DNA from: Candidatus Poribacteria bacterium
GTDB lineage: Bacteria; Poribacteria; WGA-4E; WGA-3G
Length of the DNA stretch: 50,539 bases
NCBI GenBank assembly: GCA_028820845.1
Contig: JAPPII010000114.1
Span: 175,508-226,046 of the forward strand
Direction: 5' to 3'
Part shown: piece after piece, positions 1 to 50,539 of the stretch
Numbering within the stretch: position 1 is the first letter of the stretch
Layout of the letters: each line of letters starts with the position of its first letter
Position numbers and translations under genes: made by a program
Notes under the pieces: generated by a model
Databases searched by the model: none
What the model saw: the letters and a program-made list of their open reading frames with translations, nothing else
Told to the model about the DNA's origin: nothing

Positions 1-1896
1 TATCCCCGTTGGCATTCGTCTCGGTACACGACGCGACAAAGGTATGATCGCCGCCTTGAGACTTCGGATGTCCACACTTGCGAACGCCTTCCGAGGAATC
101 ACCGCCCTTGTTGGTGTTAGCATTGGAATCCCCATTCGGGAACTTGTGCGTATGTCCTTTACACGTCCAATACCCGGACGTTCTCTCACACGACTCGCCT
201 TTTGAATTCGTCTCGGTACACGACGCGACAAAGGTATGATCACCGCCTTGAGACTTCGGATGCCCACACTTGCGAACACCTTCCGAGGAATCACCGGCGG
301 GGGTGTCGGTCTCCTTTGGCGGAGACTTCGGAGACGCATCCGAGGCGGTATGTGCCTCATGCGCCGTTTTCGCCGCCGCATTACATGTATAATACGAGTG
401 ACCCGCCGCACACGTCTTGGGATGCGACACCGTCGAACCGCAACCCGTCCACGCATTCGCTGGACACAAGACCTTTCTAAAACCTTTCGGTGTGTTCGGA
501 TACTGATGACGATGCTTGGATGCTTGGCAGACGTAGTAAGACCCCGGATCACACGCATTGCCATGCACATCTAACGGACAGTCAATACGCCGATGATCGT
601 GTCTCGAACTCGACCCCTTCTCTATCGTGTGAACACCACACGCCGCTAACACCATCTCCTTAGAAGCACCCGTCTGCTTCGGCGTCTTCCCATCATTCTT
701 GTCAGTATTGCTCTCGGATGTCGAAGACGCGTCGGCTTGCGCCTGCTTGGGATCGCTCGGGTATTGATGAACATGCGAGGGATCGGCACACAGGATCATC
801 CGCCCCCCACTGACCGTGCAGGTCTCCCCCTTGTCATTGCGAGGACAGCGCGCCAGACCATGCTCCGACCCCTCAGCGCAGAAATAAAACTGTTCGCTAC
901 AAAACTCACAAGACACCCGCAGATGAATCCCTTCTGAACCCACAGCATGACCACATGGCAACGGCGTCGGATTTGAAGCAGAGGAGTCCTTTTCAACGGT
1001 GTTTGAGGTGTCTGCCCTTGTTTTGATGTGAGCCGACGCGTTATTGCAGTCCGCACTCGTTTGTCCATTGCAGGAGTAGTACCAGCCGACGCAGTTGCCT
1101 GTCCAGAAATTGAAGATGTGCCGAGAGGTGGATTCATCGCATTCTTTCCGATGGGACTCATCCTCCGGGACCCCGTCCCGAGTTGTTTCAAAGAGCGTCC
1201 CGCAGCCACCCCGACAGGGCTTTTGATGGACATATGACCCAGGACAGAGATTCGCATAATCTGGCGGGCAGGAATAGTAGGAATACTGCGACGACCCGTT
1301 ATGCGGAGGCTCTTGACAAAAGATCTTGTGTGAGGTCGTCGCTAATACTTGCGTCTCAAACGGCGTCGAACACGGACCCGCACACAAATACAAATTATTG
1401 ACAGGCACGGTATCCGGTATGGGATCGGCTTGCACCTGCTCTTCTGGAGACACCTGCTCATTATACGCATCAACAGCATCTTCATAGGTGCCTTGTGCCA
1501 ACACCAGATCCGCCCAAATCTCATTCGTCGTCCCGCGTTGGGTCTCGATGTTGGTTAACTGCTCTTGCATCGCAGAGGTTAGCAGATTCGACTTCGTGAT
1601 TGCCTCGACGATCTTCGTGAACTCGACGATCAGCTCCGCAGGACTCGTTGCGGGGGTCAGAGAAACCTCAATAGCGACAAGATTCGCATGCAGCGTCACA
1701 AAACTCTCTATCTGCTCATTCAGATGCTCACTGGCTTCATCATGGTCTTCCTTTTTTTCGTTACCAATTTCTTTGCGTCATCCTTCGCCGTCTCAAGTTC
1801 CTGGAAGGTTTGGGCATCTGCGATAGAGACTGCAGATAAAAGCAGACCGATCAGCAACACCGATAGAATGCGGCGGGGTATTCTGTTGTTTCTCAT
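1..1896 (-). CDS. Secreted Cys/His-rich repeat protein, 3' end outside window, frameshifted near the start
   Basis: I do not recognise the family. The ATG at 1896 opens a signal peptide or anchor (Arg-rich start, about 14 hydrophobic residues, then ADAQ). That frame stops at 1720-1722 after 58 codons. The -1 frame is open from 1777 to the window edge, and the switch must lie at a run of seven A (T7 at 1752-1758 on the plus strand). Joined, the product exceeds 620 residues: a Glu/Lys-rich helical part to about residue 150, then Cys/His modules built as CGH...H-x5-C...C...C-x(3-5)-HxHx(Y/F)P. Cys and His spacing suggests metal-binding or disulfide-bonded domains outside the cytoplasm. The two copies nearest the edge are almost identical. 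The start overlaps the previous stop (ATGA), so translation is probably coupled. The frameshift could be an assembly error, transcriptional slippage or a real lesion. Confidence 0.8.
14..297. repeat. Direct repeat inside the Cys/His-rich gene, 192-bp period
   Basis: About 92 bp at 14-105 recur at 206-297 with roughly three mismatches, all consistent with the reading frame of the Cys/His-rich protein. The period of 192 bp equals 64 codons, so the protein repeats a 64-residue module here. The array probably continues beyond the left edge. Confidence 0.9.
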
Positions 1897-2615
1897 CGGT
1901 TACTATCCTCCTCTCTGGAAATACGGAGGGCTTCTGAGACACTATACCCTTCATCATGCACCAACTCCCAAACGCGTTTATGGTTGACTTTGACACCTTT
2001 AAAATCAAAGTACCGCTGATGCATCGCGTTTATTTCCTTACGTTGTTCAGGGGTAAAGAGACCGACCCAGGGATCCGCAGCGTTGTGAATATTCTCCATG
2101 ATTGCCGCAGCGATCCGTAACTCACGGGTATGAGACCACCCTTCTTTTGGATCGTAGTGTTCCACGTAGAAGTTAAAGTGATCCATGAACACTTTTTTCG
2201 TGGCTTCAAAGTCCCATAAGTTTACCGGCACATTTTCAAACGGGGGTGGGTTCTGCGTCTGGTCTGGGTACTTCTCACGCAACGCCTGATACGCGTCCGA
2301 AAAGTCCGGGGTAGGAGGCGGGGAGACCTGCTGCGGATCGGTCTCCCCCGGCAGTGGCGATGGCTCGGAAACTTCCACAGGCGTGTGTGCCTCATGAGGT
2401 TCTGCATGCCAGACATCCCCGTGCCAATGTCCGCTCTGAGCAGTCTCGCCGGGCGGGGGCGGTTTCGGGGCGTTCACACGCTCTTGGGTGCGTTGGAAGT
2501 CAAGGGTGGCTTGGCGTTTGACGGTGTTCAAATACAATAGACCACTGGCGGCGAAAACCACTGCCAGCACGAGTGCCATGAAAACACGATTCTTGGATAA
2601 CAGTCGATTAAACAT
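1893..2615 (-). CDS. Membrane-anchored or secreted hypothetical protein, 240 aa
   Basis: Function unknown. Residues 10-30 form a hydrophobic signal or anchor after a short basic start. A Pro-rich linker follows (about residues 48-105) containing a short His/Trp motif, GHWHGDVWHAEPHEA. The C-terminal half (about 105-240) looks like a soluble helical domain rich in aromatic and charged residues. The start has a good ribosome binding site (AAGGAG, about 6 nt before ATG). It is the fourth gene of a five-gene minus-strand set, and its TGA overlaps the next ATG. The linker and anchor suggest it displays a domain outside the inner membrane. Confidence 0.8.
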   Translation of the reverse strand: MFNRLLSKNRVFMALVLAVVFAASGLLYLNTVKRQATLDFQRTQERVNAPKPPPPGETAQSGHWHGDVWHAEPHEAHTPVEVSEPSPLPGETDPQQVSPPPTPDFSDAYQALREKYPDQTQNPPPFENVPVNLWDFEATKKVFMDHFNFYVEHYDPKEGWSHTRELRIAAAIMENIHNAADPWVGLFTPEQRKEINAMHQRYFDFKGVKVNHKRVWELVHDEGYSVSEALRISREEDSNR

Positions 2616-2666
2616 GCGTTTATCTCCTTTTTGGGTTCCGTTGAAGGACGTTGCGAATGTGCAGCC

Positions 2667-2825
2667 TCAAAACAACTTCAGCAGTAGCCATCCAGCAAGA
2701 ATGCCGAATCCGAAAAACAGAACAACTACCGCGTAAAACCCCCAGCTCTTTTTTGTATCATCGGGTAGTGATGTCGGATCATCGGGTAACATCGGATCTT
2801 CTAACATCGGATCATCAGGTAACAT
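2667..2825 (-). CDS. Small single-pass membrane protein, 52 aa
   Basis: A short gene with a clear ribosome binding site (AAGGAGA, 5-6 nt before ATG). The first 24 residues are acidic and made of a repeated six-residue unit (MLPDDP, MLEDP, MLPDDP, SLPDD). A KKSW junction then leads into one transmembrane helix (about residues 28-52) that ends the protein. The predicted topology is an acidic N-terminus outside or inside the membrane with a C-terminal tail anchor. It lies 51 bp upstream of the 240-aa gene and 18 bp after the GspC-like gene, so it is very probably cotranscribed. Role unknown; a small subunit of an envelope complex would fit. Confidence 0.75.
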   Translation of the reverse strand: MLPDDPMLEDPMLPDDPTSLPDDTKKSWGFYAVVVLFFGFGILAGWLLLKLF

Positions 2826-2843
2826 CAGGGTCTCCTTTTCAGT

Positions 2844-3344
2844 TTATCTCCTTACGGTGTTGAGAAAAATATCGGTGGCAAGGTGTAAGATAACCGTCTC
2901 GCCCTCTTTTTCGAGTCTGACAGATTTCGGTTGAACCTCAATGAGCATTAAACCGCCCATCGAATCACCGAGAAACACCTTTCGGTATTCGTCCGTCGCG
3001 GTGTCTTGTATCCATGCGGTTGCGGCGACAGGCTCCGCAGGATACACCTGCGTGGCGAGGAGTTTCAAGTGCGCACCTCTGTTCTGCTTCGGGTTCAAGT
3101 CCGTGCCGAGAGGGGCGAATAGGTTATTACGGATGATGATTTGGTAAAACTCGCTGTCAAGCGTCTCTGAAAATGCATCACGCTCAACAAAGATACGGCT
3201 TTCGAGAGATACTGGTGCTGCCGTGCTTTGTGGCGCGGGAAAACGTTTTCTGGCTTGGGGTTGTGCCTGTAAACAATAGAGACCGAAAAAACAACAGAGG
3301 ACTAACATAACATACACCCTAAACCGCCAACTTTTGAAACACAT
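2844..3344 (-). CDS. GspC/PilP-like inner-membrane protein, 166 aa
   Basis: A basic start and one transmembrane segment (about residues 9-27) are followed by a Pro/Ala linker. The C-terminal domain (about 70-166) has the layout of the homology region of GspC and the related PilP fold: a NNLFAPLG motif, a strand LKLLAT, an AWIQDTA strand, a KVFLGDSMGGLMLIEV segment (the usual place of the GD turn), and a final strand. In those families the domain sits in the periplasm and links inner-membrane platform to outer-membrane secretin. No secretin, ATPase or pseudopilin gene is in the window. The start has AAGGAG 7 nt upstream. Assignment rests on motif layout only. Confidence 0.6.
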   Translation of the reverse strand: MCFKSWRFRVYVMLVLCCFFGLYCLQAQPQARKRFPAPQSTAAPVSLESRIFVERDAFSETLDSEFYQIIIRNNLFAPLGTDLNPKQNRGAHLKLLATQVYPAEPVAATAWIQDTATDEYRKVFLGDSMGGLMLIEVQPKSVRLEKEGETVILHLATDIFLNTVRR

Positions 3345-3355
3345 AAATGGACTCC

Positions 3356-3541
3356 TTAGCTGTTAGCCGCGTCCTGACAGAACATCGGTGGACACGCGGG
3401 TGAGGGTTCAGGAGCACAGAAGACAGAGGTCCCTGAACAGGACGGACTCGGTATGTGCGTTCGCAACGTGCTGTATCCGAGTGTCAGCACAACGCAGAAC
3501 AGGAGGAGTGCCAGTCTCCAGTATTTCGTAGCGTCTCGCAT
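3356..3541 (-). CDS. Small anchored Pro/Cys-rich protein, 61 aa
   Basis: The ATG at 3541 is chosen because AAGGAG lies about 9 nt upstream; a longer reading from 3622 would start inside the promoter. Residues 9-25 form a hydrophobic segment, followed by about 35 residues rich in Pro, Ser and Cys (four Cys). No family recognised. It is the first gene of the minus-strand envelope operon, 11 bp before the GspC-like gene. Confidence 0.6.
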   Translation of the reverse strand: MRDATKYWRLALLLFCVVLTLGYSTLRTHIPSPSCSGTSVFCAPEPSPACPPMFCQDAANS

Positions 3542-3570
3542 GGGGTATGACTCCTTATAGCAAGTGTAAT

Positions 3571-3620
3571 GACGATACCCCGAGACGTAGCGCAGTATAC
3601 CACGTTTCGGGGATATCGTC
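3571..3620. repeat. Long inverted repeat around the envelope-operon promoter
   Basis: The left arm (3571-3588) and right arm (3602-3620) are reverse complements apart from one bulged base and one G/A difference; the 13-base centre holds most of the -10 box. The -35 lies mostly in the right arm. The arrangement fits an operator for a dimeric regulator, or a cruciform. Confidence 0.75.
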
Positions 3621-3622
3621 AA
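3594..3622 (-). promoter_or_regulatory. Promoter of the five-gene envelope operon
   Basis: On the minus strand: TTGACG (3617-3622), 17-bp spacer, TATACT (3594-3599), with TGG directly before the -10 (extended -10). Transcription would start near 3587 and run into the 61-aa gene at 3541. Confidence 0.7.
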
Positions 3623-3703
3623 AAGGTAAAAGTTGCATGCCGGAAAAACGAAGAACCAATTTTTAAAGCGATTCAGAGACGGTTAGGTTTTACGCCAGAA
3701 TGC

Positions 3704-3733
3704 TTGACACAAATCTCTGGAAACTGGTAATAT
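3704..3733 (+). promoter_or_regulatory. Promoter of the sulfatase gene
   Basis: TTGACA (3704-3709), 18-bp spacer, TAATAT (3728-3733) with TGG before it. The leader of about 65 nt contains the hairpin repeat at 3757-3786. Confidence 0.65.
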
Positions 3734-3756
3734 AGTTTGTAGTTAAAAGCAGGACA

Positions 3757-3786
3757 AGGCACAACCTAACAGGTTATACTACAAAG
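3757..3786 (+). repeat. Dispersed hairpin repeat R1, copy a
   Basis: About 29 bp matching 27894-27922 (opposite strand) at all but one position and 33564-33592 more loosely. It contains a small hairpin, AACCT-AAC-AGGTT (3763-3775). Part of its right half recurs at 3794-3804, ending in the sulfatase ATG. Confidence 0.7.
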
Positions 3787-3804
3787 TGGCGTTTAGGTTA
3801 TACT

Positions 3805-5319
3805 ATGAAAACACAACAACCGAATGTCCTCATTATTACAACCGATCAGCAGCGGACAGATAGCCTCAGCTGCTATGGATCAACGTTCACGGATACACCG
3901 CATCTGGACAGGTTCGCATCCGAGGGGGTCTGTTTTGAACGCGCCTATTGTGCGAATCCGGTGTGTACACCTGCCCGCGCCTCACTCTTTTCAGGACGGT
4001 ATGTGAGTCGTCACGGTGCGTGGAACGTCGGTATGAATGTCCCTGAAGACGAACCGATGCTGTCGCACCGACTCGCTGAAGTCGGGTATCGCACGCATTA
4101 TATCGGCAAAGCACACTTCCAACCCTTCGGTGCATCGGCTGCACAATCTATCGAAACGTTCCGCGATACGACGCGCTATCCGGCGTTCCAAGGGCCTTAC
4201 TACGGGTTTGAAACGGTGGAACTGGCACTCGGACATGCGACGTATGGCGTTGCAGGGCATTACGGCGAATGGGTTCGGTCACAAGTTCCCGAAGAGACCT
4301 TTGACAGTTATAGCAAAGCGACACGTTTGAGTGAAACAGGCTTTGGTGGCGAGGCGTACGATTGGGATATACCCCTGAAATACCACAATAGCGTCTGGAC
4401 GGCCGATCGAACAATAGATTTTCTGTCGAATCAGGATACATCTCAACCCTTCTTGTTGGCAGTCGGTTTTCAAGATCCGCATCACCCGCATTGTGTTCCG
4501 ACCGAGTTTGAAGATCGCGTTGATCCCGTACAGGTCCCGCTGCCTGACTTCGTTGCGGGGGAGTTAGTGGACAAACCGCCGCATTTCTTGGAAGCACGTT
4601 GCGGAGAACTCGAACAATCGGAAATTCGTGGAACGTTTGCTATTGCGGGACAGGGAGGCGGTGCGGATTATCGCAAAGTCTCTGAAGACGACGCACGGCT
4701 CGGCAGGGCATATTATTACAATATGGTGAAAATTATTGATCAGCAGATGGGACGTATTCTGGAGTGTCTGGATACGTGTGGATTGGCAGAAAATACATTG
4801 GTGGTTTTCACAACCGACCACGGCGAACTTCTTGGGGATCATGGTCTCTGGATGAAAGGACCGTTCCATTACGAGCAGCTTATCCGTGTGCCAACATTGC
4901 TGCGATTTCCGCAAGCAATACCCGCCCGACAACGCGCACAGGCACTTTTCAGCCACGTTGATATTGTGCCGACAGTCCTCTCTGCAGTCGGCTTGTCGAT
5001 CCCATCGGATACCGATGGTGTGGACGCTATGCCGATGCTTACGGGAGAAGCGGAATCTGTCCGCGATTCGGTGTTGGTTGAGTGTGTGGATGATCCACGT
5101 GGCTTGCGTCTCAAAACGATCGTGACGGATACTCGGAAACTGACGTGGTATTGTGGGCATCCTTACGGTGAGTTATACGATTTGGAAAGCGATCCGGGTG
5201 AGCGGGTCAATCAGTGGGATAACGTCGCATACACTGTTGACAAGATGTCTCTGATGAGCCGTATTCTTGAGACGATGGAGCCTTTAGAGAGAAGGGTTGA
5301 TCGGTTGTCGTATGCGTGA
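3805..5319 (+). CDS. Sulfatase (Cys-type, formylglycine-dependent)
   Basis: Hydrolyses sulfate esters; substrate cannot be read from the sequence. The 504-aa protein has the family layout: the first metal-binding strand NVLIITTDQQR (Asp14), the formylglycine consensus CTPARASLFSG with Cys54 and Arg58, a GKAHF Lys/His motif near residue 102, and the second metal site TTDHGELLGDHG in the C-terminal half. There is no clear signal peptide, so it may be cytoplasmic, or the sulfatase may be exported by an unusual route. Maturation would need a formylglycine-generating enzyme or anaerobic sulfatase-maturing enzyme; none is in the window. It stands alone behind its own promoter. Family membership is secure. 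Confidence 0.93.
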   Translation: MKTQQPNVLIITTDQQRTDSLSCYGSTFTDTPHLDRFASEGVCFERAYCANPVCTPARASLFSGRYVSRHGAWNVGMNVPEDEPMLSHRLAEVGYRTHYIGKAHFQPFGASAAQSIETFRDTTRYPAFQGPYYGFETVELALGHATYGVAGHYGEWVRSQVPEETFDSYSKATRLSETGFGGEAYDWDIPLKYHNSVWTADRTIDFLSNQDTSQPFLLAVGFQDPHHPHCVPTEFEDRVDPVQVPLPDFVAGELVDKPPHFLEARCGELEQSEIRGTFAIAGQGGGADYRKVSEDDARLGRAYYYNMVKIIDQQMGRILECLDTCGLAENTLVVFTTDHGELLGDHGLWMKGPFHYEQLIRVPTLLRFPQAIPARQRAQALFSHVDIVPTVLSAVGLSIPSDTDGVDAMPMLTGEAESVRDSVLVECVDDPRGLRLKTIVTDTRKLTWYCGHPYGELYDLESDPGERVNQWDNVAYTVDKMSLMSRILETMEPLERRVDRLSYA

Positions 5320-5462
5320 AACTGAGTGACACTGTTTTAAACTTGCTTTTTAAGGAGAAATTGGGTATCATTTAGGTAGGTGAAATTGATTGTATCCCGT
5401 CTCGCTTCGACGCTATCACATTTCACACTAAGGAAGTGAGACAAAACATTGGGGGCATCTGC

Positions 5463-6275
5463 ATGGAGCCTACGCTATCCATTGTGATTCCGATTTTCAA
5501 CGAAGTTGCGAGCCTAAAGGAATTACTGCAACAAGTCGCCGCTGTTGAAGTCGGTATGAAAAAAGAATTGATTCTTGTCGACGACTTTTCAACAGATGGT
5601 ACACGGACGATTTTAAAGGAAATTGAAGCCGTTCGGGAAGATCCGGACGAGTTACGCAAATACATCACAACACCCCAGATACCTCTACAAGTAAACGCCT
5701 CTCCTAATAGCGAGTCTCTTGCGTCTGAGAATTTCCCCGAAAACACATCTGAAATCTCTGCGAGTGTCTTCTATCACGATGTGAATAAGGGCAAAGGGGC
5801 AACACTCCGGACTGGATTCCAACACGTCACGGGTGAGGTTACGCTTATCCAAGATGCCGACTTGGAATATGACCCGAACGACTATCCCAAATTACTGCGC
5901 CCTATTCTGGACGGTGAAGCCGATGTCGTGTACGGTTCACGGTTCATGGGGGGTAGACAAAAAGGGTTACTCCGAAGTTATCTCGCAAATCAATTTCTCA
6001 CAACCCTCGCAAACATGGTCAACGGCACGAAACTTACCGATATGGAGACCTGTTATAAGGTGATTCGGACGGCGATTCTCAAGGAGATTTCGCTTAGTTC
6101 GGATCGGTTCGGTTTTGAACCTGAAATTACGGCGAAACTCGCGAAACGGAAATGCAGAATCCTTGAGGTGCCTATTGCCTACCGCGGCAGAGACTATCAC
6201 GAGGGGAAAACGATTGGTTGGAAGGACGGTGTTGCCGCTATCTTCCATATCTTCCGCTTCCGCTTCTTTCCATAG
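5463..6275 (+). CDS. Family 2 glycosyltransferase (dolichyl-phosphate mannose synthase type)
   Basis: Transfers a sugar from a nucleotide donor to a lipid or polysaccharide acceptor. The ATG at 5463 (270 aa) is preferred because GGGGG lies 7-8 nt upstream; a GTG at 5436 with GGA upstream would add nine residues. Motifs: TLSIVIPIFNE at the start, LVDDFSTDGT (38-47), GKGATLRTGF (110-119), the DAD metal motif (131-133), and VPIAYRGRDYHEGKTI near the C-terminus, as in DPM1-like enzymes. Residues about 60-103 are a Pro/Ser/Glu-rich insertion not usual in the family. No C-terminal membrane helix pair is evident. The recQ start follows 26 bp downstream. Confidence 0.88.
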   Translation: MEPTLSIVIPIFNEVASLKELLQQVAAVEVGMKKELILVDDFSTDGTRTILKEIEAVREDPDELRKYITTPQIPLQVNASPNSESLASENFPENTSEISASVFYHDVNKGKGATLRTGFQHVTGEVTLIQDADLEYDPNDYPKLLRPILDGEADVVYGSRFMGGRQKGLLRSYLANQFLTTLANMVNGTKLTDMETCYKVIRTAILKEISLSSDRFGFEPEITAKLAKRKCRILEVPIAYRGRDYHEGKTIGWKDGVAAIFHIFRFRFFP

Positions 6276-6301
6276 AGAACGAAACATACATCTGAAAAAA
6301 T

Positions 6302-8152
6302 ATGCAAAGCTTGCAGGATTTGCTTAAAGAGGTAGATGCTATTCTGGATTCGGCAGGGACGCTAGAACCGACAGATGCTATTGCAACGCTTCCTGCATCT
6401 CCAACAGATCGGCTCCTGGCGGGACTGCAGACGCATTTCGGCTATACATCTTTCCGTAAAGGGCAACGCGAGATTATTAAAGCGATTTTGGATGGCGAGA
6501 ATGTGTTCGCTGTGTTTCCGACGGGACACGGCAAGTCGTTGTGTTATCAACTCCCTGCCCTGATACTTGACGGTATAACCGTTGTGATTTCGCCACTCAT
6601 CTCATTGATGAAAGACCAAGTTGATGGGTTGCGTGAACAAGGTATCGAGGCGGTTTCGCTAATAAACAGCGCGCTGACGTGGGAAGAATACCAGAGCGAG
6701 CTGTCGCGTCTGCAGCGCAACGAAATTAAACTGCTCTACATCTCACCGGAGCGTCTCCGAAGTCGGCGATTTTTAGACATTCTCAATGCGTTCCCTATCT
6801 CCTTGTTCGTCATTGACGAAGCGCACTGTATTTCGCAGTGGGGACGCGATTTCCGCCCTGCGTACCTGTCGCTGCGCGATACCATTGATGTCCTCCAGCC
6901 GCGTGTCATCGCACTTTTCACAGCAACAGCCCCACCGGAGATCCAAGGGGATATTCTCAGTGTCCTCAATATACCCACGCCTCGTATCCTTACGCAAGGG
7001 ATTGATCGTCCCAATTTGAAGTTGTGTGTTCAACCCAATGAAGATGCGGCTGAAAAGTACCAACATCTCGAAAAATTTCTGACCAACCAGAACGGGCATT
7101 CACTGACAGCGAGTCTTGGAAACCTGCGCACTTCCCCGAAAAAAGGGATTATCTATGCTGGACGGCGACGAGAGACTGAAGAAATCGCCGATTTTCTCCA
7201 AAGACGCGGGTTCCGAGCGGATTTCTACCATGCCGGACTCGAGCCGCAGGAACGGAGTCATGTGCAAGAGGCGTTTTTTGACGATAGCGAAAACGGATTA
7301 GACATTGTTGTCGCTACGAACGCCTTCGGTATGGGGATTGATAAGCCCGATATCCGATACATTATACACTGGACCCTCACTGGCACGCTTGAAGAATACT
7401 GTCAAGAGGTTGGTAGGGCAGGCAGAGATGGAAAGGATTCGTTTTGTGTGTTGTTTTTCTGCCATGATGACCGCGGGTTGCATGAGTGGTTTATCAAAGA
7501 GAACGCACCCGATAAACCCTTCTTGATTAAGCTCTTAAGAATTATTGAAAGTTTCAGGGGCATCGATAGATACCGTGCTATTGCTAACGAGGAACTGGAA
7601 TGGATGAGTGGTGCTAAAGCCACAAAGATCCTCGTCTCACTCAGTTATCTCGAAAAACTGGGATTCTTGAAGCGGTGGTATAACGTTCCGTCTCAGCTCT
7701 CTGTGAGGTTCCATACATCTTGGATTGAAGGGATGGAACCGGCAGATACCGAGCTACGGTATCTATTCCGCGTCTTGAGGGAAAGCAGGTCCAGAACCAT
7801 TTTAGAAATATCTGAAGCAGCTGAACTCAGTCCGAAGGCGGTCATGGAACAACTCGCTGAATTGCAAAGCGACGGTTATATTCAATACTGGGGACAGGAG
7901 GATTTGCTACTCATTGAGCTCCTCCAAGATAGCGAACTCCTCGGCACACTGACAGATGAGCAGATTGAAGTCGGAGATTATGTCCGTAGAAAACAGAGCC
8001 AGATTGATCAGGTCATCGTTTATGCGTTAGAGGCGACTTGTCGAACGCGTGTGATTCGGAACTACTTTGGTGAGGATGTTGCGGAAGATTATCGGTGCGG
8101 AACGTGTGATTTGTGTGAGAATAGCGAACCGCGAACCGCGAACCGCGAATAG
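6302..8152 (+). CDS. recQ: ATP-dependent DNA helicase RecQ
   Basis: 3'-5' DNA helicase for recombination and repair. Over 616 aa: a RecQ-typical motif 0 (FGYTSFRKGQREII, 46-59), Walker A FPTGHGKSLCYQLP (72-85), DEAH (172-175) with the RecQ aromatic-rich loop after it, FTATAPPEIQ, and motif VI region ATNAFGMGIDKPDIR...QEVGRAGRDG. The zinc-binding Cys cluster (one Cys near 582, then CGTCDLC) follows the winged-helix domain. No HRDC domain. Walker A has His where most RecQ have Gly (TGHGKS against TGGGKS). The last ten codons are made of the 7-bp repeat at 8123-8162, so the native C-terminus has probably been overwritten. The ribosome binding site is weak. Confidence 0.95.
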   Translation: MQSLQDLLKEVDAILDSAGTLEPTDAIATLPASPTDRLLAGLQTHFGYTSFRKGQREIIKAILDGENVFAVFPTGHGKSLCYQLPALILDGITVVISPLISLMKDQVDGLREQGIEAVSLINSALTWEEYQSELSRLQRNEIKLLYISPERLRSRRFLDILNAFPISLFVIDEAHCISQWGRDFRPAYLSLRDTIDVLQPRVIALFTATAPPEIQGDILSVLNIPTPRILTQGIDRPNLKLCVQPNEDAAEKYQHLEKFLTNQNGHSLTASLGNLRTSPKKGIIYAGRRRETEEIADFLQRRGFRADFYHAGLEPQERSHVQEAFFDDSENGLDIVVATNAFGMGIDKPDIRYIIHWTLTGTLEEYCQEVGRAGRDGKDSFCVLFFCHDDRGLHEWFIKENAPDKPFLIKLLRIIESFRGIDRYRAIANEELEWMSGAKATKILVSLSYLEKLGFLKRWYNVPSQLSVRFHTSWIEGMEPADTELRYLFRVLRESRSRTILEISEAAELSPKAVMEQLAELQSDGYIQYWGQEDLLLIELLQDSELLGTLTDEQIEVGDYVRRKQSQIDQVIVYALEATCRTRVIRNYFGEDVAEDYRCGTCDLCENSEPRTANRE

Positions 8153-8162
8153 CGGACAGCCG
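8123..8162. repeat. Heptamer-periodic repeat, locus 1 (end of recQ)
   Basis: Units of 7 bp (AGCGAAC, CGCGAAC, CGCGAAC, CGCGAAT, AGCGGAC) in strict phase. The array supplies the last codons and the TAG stop of recQ and reaches the end of larC on the other strand. Confidence 0.85.
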
Positions 8163-9422
8163 TTAAGGAAGGTTGCTGAGTGCTTCTGTATAGACCTGTT
8201 GGAGCGGGACATTGTTTTCTTCCGCGAGTCGTTTACAATCCTCGTATTCGGGGACGGTCTTAATCAAAGTACCGTTGAGATACCCGCATTTCGCTTGAAC
8301 CGACCCCCACTGCGTTTCGACTCTTATAAATTCACGCCGTAGTTTAATCCGATCAGCAGAAGAGAATCTGACGCCAAAAGTCGTGGTTTCTGTGAGGAGA
8401 AGTTCAACGAGTTTGTCGCGCCGTGCGGTTGGACAGAGGACAGTAATCTGTGTTGCGGGTCTGCCCTTCTTCATGAAGGTGGGTGTGAGAAAGACATCAA
8501 GGGCACCGTTTGCAAAGAGTTGTGTCGTGACATAACCTGTAATTTCGGGGGACATATCATCTACATTGGTTTCGATGATGTCAACGCTATCGGTTTCGGT
8601 GGGGTGGTGTGTCGTTTGTGATTCGCTGTCGGACGTTTTTTCGCCGAGGCAGAGGCGAAGGAGATTTGGACGTTGTTCAAGGTCGCGCGTCCCAGCACCG
8701 TATCCGACGCGGTCCAACCGCATCTGTGGCATGACACCGAATTCCTGCGAGAGTGTTGTGATAAGGGCTGCACCCGTCGGCGTAACCAATTCCTTCGGAA
8801 TATCGGTTTGTTGTATCGGGATGCCTTGTAAGAGTTCCATTGTGCCCGGGACAGGGACAGGCATGAGACCGTGTGCGCATCGGACGAAACCTCTGCCGAG
8901 AGATAACGGCGATGCGTAAACGGCATCTACTTCGAGATGTGCTAAACCGATAACTGACCCAACGATATCCACAATTGAATCGATCCCACTGACTTCGTGG
9001 AGGTGAACGTTTGCTTTAGTGGTATTGTGAACCTTTGCCTCCGCTTCAGCGAGCCTATCAAAGACACGTTTTGCTGTGTCTCGGACCTCCGCATCTAAAT
9101 CGCTGTCGTCCAGCAATTTGAAGATATCAGAGAGGTGGCGGCTCGGTCCATGGTCGTGGTGGTGATGGTGTCCATGGGTGTGTTCATGTGCGTGAGGCGT
9201 ATGGGTATGGTCAGCGTGTGCCGGGTGCACTTGGACGATTGCTCGAGTGCCGGTGATACCGTGTTTCACAGCTTTTTCAAAGTGCAAGCTGAACTCAGCG
9301 TCAAGTTTAAGGGTTGCCAGTGCGGTTGTGAGTGCGTCGGGCGGCACCCCGGCATCAACAAGGGCACCAAGTGTCATGTCGCCGCTAATGCCGGAGAAGC
9401 AGTCAAAATAGGCGATTTTCAC
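8163..9422 (-). CDS. larC: LarC, nickel insertion for the nickel-pincer cofactor
   Basis: CTP-dependent cyclometallase that inserts nickel into the pincer nucleotide cofactor of lactate racemase-type enzymes (DUF111 family). The start KIAYFDCFSGISGDM is diagnostic. Between the N- and C-terminal halves lies a His-rich stretch (HADHTHTPHAHEHTHGHHHH, about residues 66-85), as in known LarC, fitting metal capture. LarC1 and LarC2 parts are fused in one frame (419 aa), unlike lactobacilli that need a frameshift. GTG at 9422 is preferred: GGAAGGGGG is upstream, and it aligns with the family start; a GTG at 9440 would add six residues. No larB, larE or larA is nearby. It follows the sigma factor gene by 23 bp and is probably cotranscribed with it. 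Confidence 0.92.
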   Translation of the reverse strand: MKIAYFDCFSGISGDMTLGALVDAGVPPDALTTALATLKLDAEFSLHFEKAVKHGITGTRAIVQVHPAHADHTHTPHAHEHTHGHHHHHDHGPSRHLSDIFKLLDDSDLDAEVRDTAKRVFDRLAEAEAKVHNTTKANVHLHEVSGIDSIVDIVGSVIGLAHLEVDAVYASPLSLGRGFVRCAHGLMPVPVPGTMELLQGIPIQQTDIPKELVTPTGAALITTLSQEFGVMPQMRLDRVGYGAGTRDLEQRPNLLRLCLGEKTSDSESQTTHHPTETDSVDIIETNVDDMSPEITGYVTTQLFANGALDVFLTPTFMKKGRPATQITVLCPTARRDKLVELLLTETTTFGVRFSSADRIKLRREFIRVETQWGSVQAKCGYLNGTLIKTVPEYEDCKRLAEENNVPLQQVYTEALSNLP

Positions 9423-9445
9423 GTGGGTACCCCCTTCCACTATTT

Positions 9446-11077
9446 TTAGGCATCCTGAAGCAACTGTTGCAGCAAAGTTTTGGAGTCGTGGCGTTTGAGT
9501 TTTCCAATCGCTTCGGCTTCTATCTGTCGGACGCGTTCCCTACTGATTCGGAGTTTGTTTCCGATGTCTGCGAGTGTGTACTCCGTGCCGTCCATTAAAC
9601 CGTATCGCAGAATAATCACTTGCGTCTCACGTGGATTTAGTTTCCGATTCAGGACTTCAGTGATGACCTCCACTTTGGCGTAGTCGAGTAGGTAGTTTTC
9701 CGGTGTAATCTGTGACTGATCCGGAATGAGTTCAGAGAAGGACCCATCAGGAGAGTCTTCGTTAATCGGTGCGTCAAGCGGAACGGGATCTCTGGTGGCG
9801 TTGAAGATTTCCAAGACCTTTTTCTCTGTAAGTTCAACGGCGTTAGCGATTTCCCGTGTGGTCGGTTCCCGCCCGAGTTCTGCTGTGAGATCGGATTGCG
9901 CCTGCTTGATGGCACGACGTGCTTCACCGATATAGCAAGGGACCCGAATCATTTGTCCCTGTTGGTCAAGTGCACGTTTGATGGACTGCATAATCCACCA
10001 AGTTGCGTAGGTGCTAAACCGGAAGCGGAGCGTGTGGTCGAATTTATCGACCGCTCGCATCAATCCGAGACTCCCTTCCTGCATCAAGTCGAGGAAGGTT
10101 AGAGATGTTTTGCTAAAGTGGTGTTGTTTGGCGATGCTCGCAACGAGTCGGAGGTTTGCTTCTACAATTTTGAGTTTCGTGCCGTGTGTGACCTGATCCG
10201 CTGCTTCCAATTGGCTCAACAACCACTCGACCTGTCCAAATTCACGCTGTACATCCTCAAGAATGAACAGAAGGGTGCGTGGGTTCCAAGCCGCTGTGCG
10301 CTCTGGTGCCATAGGAGCAGGCAGTGTCTCTAAGAGCGTTGTAATCTCGTGGCAGATAACATCCAATTCTTGAAACATCTCTGTCTCTTGTTCAGTGTCG
10401 ATCGGAATTGCGTCCATAAAACGGAGGTCCCGCGCCAAGGGTGCTTCTGCGGACAGTGGCGTTTTGCTTTGTTCTGATGATTCTACTGTCTCTCCGTTAA
10501 AAGTGCGAATGCTGTTGCGAATCGTTTTACGAGCGTACGTTCGGAATTTGGAACCGCGTTTTGTGTTGCTGTTATCAATAGCTTTCAAGAGTCCAAGGCT
10601 GCCTACCTGTATCAATTCGGGCGGCGATGTCGCGTCAACATATTTTTTAAGGAGATGTAGGTTGCCTTCAAAGATTTTCCATCGTATCTGCTTGAGCAAG
10701 TTCGCTTTCGCTTCTAATTTTTCCAATAAGACCCCGAATGCTTGAATTTCGGCGCGGAGCTGGTCTATGATTAATCCGTGTTCTGGTTGTGCGGGTTCAA
10801 GTTTGTGTTTACCATCGGAGGCGAGGTTCTCCGTAGCGTCCAATGACGCGAGTATCCACTCTGGAAATTGGTTTAGCACAGTGGTGAACATGTGCAGACC
10901 CTCTTGGTATTTTTCAAAGAGGGCGGTCTCTTGTTTAGGATTAAGCAGAGGGGTCTTGGCTATCTTTTGTAGATAGGCAAAGGTTTCGTCCCTTGGTGAT
11001 TCTGGGCTTTCGTCCTTCTCTTCTTCGTCCTCAAAGAATTCTGCTTCGACCGGGTATACCGGGTAATAGTTTTTCAT
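9446..11077 (-). CDS. Sigma-70 family factor with a duplicated region 1.2-2 core
   Basis: RNA polymerase sigma factor of 543 aa. The C-terminal two thirds are canonical: region 1.2/2 (about 300-375, [51 protein letters not shown]), region 3 (378-455), region 4 with helix-turn-helix (about 468-531, [20 protein letters not shown]). Upstream there is a second, diverged copy of region 2: [11 protein letters not shown]...[17 protein letters not shown]...[15 protein letters not shown] (about 131-194). It is preceded by a region 1.2-like [16 protein letters not shown] (45-60). A linker [21 protein letters not shown] (207-227) resembles the region 3-4 linker. The first copy lacks the Trp pair used in promoter melting. 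GAGGTGA precedes the ATG. It may be a primary or alternative factor. Confidence 0.9.
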
Positions 11078-11151
11078 GGTCTCACCTCGCTGTGGTCTCG
11101 ACTTGGTGATCGAGGTATTTGGTCAATATAGTGGAAATTATCAAAAAAAGT

Positions 11152-11180
11152 TTAACTTTTTGTTCTGTATATGCTATGCT
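11152..11180 (+). promoter_or_regulatory. Possible promoter of the pentapeptide-repeat gene
   Basis: TTAACT (11152-11157), 17-bp spacer, TATGCT (11175-11180) with TGC before it. It has the same shape as the promoter at 27102-27130. Confidence 0.45.
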
Positions 11181-11270
11181 ATTAAGCATAACCTATTCGT
11201 GTATTTTCATTAATAGAAATATTGGCTTGCAAGCAGCCCTAAAATGCCCTATAACGATTGGAGGCGGTTA

Positions 11271-11846
11271 ATGGCTCAACTTACGCAAAATGAGATAGTT
11301 AAAAGATGTCAAGCCGGTGAATCACTTTCTGGCGAAAATCTTGCAAACCTTGACTTAACGAACCAACCGCTCGCGGGTATTGATTTGTCGGAAGCGAATC
11401 TGAGCGGTGCCGATCTACAAAACGCGGATTTAACAGATGCGAATTTAAACGATGCCAACCTCACGGGTGCGAATCTTTCTGGGGCAACTTTACAACGTAC
11501 CTATCTTGTCGGTTCTGATTTAACGGATGCCAGTTTTGAGGAAGCTAACCTACGGGGTGCATTCCTTAGCGGCAGCCTGTTGTGTGGCACGAACTTCCGA
11601 CGTGCGGATTTGCGGCGTGCTACCCTCGGTTGTCCAAGATGCGAAATGCCGGGACCCTTCGGTTCGCTCACCAGTTTTGAGAACGCTAATCTCGGAGAGG
11701 CGATTTTCGGTGAAATCAAGTTGAAAGGCATTATTTTGCTCGGTGCTAATTTCAAAGATGCCTATCTCTATGAGGTGGACCTCTCCGAAGCCGTTTATCG
11801 CGAAACCGATCTTGAAGGGGCTATCACGAAAAAAGGTAGAAATTAG
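11271..11846 (+). CDS. Pentapeptide-repeat protein
   Basis: 191 aa starting at the ATG at 11271, which has GGAGG 7 nt upstream; an earlier ATG at 11244 lacks a site. Residues about 20-110 and 140-185 are A(D/N)LXX repeats (for example LSEANLSGADLQNADLTDAN), which fold into a right-handed square beta helix. A break with two Cys (CPRCEMPGPFGS, about 122-133) interrupts the helix. Such proteins range from gyrase-protecting DNA mimics to unknown roles; nothing here decides between them. It stands alone between minus-strand genes, and convergent with the ABC transporter gene. Confidence 0.88.
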   Translation: MAQLTQNEIVKRCQAGESLSGENLANLDLTNQPLAGIDLSEANLSGADLQNADLTDANLNDANLTGANLSGATLQRTYLVGSDLTDASFEEANLRGAFLSGSLLCGTNFRRADLRRATLGCPRCEMPGPFGSLTSFENANLGEAIFGEIKLKGIILLGANFKDAYLYEVDLSEAVYRETDLEGAITKKGRN

Positions 11847-11957
11847 TTTTTTACTGAGAGACGCTGAATCGGATTCCGCGCGTTTTTCTAATATATGTGA
11901 CGTTGACAGAGGGTAAGAGGTTTATCTAAATTTCATTTTTTTTGTTTGGGATTAAAT

Positions 11958-13862
11958 CTACTGAAACTGCATATCGCAGAGTTTTCGATACAGTCCACCC
12001 TTTGTTAATAATGTTTCATGTGTCCCCGTTTCCAGAATCTCGCCATCCTTAATAACGAGAATTTTATCGGATCGGACAACGGTTGAGAGCCGATGCGCGA
12101 TGATGAAGCTCGTTCTACCCTCCATCAGGTTTGCTAAGGACTCCTGAATGAGTGCCTCCGACTGTGTGTCCAAAGAAGAGGTCGCCTCATCTAAGACGAG
12201 GATGGGTGCGTCTTTCAGGATCGCACGTGCGATAGATAAACGCTGCTGTTCACCACCGGAAAGTTTCATACCCGCCTCCCCTGTTAGGGTTGCGTAACCT
12301 TCTGGAGTTCTTGTGATAAAATCGTGTGCATTTGCGCGCTTCGCTGCTGCAATAATCGCTTCATCCGTAGCACCCGGACATCCGTAGCCGATATTTTCCA
12401 AGATAGTGCCATCGAAGAGGAAGGTATCCTGTGGAACGAGTGCGATATTTTGTCGCAACGCTGCCAGATTTACTTCATTAATTGGGATACCGTCAATCAG
12501 AATCCTTCCAGAGTTCGCCTCATAGAAACGTAAGAGAAGATTGAGAAGCGTTGTTTTTCCACTGCCGCTGGGTCCGACAAGCGCGACAACTTCCCCGGGT
12601 TTCGCCTCGAAGGTTACATTTTTAATGACGGATCTCGCTGTTGAAGGCTGCATATACGAGAAGGAGACATTCTCGAATGTAACGGCACCGCGGACGTTTG
12701 GCAGTTTGATACCGTTCTCCATTTTTTTCGTAGCAGGGCTCTGTGTAGCACTTCTGTCCTGCGTCTCGGGTCCGAAGTCGAGGAGATAAAAAATCCGTTC
12801 TGCAGAGGCGAGGCACTGCTGTAAAGCAGCGTTGACGCTGCCAATCGTCTTTATTGGCTTAAACATGAGACCTACCATAGCGATGTATCCGATGAACCAT
12901 CCGATAGAGAGTTGTCCGATAATTACCTGCCAGCAGCCCAACCCGAAAACAGTAGCGATGCCGACTGCGCTTAACCATTCAATAATGGGTGGGAGGAGAG
13001 CTGCGAAGCGGGCGCGCCGCATCGCTGAACGGTATTGGCTTTGGGTGATAGACTGAAAACGTTCGGTTTCTGCTTGTTCCGCGGTGAAGCTTTTAATAAT
13101 CTTAATGCCGAAGAGAGTTTCTTTGAGCTGCGAATAGATGTCTGCACTCTGTTGCTGTATCTCTGTACTGGCAGTTCGGATTCTTGCGCCGATAGCAGCG
13201 ATGAGATAGGCGAGAAGTGGAAGGACGAGCAAGACAAATAGGGTGAGTTTGAAACTTTTGATTAACATGACAGAGAGGAAGAGCGGGACAAGAACAGTCG
13301 CGCGTATGATATTTGCCATCGCCGCAACGAGCGTCTGCCAGACCCGTACATCGTCGGTGATACGCGTCATGAGATCGCCAGAGCGTTCTTCTCGTAGAAC
13401 GCCTAAGGGAGCAGATACGGTTCGCTGGTAAAGCGCGTTTCGTAACCGAAAAGCGAGTTTATGCCCGACCCGCGCCATCACGTAATCGTTACTGTAAACG
13501 AAAAAACCTTTGATGAAAACAAGCACAAGCACACCACCGAGCAACCAGAGGAAGACTTTAAGCGCATCACCGGCGTTTGCCAACGATATTTCAAAACCGT
13601 CGAAAGCGAGCATCCCTTCACGTTGGAATTGGAAATAGCGGATAGATATCGGTTCGTCAAATGCGTTGCCATCAACGACTTTAAGGGCATTGACGGTATC
13701 AGCAAAGATTTGGATAGCCCCTAAGTCGCAGACAGCAACGACCAAGGCGCACGCCATTGCTAAGAGAATGGAACCGGTGTAGGGGGTATGATACCGCGCG
13801 AAGCGGGCAAAGGTCTGGTTTTTGGTAGAAGATTTTTTGTCCATAGTCTCTGCGAATGCCAT
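11958..13862 (-). CDS. ABC exporter, fused permease and ATPase (MsbA-like)
   Basis: 634-aa half-transporter, expected to act as a homodimer exporting a lipid, peptide or drug. An N-terminal six-helix membrane domain (about 30-330) is followed by an ATPase domain (about 390-634): Walker A GPSGSGKTTLL, Q-loop VPQDTFLFDGTI, signature LSGGEQQRLSIARAI, Walker B ILVLDEATSSLD, and the switch His in IIAHRLSTV. The linker contains a Gln/Ser/Thr-rich stretch. The start is uncertain: ATG at 13862 or 13844, neither with a clear ribosome binding site. It follows the Clp1-like gene by 27 bp. Confidence 0.92.
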   Translation of the reverse strand: MAFAETMDKKSSTKNQTFARFARYHTPYTGSILLAMACALVVAVCDLGAIQIFADTVNALKVVDGNAFDEPISIRYFQFQREGMLAFDGFEISLANAGDALKVFLWLLGGVLVLVFIKGFFVYSNDYVMARVGHKLAFRLRNALYQRTVSAPLGVLREERSGDLMTRITDDVRVWQTLVAAMANIIRATVLVPLFLSVMLIKSFKLTLFVLLVLPLLAYLIAAIGARIRTASTEIQQQSADIYSQLKETLFGIKIIKSFTAEQAETERFQSITQSQYRSAMRRARFAALLPPIIEWLSAVGIATVFGLGCWQVIIGQLSIGWFIGYIAMVGLMFKPIKTIGSVNAALQQCLASAERIFYLLDFGPETQDRSATQSPATKKMENGIKLPNVRGAVTFENVSFSYMQPSTARSVIKNVTFEAKPGEVVALVGPSGSGKTTLLNLLLRFYEANSGRILIDGIPINEVNLAALRQNIALVPQDTFLFDGTILENIGYGCPGATDEAIIAAAKRANAHDFITRTPEGYATLTGEAGMKLSGGEQQRLSIARAILKDAPILVLDEATSSLDTQSEALIQESLANLMEGRTSFIIAHRLSTVVRSDKILVIKDGEILETGTHETLLTKGGLYRKLCDMQFQ

Positions 13863-13889
13863 CTGTGCATTCGCTTTTCGGCATGCACG

Positions 13890-14945
13890 TCATTTGCGTT
13901 GATAGGCACCGAATTGGATGACACAAGCGTGCTTCGCAGCATCGCCCACCTTTGAAGCGGGACAACGGATGCTGAATTCTCGTTTTTGAAAGTCAACAGC
14001 TTCAATCATTCCGATGGCATCAGTGTTGCCGGATGTCTTACTGACGAGTCCAACCAAGCGGCGTTCAAAGTAAGCGTGGACTTCTGCTGTAACACGGGTC
14101 AGACTTAGATAGTTTTTGATGTGGTTGATGATGGCTTTGGAAAGGGATCCTGCTGTAATGAGACATAAGGCGCGGTTGCCCCATTCGGCGTAGTGAACCT
14201 GCGTTTCAGCGAGTCGAGAAAGGATTTCTAATTCTTTCTCATTTGCAGGCCGTCCGATGAAAAAGGGAGTCCGTTCCCCGCGGATTTGTTCAAAAGGTAT
14301 CTGTTGCACGCGACTCTGAGAAAAATAGGCATCAAATCGGGCTTTTCGGTAACGGCTGCGGGTGTTACTACTTTTGGATCGGACGCTACGGTGTGGAGAG
14401 AGATAGTGAACGTTGATCCACGCTTGCTGATTATAGCACGCCGTTATCTGCTCCAATTCGGTAGCACGACCGATGCCGACCAAATGATGCGGTCTAACGA
14501 GTTCGATTTTATGCTGCTTGAGAGAGACAGCGGGTGGGTCGTGAATATAACCCGTCGTGTCAACAACAATAAAATCGGCTTCGGTTTCACGCGCCCTGTC
14601 TACCATCAAACGTGTGCCTGTTAAGGTTTCAAGATAGCATGGACGCGGGGACAGATCGCCGACGAAGTAGAGTTGATCGGCAGTACCGTCAAATTGGACG
14701 GGGACTATCTCCGGCGTAAAAAATTTCATTCCGATTGTTGTGGGAGGTCCTATTTGGGATTGCCCGACATCAGCATCCACGAGGGCGGTCTTTAAGCCTT
14801 GTGTGAGGGCAGAATCAACCAAAAAATGGCAGAAAGTTGATTTTCCGGTATCGGTTGCACCTATTACAAGTACAATCTGTTGTGGGACGATAATACGGGT
14901 CGCAAGTTTTTGCCAGTCTTGGTTAACTTGATATGTGCCGTCCAT
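13890..14945 (-). CDS. Clp1/Grc3/NOL9-like polynucleotide 5'-kinase
   Basis: Predicted ATP-dependent kinase of 5'-hydroxyl RNA or DNA ends. 351 aa. Walker A GATDTGKST (29-37), DADVGQSQIGPPTTIG (57-72; the Asp and Gln-Ser motifs typical of Clp1_P kinases), a lid-like YFVGDLSPRPCY (93-104), and VDTTGYIHD as Walker B. The C-terminal part (about 255-351) has a small beta-rich domain, as in Grc3-like proteins. The family is best known from eukaryotic tRNA and rRNA processing and from archaea; bacterial members are less studied. Upstream is sppA (58 bp gap), downstream the ABC exporter. Confidence 0.82.
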   Translation of the reverse strand: MDGTYQVNQDWQKLATRIIVPQQIVLVIGATDTGKSTFCHFLVDSALTQGLKTALVDADVGQSQIGPPTTIGMKFFTPEIVPVQFDGTADQLYFVGDLSPRPCYLETLTGTRLMVDRARETEADFIVVDTTGYIHDPPAVSLKQHKIELVRPHHLVGIGRATELEQITACYNQQAWINVHYLSPHRSVRSKSSNTRSRYRKARFDAYFSQSRVQQIPFEQIRGERTPFFIGRPANEKELEILSRLAETQVHYAEWGNRALCLITAGSLSKAIINHIKNYLSLTRVTAEVHAYFERRLVGLVSKTSGNTDAIGMIEAVDFQKREFSIRCPASKVGDAAKHACVIQFGAYQRK

Positions 14946-15003
14946 TTTTCTACTTCGGGTTCTTCGCCATGATTTGACCGAGAGCGCCAGCGAAGGTAGG
15001 CGT

Positions 15004-15870
15004 TTAGTCGCCGAGACTCATCTGATAGCGGAATGTGACACCGGGCAGACTGAACATCTCATCTAAAATGGGTGTCTGTTGAACACCGAGGAGTTGTTCA
15101 AGCAGCGATGTCTTTTTCTCCTTTCGCACGACCTTCGGTTTGCCGTCGATGTTTGCTAATTCTCCGGCGAGTTCGATTGCCTCCGGGAGGTTACCGAGCC
15201 GATCTAAGAGTTTGAGGTCGAGTGCCTGCTGTCCAGAAAAAATTCTTCCATCTGCGAGTTCAGCAATTTCAGAACGGCTCAAGAGGCTTTTCCGTGCCTC
15301 AAAGATTGTATCCACAAATTGATTGTAGACGTTATCGACAGTGGCTTGGAGAACCGCTTGCTCTTCCTCCGTCAGCGTGCGGAAAGGTGAGCCTGTATCT
15401 TTAAATTCGCCGCTTTTAATGACTTGATGCTCTAATCCGATTTTGTCGTATAAGTCTTTCATCCGTGTGAACTGCATGATGACACCGATGCTACCGGTCA
15501 ATGTGCCGGGATTCGCCATAATTGTGTCGGCGGCGCATGCGACGTAGTAGCCACCCGACGCGGCGGTTCCACCCATTGAAGCCACGATCGGTTTTTCTAT
15601 CTTCTGTAATTCGCTATAGATTTCTTGGACTGGGGCGACACTACCACCGGGTGTGTCAATACGAATCACAATCGCCTTGATACTCGAATCGTCGCGGTAG
15701 GTGTGAATGAGTTTAATCGTCGCATCTGATTTTGTGATAATGCCTGTAATGTCTATCACTGCGACCTTTTGTCCAATAGATGTCCCACCGCTCATTGATC
15801 GCAAGATCAAAATCAAGAAAAATAGGGCAACGATGATGCCGAGAACAATAAAAACACGTCTCTTTTTCAT
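15004..15870 (-). CDS. sppA: Signal peptide peptidase SppA, short form
   Basis: Membrane-anchored Ser-Lys protease that degrades released signal peptides. 288 aa, the size of the Gram-positive/archaeal short form. One N-terminal transmembrane helix (6-24) precedes the ClpP-like domain. Ser105 in GGTAASGGYYVA and Lys157 in KSGEFKDTGSP are 52 residues apart, as in Bacillus SppA, and form the predicted dyad. GSVAPVQEI and TGSIGV motifs are present. No ribosome binding site is obvious before the ATG; the 5' flank is A-rich, followed by the heptamer repeat at 15881-15915. A long-form SppA is encoded at 45900. Confidence 0.93.
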   Translation of the reverse strand: MKKRRVFIVLGIIVALFFLILILRSMSGGTSIGQKVAVIDITGIITKSDATIKLIHTYRDDSSIKAIVIRIDTPGGSVAPVQEIYSELQKIEKPIVASMGGTAASGGYYVACAADTIMANPGTLTGSIGVIMQFTRMKDLYDKIGLEHQVIKSGEFKDTGSPFRTLTEEEQAVLQATVDNVYNQFVDTIFEARKSLLSRSEIAELADGRIFSGQQALDLKLLDRLGNLPEAIELAGELANIDGKPKVVRKEKKTSLLEQLLGVQQTPILDEMFSLPGVTFRYQMSLGD

Positions 15871-15880
15871 TTTTTTTATA

Positions 15881-15915
15881 GTTTTCAGTTGTCAGCCATT
15901 AGCAGTCAGTAGCTC
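15881..15915. repeat. Heptamer-periodic repeat, locus 2
   Basis: In-phase 7-bp units GTTGTCA, GCCATTA, GCAGTCA, GTAGCTC fill most of the gap between the Uma2-family gene and sppA. Confidence 0.75.
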
Positions 15916-15924
15916 GCTACATTT

Positions 15925-16689
15925 TTAGGAGTTCTCTTGCAAGCGGTCAAGTGCTGCGCGAAGCTCTGCGACTTCCATCTCTGCCGCCTCAGCGCGTGCG
16001 TCCGCCTGTCTACGTGCAATGGCTTCCTGCTCAGCGCGTGCTGCCTCCTGTTCAGCGCGTGCTGTCTCCTGCTCAGCGCGTGCGTCCGCTGCCGCTTCAG
16101 GGGTCAATAGCCAGTCGCCTTTCTCTGGGTCATAAAGCCGTAAATCACTGAGGCGCAGGTGAAAGTCTAAACCAAGCACTGCGGAATGCAAACTGCCATC
16201 TGTCGCCGCTGCAATCGGTTGATAAACCCCGTCCACTAAGGTAAACCCCATCAGGGGGGTCGGTAGATATAAACCCTCTATATCACACAAGAAATAGTCA
16301 GCAATCCCTAAGTGCGCGTAAAGCTGCATCTTCCCGCCTAAGTCGTTCTGATATGTGCTTTCACTCGCCAACTCCATCACGAAATCGGGAGGTTTACCCT
16401 CCTGCCAGACGAGGTAGGTCCGCCGCGCCTTCTGACCGATGCCGAAAGAGACGAGAACATCAGGGGCTACAGATTTCCGAGGGTCCCCCTGCACATAATA
16501 CATCAATAGGTCTCCCGAGACGTATACCTCTGGTCTGTGCGTAAAAAAGTGTTCAAGTGTTCGTAGTATCTGTGTCAGGACGCGTCTATGCTCATCGCTA
16601 ACTGCCATAGGTTTCCCATCCGTATCAGGATAAAGTTGGCTGTCTTGAGTGGGTGCAGAACCGAGTCGCTCCCCATTGTGTATCGTCAT
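15925..16689 (-). CDS. Uma2-family (DUF820) putative endonuclease with coiled-coil tail
   Basis: 254 aa. The ATG at 16689 is set by GGGAGG 5-6 nt upstream. The core (about 15-185) is a PD-(D/E)XK-like fold: SVAPDVLVSFG (Asp), PDFVMELASEST (Glu) and the QLYAHLGIADYFLCD segment. The family is greatly expanded in cyanobacteria and in poribacterial genomes, with no settled function. The last 60 residues are a charged coiled coil made from a repeated ARAEQE unit, seen as near-identical 18-bp DNA repeats at about 16026-16085. Monocistronic by appearance. Confidence 0.85.
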   Translation of the reverse strand: MTIHNGERLGSAPTQDSQLYPDTDGKPMAVSDEHRRVLTQILRTLEHFFTHRPEVYVSGDLLMYYVQGDPRKSVAPDVLVSFGIGQKARRTYLVWQEGKPPDFVMELASESTYQNDLGGKMQLYAHLGIADYFLCDIEGLYLPTPLMGFTLVDGVYQPIAAATDGSLHSAVLGLDFHLRLSDLRLYDPEKGDWLLTPEAAADARAEQETARAEQEAARAEQEAIARRQADARAEAAEMEVAELRAALDRLQENS

Positions 16690-16815
16690 GGTATCCTCCC
16701 TAATATATACTATGGTAGATCTTAGAATTAATTGGACACTCTGCACTGTCTTGGAAACCGCACCTACCGGGCCTGGGACGAAAGTGTGTATTTATTTTTA
16801 GGATCCACCATATAT

Positions 16816-16935
16816 AGGACTTACACACATTCGCAAATTACCCCTTTAAATCAACGGTATGAATACCGTATGGCATTCCCCGCCCCCCGCAAGCAAGGGG
16901 AAATTTATCGGTTTTAGGACAATTGCGTAAGTCCT
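16816..16935. mobile_element. MITE-like palindromic element, about 120 bp
   Basis: AGGACTTAC (16816-16824) and GTAAGTCCT (16927-16935) are inverted ends, and the match continues loosely inward (CGCAAATT against AATTGCG). Inside are a GC-rich hairpin (CCCC GCAAGCAA GGGG, about 16886-16901) and a 34-bp segment (16848-16881) that recurs on the other strand at 30386-30419. It has no coding capacity. It fills the gap between the sugar transferase and Uma2 genes. Confidence 0.6.
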
Positions 16936-16942
16936 GTAATGA

Positions 16943-17656
16943 TTACTTTGCGATGAGTACCCAAAAGGTTTTCAGGAGCCACCCTATATCGGAGGTGATG
17001 CTCTGTGTCGTAAGGTAGTGGATATCCAAGTCAAGTTTCTTCGGCATTAGTTCGGTGATGTAGTAGTGTTCTGCGTTCGGTTGCCCTTTGAGTTTTTCCG
17101 CCTCATCACGGTTTGCGAGTTGCGACGGTCCCGTCATTCCAGGTTTTACCTGCAACACTTGCCGCTGCGTCTCTGTGTAGTATTTGACGTAAACAGGAGC
17201 CTCCGGACGGGGGCCGATGAGGCTCATCTCGCCTTTTATCACGTTGATTAGGTTGGGAAGTTCATCGAGTTTTGTCCATCTCAAGAAGCTGCCGATGCGT
17301 GTAACGCGCGTATCTTTGTAAGTTGTCAAACTTCCGCCAATGCTGTCAGCATTAGCCACCATCGTTCTAAATTTGTACATTTCAAAGAGGGTTCCGCCTC
17401 TGCCGACCCGCGTTGCTTTGTAAAAAATAGTGCCCTTTGATTGCAGTTTTGCGAGGATAGCTCCGATGAGAAGAAGTGGCGACAAAAGCAGGAGTCCAGT
17501 CGTGGCAAGTAGGAGGTCAAACGTCCGTTTTGTCCAATCGCGTTTGAGTTCTATTTCCAATTGGCTGTCAGGAACTATCGACTGTCGGTTAACTGCCGCA
17601 GGCTGACGGCTAACTGCTGATGGCTGACGGCTATTAAAACGCTTGGTATGGGGCAT
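16943..17656 (-). CDS. Bacterial sugar-phosphate transferase (WbaP/WcaJ catalytic type)
   Basis: Transfers a hexose-1-phosphate from a nucleotide sugar to undecaprenyl phosphate, the first step of polysaccharide assembly, at the inner membrane. 237 aa with one hydrophobic hairpin (about 47-68), KRTFDLLLA before it, then the catalytic domain: GTIFYKATRVGRGG, MYKFRTM, RWTKLDELPNLINVIKGEMSLIGPRPE and KPGMTGPSQL. It is the short form without the extra N-terminal helices. Residues about 8-27 (NSRQPSAVSRQPAAVNRQS) are translated heptamer repeat. The ATG at 17656 has AAGGTAGGG upstream. It follows the dehydratase gene by 22 bp. Confidence 0.93.
   Translation of the reverse strand: MPHTKRFNSRQPSAVSRQPAAVNRQSIVPDSQLEIELKRDWTKRTFDLLLATTGLLLLSPLLLIGAILAKLQSKGTIFYKATRVGRGGTLFEMYKFRTMVANADSIGGSLTTYKDTRVTRIGSFLRWTKLDELPNLINVIKGEMSLIGPRPEAPVYVKYYTETQRQVLQVKPGMTGPSQLANRDEAEKLKGQPNAEHYYITELMPKKLDLDIHYLTTQSITSDIGWLLKTFWVLIAK
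17575..17637. repeat. Heptamer-periodic repeat, locus 3 (inside the sugar transferase 5' end)
   Basis: In-phase 7-bp units CTGTCGG, TTAACTG, CCGCAGG, CTGACGG, CTAACTG, CTGATGG, CTGACGG, CTATTAA. Most of the array is within the coding frame of the sugar-phosphate transferase, where it encodes a low-complexity Ser/Arg/Gln/Pro stretch. Confidence 0.85.
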
Positions 17657-17678
17657 GTACCGACCCTACCTTGCCGGA

Positions 17679-19697
17679 TTAGCGACGGTTTGCGCTGGCG
17701 GTTTTCCTTTCCGTCGGGAACTGGATAATCTCAGAAGTGCTATCGGTATCGTCTTCTGTGAGGAATGCGCGGTTCGGCTGATATGTTGGCACGAGTTCTT
17801 GGAATTTGGAGACAATTCCTTCGGCATCTAATGCGTCTGCGAGCTGCGAGAGTTCCCCAATCTGAGAGAGGAGTTGTTTTTCCGCAATCTGTTCGAGTTG
17901 TGCGACGAAAATGCGTTGGTGCTTTGTTGCGGTAACGCCTTCTTGAGGGGTCAAGAGTTCCTCGTACAATTTTTCGCCGGGTTCTAACCCCGTGAATGCG
18001 ATTTTGATGTCCCGATCCACCTCAAGCCCAGAAAGGCGGATAAGGTCTTCCGCAAGGTCGAGAATCTTAATAGGTTCTCCCATATCTAACATCAGAATTT
18101 CACCCCCATTTCCCATAGCACCCGCTTGAATGAGGAGCTGCACGGCTTCTGGGATCGTCATGAAGTAGCGTGTCGCCTCGCGGTGTGTAACCGTGACGGG
18201 TCCACCTTTGGCAATCTGACGTTTGAAGTTGGGGAGTACGCTGGCACGGCTTCCGATAACGTTTCCGAAACGGACGGCGATGAACCGGGTGCCGTTCTGT
18301 TTTGCTTTACACTGAATCAACTTTTCCGTCACGCGTTTCGAGGCACCGTAGACGCTCGTGGGGTTTACGGCTTTGTCAGATGAGACGAGAATGAACGCTT
18401 CAACTTCGTGTTTAATTGCGGCGTCTATTAAGTTTTGCGTGCCGAGGATGTTATTTTTCACGGCTTCGTCAGGGTGATTCTCCATGAATTTGACGTGCTT
18501 GTGGGCGGCGGCATGGAAAATGATATGCGGACGGTATTTGCGCGTAATTTGTGCGACTTTTGCGTTGTCGCGAATATCGCCGATAATCACCGCACGGTTG
18601 AGTTTCGGCTCGAACTCTTGGAGTTCTATGTCGGTATGGTAGAGACTGTTTTCACCACGTCCAAAAAGGATAAGGAGTTCAGGATTGAGTTGTGCGACCT
18701 GACGGCACAGTTCGGACCCGATGGATCCGCCTGCGCCTGTTACCATGACGCGTTTGCCAGAGAGATATTTCGAGACTTCGGCGATGTCCATTTGTGAGGT
18801 AGACCGGTTCAGGAGATCCTCATATCGGACCTCTCGAATTTGGCTGACACTTGCGCGTCCGTCAAGAATGGCATGGATATTGGGGACAATTTTGAATTGA
18901 CAGCCGCGGTATTCGCATTGTCGAATAATATCACGAATTTTTCCGCCGGGCGCGGACGGGATCGCGATGACAACTTCGCCAATCTCACGTTTGCGAGCGA
19001 TATAGGTGAGGTCTCGGGTTGTGCCGAGCACTTCAAGCCCTGCGACGCTTCGACCGACCTTTTGTGGCGCATCGTCAATAAATCCAATGGGTACATAGCC
19101 TTTCTGCGGGTGGTTTCTGAGTGCCCGCAGCACGCCAATGCCAGTCTCACCTGCGCCGACAATAAGCACCTTCGTTGGCGGTTTTCGGGCAGGGAGGTGC
19201 GCGATTGTGCCCTCTTTGTTCTTGGTTGACGCTTGCGGTTGGGTGTTCGGGTCAGCTGTCGAACGGTTCTCCTGAAGGATTTGGGCGGAGAATTTGGTGA
19301 ATCCGATAAGCGCGAAGTTATAGAGTCCGTCGATTAAAAAGAGGACCCACGCAATTTTCGTTAGTATGGAAAGCCCAATGAGTAGAACAGTTGCGAGTGT
19401 AATTGCAGTCGTTAAGGTGCGAAATTCCTTGACAGACGCGTGTTGCCACATCGGTTTATAGAGATTAAAGCCTAACAACAGACCGATGCGGATTATCGTA
19501 ACGACGGCAGCGATACCGAGAAAATGCTGATAGGGTGATATGTCTGCGCTCTGCAACAGCGTGGAGAACGGTATAGGCTGTTTTAAGAGGTCAAAACCGA
19601 ATTGCTTGCTGGTCAGGTAAGCGAATAGAAATGCGAGGTTTACGAGAACTGTGTCAATGAGAATTGTAGAACTCCATTTTATTTTCGATTTATCCAT
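17679..19697 (-). CDS. Nucleotide-sugar 4,6-dehydratase/epimerase, membrane-anchored (CapD/PglF type)
   Basis: Makes modified nucleotide sugars for surface polysaccharide. 672 aa. Four hydrophobic helices (about 10-135) are followed by a first Rossmann-like domain (GAGETG, 181-186) and the catalytic SDR domain (GAGGSIG, 321-327). HAAAHKHVKFME, SSDKAVNPTSVYGASKR and GEPIKILDLAEDLIRLSG are family motifs. Tyr450-x3-Lys454 is intact; several PglF/WbpM relatives have Met at this Tyr. The C-terminal tail is Ser/Thr-rich. It belongs to a minus-strand set with the family 4 glycosyltransferase upstream and the sugar-phosphate transferase downstream, as in exopolysaccharide loci. Confidence 0.92.
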   Translation of the reverse strand: MDKSKIKWSSTILIDTVLVNLAFLFAYLTSKQFGFDLLKQPIPFSTLLQSADISPYQHFLGIAAVVTIIRIGLLLGFNLYKPMWQHASVKEFRTLTTAITLATVLLIGLSILTKIAWVLFLIDGLYNFALIGFTKFSAQILQENRSTADPNTQPQASTKNKEGTIAHLPARKPPTKVLIVGAGETGIGVLRALRNHPQKGYVPIGFIDDAPQKVGRSVAGLEVLGTTRDLTYIARKREIGEVVIAIPSAPGGKIRDIIRQCEYRGCQFKIVPNIHAILDGRASVSQIREVRYEDLLNRSTSQMDIAEVSKYLSGKRVMVTGAGGSIGSELCRQVAQLNPELLILFGRGENSLYHTDIELQEFEPKLNRAVIIGDIRDNAKVAQITRKYRPHIIFHAAAHKHVKFMENHPDEAVKNNILGTQNLIDAAIKHEVEAFILVSSDKAVNPTSVYGASKRVTEKLIQCKAKQNGTRFIAVRFGNVIGSRASVLPNFKRQIAKGGPVTVTHREATRYFMTIPEAVQLLIQAGAMGNGGEILMLDMGEPIKILDLAEDLIRLSGLEVDRDIKIAFTGLEPGEKLYEELLTPQEGVTATKHQRIFVAQLEQIAEKQLLSQIGELSQLADALDAEGIVSKFQELVPTYQPNRAFLTEDDTDSTSEIIQFPTERKTASANRR

Positions 19698-19713
19698 ATT
19701 CCCTCCTCAATAG

Positions 19714-19761
19714 GTTGTCAGTCTTTTAGGCGATTGACCTAATTGCTGATGGCGGATTGCT
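19714..19761. repeat. Heptamer-periodic repeat, locus 4
   Basis: GTTGTCA, GTCTTTT, AGGCGAT, TGACCTA, ATTGCTG, ATGGCGG, ATTGCTA are seven consecutive in-phase 7-bp units. The last one supplies the TAG stop of the glycosyltransferase gene. Confidence 0.7.
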
Positions 19762-20956
19762 ATTTTCGCTGAATCTGTGTGTAGACCTGCTTTAGACGTT
19801 CCCCGATAGCGTCCCAACTATAGTCGGTTTCGACGCGGGTTCTGGCGGTTTGCGCAATGTTTTCTCGTAAGTGTTGGTTATCCAGCAGATGAATGACCTG
19901 CTCGGCAAAAGCGGTCGGTGTATCTGCGACGAGTAGTTCCTTACCGACATCTGCCTGTAAGCCCATTGCGCCGACAGCAGTTGTGACGACAGGGACTCCC
20001 ATCGCCATGGCTTCCAAGTTTTTGGTTTGTATCCCCGATCCGGCGCGTAAAGGCGCGACAAAAACGGACGCTTCTTCAAAATAGGGACGGACATCTGGCA
20101 CGTAACCCGTAACGACGACCCCGTCTTGTGTCTCCAACCGCCGCACCTGTTCCGATGGATGGTTCCCAACAATATAAAAGCGCGCTTTGGGGTACCGTTC
20201 CCGAACGTGCGGAAAAATTTCGTTGCAAAAATAGGTTGCAGCGTCGGCGTTTGGAAAATAGTTCATTGTTCCTGTAAAGAGCAGTCGCGGCGACCCAGAA
20301 GATTGCACATCGGTTTTTAGAGATGGTCGGAAATACCCGAGATCGACTCCCATCGGAACGATCGCTAAATTGAGGCTATTATCCTGCTTCAGCAAGTAGT
20401 CGCGGTCGAAATGTGCGACGACAGTGCCGCAGTCAAAAGCCTTCATAATATCAATTTCATAACGCCTGACCCGTTTTTCCTCCAATTTTACCAGAAACCG
20501 TTTTGGAATACAATCTAAATTTGCGCGTCGATTGAGATTGAGTGCTAAGGAGTCACACAAGTCTAACACTTTCGCGGTACCTTGTATCTCCGTTACATAT
20601 TGTCCCATTCGGAAGAGTTGCGCGTGAATCAGTTCAAAGTGTTCTTCTGCCAGGAGTTGGTTGACCTTCCGTTGCATTTGCGGGGCGTACCAGTAGTGGA
20701 GTTGGAGTGGTCGCCGTGATAAACAGTGAAGCCCTGTATTCATATATGCGAAAGAACGATGGAAACGCACCCACTCTACACGTTCACAAAAAGGTTGCAG
20801 ATGTTTTGCCGATTCAATATCGCTTTCGGATTCAGCAAAGTAAACGAGCGTTATCGCATGTTGTTTCGACAGCTGCTTGATAAAGTGGTATGACCGAATC
20901 CGGTCGCCTCGGTGTGGTGGATACGGGCACCGAAGGCTTAAAAATAGAATTTTCAT
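19760..20956 (-). CDS. Family 4 glycosyltransferase (TIGR03087-like, exopolysaccharide)
   Basis: 398 aa from the ATG at 20956, which gives the family start MKILFLSLRCPYPPHRGDR; an upstream ATG at 21001 would add 15 residues. Two Rossmann halves (GT-B). The first carries RIRSYHFIKQLS; the second has LLFTGTMNYFPNADA, VTGYVPDVRPYFEEASVFVAPLRAGSGIQTKNLEAMAMGVPVV (the donor-binding E-x7-E-like site) and YSWDAIGERL. The pattern resembles the sugar transferases associated with PEP-CTERM/exosortase loci. Its start codon lies inside the left arm of a 28-bp inverted repeat. It is the first of three sugar genes on this strand. Confidence 0.9.
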   Translation of the reverse strand: MKILFLSLRCPYPPHRGDRIRSYHFIKQLSKQHAITLVYFAESESDIESAKHLQPFCERVEWVRFHRSFAYMNTGLHCLSRRPLQLHYWYAPQMQRKVNQLLAEEHFELIHAQLFRMGQYVTEIQGTAKVLDLCDSLALNLNRRANLDCIPKRFLVKLEEKRVRRYEIDIMKAFDCGTVVAHFDRDYLLKQDNSLNLAIVPMGVDLGYFRPSLKTDVQSSGSPRLLFTGTMNYFPNADAATYFCNEIFPHVRERYPKARFYIVGNHPSEQVRRLETQDGVVVTGYVPDVRPYFEEASVFVAPLRAGSGIQTKNLEAMAMGVPVVTTAVGAMGLQADVGKELLVADTPTAFAEQVIHLLDNQHLRENIAQTARTRVETDYSWDAIGERLKQVYTQIQRK

Positions 20957-20981
20957 TTTTTTAACGATTAAATCTGAGCTG
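20954..20981 (-). repeat. Left arm of a perfect 28-bp inverted repeat
   Basis: Exact reverse complement of 21432-21459. It overlaps the glycosyltransferase start codon at 20956. The pair encloses the Trm112-like gene. Confidence 0.9.
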
Positions 20982-21103
20982 TGCTCCATTACATTTCGCA
21001 CAGGTTTTCGGTTAAGTCGAGAGCCTGTTTTAGGTGTGGAAAGGTTGCTGACTTACCAGAAACCATTGTGAAACATAGTGGAACAATGCCCGGAAGCAAA
21101 TAG

Positions 21104-21313
21104 TTAAAAAGGTTCCTCTGGCATTTCCGCTTCATCAATTAACATGACTGGGATGCCGTCCCGAATCGGATAGCGTCGTTTACACTCATCGAGACATACG
21201 AGTTTTTGTTCTTCTTCGATGTATTCTATCTCACCTTTACATGCCGGACACGCCAAGATGTCAAGTAACGTTTTAGAGAGCGTATGTGGGTTTTCAGCCT
21301 TCAAATTTTTCAA
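21104..21313 (-). CDS. Trm112-like zinc-ribbon protein (UPF0434 type)
   Basis: 69 aa. The motif LLDILACPACKG (Cys-x2-Cys), the single Cys in LVC and the ending YPIRDGIPVMLIDEA are diagnostic of Trm112/YcaR-like proteins. In eukaryotes and archaea Trm112 activates methyltransferases; the bacterial role is less certain, and some act as accessory partners of small-molecule enzymes. The 28-bp inverted repeats lie on both sides. Orientation is the same as secA upstream and the glycosyltransferase downstream. Confidence 0.88.
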   Translation of the reverse strand: MKNLKAENPHTLSKTLLDILACPACKGEIEYIEEEQKLVCLDECKRRYPIRDGIPVMLIDEAEMPEEPF

Positions 21314-21410
21314 CGGTTGCTCCTGGGCGGCGTTTCCGTTGTCAACGCCGATCTAAAATTGATAAAAAATCTTGCTTTAGGTGATGAACGGTCTTTTAAC
21401 AATTGGAAAA

Positions 21411-21459
21411 CTGCAAGGACAACGGACGCAGCAGCTCAGATTTAATCGTTAAAAAAATG
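21411..21459 (+). repeat. Dispersed repeat R2, copy a, with the right arm of the 28-bp inverted repeat
   Basis: 21432-21459 is the exact reverse complement of 20954-20981 and abuts the secA stop codon. The full 49 bp resemble 30478-30524, sharing about 30 identical bases at the left (from CTGCAAGGAC to GCAGCTCAGA). Confidence 0.85.
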
Positions 21460-24261
21460 TTAGCCGCCGTGGCATCGCTTGTATTTCTTTCCGCTCCCAC
21501 ACGGACAAGGCGCGTTTCTGCCGACCTTTGGCACATTCCCCATTGCTTGTTGTGAAGCGAATCCTGCATCCTCACTGGCTGCAGCGGCAGGACTGCGTTG
21601 TGACCGCCTGCGTTGCGGTCTACGGGAACCGCTTGTCCGCCGACTTGGTGCCCGACGCGGTGCTTCGGTGTTGACGCGGGATTTAAAGATGAATTCGCTG
21701 ACCTCTTCCTCAATATGTTGATACATGCTTTCAAAGACAGTGAGTGCCTCGTTTTTGAAGACGACAATCGGGTCTTTGCCACCGTAACCCGCACCGAACC
21801 GGATACCCTCTTCGATGTAATCGATGTTGTAGAGGTGATCCTTCCAGTGGTCGTCGATTCTATCGAGCAGGAGTAAGCGTTCGAGGACGCGCATCATCTC
21901 GGATCCCATTTCTGCTTCGCGTTCTTCATAGGCGGCGCGCAGTGCTTCGAGTGCTTGTTCTTGCGCCTCCTCTGGACTTGCCTGCGCTAAAGACGTTTTC
22001 CATGTCGGTGTAATCGGGAAGGTATTCGTCAGCCACTGCTCGAACCTGTCCGGATTCTCAAGGGTGTTTCCTTTTTCCGGTATATTGTCGTCGATTGCGT
22101 CAGCGACGACTCTCTCAATCATCCCCCAAATTGTAGTCTTAAGGCTTCCTTGGACTTTTGTGTCCCCAGTCGTTTTAAGGTCGGCAAGTGCTGCGAGACC
22201 GCTGTCTTCAAATGCGGTCTCGTCCTCAGGCAATTCTACCGAATCTGTGCCGGAAGCGAGAACGGTATCGCGCAAGGTGTAGATGGTATCGCGTTGTGAA
22301 TCCATGACATCATCAAATTTGAGGAGATTTTTACGGATTTCAAAGTGCATCTGCTCAACGCGGGTTTGTGCTTTCTCAATGGATTTGGTGACCCATGGGT
22401 GTTCGAGGGGTACATCTTCGTCCATTCCGACGCGAGTCATTAACCCTTGTAAACGTTCGGATCCGAATTTCCGCATCAATTCATCTTCAAGCGAGAGATA
22501 GAATCGCGAGGATCCGGGGTCGCCTTGTCTACCCGAGCGTCCACGGAGCTGGTTGTCGATACGGCGGGATTCGTGCCGTTCCGTTCCGACGATGTGGAGT
22601 CCACCGGCGGCTAAGACTTTTTCTCGATTTTCGTTGCAAACCGCTTCGGCTTCTACGAGTGCGGTCTGGTATTCTTCGGATTCCGGTGTGAAGGCGTCTA
22701 TTTTAACTTTCTGTTTGCGGAGCATTTCGGTCGCTAAGCCTTCGGGGTTCCCGCCGAGGAGAATGTCCACACCCCTACCCGCCATATTGGTAGCGATTGT
22801 CACGGCACCCGGGACACCGGCTTGTGCGATAATATCTGCCTCGTGTGCGTGCTCTTTAGCGTTCAAGACCTGATGTCGGATATTCCGATGTTTGGTTCTG
22901 AGCATTTTGCTCAATTTCTCGGAATTTTCGATTGAGACTGTACCGACGAGGATAGGTCTCCCTTTTTCGTGTTGTTCGACGATGTCGCTTAGGACGGCTT
23001 TATATTTCGCTTCTTCGGTTTTATAGATTTGATCGGAGTTGTCCATCCGGATCATCGGTTCGTTTGTCGGGATGACGGCGACTTCTAATCCATAGATGTG
23101 TGCGAACTCGTTCGCCTCTGTCGCGGCGGTTCCCGTCATACCTGCGAGTTTATCGTACATACGGAAGTAGTTTTGGTAGGTAATCTTGGCACCGGTTTGG
23201 TTTTCCTGAAGGATTCTGACGCGTTCTTTGGCTTCAATCGCTTGGTGTAGCCCTTCACTGAGCCGTCTACCAACTTGCTTCCGTCCCGTGAATTCATCAA
23301 CGAGGAGGACTTCTCCGTTTTCGACGAGATAATCGACATCGCGTTTGTAGAGGTGCTGTGCGGTGAGTGCCTGATTCACGTGATGTACCATAGCGATATT
23401 GGTATGTTCATAGAGGTTGTCTACGCCGAGGCGGCGTTCCACTTCTTCAACGCCTTCGTCGGTAAGGGTGGCGCTACCGCGTGATTTCCCCTGTTGGTCG
23501 ATTTGGAAGTGTTCATCTTTACGAAGGTGAATGACGACGTTGTTGATTTGCTTATAGAGATCGGCGGGTTTACCAGAGGGTTCAGAGATGATGAGTGGTG
23601 TCCGTGCTTCGTCGATGAGGATACTATCTACTTCGTCAAGGATGGCATAGACATGCCCGCGTTGCACCTTGGCATCAAAAGAGAGTGCTTTGTTATCCCA
23701 GAGGTAATCGAATCCGAATTCGCTGTGAACGCCGTAGGTAATATCTGCTTTGTATCCAAGCCGTTTCTGCTCGTGCGGCATCTGGCTGAGTGTCAGTCCG
23801 ACGGAGAGTCCGAGGAAGTTATAAATCTTCCCCATCCATTCTGCGTCGCGTCGCGCGAGGTAATCGTTAACGGTTGCGAGATGCACACCTTTTCCGGTCA
23901 AGGCGTTCAGATAGACGGCGAGGGTTGAGGTAAGGGTCTTACCTTCCCCTGTTCGCATCTCTGCGATATTTCCTTGATGGAGCGCAGTGCCGCCCATAAT
24001 TTGGACATCGTAGTGCCGCTGCTTCAGAGCCCGAATTGCCCCTTCTCGGACGACAGCGAATGCGTCTGGTAAAAGTTCATCAAGCGATTCACCCGCATCT
24101 AACCGTTGACGAAACGCTGGTGTTTTGGATTGAAGTTGTGCGTCCGTCAGTTTTTGCATTGCGGGTTCGCGTTGGTTGACGGCTTCAACGATGGAGCGAA
24201 ACTTTCTGACATCTCGGTCTTCTTTGCTACCAAAGACTTTGGTTATCACTTTTTGGAACAT
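21460..24261 (-). CDS. secA: Preprotein translocase ATPase SecA
   Basis: Motor of the Sec export system; drives unfolded proteins through SecYEG. 933 aa, close to the usual length. Walker A MRTGEGKT (102-109), [13 protein letters not shown], the preprotein cross-linking domain, and the second nucleotide fold with [25 protein letters not shown] and [24 protein letters not shown]. The C-terminus carries an Arg/Ser-rich linker and the SecB/lipid-binding zinc motif [14 protein letters not shown] weak AGGAG lies about 13 nt before the ATG. It is followed by the Trm112-like gene after 146 bp. Confidence 0.98.
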
Positions 24262-24295
24262 TTTTTTACTATTGCTCCTGGGATATATCTCTAAG

Positions 24296-25426
24296 TCACG
24301 ATCGACTTGGTGTTTGTGCCTCGTTCGTCTCTGTTAATTCGGAGTCGGGTGGTACTAACAAATTCTGTCCATCTAATTTTTTACGGAGTATCGTATAAAT
24401 CACCGTATTTCCGGCAGAAGCGATTGAAAATAGGTGTGCGACAACGAGTGCGGCACCCATGAGTATTGTGATTGTCAAAAAAATGGCGGTCACTGTTGTG
24501 GTGAAAGCCGCTGCTCCCTGTGCGCCACTGCCAATCTCGAAGACACCGAGCGTGTTGATATAGGGAAGTGCCGTTACCTTTTCGATAGCACCACTGAGCC
24601 ATCCGTTTGCATGGCTCATAAAAGCCTTCATCTCTTCGGCGTGCAGGAAGCGGACCGGGAACAGCACGATCGAAAACCCGTAGAGACAGAAAAACGCCCA
24701 GATGGGGACGAAGATGAGTTTGATAAGAAACAAGAGTGTTTCATAACACACAATGTGCCACGGTTTGTTCCAAACGATAGCGAATTGCTGATAGATTGTT
24801 TCAAATGCATCGGCACCCGTCGTAGCGACAACGGCTGGTACAAAGAGCAGACTTACGCCGAAGACTACCGTTATCAATGCTATCAGCACACCGAGAAAAA
24901 AGCCGATCGGCATGAACAGGGAGGTGAGCATGAGGAACGGTTTACCGATTATCGGCAGCTTACCGAGCCCTGCAATGCTAAAGGGTATCAGCGCGAGAAA
25001 TATTAGGATGAGGAGTAAGCTAACGAACGCCCCCAAAACGGATTTCCAGTGCGTTTTGAGGAACGTTACAGCGTCTCCTACGGAAAAGAAAAAGTCTCCA
25101 CGAAGTTGTTCAACGGTTATTTTTGAAACTACCGTGCTTGCGAGAAAAAAGATGCACGCGAAACTTATCGTGCCTATCCACATCGCGATTTCAGTTATCT
25201 GTGTGAGTTCTGCATCACCGAAAGGGGGTACGGGTAGAAGTCCATACTGGTTCCAAAAATCTTGTGCAGCGGTACCGCCGACGGTGAGGAGACTCAGATA
25301 TACCAAGATTTCATAAATCAGATAGGCGAGTACGAGTCCAATGAGATGAACGGAAATCTTTCGTCCACTGAATCCGTAGCGGATAACTTGGAAAATATCC
25401 CTGAAATCGAAATAGCACTTTTCCAT
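24296..25426 (-). CDS. Polytopic membrane protein of unknown function, 376 aa
   Basis: No family recognised. About six or seven hydrophobic segments (near residues 27-48, 80-105, 130-155, 168-205, 230-265, 310-345) separated by short polar loops; the N-terminus ([17 protein letters not shown]) and the tail (acidic, Ser/Thr-rich) are soluble. The pattern of a repeated broad hydrophobic block resembles proteins of the DUF4013/YciC kind, but I cannot confirm that. It has its own promoter and lies 34 bp upstream of secA, so both may be one transcript. Confidence 0.75.
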
Positions 25427-25465
25427 GAAAGGGTTCTTCTGTTTTTCTACTCACTTTAGTATATA

Positions 25466-25495
25466 ATGATACTACAATTTACGGGATTCTGTCAA
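25466..25495 (-). promoter_or_regulatory. Promoter of the 376-aa membrane protein (and perhaps secA)
   Basis: On the minus strand: TTGACA (25490-25495), 18-bp spacer, TATCAT (25466-25471). The leader is about 30 nt. This is one of the few promoters here without an extended -10. Confidence 0.6.
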
Positions 25496-25506
25496 ATGTT
25501 ATTTTG

Positions 25507-25562
25507 GCGGTCAGCGGTCAGCAGTCAGCGGTCAGAATTTGGTTATCGGTTGTGGGTTGGCG
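25507..25562. repeat. Heptamer-periodic repeat, locus 5
   Basis: GCGGTCA, GCGGTCA, GCAGTCA, GCGGTCA, GAATTTG, GTTATCG, GTTGTGG, GTTGGCG: eight in-phase 7-bp units. The array contains the stop codon and the last codons (PPTHNR) of the DUF1573-like gene on the minus strand. Confidence 0.85.
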
Positions 25563-26256
25563 GAACTATGACGTTGGCAGTAATGGGGAGTGTGAGTGTC
25601 CGTTGGTTGGGGAATGCTACGGTGAGGAGCGATGCGAAGCGTCCTATGTCTTTCAAGGGACCGAGTTGAAGGGCAATCATGGAGCGGTCGGGTGTCGTTT
25701 CCCACGTTAGTTTCGGATGGTTTGATGGCAGGAGACGAATGTCGGTTGTATTGAGTAGGGCATTGACGGTGAGTGTGATGGTCTTTTGATGCGTTGTTTC
25801 GGGCAGTATGTCCCCAAACTCGCAGACATCAGGGGTAAGTGTGGCGAACCGTTTCGCGGCGGCGGTGATTGTCAAGGGGACAACAGGTGTTTTGGAACTG
25901 TCTGTGAAGATGGTCGCCGTTGCCAAGGTCTCTTCAGCAGGTAAGATTTCTGGGGTGATGGTTATGTGAAACATCGCTTCTCTATCTGGTGGGATGGTCG
26001 CTGGCCCTGTGATTTCGGCGTAACTGCATCCTGTCCGTACGTCTTGGATGTGGAGTGTATTTTTGCTTGTGTTTCGTGCTGTTATGAATTGTGTTACGGG
26101 TCCTTCCCACTCTGGGAGGGTACCGAAGTTGATATGGTGCTGTGCAAGGACGAGTTCAGGAGAGGGGTTCTGTGGGTTGTTGATGAGGACGGCAATCAGT
26201 CCAGAGATTAGGAGCAGAGGGATGATGATAGTTGTGAGGATTGTGCGTTTGGACAT
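25543..26256 (-). CDS. DUF1573-like secreted protein
   Basis: 237 aa with an N-terminal anchor or signal (about 5-25). Two immunoglobulin-like beta domains follow: the first has INFGTLPEWEGPVTQFITARNTSKNTL and VRTGCSYAEI (the usual sCgC site has a single Cys here), the second TPDVCEFGDILPETTHQKTITLTV. Such domains are common in cell-surface proteins of Bacteroidetes and related bacteria. The C-terminus is formed by heptamer repeat. No obvious partner gene. Confidence 0.75.
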   Translation of the reverse strand: MSKRTILTTIIIPLLLISGLIAVLINNPQNPSPELVLAQHHINFGTLPEWEGPVTQFITARNTSKNTLHIQDVRTGCSYAEITGPATIPPDREAMFHITITPEILPAEETLATATIFTDSSKTPVVPLTITAAAKRFATLTPDVCEFGDILPETTHQKTITLTVNALLNTTDIRLLPSNHPKLTWETTPDRSMIALQLGPLKDIGRFASLLTVAFPNQRTLTLPITANVIVPPTHNR

Positions 26257-26302
26257 GGTTTGATTTTGGCAATGTTGATTTCCTACACCACACTAATCTT
26301 CC

Positions 26303-26605
26303 TTACTGATTTAGTTCCTCAATATTTACTTCAGTCTTAATCCATGATTCCCACTCATAAAGTTTAGCATACCTTGAAATAGCTTCTTTGGCAACCTTAA
26401 TCCGCCCGTCCATGAGCTCTCTATTCACATCAGCATAATACCTAACGACTATTTGGATAGTTTCTCCGTCTTTTAAGCCTCTATAATACAACATGAATCT
26501 ATCGGATGAAAGATCGTCGTACTGGAAAAGGGTATTTAACATAACCGAGAGCCATTCCAAACGGGTTGGTGTGTATATCTGCAATCCTTGTGCTTTCTCT
26601 GACAT
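26303..26605 (-). CDS. Hypothetical protein, 100 aa
   Basis: Function unknown. The ATG at 26605 is chosen because AAGGAG is 7 nt upstream; an ATG at 26611 would be only 1 nt from it. Mixed alpha/beta composition with several Tyr and Trp; no signal peptide, membrane segment or Cys pair. It is 18 bp downstream of the coiled-coil gene and likely forms a two-gene unit with it. Confidence 0.6.
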   Translation of the reverse strand: MSEKAQGLQIYTPTRLEWLSVMLNTLFQYDDLSSDRFMLYYRGLKDGETIQIVVRYYADVNRELMDGRIKVAKEAISRYAKLYEWESWIKTEVNIEELNQ

Positions 26606-26623
26606 TTTCATACTCCTTGGCTA

Positions 26624-26897
26624 TTAACTGGATAAAAATTTAACAAGTACTGGCACAATAATGGCAATGACGGCAACTGCGATCCCCATACTCCACTGCA
26701 GGCGTGTTTCTAACCGGGTTATTCTGTCATGAAGGTCCTTTTTGACCACCTGAATCTCACCTTTTAGATCTTCCTTTACCTCCTTAATCCGATCGCCCAG
26801 ACGCGACTCAACTTTATCTACTTCTTCCATTCTCGCTTGCAGACGAATAGAATCCTCTTTAAGTTCATATATATTCAGGATTGTTTTGATCTGTCAT
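26624..26897 (-). pseudogene. Small coiled-coil membrane protein, frameshifted at a TA run
   Basis: The ATG at 26897 has an excellent ribosome binding site (GAGAGGA, 7 nt upstream) and reads MTDQNNPEYI before a TGA at 26865-26867. The frame that continues (YELKEDSIRLQARMEEVDKV...) is open down to 26624 and encodes a charged coiled coil with repeated Asp/Lys/Glu heptads and a C-terminal transmembrane helix. Adding one TA to the ATATATAT run at 26867-26874 would join both into an 91-residue protein. Otherwise translation must begin at ATG 26830 (68 aa), which lacks a nearby ribosome binding site. Function unknown. Confidence 0.6.
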
Positions 26898-26944
26898 AGA
26901 ATTTCCTCTCAAAATTTACGTGATTTCAAATTAAACAGGGTTTT

Positions 26945-27034
26945 CCAGTTCCAGTCCTTTCATCCCTCTGCTACGGTGGGAGGGTGGCAGAAATCGGTAT
27001 GGGATCCGATTCGTAGCAGTGCCACCCAAACTGG
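26945..27034. other. Compact palindromic element, candidate structured RNA or REP-like DNA
   Basis: Four complementary pairs in 90 bp: CCAGTT (26945-26950) with AACTGG (27029-27034); CTGCTAC (26968-26974) with GTAGCAG (27013-27019); GGGTGGCA (26982-26989) with TGCCACCC (27020-27027); AATCGG (26992-26997) with CCGATT (27006-27011). The second and third pairs cross each other, so they are either a pseudoknot or alternatives. Strand unknown. Confidence 0.5.
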
Positions 27035-27101
27035 TTTAGATAATATATCACAAAAAAGAAAAAATTACAAATTTGCTTCTTTACAAGTTCGGGCTTTTCG
27101 C

Positions 27102-27130
27102 TTGACTTTGCCTGTGTTGTGTGCTATGCT
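27102..27130 (+). promoter_or_regulatory. Promoter upstream of the 117-aa gene
   Basis: TTGACT (27102-27107), 17-bp spacer, TATGCT (27125-27130), with TGC before the -10. Confidence 0.55.
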
Positions 27131-27450
27131 ATCGATGTTGATGTAATGGTATATTAGGTTTCACCTGGGTTTTGAAAATCCAAAGGTTTCTGTGGAGCGG
27201 CTGTCTGGTTTTTATCTTCCATTCAGCCCAATCTACTTGTATGAAGTTTAAGAATTTAAATCGGTAATTTTTCTGGATGCCCCAACTTGTTGGGGACGCG
27301 CCCCAGTCAAGCATTCCCGAACAAGAATGTAATATATTTTCGCAATAAGTAGTTTTGGGATTTGAAAAATTTTCGGAAAAACCGCTATGAACCCCTTGAT
27401 TTTATTAGGTTTTTGCTTGTTTGAATTTCCTAAAAAAGGAGATGTTACAG

Positions 27451-27804
27451 ATGAATCACGTAAGATTACGCACAGATCGAGCGATAGGACTACTTAAGGA
27501 TGCAGTCATAGATGTTTTAAAGAACGCACGAGAGAGCGGATATGTAGACATTCCTCCTAAGAAGTGTAAACCTGATCCGGATGGTGGACAGCCATATATT
27601 GAGGCTACATATATAGGCAAAGAAATGGGAACATATGAGAGAGGCCGGGAAAAGGGACGGTCCCCCGGTCGGATACATAGGGAAATTCTTGAAAAGTTGC
27701 AAGATGAATGTCGGGTTGAGCCTTTGTTGAGTGAGTCAGGCAAAGTGAGAATAGGTTGGCGACTCACCGAGGCAGAATGGAAACGATTAACCCTTGATAA
27801 ATAA
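27451..27804 (+). CDS. Hypothetical protein, 117 aa
   Basis: Not recognised. The ATG at 27451 has AAGGAG with 9 nt spacing; an ATG at 27442 directly touches it. The protein is soluble, basic and has no Cys pair: a helical N-terminal part (TDRAIGLLKDAVIDVLKNAR), a Pro/Gly-rich middle, a Gly/Arg-rich loop (ERGREKGRSPGRIHREILEK) and a C-terminal part that ends RIGWRLTEAEWKRLTL. The basic loop and final helix could contact nucleic acid; that is only a guess. It is the only intact gene between 26.9 and 28.8 kb. Confidence 0.65.
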   Translation: MNHVRLRTDRAIGLLKDAVIDVLKNARESGYVDIPPKKCKPDPDGGQPYIEATYIGKEMGTYERGREKGRSPGRIHREILEKLQDECRVEPLLSESGKVRIGWRLTEAEWKRLTLDK

Positions 27805-27893
27805 AACCTAACTACTGATTAAGGAATGTTATATCCAATTTAACTAATCCCAAATCTACTTATCGCTTACATTTTTGAGTAGGTTCGCTCCGT

Positions 27894-27922
27894 TTTGTAG
27901 CATAACCTGTTAGGTTGTGCCT
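27894..27922 (-). repeat. Dispersed hairpin repeat R1, copy b
   Basis: Reverse complement of 3757-3785 with a single A/G difference. The AACCT/AGGTT stem is intact. Confidence 0.75.
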
Positions 27923-28168
27923 GGAAACCTTTGCCACCCCTGAAAATCCTTGAATCCCGCAAATCCTGATGCTGACAGACAAAATAGAGACACACCCGAT
28001 AGAACCAGAGGCATTCAATTCTCCAACAATTTTGATTTTCTGCCGAAGCACTCTGCGCTGTCCGAGCGAGTGTTTTTGCTTGGGTGTTTCTTTAGGCTCG
28101 CGACCCCTCCGCAGAAATGTCTAAAAAAACCGACAATTGAATGGCTCTGCCGATAGAACATAAAAAAC

Positions 28169-28197
28169 TTGACACCCGTCCAAAAGTATGATATAAT
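28169..28197 (+). promoter_or_regulatory. Full-consensus orphan promoter
   Basis: TTGACA (28169-28174), 17-bp spacer, TATAAT (28192-28197), preceded by TGA (extended -10). No intact reading frame follows for 600 bp. Confidence 0.75.
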
Positions 28198-28203
28198 TAT
28201 ACT

Positions 28204-28495
28204 ATACACAAAATAAGTTTTACGCTAATCTTGAAAAACCCAAAATAGCCAAAATGTTCCACTTTTCGTCAAATTGTTTTTTTGCCCACAGCAGAAAAAT
28301 CAAAGGAAAAACGCCTATAAACCCTTACGGCCACTGTGTTCTCTACCAATAGATACGTATATTATCAAATGTTAAGTGGTGTAACTTTAGTGTAACATTT
28401 TTAACCTGAATCCGACTTAAAAAAATGCATGAGGCATCCCGTTTACCTTCCTTTCAAAACGGTTGTATGTTTTTTGAAAGGATACCTCTTTTTTT
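28204..28495 (+). ncRNA. Candidate small RNA of about 290 nt
   Basis: Defined only by the consensus promoter at 28169-28197 and the hairpin plus T-run at 28450-28495. The interval is AT-rich, has no ribosome binding site with a convincing frame, and contains a short direct repeat (GTGTAAC TTTA GTGTAAC, about 28378-28395). It may instead be the leader of the toxin remnant downstream. Confidence 0.3.
28450..28495 (+). terminator. Terminator-like hairpin
   Basis: A perfect 10-bp stem, CCTTTCAAAA (28450-28459) with TTTTGAAAGG (28472-28481), 12-nt loop, then seven T at 28489-28495. The stem is AT-rich and the T-run starts 7 nt after it, so efficiency is uncertain. Confidence 0.4.
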
Positions 28496-28519
28496 GCTTT
28501 CGCGCACTATAATTCTTAA

Positions 28520-28771
28520 AATTGTCCAAACTTTAGTAAGTTTTGGGAGTATTATCACGACCTACCCTCAGTTATTCAAGAACTGGCAGACAAAAATTTT
28601 GAACTGCTGAAGCGAAATCCAAATCACCCTTCTCTTGGCTTAAAGAAGGTTGGCGAGTATTGGGTAGCGAGAGTTGGACTGAGTTATCGAGCAATGGCAA
28701 CTGAAGATGAGGAGGGTCTATCCTGGTTTTGGATCGGAAAACACGACGAGTACGAGAGGCGGATAAAGTAA
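28520..28771 (+). pseudogene. RelE/ParE-superfamily toxin remnant lacking a start codon
   Basis: Open frame of 83 codons that begins right after an in-frame TAA (28517-28519) with no ATG, GTG or TTG in the expected place. The sequence FSKFWEYYHDLP, LLKRNPNHPSL, YWVARVGLSYRAMA and WFWIGKHDEYERRIK matches the common ParE/RelE-like toxin layout almost from its N-terminus to the end. Only the first few residues are missing. No antitoxin gene follows (next is the opposite-strand gene at 28846). Most likely a decayed orphan toxin; a rare start codon cannot be ruled out. Confidence 0.65.
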
Positions 28772-28845
28772 GTTTGCCGTGTGTTTTGAAATAGGCGAGG
28801 TTAGAAACCTCGCCTACCATTTTTAAGGGAAAAGGATAGGCAAGA

Positions 28846-29550
28846 CTATTGGTTCGTTTTGAGTTGCCCCCACGTTGAAGTCAATCGTGCCTCTGGGGTG
28901 AGGCTGAGGCTGGAGATAGTGAAGGAGTCTGCCCATGCTGTGCCTTCCCATTGGTTTGCGATATTAATCCCCTCCATGACGAAGCCGAGAATCTCTATCT
29001 CGTCGAAGTTGAGGTCTTGGAATGTTGTCCGGTATTTCCCGTCTGTGAATAGAACAAAATATCCTGCGTTAAAATAGAGTTTCATTTCTGTCAGGGCATC
29101 CGTTTCCCAACGGGTGCGAGGTTCTCTGGAGAGCCGAGTTCGGAAGGGATGGCTGGTCCCTTTACCGTTGAAACGCCTTGCTCTGATTTCGTCGGGAAAG
29201 AACACGTAGAAGAACGGATCCTCTTCGGGTGTATCGAGGAAGTGCCGTCCGACGCAGAAACCGAAACGCGTCTTGTCGCCACCGAAGTCGTTTATTGTGA
29301 CGATGAAGTTTCGATAGGGACCCGGGATTGCGGTGAATTGATAGAGTTCGTATTCCACCGCCCGTTCGCGTTTAACTTCTACACGTAAAAATCCATCTGT
29401 CACTTTCCAGAGGGAACCGTTTCCCACAACGCGCCACGCTTCCGGGTTTTCGGCATCAAAATCGTCGTGCCACTCCTCGGCAGATGCTGGGAGAAGACAG
29501 GTGGTAAAAATATAAATGAGTATGAGGAAGATTGCGTTTTTGTTTTGCAT
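28846..29550 (-). CDS. Secreted protein, family A copy 1, 234 aa
   Basis: Signal peptide (about 1-24, ending PASAEE). The rest looks like a jelly-roll/concanavalin-type beta sandwich: it opens WHDDFDAENPEAWRVVGNG and LWKVTDGFLRVE, as many DUF1080 or LamG-like domains do, and has ELYQFTAIPGPYRNFIVTI, MKLYFNAGYFVLFTDGK and a C-terminal LTSTWGQLK. It is paralogous to the gene at 30516-31211 (same ELYQF-PGPY block and the same LT-TW-LK ending). Probably carbohydrate- or surface-binding; no enzyme motif seen. Last gene of a five-gene minus-strand set. Confidence 0.8.
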   Translation of the reverse strand: MQNKNAIFLILIYIFTTCLLPASAEEWHDDFDAENPEAWRVVGNGSLWKVTDGFLRVEVKRERAVEYELYQFTAIPGPYRNFIVTINDFGGDKTRFGFCVGRHFLDTPEEDPFFYVFFPDEIRARRFNGKGTSHPFRTRLSREPRTRWETDALTEMKLYFNAGYFVLFTDGKYRTTFQDLNFDEIEILGFVMEGINIANQWEGTAWADSFTISSLSLTPEARLTSTWGQLKTNQ

Positions 29551-29572
29551 GGCGTGTAATTTGGTTTGATGT

Positions 29573-30313
29573 TTATTTGATTTTTATGCAGTCGTACCAC
29601 TGCTGTGTTTTCTTTCCTTTTCGACTGAGGACACCCGGTTCACGTTCGGTTGGCGGACCAAAGTCCCCGTCGAGTTGTTTAAGAACATTCCAATCAGGCG
29701 GAAACCATGTCCTGAGTGTTTTGCAGTTAACCTCAAGGGTTTCGCCTTCCCATCCACCGATTTTGTAGTACATCGGGCAGATCCAGAGTTCGGATCCGCG
29801 TGCATACCGCCGCCAACCCGTTATGGAGGCTTGTGCACGGATGATGTTCCCATCGCGCCAGTGTCGTTCAACGCCGCTCCAAGGGTATCCGGTTGTTCCA
29901 CCGCCAGTGCTAATCTCACTCGGACCTAAATCGTCATAGAGTGTGATGTAGGAGTAATTTGTACCCCACGGTGTATTGTCTGTACCGAAATACCACCACT
30001 GTCCACGATACCAACGGACCGCGCCTTGAATCCGTGAAGCCGAAACGGTTGCGCTCTCAATGGTTTCTACGATGTCAAACTGTCCTCTGTTGTTGTAGGG
30101 GTTGTGGACACCTTTACAGAGCGTGAGGGAATTGAGTTCGGGGCCGAACCACATTCCGTTTACGCCGGGGGTTCTGTAATAAGAACCTGAACTCGGTGGA
30201 TGTGCGCGTTCGCCTGGATTTAACCGCGCTCTGGCGTGGTTGTTCCAAAGGACAACACCGAGGACGAGGACGAGGAGAAATGCATCAAAGATGAGGTCTA
30301 AATTTTTTCGCAT
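29573..30313 (-). CDS. Secreted or anchored protein, family B copy 1, 246 aa
   Basis: N-terminal anchor (about 8-24). The mature part is rich in Trp, Tyr and Gly: SYYRTPGVNGMWFGPEL, WYRGQWWYFGTDNTPWGTNY, GYPWSGVERHWRDGNIIRAQ, SITGWRRYARGSE, and a C-terminal QQWYDCIKIK. All these blocks recur in the gene at 31231-32037. Two Cys in similar positions (near CKGV and DCIK). Function unknown. It lies 22 bp upstream of its A partner at 28846-29550. Confidence 0.75.
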   Translation of the reverse strand: MRKNLDLIFDAFLLVLVLGVVLWNNHARARLNPGERAHPPSSGSYYRTPGVNGMWFGPELNSLTLCKGVHNPYNNRGQFDIVETIESATVSASRIQGAVRWYRGQWWYFGTDNTPWGTNYSYITLYDDLGPSEISTGGGTTGYPWSGVERHWRDGNIIRAQASITGWRRYARGSELWICPMYYKIGGWEGETLEVNCKTLRTWFPPDWNVLKQLDGDFGPPTEREPGVLSRKGKKTQQWYDCIKIK

Positions 30314-30385
30314 TTTTTAACGATTATGTCTGGGCGGGAGAAAGCCGCGTATGGGCTTTCTAAAGACCCTCCGTTGTCGGCATCC

Positions 30386-30419
30386 GGGGAATGCCATCAG
30401 GCATTCATACCGTTGATTT
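30386..30419 (+). repeat. Dispersed repeat R3, copy b
   Basis: About 34 bp matching 16848-16881 on the opposite strand with changes only in the hairpin centre. The stem is GAATGCC-ATCA-GGCATTC here. Confidence 0.7.
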
Positions 30420-30477
30420 TCTACAATTGGTGAAAAACCTGTTTGAGGTTATGAAAGGTTTCTTAAATATTTAAAAT

Positions 30478-30524
30478 CTGCAAGGACAACGGACGCAGCA
30501 GCTCAGAAGCAATAGTTAAAAAGG
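30478..30524 (+). repeat. Dispersed repeat R2, copy b
   Basis: Shares about 30 bases with 21411-21440 and a looser AT(A/C)GTTAAAAA end. A related short piece (AACGATTA with a T-run) is at 30311-30328. It overlaps the end of the 231-aa gene. Confidence 0.7.
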
Positions 30525-31211
30525 TTCTTGTTTTAGGCTTGCCCATGTGGTTGTGAGTTTCCGTTTTGGAGAGACAGCGAGTCCGTCGATTATGAATGTG
30601 TCTACCCACGCGCTGCCTATATCGACATCTTCTGTGACGAATCCTGCGAGGACGAAGGCGATGCTATCAATATGGTCGAAGTTGGCATCTCTGAAGTCGA
30701 GACGTGGTTCGCCGTCAGCCTGTAGTTGAAACCTACCGCTTTTGAAGTGTAAGGTCATTTGTTGGAGTTCGTCTGTGTTCCAGCGTTTGCCGGGTCCGAC
30801 GAATATGCTGCCGTTTCTGGAGACTCGCATATCATTGGTGAAGAAGAGGTAGTAGCCGTATTCGTCTACGTCTGTAGCAATATTCAGGAAATGCTTTGCG
30901 AGGGCGATACCGAATCTGACATCTGTCGCGCCTACGGTTTCGAGGGTAATTGTAAAGTCGTTGTAGGGACCGGGATAGGCGATGAATTGATACAATTCAA
31001 ATACGGTGCTCCACTCCGCTTGTGCGTGGATTTCTGTCTTCAAAAGACCGTCTTCAACTTTCCAGATGGCGTTGTCCCCTATATGTTGCCAGTCGTCTTT
31101 TGCCTCTTGTTCAAAAAGGTCTTCCCAGATAACAGCAGACACTTCTGTTTGCAAAATGAGAAACATAAAGATGATGAGGATTGCGCTCAAAGCGCGGGCA
31201 TTTTTTTTCAT
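30516..31211 (-). CDS. Secreted protein, family A copy 2, 231 aa
   Basis: Signal peptide (about 1-26). Paralog of the gene at 28846: IWEDLFEQEAKDDWQHIGDN, WKVEDGLLKTE, FELYQFIAYPGPYNDFTITL, MTLHFKSGRFQLQADGE, SAWVDTFIIDGLAVSPKRKL and TTTWASLK. The mature part is a predicted beta sandwich without Cys. The pair A and B occurs twice in tandem, with this copy next to the family B gene at 31231. The downstream intergenic region contains repeats R2 and R3. No function can be assigned. Confidence 0.8.
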   Translation of the reverse strand: MKKNARALSAILIIFMFLILQTEVSAVIWEDLFEQEAKDDWQHIGDNAIWKVEDGLLKTEIHAQAEWSTVFELYQFIAYPGPYNDFTITLETVGATDVRFGIALAKHFLNIATDVDEYGYYLFFTNDMRVSRNGSIFVGPGKRWNTDELQQMTLHFKSGRFQLQADGEPRLDFRDANFDHIDSIAFVLAGFVTEDVDIGSAWVDTFIIDGLAVSPKRKLTTTWASLKQEPF

Positions 31212-31230
31212 GTTGTGGATGTTTATGCGT

Positions 31231-32037
31231 CTATTTCAGCAGTATACAGTCATACCAATCCGCCGTTTCTTTCGACGTGCCTCTTTCGCGGCGGCTGAGT
31301 CTATTAAGTTCGGGTCGAAATTCCGGTGGCGTAAAGTGTCCCTCTGTGTGTGTCAGGACCTTCAAATTGTACTGCCCTCCCCCGGTTGCGCAAAGATAAC
31401 TCAAAGTGCCGTGTTTGTAATACTTCGGTGTGAGATATTTCTTTCCGTCGTGTTCGTATCGGTAATAACCCGTTACGTCCGCCTTAGATTTTATAGCATC
31501 ACCCTGTCGCCAGTGTTCTTCAAACCCGCTCCATGGGAATCCCGTAACAGTGTTCACTGCGTCGATGTCTCCCCAACCGATCTCAGATATAAGTGTAAGA
31601 TGAACAGTGTCCGTGCCCCACGGCGTATCAGCAGTTGCGAACCGCCACTCTTGTTGCCGGTACCACCAAACCTTTCCGGGTCTTGAGGAGGGCCAGACTA
31701 TGGCATCTTCTCTGGTATAAATGATGTCGAAAAATCCGGCTTTATTGAATTGGTTGGGTGTGTTCGGACAAAGCACTCGACTGTCGATTTCGGGTCCGAA
31801 CCAACGGGTGTCGCCTTCGGATTCTATAAATTTACCCGGTGTCCGATAGTAGTCTCCCGCCACTTCAGGCAGGGCAGTCTCCCGACGGACGATTCTTTCG
31901 CCATCAGAATAAGTGCCGTGCAACGCCGCGTCTATTGGGAACGCGAGTGATTGGAAGACGATAACTACTACAAGAATAACTGTATTGAGGCAAACGGCAC
32001 GCGGTGTGTGTGCGCTATTTTGCGAATGGAGTGCCAT
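31231..32037 (-). CDS. Secreted protein, family B copy 2, 268 aa
   Basis: Signal peptide (about 12-37, ending FPIDA). Paralog of the gene at 29573: DYYRTPGKFIESEGDTRWFG, WWYRQQEWRFATADTPWGTD, TGFPWSGFEEHWRQGDAIKS, DVTGYYRYEHDGK and DWYDCILLK. The ATG at 32037 overlaps the end of the upstream 525-aa gene by 23 bp, so coupling is likely. The A partner starts 19 bp downstream. Trp-rich, possibly a carbohydrate-facing surface protein; this is inference. Confidence 0.75.
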   Translation of the reverse strand: MALHSQNSAHTPRAVCLNTVILVVVIVFQSLAFPIDAALHGTYSDGERIVRRETALPEVAGDYYRTPGKFIESEGDTRWFGPEIDSRVLCPNTPNQFNKAGFFDIIYTREDAIVWPSSRPGKVWWYRQQEWRFATADTPWGTDTVHLTLISEIGWGDIDAVNTVTGFPWSGFEEHWRQGDAIKSKADVTGYYRYEHDGKKYLTPKYYKHGTLSYLCATGGGQYNLKVLTHTEGHFTPPEFRPELNRLSRRERGTSKETADWYDCILLK

Positions 32038-33592
32038 CTCGTTTCCCTATATAGATACGATATCCGGTGCCGGGGATGGGTATCTCGACCTGCTTGTGAA
32101 TGTTTATCCGTTGATAACGGTTTGTGGCGGTTTCAAATTCCGCATCGACAGCGCGAATGTACAGTTGATAGGGTTTCTCAGTGAGGTTGTCGAATTTAAA
32201 TTTCCCATCTGTATCGGTTTCCACCTCAAATCGATCCAGGGTCATTGACATATCGGACGGGTTCAATTCCCACGGATACCAAGAACGCGAGACGACAGCG
32301 TTAGGCACGGGTTCATCTGCATCTGCCCAGCGTACTTGACCCTGTAGTGTGCTTGTGGGACGATCTGCTATAATAGGAACCGCTTCGCTGTTTGGTGACG
32401 CTTCCACATTGATAGCCGTTGCTGATATACCATCTCCAACAATATAGAGCCTATATAGCCCCGAAAAAAGTCCGTCCACGGTGAAGGTGGATTCTGTTGC
32501 AGGAAAATGTCTTGATAGAAGCGGTTTATGCAACACTAACGGGTTGAGGCTCGGTTCCATCGGTGCCTCCGCAGGAAAGACCTTCACAGCATAGTGTGTT
32601 TCTGGATCAATATCCCCTGGCAAAGTAACGTGTCCCTTAACAGTCATCCCCTTTTCAAGTAGGACAATCAGTGGTTCTTTTCCGATGACGACGTTCTGGT
32701 AGATTCTGGAGAAATAACCTCTCTTGCTAATTTCCAACGAGAGATATTGTGCTTCGGTTTCTAACACCTGCATCTGAAACTTGCCCGTATCGTCCGACTG
32801 TCCTGATACAAGAAGCACACTGTGTCCGAATGGCGTTTCTCTGTGCCGCGTTGCGTAAATTCGCGCTGCTGCTATCGGGCGTTTCTGTCTATCGATGACC
32901 ATGCCGTATAGGGTCTTCAATTTCGGCAGTTGGATAGAAATGTGTGGCTGTTCTTGTGGATTGATAGCGTTTATAAACGCTATGATAACACCGTTTTGGG
33001 AAATTGTCAACGTGTATTCGATGGGATAGAGGTCAGAGAATTGGAAGTTGCTTGTGGTATCAGTTTTTGCTGCGTGTTCGATGGGTGCGGCGGCGCGGAA
33101 GAAGTCTGCGGATTTGTCGTGCATCTTTAGGTTCACAATGAGTCCTTGGCTATTTTCGCCGCCAGAGATGTTTCCTCGTAAGGATAAAGTCGGTCTCAGT
33201 GCTATTTCGCCTAAATCGTAGTGATTCTTATCAGTGGACATCTCTTGTCTCAGGAGTTTCGATTGATATTGTGGATGGAGTGCCATGAGTGAGAAGGCGT
33301 AATAGGTTTCGGATTCATTGGGGATGGTCAGTGAGAAAGACCCCTCGGCATCTGTTGCTGTTGCGTGTGCGAAGTCGCGATCAGGGTAGACCTGTTCAAT
33401 TTTTTCGGGAGCAGCGCGGACCAGCACATCGGAAATGGGTTGCCCGTTTTCAGCATCGACACATGTCCCGTGGAGGGTGGCACTGGGTTGTGGCGTTTGG
33501 CAAATACCAACAGCGGTATAGAGGCAGAGGAGCAGCATCAAAGAGGTGGTTAGAAAAGCCTGCCTTGTAGCATAAACTTTTAGTTTGTGCAT
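32015..33592 (-). CDS. Secreted protein with carboxypeptidase-regulatory-like beta domains
   Basis: 525 aa from the ATG at 33592, with AGGGA upstream; the open frame continues to 33796 but only by reading through tRNA genes. Signal peptide (about 12-36), then at least four Ig-like/CNA-B-like domains: ATLHGTCVDAENGQPISDVL, TLYGMVIDRQKRPIAAARIY, MTVKGHVTLPGDIDPETHYA and STLQGQVRWADADEPVPNAV, each followed by a TDA-G-F/TD-GKF strand. Such domains are extracellular stalks or receptor plugs. The first ten codons (MHKLKVYATR) are made of the dispersed repeat R1. It heads the A/B gene cluster. Confidence 0.82.
   Translation of the reverse strand: MHKLKVYATRQAFLTTSLMLLLCLYTAVGICQTPQPSATLHGTCVDAENGQPISDVLVRAAPEKIEQVYPDRDFAHATATDAEGSFSLTIPNESETYYAFSLMALHPQYQSKLLRQEMSTDKNHYDLGEIALRPTLSLRGNISGGENSQGLIVNLKMHDKSADFFRAAAPIEHAAKTDTTSNFQFSDLYPIEYTLTISQNGVIIAFINAINPQEQPHISIQLPKLKTLYGMVIDRQKRPIAAARIYATRHRETPFGHSVLLVSGQSDDTGKFQMQVLETEAQYLSLEISKRGYFSRIYQNVVIGKEPLIVLLEKGMTVKGHVTLPGDIDPETHYAVKVFPAEAPMEPSLNPLVLHKPLLSRHFPATESTFTVDGLFSGLYRLYIVGDGISATAINVEASPNSEAVPIIADRPTSTLQGQVRWADADEPVPNAVVSRSWYPWELNPSDMSMTLDRFEVETDTDGKFKFDNLTEKPYQLYIRAVDAEFETATNRYQRINIHKQVEIPIPGTGYRIYIGKRDGTPFAK
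33564..33592 (-). repeat. Dispersed hairpin repeat R1, copy c, at the 5' end of a gene
   Basis: Similar to 3757-3785 and 27894-27922 but with the stem changed on both sides: AAACT-AAA-AGTTT in place of AACCT-AAC-AGGTT. It supplies the start codon and first codons of the 525-aa gene. Confidence 0.65.
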
Positions 33593-33616
33593 AGTATTCC
33601 CTAAAGAGACTTCTCT

Positions 33617-33660
33617 GATAAACAAACAAGCCCCTTGGGGTATGGGGCTTGTCTTTTTGA
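33617..33660 (-). terminator. Terminator after the tRNA operon
   Basis: Nine-base-pair stem ACAAGCCCC (33626-33634) with GGGGCTTGT (33644-33652), 9-nt loop. On the minus strand it is followed by TTTGTTTATC and preceded by AAAAAG; the plus strand would also give a T-run, so it may work both ways. Confidence 0.75.
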
Positions 33661-33680
33661 CGGTGCTATTTGCGATAAAA

Positions 33681-33755
33681 TACCCCCGACGAGATTTGAA
33701 CTCGTGTCGCCGCCGTGAAAGGGCGGTGTCCTTGGCCAGGCTAGACGACGGGGGC
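33681..33755 (-). tRNA. tRNA-Glu (anticodon TTC)
   Basis: 75 nt. Acceptor GCCCCCG pairs with CGGGGGT (one G-U), discriminator A. Anticodon arm CCGCC-CTTTCAC-GGCGG gives anticodon TTC. T arm ACGAG-TTCAAAT-CTCGT. CCA is not encoded. Confidence 0.96.
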
Positions 33756-33762
33756 CAAAAAA

Positions 33763-33838
33763 TGGTGAGCCGTACAGGAATCGAACCTGTGACCACCTGA
33801 TTAAAAGTCAGATGCTCTACCTGCTGAGCTAACGGCTC
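33763..33838 (-). tRNA. tRNA-Lys (anticodon TTT)
   Basis: 76 nt including an encoded CCA (33763-33765). Acceptor GAGCCGT pairs with ACGGCTC. Anticodon arm CTGA-CTTTTAA-TCAG gives anticodon TTT. T arm ACAGG-TTCGATT-CCTGT. It is first in a two-tRNA unit, 7 bp before tRNA-Glu. Confidence 0.97.
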
Positions 33839-33854
33839 AAACCACCAACATTTA

Positions 33855-33883
33855 ATGATACCATACTTTCAGGTGGATGTCAA
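33855..33883 (-). promoter_or_regulatory. Promoter of the tRNA-Lys/tRNA-Glu operon
   Basis: On the minus strand: TTGACA (33878-33883), 17-bp spacer, TATCAT (33855-33860) with TGG before it. The predicted start is about 10 nt before tRNA-Lys. Confidence 0.8.
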
Positions 33884-33925
33884 ATTAAAACGCAAGAATT
33901 CGGGAAAAGTTTACGTTTTGGCAGG

Positions 33926-35206
33926 CTACCAAAGCGGTCGTCCTAATTGGACAATCTGGTCTCTATCGGGTCCAACAGAGATGATTGGAATTGACACGCC
34001 GAGATAGTCAGAGACGTACGCGACATAGTCTTTCGTCAGTTGCGGAATATCCGCCGCTGTACGCGCTTCAGTGAGGGGCTGTTGCCATCCAGGAAGTGTT
34101 TCGTAGACGGGTTCGCATTCCTCTAAGACGCTTAGACTGCTGGGGAAAGTCGTTATCCGTTCACCCTTATAGCGGTAAGCTACACACACTTGCAAATCAG
34201 CGAGTGTATCAAAGACATCGAGTTTTGTCATTGCGATGGCAGTGAGTCCGTTAATCTGAGCTGCATATCGGAGTGCGACCAAGTCGAGCCAACCGCAGCG
34301 TCTCGGACGTTGTGTAGTAGCACCGTATTCTTTGCCGATTTCCCGAATCTTTTCATCGAGATCAGGTGGCATCTCCGTGGGGAAAGGGCCGCCGCCGACG
34401 CGTGTGACGTAGGCTTTAGAGACACCGAGTACCTCTTTGATTGCCTTCGGACCGATGCCGAGTCCCGTGCAGACAGCACCAGCGGTGCAGTTGGATGAGG
34501 TAACGTAGGGATAGGTGCCGAAATCTATATCGAGCATGGTTCCCTGCGCGCCTTCAAAGAGTATTCGTTTTTCAGCGGCGAGTACGTCGTGCATGTAAGC
34601 GACAGTGTCGGTTACATAGGGCGCGAGGCGTTCTGCGTAGGCGTAGTAGGTTTCAAGGAGAACGTGCCGCTCGGATCCGCCTATTTGGAGTGCTTCGGCT
34701 TTGGTTTCGAGGTTGTAATCAAGTTTCTTTTGGAAATTGTCAAACTCGAGCAGGTCACCGACGCGAATGCCGGCGTGTCGGTTCATCTTATCGGAGTAAG
34801 TGGGTCCAATACCCCGTGAAGTTGTTCCGATCTTCGTAGCACTGCCCATCTGTTCCCACTGCTCGACCGCCTTATGATACGGCAGAATGAGGTGGGCGCG
34901 ATCACTGATTTTCAAGTTATCGCTGCTGACTTCAACACCCTGTGCTTGTAACCGGTCAATCTCACCGAAAAGCGTCTCCAAGTTGATGACGACCCCGTTG
35001 CCGATAACATTCACAGTGTCAGGTCTAAGGATACCCGATGGGATTAGGTGAAGGATAAAAGTTTTTTCACCGAGAACGATGGTATGCCCGGCGTTATCGC
35101 CGCCTTGATAGCGAGCGACAACATCCGCATCTGCGGCAAAGACATCGGTCAGTTTTCCTTTACTTTCGTCACCCCACTGTGCGCCTAAGATGACAATGTT
35201 TGACAT
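33926..35206 (-). CDS. purA: Adenylosuccinate synthetase
   Basis: Joins IMP and aspartate with GTP to give adenylosuccinate, first committed step to AMP. 426 aa, the normal length. Motifs: VILGAQWGDESKGKLTDVF (P-loop region), GDNAGHTIV, GTTSRGIGPTYSDK, GAQGTMLDIDFGTYPYVTSSN, RVGGGPFPTE and QRPRRCGWLDLVALRYA. The P-loop reads GDESKGK, where nearly all homologs have GDEGKGK. AGAGG precedes the ATG. It lies 45 bp downstream of rpsI, a likely operon with the ribosomal genes. Confidence 0.97.
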   Translation of the reverse strand: MSNIVILGAQWGDESKGKLTDVFAADADVVARYQGGDNAGHTIVLGEKTFILHLIPSGILRPDTVNVIGNGVVINLETLFGEIDRLQAQGVEVSSDNLKISDRAHLILPYHKAVEQWEQMGSATKIGTTSRGIGPTYSDKMNRHAGIRVGDLLEFDNFQKKLDYNLETKAEALQIGGSERHVLLETYYAYAERLAPYVTDTVAYMHDVLAAEKRILFEGAQGTMLDIDFGTYPYVTSSNCTAGAVCTGLGIGPKAIKEVLGVSKAYVTRVGGGPFPTEMPPDLDEKIREIGKEYGATTQRPRRCGWLDLVALRYAAQINGLTAIAMTKLDVFDTLADLQVCVAYRYKGERITTFPSSLSVLEECEPVYETLPGWQQPLTEARTAADIPQLTKDYVAYVSDYLGVSIPIISVGPDRDQIVQLGRPLW

Positions 35207-35251
35207 ACAAAACCTCTTCTGAGTCCGAAACGAGCGAACAGCGTTGCCCTT

Positions 35252-35647
35252 TTAACGTTTGGAGAATTGGAAACGTGCGCGTGCGCCTTTCTGTCCGTAT
35301 TTCTTCCGTTCGACCATTCTCGGATCGCGTGTCAAGAAACCTGCTTTTTTTAGGGAAGGCTTCAAAGATTCGTCTGCTTTGACGAGTGCGCGTGCGATGC
35401 CGTGTGAAATCGCGCCTGCTTGTCCGGTATTTCCGCCGCCCTTGACGTTGATGCGAACAGCATACTCGCCGCTCTTCTCAACGTGCTCAATTGGGCGTTT
35501 TGCCTCCTGCACGTGGTCGGATCGATCGAAGTATTCCTCGATAGGTCTCTTATTGACGAGAATGTTGCCTTCACCCCCAGGGATGATTCGGACGCGCGCG
35601 ACGGATGTTTTGCGTCTGCCGGTTCCCCAGAATTGTTCAATAGCCAT
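35252..35647 (-). CDS. rpsI: 30S ribosomal protein S9
   Basis: 131 aa from the ATG at 35647 ([14 protein letters not shown]), the usual length; ATG codons at 35656 and 35665 are in frame, and the GGAG at about 35660 sits closer to 35656, so the start is not certain. Diagnostic: [38 protein letters not shown] and the C-terminal FSKR that contacts the ribosomal P site. Downstream of rplM, but separated from it by about 190 bp of repeats. Confidence 0.96.
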
Positions 35648-35666
35648 ACTGCTCATAATCTCCATA

Positions 35667-35708
35667 GTTGTTGGTTATAAGTTATAAGTTGTTGGTTATA
35701 AGTTTAGT
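35667..35708. repeat. Heptamer-periodic repeat, locus 6 (before rpsI)
   Basis: GTTGTTG, GTTATAA, GTTATAA, GTTGTTG, GTTATAA, GTTTAGT in strict phase, directly upstream of the rpsI ribosome binding site. Confidence 0.85.
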
Positions 35709-35791
35709 GCTGTAGCAGTGGCAACGGTTTTCAACATTACAAACCGCTCTTAACTCGACGAACGCCATACACACGTTCAGTGTTGATTCGT

Positions 35792-35847
35792 ACCAACTAC
35801 CAAGTACCAAAAACCAACAGCGAAGCGAACCAATAACCGAAAACTAT
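35792..35847. repeat. Heptamer-periodic repeat, locus 7 (after rplM)
   Basis: ACCAACT, ACCAAGT, ACCAAAA, ACCAACA, GCGAAGC, GAACCAA, TAACCGA, AAACTAT in phase, ending at the rplM stop codon. Confidence 0.75.
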
Positions 35848-36284
35848 TAAAACGTTAAAACTTCGGGTTGCTGGGCTTGGTGCGGGTGAGACGGTCCGGT
35901 GTAGACCTTGAGTCCCTTCATTAGCTGTCTACCGAGGGAACCCTTTGGGAGCATCCCCTTAACGGCGTTGGTGATGATAGCCTCGGGCTTTAGATCCATC
36001 TGTTCGTTAAAGGTCCGATATTTATCGCCACCCGGGTAGCCGCTGTGCCTAAAATAGGTTTTCTGTTCCCTTTTATTTCCAGTGACGGTTATCTTCTCCG
36101 CATTCACGACAGCAACGCGAAAACCTAAATCGGCGTGAGGTGTGAATCGCGGATCGTGTTTGCCTCGCAGGACCTGTGCGATTTGCGAAGCCAAACGTCC
36201 GAGTATCTGTCCCTCAGCGTCGACGACATACCATTTAATATCTTTGTCTGCTTTCGGAAAATAGGTTTTCGTTTTCAGTACCAT
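35847..36284 (-). CDS. rplM: 50S ribosomal protein L13
   Basis: 145 aa from the ATG at 36284 (AGGA upstream), near the usual 142. Diagnostic: [58 protein letters not shown] and [14 protein letters not shown]. Transcribed from a full-consensus promoter with a leader of about 130 nt that carries a hairpin just before the ribosome binding site. Confidence 0.97.
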
Positions 36285-36304
36285 GATTTCCTGTTCCTTC
36301 AGCG

Positions 36305-36330
36305 AAATTGTGCTGTTCGTTACACAATTT
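36305..36330 (-). promoter_or_regulatory. Leader hairpin before rplM
   Basis: On the minus strand AAATTGTG (36330-36323) pairs with CACAATTT (36312-36305) around a 10-nt loop. It ends about 12 nt before the AGGA of rplM. Its place suits translational autoregulation by L13 or S9. Confidence 0.45.
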
Positions 36331-36421
36331 ATCTCTTTTACAAGGCTTTTTGTAGTTTGTTGTTTATCACATACAAACTTCAAAGGGTGTGTTTGTACGA
36401 TTGTGAACACAACAAGACAAT

Positions 36422-36450
36422 ATTATATCATGGGAGCTGGCTTTTGTCAA
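36422..36450 (-). promoter_or_regulatory. Full-consensus promoter of rplM-rpsI
   Basis: On the minus strand: TTGACA (36445-36450), 17-bp spacer, TATAAT (36422-36427) with TGA before the -10. A second -35-like TTGACA lies upstream at about 36505-36510. Confidence 0.88.
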
Positions 36451-36497
36451 ATTTTTCGCTATTGACGGTTGATAGTCATTTTTATCCGTTTTTGTCT

Positions 36498-36527
36498 TTG
36501 CGATGTCAACTTCTTTTGTGTTATACT
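36498..36527 (+). promoter_or_regulatory. Possible promoter of the ArsA-type gene
   Basis: TTGCGA (36498-36503), 18-bp spacer, TATACT (36522-36527) preceded by TGT. The leader would be about 35 nt. Confidence 0.45.
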
Positions 36528-36569
36528 GTAACGTGCACACAAGGCCTATAGCAGAAATGGATTTAGATA

Positions 36570-37763
36570 ATGCGTATCATTCTTTACACAGGTAAAGGTG
36601 GCGTTGGTAAAACGACCATCGCTGCCGCCACGGGTATTCGACTTGCTGCACTCGGCTATAAGACGATTGTCATTTCACTCGATGTGGCGCATTCACTTCG
36701 CGATGCCTTCGATAACCACGAAAAATTAGTTTGCCAACACGAAGAGAAACAGATCCAAATCAGCGAGAATCTCTGGATACAGGAGATTAACGTTCAAGAG
36801 GCAATCGTTGAGTACTGGGATGATGTATACAACTACATCCGTTCGTTGCTGAACCGCTCGGGACTTGACAATCTCGTTGCCGAGGAGATTGCGGTGTTTC
36901 CGGGGATGGAGGAGATTTGCGCCCTCCTCTATATCAACCAGTATGTCCGCGAAAAGCGGTACGATGTGATTATCTTGGACTGTGCGCCGACAGGTGAGTC
37001 GCTTCGGTTTGTCAGCATTCCGACGACACTGGAGTGGTACATGAACCACATCTTCAAGTTGGAGCGGAGTCTTGCGAGGGTTGCGGGGCCAGTGATTGAA
37101 CGGGTGAGTTCAGTTCCGATTCCGAAAGATAGCTACTTCCAGAATATCCAAGACCTCTTTGGTAAATTGGAGGGGATTGAGGATGTGCTGACAGATCCGA
37201 AGATCACGACGGTGCGGTTGGTGACGAATCCGGAGAAAATAGTGATCAAGGAGACGCAGCGCGCGTTCATGTACTTTTGTCTTTATGGACTCTGTATAGA
37301 TGCTGTGATTATTAACCGCATTTTTCCTGATGGGGTTGATAGTGCCTATTTTGAAGCGTGGAAACAGACGCAGCAGCACTATATTGAAGAGGCAGTGAAC
37401 TACTTCTCGGACGTACCAATCTGGAAGGTGAATCTCTTTGCCGAAGAAATTGTAGGTGAAGCCGGGCTGCACCGGTTGGCGGATGCGCTCTATGCAGAGA
37501 TTGACCCAGCGGACCAGTTTTCTAACGAAAGTCCATACCAGTTCCGCAAGACAGCAGATGCGTATCAGTTGTCGATGCGCCTTCCCTTCCTGACCAAAGA
37601 GGAGATCGGATTGACGAAACACGGGGATGAGTTGATTATCACGGTGGGCAATTTCAAGCAGCACGTTGCGTTACCACGGAGCCTCTCGAACAAAAAAACA
37701 ACTGGAGCGAAACTGACAGGTGATCAGTTGGTGATTAAGTTTCAGGGCGACAGCAGTCGGTAA
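36570..37763 (+). CDS. ArsA/Get3-family ATPase with C-terminal HSP20-like domain
   Basis: 397 aa. The deviant Walker A GKGGVGKT (8-15) with the intradimer Lys, SLDVAHSLRDAFD (switch I) and DCAPTGESLRFVSIPTTLEWYM (switch II region) define the ArsA/Get3 type of dimeric ATPase. Residues about 330-397 (DAYQLSMRLPFLTKEEIGLT...LIITVGNFKQHVALPR) form a small HSP20-like beta domain, the usual single-subunit layout in bacteria without arsenite operons. No arsenite Cys triad or arsR/arsB gene is nearby, so targeting of tail-anchored or other membrane proteins is more likely than arsenite export. It precedes a membrane protein gene by 17 bp. Confidence 0.88.
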   Translation: MRIILYTGKGGVGKTTIAAATGIRLAALGYKTIVISLDVAHSLRDAFDNHEKLVCQHEEKQIQISENLWIQEINVQEAIVEYWDDVYNYIRSLLNRSGLDNLVAEEIAVFPGMEEICALLYINQYVREKRYDVIILDCAPTGESLRFVSIPTTLEWYMNHIFKLERSLARVAGPVIERVSSVPIPKDSYFQNIQDLFGKLEGIEDVLTDPKITTVRLVTNPEKIVIKETQRAFMYFCLYGLCIDAVIINRIFPDGVDSAYFEAWKQTQQHYIEEAVNYFSDVPIWKVNLFAEEIVGEAGLHRLADALYAEIDPADQFSNESPYQFRKTADAYQLSMRLPFLTKEEIGLTKHGDELIITVGNFKQHVALPRSLSNKKTTGAKLTGDQLVIKFQGDSSR

Positions 37764-37780
37764 AGATGTGTGGGAGACGT

Positions 37781-38530
37781 ATGGGCAGCAAGGCGGACAA
37801 GGCGGTTTTTACTGTAACAGGAATAACGCTTTTAACGTTCTTAATAGCAAGCCGGGTTGGCACTATCTGGGTTCTGTATCCAAACGTCCTGATAGCAGTT
37901 GCGCTGTTCATCTATTGTATCCGTCAGATTGACGAAGATGCCTCACTGCTTTCAAATAGTTCCGTTTTTGGTCTTGCGATGACCTTGACATACCTGCCGA
38001 TGGACTGGCTGTTCTCTCGGAAAGCGCGGCTGATCTTTTATCTACGTTCAGATTTTCTGGCGAGTGTAACAACACCGATTGGTATCATCCTCAACTGGGT
38101 GGTATTCGCGACATTGGCAGCCTACTGTTATCAGCGGTTCGAGATGATTTTCCGGGTCCGTTTTGTTGATGAATCCGACGATTCACAGGTAGGTTCCATA
38201 GGAATAGGTGTGTTGGCAGCGACTGCAACGGGTATCGGTGCTGCGTTTGGAAGCGTCATTATTTACGGACTTGGTGCGTCCCATTTGTGGGTATGGAATG
38301 CTGCGCAGGTAGATCAGATGCCCCAGATTGCATCGGTGCCAGCTTTTGTACCGGTCAGTTTTTTGCTTACCTTCTTGTTGTGTCCCTATTTTTTCGGTGT
38401 GGTTGGCAAGGCGAAAGACGCTTCGGGAAGTCGTGGGTATCAGCATGTGGGGGTGGCAGGAATCAGATGCGGTATTTTTATGGGGGCATTACAGTTTTTC
38501 AGTTTCCTTCTGTTCTATGTCTGGAAATAG
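37781..38530 (+). CDS. Polytopic membrane protein of unknown function, 249 aa
   Basis: The ATG at 37781 is preferred, with GGGAG 5 nt upstream; ATG 37766 has no site. About seven hydrophobic segments (near residues 12-30, 32-48, 60-75, 96-118, 140-165, 185-212, 228-248). Charged loops are short. No family recognised. Next to the ArsA-type ATPase, which could serve its insertion or act with it; this is only positional inference. Confidence 0.72.
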   Translation: MGSKADKAVFTVTGITLLTFLIASRVGTIWVLYPNVLIAVALFIYCIRQIDEDASLLSNSSVFGLAMTLTYLPMDWLFSRKARLIFYLRSDFLASVTTPIGIILNWVVFATLAAYCYQRFEMIFRVRFVDESDDSQVGSIGIGVLAATATGIGAAFGSVIIYGLGASHLWVWNAAQVDQMPQIASVPAFVPVSFLLTFLLCPYFFGVVGKAKDASGSRGYQHVGVAGIRCGIFMGALQFFSFLLFYVWK

Positions 38531-38727
38531 GTGTGAGTTGACGAGTACAGAAGCGTATCGATAGGTGCTATGACATACAGAGACCCCAGAATTCTCTACT
38601 TTCTAATTCTTTATAAAAATGTGTTGGTGCGTCTCTTAACAAGAGCGTTCATAATGTCAAGGCACCCACTGCCTAAAGGCAGGGGAAACCTGTGCTTCGT
38701 AGACAACAGCGACTCTTGAGAATCGAC

Positions 38728-39891
38728 TTACATCGTCTCCACAGCGGGATCGCAAGCAGCCCGTAAGATGTTTATCGCAGCGTTTACGTCTCTATCGTGG
38801 TGAGAGCCACATTCGGGACATGTCCACTGTCTATCAGAAAGAGAAAGATTTTTGTTGTGATACCCACAATCCGAACACGGCTTTGTCGTCGGTGTCCACT
38901 GTCCCACAGGACGATATTCACGATTATGTTTGAAACACTTGAACTTCAATATCTCAACAAACTGTCCAAAAGCAAGATCAGAGACTTTGCGTCCCCAAAG
39001 ACGTTTCATACCTTCAAGGTTCAGCGTCTCGGTGGCTATCAGGTCAAACCTTCGGCACAGGTCTGTGGCAAGTTTGTAGTGCCAGTCTTTGCGCTGGTTG
39101 ACAACTTGCTGATGGAGTCGTGCCAATCCTCTGACGGCACGCCACCAATTGTGAGACCCTTTGATTTTACGAGAAAGGCTTTTGTTGAGGGTTTGAAGTT
39201 GTTTCAAGGACTGTTTCAGGAATTGGGGGGATTGTATTTTCTCACCGGTGTTGAGAGTGAGAAAAGCGTCTTTCATGCCGAAGTCTGCGCCTACACTTTC
39301 ACCCGTAGCGGGCAGGACTGCTTTAGAGGCATCATCGGTCACGACATAGAGCCAGTAGGTCCCAACACTGTCGCGAAGGATCTGGATATAATACACTTTA
39401 CCTTTCCACTCACGATGTTGGTGGAAAGAAAACCAACGTTTATTGAACTTAAAGGATTGCGAAGTGTCATCCCATGCTTTGAAAGAGATACGGACGCGTT
39501 CTTCTTCCAAAAGATAGGCAGATTGAAACTTCGCAGAACGATAACGGTCTTTGCGTTTGAACTTTGGCATACCGACTTTTCGACCACCATGTTTTTTGAA
39601 ATCAAAAAACTTTTCCCAAGCAAGATGCAAGCGGATAATCACAGCGTCAAGGGTGTCCCGCGGTATCCATGCCCAGTGTTTTTTCGTCCGTTGGAGCAAA
39701 TCTGTCAAATGCGGTTGCAGGCGATAGCGTCCGGCATATTTACCATAGATGCGGTAATAGCGTTTCTCCAACTTCAAGAAGTGGTTATGCACATCAGCAA
39801 GGTCGTCAAGCATATTGCCCAAACGTTTGTTTTTCGGATGTTCGCGTATCTGGTATTTGTAGGTTCTACGATGCTGTTTCTGTTTTTTCAT
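38728..39891 (-). CDS. tnpB: TnpB, RNA-guided nuclease of IS200/IS605 family
   Basis: 387 aa, full length. RuvC-like catalytic residues: Asp203 in VGADFGMKDAF, Glu288 in ATETLNLEGM and Asp368 in HHDRDVNAAINI. The zinc-binding insert has CSDCG (339, 342) and CPECG (358, 361). The N-terminal part (about 1-190) is basic and helical with the usual WAWIPRDTLDAVI segment. All active-site residues are intact, so the nuclease may be active. A -35/extended -10 promoter lies 90 bp upstream. A 375-codon frame on the other strand is a shadow. Confidence 0.95.
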   Translation of the reverse strand: MKKQKQHRRTYKYQIREHPKNKRLGNMLDDLADVHNHFLKLEKRYYRIYGKYAGRYRLQPHLTDLLQRTKKHWAWIPRDTLDAVIIRLHLAWEKFFDFKKHGGRKVGMPKFKRKDRYRSAKFQSAYLLEEERVRISFKAWDDTSQSFKFNKRWFSFHQHREWKGKVYYIQILRDSVGTYWLYVVTDDASKAVLPATGESVGADFGMKDAFLTLNTGEKIQSPQFLKQSLKQLQTLNKSLSRKIKGSHNWWRAVRGLARLHQQVVNQRKDWHYKLATDLCRRFDLIATETLNLEGMKRLWGRKVSDLAFGQFVEILKFKCFKHNREYRPVGQWTPTTKPCSDCGYHNKNLSLSDRQWTCPECGSHHDRDVNAAINILRAACDPAVETM

Positions 39892-39989
39892 TGTGTTTCA
39901 CGGCTTCACGGTTTTTACCCCTAATCAGTGGGTTGGCAGACACGTTACCAAGCGGTAACGCTGATTATGCCTGCCACCGTGATATAAAA

Positions 39990-40018
39990 ATCATATCATT
40001 TTTGACATATTTTGTCAA
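39990..40018 (-). promoter_or_regulatory. Promoter of tnpB
   Basis: On the minus strand: TTGACA (40013-40018), 17-bp spacer, TATGAT (39990-39995) preceded by TGA. The -35 lies in a small palindrome, TTTTGACA with TGTCAAAA (about 40001-40020). Confidence 0.7.
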
Positions 40019-40103
40019 AAGAAAAAGAGGCGGTGTTTCCTCCCCAACCTAAAGGATGGAGTCTCCACACCGAAGATTGATGAGTTCAGTAAACCAATTA
40101 TTG

Positions 40104-40132
40104 TTGCATTGCGTGTTAATTTATGTTAGAAT
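40104..40132 (+). promoter_or_regulatory. Possible promoter of hslVU
   Basis: TTGCAT (40104-40109), 17-bp spacer, TAGAAT (40127-40132) with TGT before it. The leader would be about 75 nt. Confidence 0.5.
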
Positions 40133-40216
40133 TCTGCGCAAACTAACAGGAATCAACGCCAAATGTGCGTGTGGCTTATGGCGTATGCTGCAAAAAATGA
40201 GGGAAAGTAACTTAGG

Positions 40217-40750
40217 ATGCAAATTCGCTCAACAACGATTTTAGCCGTTCGCCGCAATGGCGAGGTTGCTATCGGCGGTGATGGTCAAGTAACTTTAGGC
40301 GATACAGCGATTAAACACGGGGCGCGAAAGATCCGTAAGATTCACGACAATCGGGTGCTGATTGGTTTCGCGGGTTCTGCATCAGATGCAATCACCTTGT
40401 ATGAAAATTTGGAGAAGAAGCTGCAACAGTATCGCGGGAATCTTCAGAAATCAGCGGTGGAACTGGCGCGGGAGTGGCGTAGTGATCGAGTGCTGAGACA
40501 AGTAGATGCGCTGATGATTGCTATAGACGCTACCGACGGCTATTTGATTTCGGGAAACGGTGATGTGATTGCGCCAGACGACGATGTTCTTTCGATCGGT
40601 TCTGGTGCGCCTATTGCGCTTGCTGCGGCAAAGGTGCTGCTCAAACACTCAGACTTGACTGCGAGAGAGATTATTTCAGAATCACTGCAACTGACGAGTG
40701 AAATCTGTATCTATACGAACGCTCAAATTGAAATTGACACAATAAGATAG
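40217..40750 (+). CDS. hslV: HslV, peptidase subunit of the HslUV protease
   Basis: Proteasome-like threonine peptidase, dodecamer capped by HslU. 177 aa. TTILAVRRNGEVAIGGDGQVTLG aligns with the mature N-terminus, so Thr6 is the predicted nucleophile, after a five-residue propeptide. GFAGSASDAITLYENLEKKL, ELAREWRSDRVLRQ and GNGDVIAPDDDVLSIGSG are family motifs. The ribosome binding site is poor (AACTTAGG). The stop is followed at once by the heptamer repeat at 40750. Confidence 0.96.
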   Translation: MQIRSTTILAVRRNGEVAIGGDGQVTLGDTAIKHGARKIRKIHDNRVLIGFAGSASDAITLYENLEKKLQQYRGNLQKSAVELAREWRSDRVLRQVDALMIAIDATDGYLISGNGDVIAPDDDVLSIGSGAPIALAAAKVLLKHSDLTAREIISESLQLTSEICIYTNAQIEIDTIR

Positions 40751-40784
40751 TAGTCAGCCTTCAGCAATCAGTTGTCAGTCAAGA
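40750..40784. repeat. Heptamer-periodic repeat, locus 8 (after hslV)
   Basis: GTAGTCA, GCCTTCA, GCAATCA, GTTGTCA, GTCAAGA in phase, starting at the hslV stop codon. Confidence 0.8.
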
Positions 40785-40827
40785 GAACATTGTGGGGATG
40801 ACCAACGTTTGTAATACATCCAACGAT

Positions 40828-40860
40828 CTGCTGACTGCTGACTGCTGACCGCTGATAGCC
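40828..40860. repeat. Heptamer-periodic repeat, locus 9 (before hslU)
   Basis: CTGCTGA, CTGCTGA, CTGCTGA, CCGCTGA, TAGCC: a mirror-sense partner of locus 8. Both sit in the same 130-bp hslV-hslU gap. Confidence 0.85.
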
Positions 40861-40878
40861 ATGTTCGGGAGGTTACCT

Positions 40879-42372
40879 TTGGAGAAATCGAATGTAAATG
40901 TAAAAGATGGAAAGAGCACTTTAGCGAATGCACTTACACCGCAACAGATTGTTGAGGAATTGGATAAGTATATTATCGGTCAGTTTGAAGCGAAACGTTC
41001 TGTTGCGATTGCGCTCCGAAACCGGGCGCGCCGTCAGATGTTAGCAGAAGATATACAAGATGAAGTCTCACCGAAGAACATTATCATGATAGGTTCAACA
41101 GGGGTCGGTAAAACTGAGATTGCACGCAGACTCGCACGGCTCGTTGATGCGCCTTTCATCAAAGTGGAAGCCTCAAAGTATACCGAAATAGGATACGTGG
41201 GTCGTGATGTTGAATCCATGATTCGGGATCTCACAGAGACGGCTATTGGGCGTGTGAAATCTGAACAGACAGAAGCGGTAGAGGAAAAGGCGCGGGAGGC
41301 TGCCGAGGAACGTCTTCTTGATTATATTTTCCCGGTGCCACGTTCATTACAGCAGCGGCCTCGTTTACAAGAAGATACACTCGAGGAATCGGAGGATGAG
41401 GAGGAAGATGAACTCCTTCAATTGCCGTTCGATCTGGGTCCTGATCCTGAAGTCGAAGCCGAAGAGGCGCGGGAGAAGGAACGTGAACGGTATCTGAAAA
41501 CGCGTGAAAGATTTAGGGATTGGCTTCGCGAGGGGAGACTTGAGGATAAACCTGTAGAGATCAACGTTAAGCATCAGAATATGCCGTTTGTGGAGATCTT
41601 CTCGCCGAGTGGTGTTGAGGAGATGGACATTAATTTTAAGGACATGTTCAGCAATATCCTCCCGAACCAGACGAAGAAACGTCGCGTGCCGGTATCCGAG
41701 GCGCGCACGATTCTGATGCAGGAAGAAGCGGAAAAGTTGATTGATATGGATGCTGTCATCAGTGAAGCGATTCAGCGCGTTGAGAATTCGGGTATTGTAT
41801 TTCTCGACGAGATTGACAAGATTGCGGGTCGCGAATCTCGGCATGGTCCCGACATCTCCCGTGAGGGTGTGCAGCGCGATATTCTCCCAATTATTGAGGG
41901 TAGCACAGTAACGACGAAATACGGTGCGATTCGCACAAATCATATTCTTTTTATTGCTGCGGGTGCGTTTCACGTTTCGAGTCCATCGGATCTGATTCCA
42001 GAGTTACAGGGACGTTTTCCGATTCGCGTCGAACTGAAAAGCCTAAATAAAAGCGACTTTAAATCGATTCTGACTGAACCGAAGAACGCGCTCGTGAAAC
42101 AGTATGCTGCGCTGCTCCAAACGGAAGGAATAGCAGCAGAGATTACAGAAGATGCGATAGGTGAGATTGCTGCGCTGGCCTTCAAGGTGAATGAATCTGT
42201 TGAGGATATAGGCGCGCGGCGGCTTCATACGATCATGGAAAAGCTTTTTGAGAATCTGTTTTTTGATGCACCGGATCTCGAAGCAGGCAGTGTTGTTATT
42301 GATGCCGAATACGTGAAATCGGAGTTGTCAGATATTGTTGAGGATCAAGATTTGAGCAGATACATCCTTTAA
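40879..42372 (+). CDS. hslU: HslU, ATPase subunit of the HslUV protease
   Basis: AAA+ unfoldase that feeds HslV. TTG at 40879 (497 aa) is preferred: GGGAGG lies 6 nt upstream, whereas the in-frame ATG at 40861 adjoins the heptamer repeat and has no site. [22 protein letters not shown] at the start, Walker [10 protein letters not shown] (Ser where most have Pro), [12 protein letters not shown] (pore motif GYVGRD), a long acidic I-domain, Walker [11 protein letters not shown], and sensor regions [29 protein letters not shown]. It ends SRYIL, the C-terminal tail that docks into HslV. Confidence 0.96.
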
Positions 42373-42374
42373 TA

Positions 42375-42428
42375 GTTGTCAGTCGTCAGTACGGATTACT
42401 GCGTAATCCTTTCAGTTATCAGTAACCC
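42375..42428. repeat. Heptamer-periodic repeat, locus 10, with hairpin
   Basis: GTTGTCA, GTCGTCA, then a hairpin GGATTAC-TGC-GTAATCC (42393-42409), then GTTATCA, GTAACCC. It follows the hslU stop and could weakly terminate transcription. Confidence 0.7.
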
Positions 42429-42477
42429 CAATTGCTGCTTAACAGTCTATGCTACAACAAGTGTCCGAGGGTCTCTG

Positions 42478-43683
42478 ATGGTTTCCAAAAGCCGAAAACT
42501 GACGGCATACACATTTCACCTTTTTACCCTTCTATTCGTTTATGCTTTGTTCCTACCCAGCGGCTTCGCGCGAGATGGGATACAATGGCGCGTGCCTGAT
42601 AGTGACGAGGTATCCCTCGGCGCAACGACCCTAAATGCTATAACCTTTTCCCCGGATGGTTCGCAAATCGCTGTTGCAAGCCCAAACGGTATTGCATTAT
42701 ATGACACTTATAGTGGAAATACTGTAACGTCATTCCCCATTCTGGTAGACGATGTAATCGCGCTTGCGATTTCACCTTCCAGCGAGAAGGAGGGTGGGCA
42801 AACGGTTGCGGTTGCGAGTGAGGAGGGGATTGTTCATCTCTGGAACGCGCGAACGGGTGAACATAGCGCAGATTTCATAGGACACACCGATCCGGTTGTG
42901 GCATTGGCGTTCTCGCCAGATGGTAATACGCTCGCCAGTGGGAGTTTCAGAGAGATTCGCTTGTGGAACTTAACCTCGGAGCAAACCGCCCGTCATGCTG
43001 TCCTTCAGGGGCATCGGGATATGGTTACCACATTGGCATTCTCACCAGACGGTAGAACACTTGCGAGCACCAGTTTTTACGGCACGATTTTGTTGTGGGA
43101 TGTGGGAACCGGTCAACTCCGGCACAGTCTCTCAGCGCACACCGATTCAATTCAGGCACTCGCCTTTTCGCCCGACAATGAAATTTTAGCGAGCGGTAGC
43201 TATTGGCACCCGGACGCGAGAAGCACAATCCGTTTGTGGAATCCACACACCGGGCGGCTGCTTTCGACGTTTGAAGACCACATCACACCCGTTTTTGCTT
43301 TAGCGTTCTCACCAGATATTCATAGTGGAACACTTGCCAGTGCGGGTTGGGGTAACAGCGTTCGTTTATGGCATCCGCAAACCGGGCAATTACAAGCGGC
43401 TTTTGAAGGTGATGCTGCCCCGATTGTTGCTTTGAGATTTCTGCCGGATGCTGATGGCGGTATACTGGCGAGTGCGAGTCTTGATGGGACAATCCAACTG
43501 CAGTCTCTGACACGTGTGCAGATACCTGCGGATGTCAATGGAGATGGTGTTGTCAATATTTTGGATTTAACCTTTGTTGCTTCGCGTTTTGGAGAGGCTT
43601 CACCGGACCTCAACGGTGATGGTATCATAAACATTCTGGATTTGATGCTTGTTGCGAACCATTTCAACCAAGAATTGGAGTAA
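42478..43683 (+). CDS. Secreted WD40-repeat protein with dockerin-like C-terminus (1)
   Basis: 401 aa from the ATG at 42478 (GAGGG upstream). Signal peptide (about 8-30). Six to seven WD40-like repeats of about 42-45 residues with the pattern V-ALAFSPDG-LASGS-IRLWN make a beta-propeller. The last 55 residues hold two EF-hand-like loops (DVNGDGVVNILDLTFVASRF and DLNGDGIINILDLMLVANHF), the layout of type I dockerins. No cohesin is seen in the window. A partial R1 repeat (TATGCTACAA) lies just upstream. It shares architecture and much DNA identity in the dockerin with the next gene, 3 bp downstream. Confidence 0.9.
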   Translation: MVSKSRKLTAYTFHLFTLLFVYALFLPSGFARDGIQWRVPDSDEVSLGATTLNAITFSPDGSQIAVASPNGIALYDTYSGNTVTSFPILVDDVIALAISPSSEKEGGQTVAVASEEGIVHLWNARTGEHSADFIGHTDPVVALAFSPDGNTLASGSFREIRLWNLTSEQTARHAVLQGHRDMVTTLAFSPDGRTLASTSFYGTILLWDVGTGQLRHSLSAHTDSIQALAFSPDNEILASGSYWHPDARSTIRLWNPHTGRLLSTFEDHITPVFALAFSPDIHSGTLASAGWGNSVRLWHPQTGQLQAAFEGDAAPIVALRFLPDADGGILASASLDGTIQLQSLTRVQIPADVNGDGVVNILDLTFVASRFGEASPDLNGDGIINILDLMLVANHFNQELE

Positions 43684-43686
43684 AAA

Positions 43687-45810
43687 ATGCAAAAATCCCA
43701 GTTTTTCTTTTTTCTTATTGCTCTGCTGTTGACCTTAGTATTATTTTTACCCGAAGGTTTCACTGAAGATTCCACACGGTGGCATTTACCTGAAACTGCC
43801 AGCGCGCGCCTCGGTATAGGCGACGCTACTGATGTCCAGTTTTCGCCGGATGGAACACAAATTGCCGTGGCAAGTTCCATAGGCATCTGGCTTTATGATG
43901 CGCAGACCTATCAAGAAGTCGATTTACTCACCGATCATGTGCGTGGCATCCATTCGTGTGTGTATTCGCCGGATGGGACGATACTTGCGGGTGGTGGAAT
44001 GGACGGAACAGTGCTCTTATGGGATATTTCCACGAAACAACTCCTCACTACGGTTAAAGGACATGAATGGTGGCGGCGGGTCATAACACTGGCGTTTTCC
44101 CCGGACGGTAGAACGCTTGCGAGTGGGGCGGATTATGAGGATGTCGTTCAGTTGTGGGATGTCCCTACCGCCCAACATCGTGGAGCCTTTGAAGGACACG
44201 CAGGTGTCACGGTTGAAGGACGCGGGGGAGGTGTCACGGCTGTAGCGTTTTCCCCGGACGGTCGAACGCTTGCGAGTAGCAGTCGGGATGGCATGATTCG
44301 GTTATGGGATGTCGCTACGGGTGAACACGACGCTATTCGCGTGGGACCTGAAGTGTTGACGCTGGCGTTTTCTCCGGACGGTAGAACCCTTGCGAGTGGA
44401 GATAGAGGTAATAGAGTTCAGTTGTGGGATATGGACACGCGCCAGTCGCGCTGGAGTTTTATTGAACCTACAGAGATTGTTTCTGCGGTTGCCTTCTCAC
44501 CGGATGGAACACTTCTTGCCAGTGAGGGTGAGGATAACGCAATTCGCTTGTAGGATGCAAATACACATCGGCAGATAGCAGTCCTTACGGCACATACCCG
44601 TCCCATCCTTTCTCTGGCGTTTTCCCCGGATAGCAGAACCCTTGCGAGTGTGGGTGAAGATAATACGGCTCGGTTGTGGGATGTTAATAGGCTGTCGGCA
44701 CCGAATACTATCTATACCGAATCTAAGGCGATTCTCCATGCAAACTTAGGATATATTACGGCACTTGCGTTCTCGCAAGATAGTAAGATGCTTGTGAGTG
44801 GGAGCGAGGACCGTGTCCTACGTGTATGGGATATAGGGACAGCAAAAGTGCAGGAATCCTTCATCACTGGGGATACGCGTTGGATTCGAGCAGCGACTTT
44901 TTTATCAGATGGTGTGGCTTTTGCCAGTACAGGTGGGACTGACAGAGACGTGCATCTCTGGCGTGCAAGGGGTGGGACGCTGGCACACCTCACGTTGCAA
45001 CACGGGTCTGTCAGCACAACCACGAGGTTCTCTCCCAACGGTAGAACCCTTGCAACTGTGGATGGATTGAATGATGTTATTCTCTTATGGGATTTAACAA
45101 CCGGGGCGCAGTTGACGACGTTTGAAGGGCATATACATTGGATTTTTGAGTTAGCGTTCTCACCGGATGGCACAACCTTAGCAAGTGGCGGCGGGGATAG
45201 CGCGGTTTTGCTGTGGGATGTCGAGTCAGGACAACGCCTTGCGACCCTTGGAAAACAGGACGTAACTCAGGGGAGTAGGGATGATGTTTATGCGTTAGCG
45301 TTCTCACCTGATGGTAGAACCTTAGCGAGTGGGGGCGCGGACGGACTGATTCAGCTATGGGATACGGATACAACACAACGGCTTTCTACCCTGACAGGAC
45401 ACGCAATTGCGGTTGACGCGTTAGCATTTTCGCCGGATGGTGGAACGCTTGCGAGTGGTGATTGGGACGGCACCATTTTTTTCTGGGATGCAACGACTTT
45501 CCGGACGCACGATATTCAAGAACCACCTACTGCTATCCTCAAGGGACATACAAGTGATGTCGAAGAATTGGCATTTTCGCCGGATGGTAGAATGCTTGCG
45601 AGTGGAAGTTGGGACGGCACTATTCTTCTATGGGATTTTACGCCTGTCTTGACACAAACTCCTACGGATGTCAACGGAGATGGCGTTGTCAACATCTTAG
45701 ATTTGACCTTTGTTGCTTCGCGTTTTGGGGAGAATTCGCCGGACCTTAATGGTGATGGTATCGTCAACGTTTTGGATTTGGTACTCGTTGCCCAGCGCAT
45801 CGGGGAATAG
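43687..45810 (+). pseudogene. Secreted WD40-dockerin protein (2), interrupted by an in-frame TAG
   Basis: One continuous frame of 708 codons apart from a TAG at 44551-44553. The TAG sits where every repeat has Trp (IRL-stop-DANTH against RLWD in neighbouring repeats), so it is a TGG to TAG change. Before it: a signal peptide (about 3-22) and five to six WD40 repeats (288 aa). After it: six to seven more repeats and a dockerin-like EF-hand pair. The second part has an internal ATG at 44650 but no good ribosome binding site. Possible reasons are a recent nonsense mutation, a sequencing error, or readthrough. GGAG at the end of the upstream gene serves the start. Confidence 0.85.
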
Positions 45811-45830
45811 CCATATAGCCATTTTGAGAC

Positions 45831-45859
45831 TTGACACACTCAGCATTTTGTGATAAAAT
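45831..45859 (+). promoter_or_regulatory. Promoter of the long sppA operon
   Basis: TTGACA (45831-45836), 17-bp spacer, TAAAAT (45854-45859) preceded by TGA. The leader of about 35 nt contains AAAAGGAGAGG before the ATG. Confidence 0.82.
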
Positions 45860-45899
45860 AGCAGCGTTAAATAGGATAGAAAAGGAGAGGAAAAGATAG

Positions 45900-47717
45900 A
45901 TGAGGTTATTACAAAAATTCGCATTTCTGCTAATGTTGTTTGTTCTTGTTTCGCCTGTGCTCGCCGAGGAACACGCGGCGGAAGAAACGGTGCTGCCTGT
46001 AAAGAATTATGCTGAATTCACACTGAAGGGTGCCTATGCTGATACGAAAGTTGTTAGTACCTTTGGTACGTCCGCAACGCAGACGCTGCGCGGACTCTTT
46101 AAAAAATTAGATGCCCTCAAAACAGATGATGACATCGCTGGGATTGTCTTCAAAATAGACGATGTAAGTATCGGCTGGGCGACACTCCAAGAGATCCGCA
46201 GCAAACTTCACGAATTCCGAGCAGCGGGAAAAGAGACGATCGGGTATCTGGAAGGCGGCGGAAATGCCGAGTATCTCCTCGCGGCTACGATGGATCGCGT
46301 CGTTTTGATACCTGCAGGCGGTCTGAATTTAACCGGCTTACGCGCCGAGATTATGTTCTATAAGGGTTTATTGGATAAGTTGGATATCCAAGCCGATATG
46401 CTGGCCATGGGAAAATACAAATCCGGTGTCGAACCCTACATGCGCGATGGGATGTCGGATGCATTCCGTGAGTCGATGACAACGCTACTTGACGATTTGT
46501 ACGCGCAATTGCTAAACCATATCGCTGAGAGTCGAGAGGGTATTACAGCAGAAAGCGCGTCGGATTTGATGGACCGCGGTCCCTTTACGGCGGAAGAGGC
46601 ACTACAAGAGAAATTGGTTGATGCGCTTCAATATTACGACGAGCTCCTAACGGCACTGAAAACGGCATCTGAAAACGAGGATGTTCAAGTCGTGGAACCG
46701 GATGGTGAACGCAAACGAAAAGTCCCGGATATGAACAGTTTCGCTGGACTTATGCAGCTCTTCAGCATGCTCAATCCACCGCAGCGCGCGCAACCCACCT
46801 CCGAGAATCAGATTGCACTTATCTATGCCAACGGTCCTATCTTGCCGAGTATTGAATCGCTTTTCGGTTCAATGGCAGTGATTACACCGAGTGTGTTAAA
46901 GGAGGCGTTTGAGAAAGTCCGTACCGACGATTCCGTTCGGGCGGTTGTGCTCCGTATAGACAGTCCGGGCGGTTCTGCACTCGCTTCCGACCTAATTTGG
47001 CGTGAAGTGATGTTGACACAACGCGAAAAACCGGTCGTTGTTTCGATGGGCGATGTCGCTGCATCGGGTGGCTACTATATCGCCATGGCAGCGGGGACAA
47101 TTGTTGCGCATCCAAGTACGTTGACGGGTTCTATTGGTGTGTTTGGTGGTAAACTGAACATGAAAGGTCTCTATAACAAAGTCGGTCTAACGAAGGAAAT
47201 CATCAGGTATGGGCGGAATTCCACCCTCTATTCAGATTACGCCGGTTTTACGCCTACCGAGCGCGAGCGTGTCGAAAAGATGATGAAGACGATCTATGAA
47301 GATTTCGTCGGTAAGGCAGCGACGGGACGGAACAAATCCTTTGCTGAAATTGATGAGATTGCGCAGGGACGCGTCTGGACGGGTCAACAGGCGAAAGCAC
47401 TTGGACTCGTTGATGAACTCGGTGGACTGGACACGGCACTCTCTATTGCTAAGGAGCAGGCGGGTTTCTCTGCTGATGACGAAGTTAACCTGATGGTGTT
47501 ACCAAAGCAAAAACCGTTTTTTGAGCAGCTTATGGAGCGGATGATTGAAGATATGGAGGGATCGGTTCAGGTGCCGCTACAATTGGTAGTGAGTGATCCG
47601 CTGCTGGCGATGTTAGGGACTCGGTCGGAGCATGTTCTGACTTGGCTGAGTCTGTTTGGTTTTGAAGATGGGATACAAGTCGTTACGATTTTGCCTTACG
47701 ATATTTTGATTCGGTGA
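45900..47717 (+). CDS. sppA: Signal peptide peptidase SppA, long (67K) form
   Basis: 605 aa, the size of E. coli SppA, with two tandem ClpP-like halves. It begins with a signal or anchor (about 5-22). The general base Lys174 is in GKYKSGVEPY of the N-terminal half; the nucleophile Ser389 is in GDVAASGGYYIA of the C-terminal half. TLTGSIGVFGGKLN and RVWTGQQAKALGLVDELGG are present. The C-terminal 60 residues form a hydrophobic amphipathic extension. AGGAGAGG precedes the ATG. First gene of a plus-strand unit; the window also has a short SppA at 15004. Confidence 0.95.
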   Translation: MRLLQKFAFLLMLFVLVSPVLAEEHAAEETVLPVKNYAEFTLKGAYADTKVVSTFGTSATQTLRGLFKKLDALKTDDDIAGIVFKIDDVSIGWATLQEIRSKLHEFRAAGKETIGYLEGGGNAEYLLAATMDRVVLIPAGGLNLTGLRAEIMFYKGLLDKLDIQADMLAMGKYKSGVEPYMRDGMSDAFRESMTTLLDDLYAQLLNHIAESREGITAESASDLMDRGPFTAEEALQEKLVDALQYYDELLTALKTASENEDVQVVEPDGERKRKVPDMNSFAGLMQLFSMLNPPQRAQPTSENQIALIYANGPILPSIESLFGSMAVITPSVLKEAFEKVRTDDSVRAVVLRIDSPGGSALASDLIWREVMLTQREKPVVVSMGDVAASGGYYIAMAAGTIVAHPSTLTGSIGVFGGKLNMKGLYNKVGLTKEIIRYGRNSTLYSDYAGFTPTERERVEKMMKTIYEDFVGKAATGRNKSFAEIDEIAQGRVWTGQQAKALGLVDELGGLDTALSIAKEQAGFSADDEVNLMVLPKQKPFFEQLMERMIEDMEGSVQVPLQLVVSDPLLAMLGTRSEHVLTWLSLFGFEDGIQVVTILPYDILIR

Positions 47718-47722
47718 TAGTT

Positions 47723-48526
47723 ATGAATTTCAAGGCTGACTTTCAGGTTGATTTGACTGGTGAACAGGTTGCGTTTTTTCGGGATAATGGGTATCTGAGC
47801 ATTCCGCGCATCACAACGGATGAAGAGATTGAATGGCTCAAGGGGATTTATGACGAGCTCTTCACGGAGCGGACTGGGGAAGCGGAGGGACGCTATTTTG
47901 ATCTGGCGGGTCCACGTGCGCACAACGGACGGGAGACGTTGCCCCAGGTATTAGGTCCAGAGGCACAGTTTCCTGAACTCCGTGAGACGGTCTATTTCCG
48001 AAACGCGCATCGGCTTGCTGCGAAGCTGCTCGGTGTCGAAGCCGAGAAGGTCAACGGTGGTGGGCACATGATTTTGAAGCCTGCGCACTACGGTAACGAA
48101 ACCCCATGGCATCAAGATGAGGCGTACTGGAATCCTGAAATTGTGCCGCATAGTTTGAGTGTCTGGCTGCCACTTGACAAAGCGACGGTTGAGAGCGGCT
48201 GTCTCCAATTCATCCCGAAATCGCACAAGGGTCAGGTACGTTGGCACCGTCATATTGACAACGATCCGCTCGTGCATGGGTTGGTAACAGATGACGTTGA
48301 CACATCAGAGGCGGTGGCGTGTCCGATACCTGCTGGTGGGGCGACGTTCCATCACTGTAGAACTTTGCACTATTCCGCGCCGAACACTACAGCAGAAGTG
48401 CGACGTGCGTATATTCTCGTTCTGGGTGGACCGCCGCGGAAGCGGGATAAACCGGCGCATCGTCCGTGGCAAATGGAAGAGCAAGAGGCACTCGCACAAC
48501 TGAAATCGTTAGCAAAGGAGCATTAA
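47723..48526 (+). CDS. Phytanoyl-CoA dioxygenase (PhyH) family protein
   Basis: Fe(II)/2-oxoglutarate-dependent oxygenase with unknown substrate. 267 aa. LTGEQVAFFRDNGYLSIPR at the start is typical. Metal ligands: His-x-Asp in TPWHQDEAYW and the distal His in GGATFHHCRTLHYSAPN; an Arg for 2-oxoglutarate lies about ten residues later (EVRRAYIL). Members of this family are numerous in poribacterial genomes. The start is either ATG 47723 or a GTG at 47714 that overlaps the sppA stop; no clear ribosome binding site. The next gene begins 1 bp after the stop. Confidence 0.9.
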   Translation: MNFKADFQVDLTGEQVAFFRDNGYLSIPRITTDEEIEWLKGIYDELFTERTGEAEGRYFDLAGPRAHNGRETLPQVLGPEAQFPELRETVYFRNAHRLAAKLLGVEAEKVNGGGHMILKPAHYGNETPWHQDEAYWNPEIVPHSLSVWLPLDKATVESGCLQFIPKSHKGQVRWHRHIDNDPLVHGLVTDDVDTSEAVACPIPAGGATFHHCRTLHYSAPNTTAEVRRAYILVLGGPPRKRDKPAHRPWQMEEQEALAQLKSLAKEH

Positions 48527-48527
48527 G

Positions 48528-49205
48528 ATGAAGAAAATAAAGGATATGTCCTGCGCTGAATTATGTGTCCTCCTACAGAGGCTTGTTTCTGAGTCCATCC
48601 TTGCTTCGCGCGAACGGCTGCTTGTATTGCTCAGTGAACACAGTTCACCGAAAAACAGGGAGCGATTGGAGACAGAATTCCGCGAATTCTTCTGCGGATA
48701 TGAAAGTCTTGCCTTATGGTTGGAGGAATACGAAGAGGATCCACTTGACGGGTTGGATATGCATACTTCAGTCGCTAAGAAGTTAAAGCGGCATCGCGAA
48801 TATATCCTCACTAATCGCAAGACGACGCTGGAGGAACGGATGGTCCGCCGAATGGGAGGCTACCTCAAAAGCGATCCAATGCCAGAAAAGAAAATCGCCG
48901 AGTTGCCAGAAGCGGAATATCGGAAATTGCTGCATGCGTTGGTTAATCAGGAACTCTTTATTGTCCACGCGAAGGTTACCTTGCTGCTCAAAGAGAATCT
49001 GCCCTACCAGAAATTATCGGAGGCATTTCGGGAGTTTTTCGTTGCGTATGAACTCCTGGAACTCGCGCTGGAGGACTATCACTACGATCCCGATGAGGGA
49101 TTGGAATTGCGTCCAGAGGTCGCCGAAAGGTTAGAGCAAAGCGTTGCTGAAATTGAAGCTGGGACGGCTGAAGTGATTCCGCTTGAGGAAGTTGCCAGAG
49201 TCTAA
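48528..49205 (+). CDS. Internally duplicated helical protein, 225 aa
   Basis: Unknown function. AAAGGAG lies 7 nt before the ATG. Two halves of about 100 residues are related: EFREFFCGYESLALWLEEYE, DPLDGLDMHTSVAKKLKRH in the first and AFREFFVAYELLELALEDYH, DPDEGLELRPEVAERLEQS in the second. Each is all-helical and acidic, ending in a short linker. The end (AEIEAGTAEVIPLEEV) resembles the C-terminus of some antitoxin or small regulatory proteins, but no partner toxin is present. It is in a tight operon with PhyH upstream and the fusion protein downstream (15 bp). Confidence 0.72.
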   Translation: MKKIKDMSCAELCVLLQRLVSESILASRERLLVLLSEHSSPKNRERLETEFREFFCGYESLALWLEEYEEDPLDGLDMHTSVAKKLKRHREYILTNRKTTLEERMVRRMGGYLKSDPMPEKKIAELPEAEYRKLLHALVNQELFIVHAKVTLLLKENLPYQKLSEAFREFFVAYELLELALEDYHYDPDEGLELRPEVAERLEQSVAEIEAGTAEVIPLEEVARV

Positions 49206-49220
49206 GGAGGCTTTGAAGTT

Positions 49221-50261
49221 ATGAAAGTCATCTGTACCGGCATCAGTTGTTCGGGACGCAAGGAGTTAATGGCAGATTTCGCGACCTTCTGTGTGCAAAA
49301 AGGGCTGAATATCGGTTTCTTTAATGTCGGGGACTTTATGCGCCAAATCGGGGCGGAATCCCACGTTGATTTTACGGAAAAGGTGCTTGATTCGGATCCA
49401 GCGGTTCTATCGTTAGCACGGCGGACGGCTTTCTATGAAATCGCGCAACTCGCTGCAGATTATCAACATGCTATTATCGGATTGCATGCCTCTTTTCGGT
49501 GGCGTGGCAGTCTCCTTGAAGGATTCTCTTACAAGGATATTGAAATTATCCAACCCGACATGCTCATCAACGTTGTTGATAATATCACCGATATATCGGA
49601 ACGGATGGAACAGTCTGTGCAATGGTCAGGCACTGGGAAAGCGACCCTCAATGTCTGGTTGGATGAGGAAGAGTTCCTGACTCGGCAATTGGCACAACTT
49701 ATTGAGAAACCCTATTACGCTGTCGCTAAACAACACGATCTCGAAAATTTCTATGAACTCCTCTTTTCGCCGAGGAAGCCGGTCTTCTATCTCAGTTATC
49801 CAATTACGCTCTTAAGTGACACCCCAGAGGAGATTGAGAAAATCCGTGAGATGGGCGAACGGTTGAGTCGTTCGTTTATTGTCTTTGACCCGCTCTCTAT
49901 TAAGGATATGGCACTCGTTACCCGCGCGAAAGTTGATGGTGCTGACCCGCTGAACCTGCCCCCAACGATGAGTGAGATGGATGATGATGTGATTGAACAG
50001 ATTAAAACGCGAACGATTTCGCGGGATTACCAATTTATCCACCAGAGCGATTTTGTGGTCGTTCTCTATCCTACGGACAAATTGTCACCGGGTGTGTTGA
50101 GTGAAATGAACTACGCTTCCCGTTATAATAAACCGGTGTATGCGGTTTACAGTGAGACGCGGAGTATCTTTTTTGAGAATTTGTGTGAACGGATTTTTGA
50201 TACCTTTGAGGAGCTTGAAGACTTTTTGTGCGAAACGTATCGGATAAATGAGGTGAAATGA
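49221..50261 (+). CDS. Two-domain protein: adenylate-kinase-like plus nucleoside 2-deoxyribosyltransferase-like
   Basis: 346 aa. Residues 1-185 resemble archaeal-type adenylate or NMP kinases: KVICTGISCSGRKEL in the P-loop place, FFNVGDFMRQIG (NMP-binding), QPDMLINVVDNITDISERME and YYAVAKQHDLENF. The P-loop is degenerate (GISCSGRKE, no Ser/Thr after Lys). Residues about 186-330 resemble the 2-deoxyribosyltransferase/DNPH fold: VFYLSYPITLL, SDFVVVLYPTDKLSPG and SEMNYASRYNKPVYAVY, with Glu295 in the usual nucleophile place. This suggests sensing or hydrolysis of a nucleotide. AAGGAGG lies 9 nt upstream of the ATG. Domain calls rest on motif pattern alone. Confidence 0.6.
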   Translation: MKVICTGISCSGRKELMADFATFCVQKGLNIGFFNVGDFMRQIGAESHVDFTEKVLDSDPAVLSLARRTAFYEIAQLAADYQHAIIGLHASFRWRGSLLEGFSYKDIEIIQPDMLINVVDNITDISERMEQSVQWSGTGKATLNVWLDEEEFLTRQLAQLIEKPYYAVAKQHDLENFYELLFSPRKPVFYLSYPITLLSDTPEEIEKIREMGERLSRSFIVFDPLSIKDMALVTRAKVDGADPLNLPPTMSEMDDDVIEQIKTRTISRDYQFIHQSDFVVVLYPTDKLSPGVLSEMNYASRYNKPVYAVYSETRSIFFENLCERIFDTFEELEDFLCETYRINEVK

Positions 50262-50283
50262 TACCTATATGGAGGAAGTTGAT

Positions 50284-50539
50284 ATGGGAAATCCAACTAA
50301 GAAGTTGAAGAAAGCGGACATTGAAGCACAGCAGCCCCTTGAGAAGCCCATTTCTGCGCGAGGTTTAGAAGGTGCTTATAGCGATGATGAACCCGAGTAT
50401 ACACTGGATATGCTGGTCGCAGTAAATCCTGACTATAAAGGCACTCGCGAGGCGTGTAACGCTATAGTGCCTATCCCTGCGCGGGGTTTAGAAGGTGCTT
50501 ATAGCGATGATGAACCCGAGTATACACTGGATATGCTGG
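50284..50539 (+). CDS. 41-residue-repeat protein, start only
   Basis: ATG at 50284 with TGGAGGA about 8 nt upstream; the gene runs off the right edge. After a Lys-rich start (residues 1-23) the unit ARGLEGAYSDDEPEYTLDML plus a 21-residue spacer begins, and its first 62 bp recur almost identically at 50477-50539 after 123 bp (41 codons). The spacer contains one Cys (REACNAIVP). No signal peptide. Function unknown. It is in line with the preceding operon (22 bp gap). Confidence 0.7.
   Translation, partial: MGNPTKKLKKADIEAQQPLEKPISARGLEGAYSDDEPEYTLDMLVAVNPDYKGTREACNAIVPIPARGLEGAYSDDEPEYTLDML
50354..50539. repeat. Direct repeat with 123-bp period
   Basis: 50354-50416 and 50477-50539 differ at one or two bases. 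The near identity at DNA level points to recent unit expansion. Confidence 0.9.

Follow-up and report, generated by a model that had tools for sequence, protein, structure and literature searches.

A predicted nucleotide N-glycosidase joined to a degenerate adenylate-kinase domain in Poribacteria and three other phyla

Among the closest described counterparts of the protein reported here are DNPH1 (Rcl) and MilB. The accessible parts of the published reports give the DNPH1 triad as Y24, D80 and E104, with the phosphate held by S98 and S128' (PMC10603095), and list Ser87, Gly89 and Glu93 of rat DNPH1 as contacting phosphate or ribose (PMC3834327). In MilB, according to the available portion of the report, Asp78, Ser97 and Gly99 contact hmCMP, the E103A mutant is inactive, and the F17Y mutation changes the specificity from CMP to dCMP (PMC4081090). 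Two structural families are also related, the nucleoside 2'-deoxyribosyltransferases (NDT; PF05014; 7o62 and 7m5h) and the archaeal adenylate kinases (AdkA; 6pjw, 6ln3 and 7owe). At the level of gene clusters, the nearest described systems are the SPU-type microcompartment loci of nucleic-acid catabolism; those that contain DeoC and RpiB are believed to handle what is left when DNA is broken down, as stated in the accessible text of two reports (PMC8217296, PMC4207490).

Here, we analysed a stretch of 50,539 nucleotides (the window) from a Candidatus Poribacteria genome (G000; 5.69 Mb in 125 contigs), corresponding to positions 175508-226046 of contig C114. The gene of interest, hereafter F, lies at 49221-50261 of the window on the forward strand, as do all of its parts given below, and its single open reading frame, stop codon included, encodes a fusion protein of 346 residues. 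The N-terminal half (residues 1-184; 49221-49772) has an archaeal adenylate-kinase fold and appears pseudokinase-like, and the C-terminal half (residues 185-346; 49773-50258) has an NDT fold. Both halves are recognized by Pfam above the curated cut-offs, with AAA_17 in residues 7-132 (E 9.6e-7) and Nuc_deoxyrib_tr (PF05014) in residues 231-316 (E 4.6e-7; 30.4 bits against a cut-off of 28.8). A sequence profile of F that included distant members also matched archaeal adenylate kinases, with an E-value of 3.2e-7 for 6pjw, while the sequence matches of the C-terminal half alone to solved NDTs are weak (E 0.05 for 7o62 and 0.38 for another). Elsewhere in the window, 42376-45810 encodes WD40-type repeat proteins that, judged by sequence, end in dockerin-like DxNGDGxxNxxD repeats, and a gene with a CxxC...CxxC motif at 38728-39891 on the reverse strand is presumably TnpB-like.

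The AF2 model of F, calculated from an alignment of 54 sequences, has a mean pLDDT of 87.6 and consists of two separate folds, with residues 239-251 below 50. It supersedes a first model from 47 close sequences, which had a pLDDT of 70.8 with residues 228-275 below 50. Comparison of the predicted model by VIA-align revealed that residues 1-182 resemble the adenylate kinase of Methanococcus igneus (6pjw) with a Z-score of 23.0 and an rmsd of 2.2 over 181 aligned residues, and that archaeal adenylate kinases occupy ranks 1-13 of the structure matches (Z 19.6-23.0). Residues 184-341 of the same model match the NDT 7o62 (Z 13.9, rmsd 2.3, 128 aligned residues) and 7m5h (Z 13.5). In addition, human DNPH1 was found among the Foldseek matches in the form of its Y24F mutant (8rqd; E 5.1e-5, TMt 0.69). 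The original prediction of a fusion between an adenylate-kinase-like and a deoxyribosyltransferase-like domain is thus upheld by one reading frame, Pfam matches to both halves and Z-scores of 23.0 and 13.9, and structure prediction, which had been proposed as a check, yielded models with the two folds named.

Conservation was assessed in two alignments. The first (A1, 47 sequences) contains F of the window, a second copy from the same genome (L004) and 45 of 62 named loci. Three loci were dropped from it, as the range ran beyond the stop codon (L025), the match spanned an interrupted 5' copy upstream (L037) or the gene was cut at a contig end (L045), and 14 others were omitted to limit the size, irrespective of any result. 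The second (A3, 54 sequences) combines F of the window, L004, 40 of the A1 loci and 12 sequences from other phyla.

Four residues of the C-terminal half are proposed to form a glycosidase active site. Tyr190 (49788-49790), which lies in the domain's first strand (residues 188-192), is proposed as the equivalent of DNPH1 Tyr24 and MilB Phe17, and Asp269 (50025-50027), which pairs with an Asp of 7o62, as that of DNPH1 Asp80 and MilB Asp78; both are identical in all 54 sequences. Ser289 (50085-50087), likewise found in 54 of 54, is the proposed phosphate-binding residue corresponding to Ser98 of human DNPH1, Ser97 of MilB and Ser87 of the rat enzyme. The proposed nucleophile Glu295 (50103-50105; DNPH1 Glu104, MilB Glu103) is kept in 53 sequences, the sole exception being a Lys in the second copy of the source genome. 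Asp277 and Gly291 are also present throughout. The Glu and Asp that the second domain had been said to keep are therefore found, as Asp269 and Asp277 in every sequence and Glu295 in all but one.

The spacing of Ser289, Gly291 and Glu295 (+2, +6) is the same as that of Ser97, Gly99 and Glu103 in MilB and of Ser87, Gly89 and Glu93 in rat DNPH1, and the Ser-to-Glu spacing equals that of Ser98 and Glu104 in human DNPH1, by the residue numbers given in the accessible parts of those reports; the Asp-to-Ser spacing is 20 in F as compared with 18 in DNPH1 and 19 in MilB. The residues of the putative Tyr-Asp-Glu triad of F are conserved, and their pairing with that of DNPH1 comes from spacing, profile alignment to 7o62 and 7m5h and fold rather than from residue-level superposition. 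F shares with DNPH1 and MilB the fold (TMt 0.69 for 8rqd) and the Tyr, Asp, Ser, Gly and Glu, whereas both of those proteins are described, in the text available, as dimers, and F carries a kinase-like half and the poorly predicted stretch 239-251. MilB, being 170 residues long in the same source, has no second domain.

F shares with the NDTs the Pfam family, the fold and the catalytic Glu, but the position of Ser289 is an Asp in both 7o62 and 7m5h. The Asp of NDTs at this position contacts the free 5'-OH. Given Ser289, the conserved Ser-Gly-Glu spacing and the Asp in the two NDT structures, a monophosphate substrate is predicted for F, and Tyr rather than Phe at position 190 favours a 2'-deoxy substrate. 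It is fairly unlikely that the substrates are instead free nucleosides, F being a true NDT or a nucleoside hydrolase whose kinase-like half serves as a scaffold. The best fold match of the C-terminal half is titled 2'-deoxyribosyltransferase (7o62), and the salvage cluster of one phylum, described below, includes thymidine kinase and nucleoside phosphorylases, both in keeping with free nucleosides; against them stands Ser289, invariant in 54 sequences and equivalent to the phosphate-binding Ser of DNPH1 and MilB, where the NDT structures have Asp.

The P-loop position of the N-terminal half (residues 7-15; 49239-49265) reads GISCSGRKE in the window, and the claim that the P-loop is degenerate is confirmed, as none of the 54 sequences has a canonical Walker A motif. 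The motif is odd but fixed rather than decaying within A1, since Gly7, Gly12, Arg13 and Glu15 are invariant in all 47 Poribacterial sequences. The whole nonapeptide is identical in 39 of the 54 sequences, and the remaining Poribacteria vary only at residues 8, 11 or 14. Outside Poribacteria it is replaced by GISCSEKGI, GISCSSSKE, GISKIDKVP and others, with no conservation between phyla. No F sequence among the 54 has Ser or Thr at P-loop positions 14-15. The position of the kinase DTH motif, located by alignment to 6pjw (residues 87-94; 49479-49502), reads GLHASFRW in the window and lacks the Asp, which is absent from all 54 sequences, the aligned residue being Gly, Ser or Thr in each of them; His89, Phe92 and Trp94 at this motif are invariant. 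Across the four phyla, Lys54, Asp57, Arg67, His89, Phe92, Trp94, Asp120, Trp146 and Glu150 are invariant or kept in at least 90% of the 54 sequences.

Methanococcal adenylate kinases without the Walker Lys are active kinases. The P-loop of 6pjw aligns as GVPGVGGTT, so that loss of this Lys alone is no proof of a dead kinase, and the assignment for F rests on the losses of the Ser/Thr and of the DTH Asp as well. F has the fold of the archaeal enzymes over residues 1-182, with a profile E-value down to 3.2e-7, but differs from them in these two losses and in the fused second domain. A bifunctional F, in which the N-terminal half has remained a nucleotide kinase, albeit one whose P-loop is unusual, would agree with a kinase fold that is complete and well predicted in the model and with the missing Lys of the methanococcal enzymes, but we consider it very improbable, given the absence of the Ser/Thr and the DTH Asp in 54 sequences and a P-loop that is not conserved between phyla. 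We infer from the residues that the N-terminal half is a pseudokinase with a ligand site or interface of its own, which may serve as a sensor or equally as a scaffold.

F was matched in 69 of 84 Poribacteria genomes (E <= 1e-5) and in 50 of the 55 more complete ones. By family, it was found in 56 of 58 genomes of f1, all 11 of f2 and f3, none of three of f4 and two of 12 from the remainder of the phylum, so that 67 of the 69 genomes of f1, f2 and f3 carry it. Among the 69 matches, the one in G050 spans residues 1-101 only, and those in G012 and G030 have one stop each within the matched range. A short-peptide-pattern scan of the genome collection, which detects close relatives only, returned 62 named loci, all from Poribacteria. 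In a wider sample, F was found in 72 of 386 genomes, four of them outside Poribacteria (303 of the 386 genomes lie outside the phylum). Three other phyla have F in 6 of 7, 2 of 4 and 4 of 54 genomes. The identities to F of the window are 46-47% in the phylum of G180, 39-40% in that of G096 and 34-36% in that of G181, and all 12 sequences from other phyla cover both halves. In the tree of F, the Poribacterial sequences form one supported clade (100/99), and the deep joins have long branches and are unsure.

The source genome contains a second copy of F on contig C60 (L004:5589-6629), which is 78% identical to that of the window and groups with its clade. This copy carries E295K, R264C and R268W and lacks RimK over the 7.8 kb that follow it; it is a decaying or repurposed F. 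At five other loci, a short partial F start with 18-42 matched codons lies 0.4-1.3 kb upstream of F (L017:9227, L018:8604, L033:146, L037:10001 and L048:9343), and similar fragments were seen upstream of F in G035, G040, G042 and G044 and on another contig in G041. The arrangement at the five loci would fit the insertion of an element into the 5' end of F, with F restored in the process.

The genomic neighbourhood of F in Poribacteria is marked by a RimK-family ligase. Among the 63 loci with F called as an ORF, RimK is within reach in 52; it lies downstream in the same orientation as F in 51 of these and on the opposite strand in one (L053). Measured by the longest ORF, the gap between F and RimK is 8-141 bases in 23 loci; in the others it can be as wide as 4,048 bases, often with other ORFs in between. 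Of the 11 loci without RimK, five have less than 1.7 kb of downstream sequence and six have more than 7 kb; two of these six, L004 and L050, are second copies in genomes with another F. The upstream neighbours vary by family, with an SppA-type peptidase and PhyH in one and an outer-membrane-type gene in another.

At the window locus, F is preceded by a peptidase S49, a PhyH protein and a gene of 225 residues (cluster c31; 48528-49205, forward strand), which occurs in 4 of 64 compared loci and lies outside the conserved unit. Downstream follow a repeat gene, a PemK-like toxin gene and RimK, which starts 1180 bases after F, the last two beyond the window. The operon is not made up mainly of otherwise unknown repeat proteins, as had been supposed, in view of the peptidase S49 and PhyH genes upstream and the PemK-like and RimK genes downstream. 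The ORF of the neighbouring gene with a 41-residue repeat starts at 50269 and runs in the window to 50538 on the forward strand, and two repeat copies are seen in L005, from another assembly of the same species (after 10171). This count holds for L005, as in the source genome a run of 100 N lies inside the repeat from the base after the window's end; the gene was also located at L003:3777-4594. The window part of the gene has no significant match in Pfam. Lying between F and RimK just before the PemK/MazF-like toxin gene, it resembles, by position only, an antitoxin in which a motif is doubled.

An alternative is that the C-terminal half is catalytic but that F acts mainly as a regulator, the N-terminal half being a ligand switch or F controlling or partnering the adjacent RimK in Poribacteria. 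The same-strand order in 51 of 52 loci, with 23 short gaps, the persistence of RimK while the upstream genes change between families, and the N-terminal residues conserved across phyla are in line with it. However, a tblastn search at E 1e-5 found no RimK in the available flanks of the 12 non-Poribacterial loci, which come from three phyla, and RimK is missing from the six Poribacterial loci with more than 7 kb downstream, two of them second copies. In addition, RimK occurs in 78 of the 84 Poribacteria genomes (E 1e-50) versus 69 for F, so it does not need F. We consider a mainly regulatory F decidedly unlikely. As a long shot, one may imagine an ancient cross-phylum enzyme whose dead adenylate kinase senses the nucleotide (energy) state and switches the N-glycosidase, and which in Poribacteria is wired to the protein-tailing ligase RimK, so that cleaning of the nucleotide pool and glutamylation of ribosomes or proteins would answer the same signal. 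No paper on RimK in Poribacteria was found in the literature searched.

The original prediction also allowed for a defence-type effector. That F depletes nucleotides upon infection is hardly credible, even though a nucleotide-cleaving type of domain is joined to a sensor-like one and GmrSD and toxin-antitoxin-type genes lie beside F in some loci. In the neighbourhood analysis, which had been advised for finding defence genes, these genes varied from locus to locus, and RimK was the constant neighbour. F matched none of the PADLOC models and none of 72,556 plasmid and 50,697 phage records at E <= 1; the C-terminal half alone gave two plasmid matches at E 2-4, taken as chance. A profile scan of viral contigs gave 27 pattern matches, none of them a relative, and a search of a viral structure library with the first AF2 model returned proteins with a single NDT or kinase domain, as well as longer alignments whose TM-scores were poor, with no clear viral fusion. 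The near-core distribution in three families (67 of 69 genomes) and the single clade of the Poribacterial copies also argue against a defence effector, and this part of the prediction was not borne out.

A different context was found in the phylum of G181 and G319. Genes for a pyrimidine (thymidine) phosphorylase, HPRT, deoC, F and btpA lie on one strand in this order in all five loci with full flanks (L104, L105, L118, L119 and L120), and a sixth on a 3.3-kb contig (L121) shows the phosphorylase end, HPRT, deoC and F, so that F is in a nucleoside-salvage cluster in six of the six loci seen. Uridine kinase, thymidine kinase, rpiB, adenosine deaminase and a purine-nucleoside-phosphorylase-type gene lie within about 8 kb in four of the five full-flank loci and were not found in the available stretch of L104; phosphopentomutase is near F in three. 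The gene names come from NCBIfam and Pfam at a single locus, L120. In neither of the other two phyla did the available flanks of F contain any of the ten salvage genes sought. In the phylum of G180, a deoxyhypusine-synthase-family gene lies directly upstream of F (L102:8049-9140 and L122:10821-11912). In that of G096, a gene that appears sigma-factor-like and a second small gene precede F (L103:3838-5045 and L124:10499-11709), and the end of the second overlaps the start of F, as would be expected of an operon.

Microcompartment shell genes occur on some of these contigs. In the G181/G319 phylum, four of six genomes carry the main BMC shell gene set on the F contig, at a distance of about 36-58 kb, and five of six have a weaker single BMC-domain gene 15-25 kb from F on the other side. 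This phylum resembles the SPU-type loci in that F is surrounded by deoC, rpiB and nucleoside phosphorylases and that most genomes have shell genes on the F contig. It differs in the distance between F and the main shell genes, which in G390 adjoin an aldehyde dehydrogenase and a class II aldolase; in G000, searched as the single Poribacterial genome, both BMC genes lie on contigs other than that of F. The DeoC encoded at L120:7874-8737 and its relatives show, by sequence, a conserved N-terminal extension with a Cys-rich stretch, possibly a microcompartment-targeting (encapsulation) peptide. The accessible text on Poribacteria with a microcompartment and deoxyribose (PMC4207490) contains no description of F. 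Outside Poribacteria, deoC was found in G388 and G096 but not in G180; within the phylum, it was found in one of ten genomes searched. Deoxyribose catabolism via deoC was therefore rejected as a general role of F in Poribacteria.

Taken together, we propose with moderate confidence that F is a putative (deoxy)nucleoside 5'-monophosphate N-glycosidase of the DNPH1/MilB type behind a catalytically dead adenylate-kinase domain. In the proposed mechanism, the C-terminal half would hold the nucleotide phosphate via Ser289, Glu295 would attack C1' with Asp269 as the acid and Tyr190 in a positioning role, the base would depart and (deoxy)ribose 5-phosphate would be freed, the Tyr favouring the 2'-deoxy form. 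The N-terminal half would no longer transfer phosphate and most likely retains a pocket for a ligand other than ATP, an oligomer interface or both, by which it could tune or organize the hydrolase. In the phylum carrying deoC beside F, the product would feed deoC and rpiB, and in Poribacteria, mostly without deoC where searched, cleaning or turnover of the nucleotide pool would be likelier. Several observations count against the proposed glycosidase: nine of ten Poribacteria searched lack deoC, RimK gives no pointer to nucleotide salvage, the sequence matches to solved NDTs are weak, the Asp-to-Ser spacing is 20 as against 18 or 19, and two phyla show none of the ten salvage genes in the available flanks of F. 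Salvage or pool cleaning nevertheless fits better than defence, and F is likely to have a housekeeping role in recycling nucleotides, not one in fighting viruses. Of the idea that a nucleotide-binding domain is joined to a nucleotide hydrolase for salvage or defence, the architecture and the salvage part are thus supported by structure, residue conservation and the salvage context of one phylum, and the defence part is not.

Both halves of F are known folds, and the literature searched, whose coverage leaves out most subscription journals, yielded no account of a nucleotide N-glycosidase fused to a pseudokinase. The fusion is near-universal in three Poribacterial families and recurs in three other phyla, among sponge-associated and other little-known bacteria. 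If the proposed function is correct, an enzyme with a built-in nucleotide-kinase-like domain would join a family that is known chiefly through human DNPH1 and through members in antibiotic pathways. Should the pairing of F with RimK be functional, nucleotide metabolism would be linked to protein glutamylation. The proposed glycosidase would also provide a testable step of nucleotide turnover for several candidate phyla.
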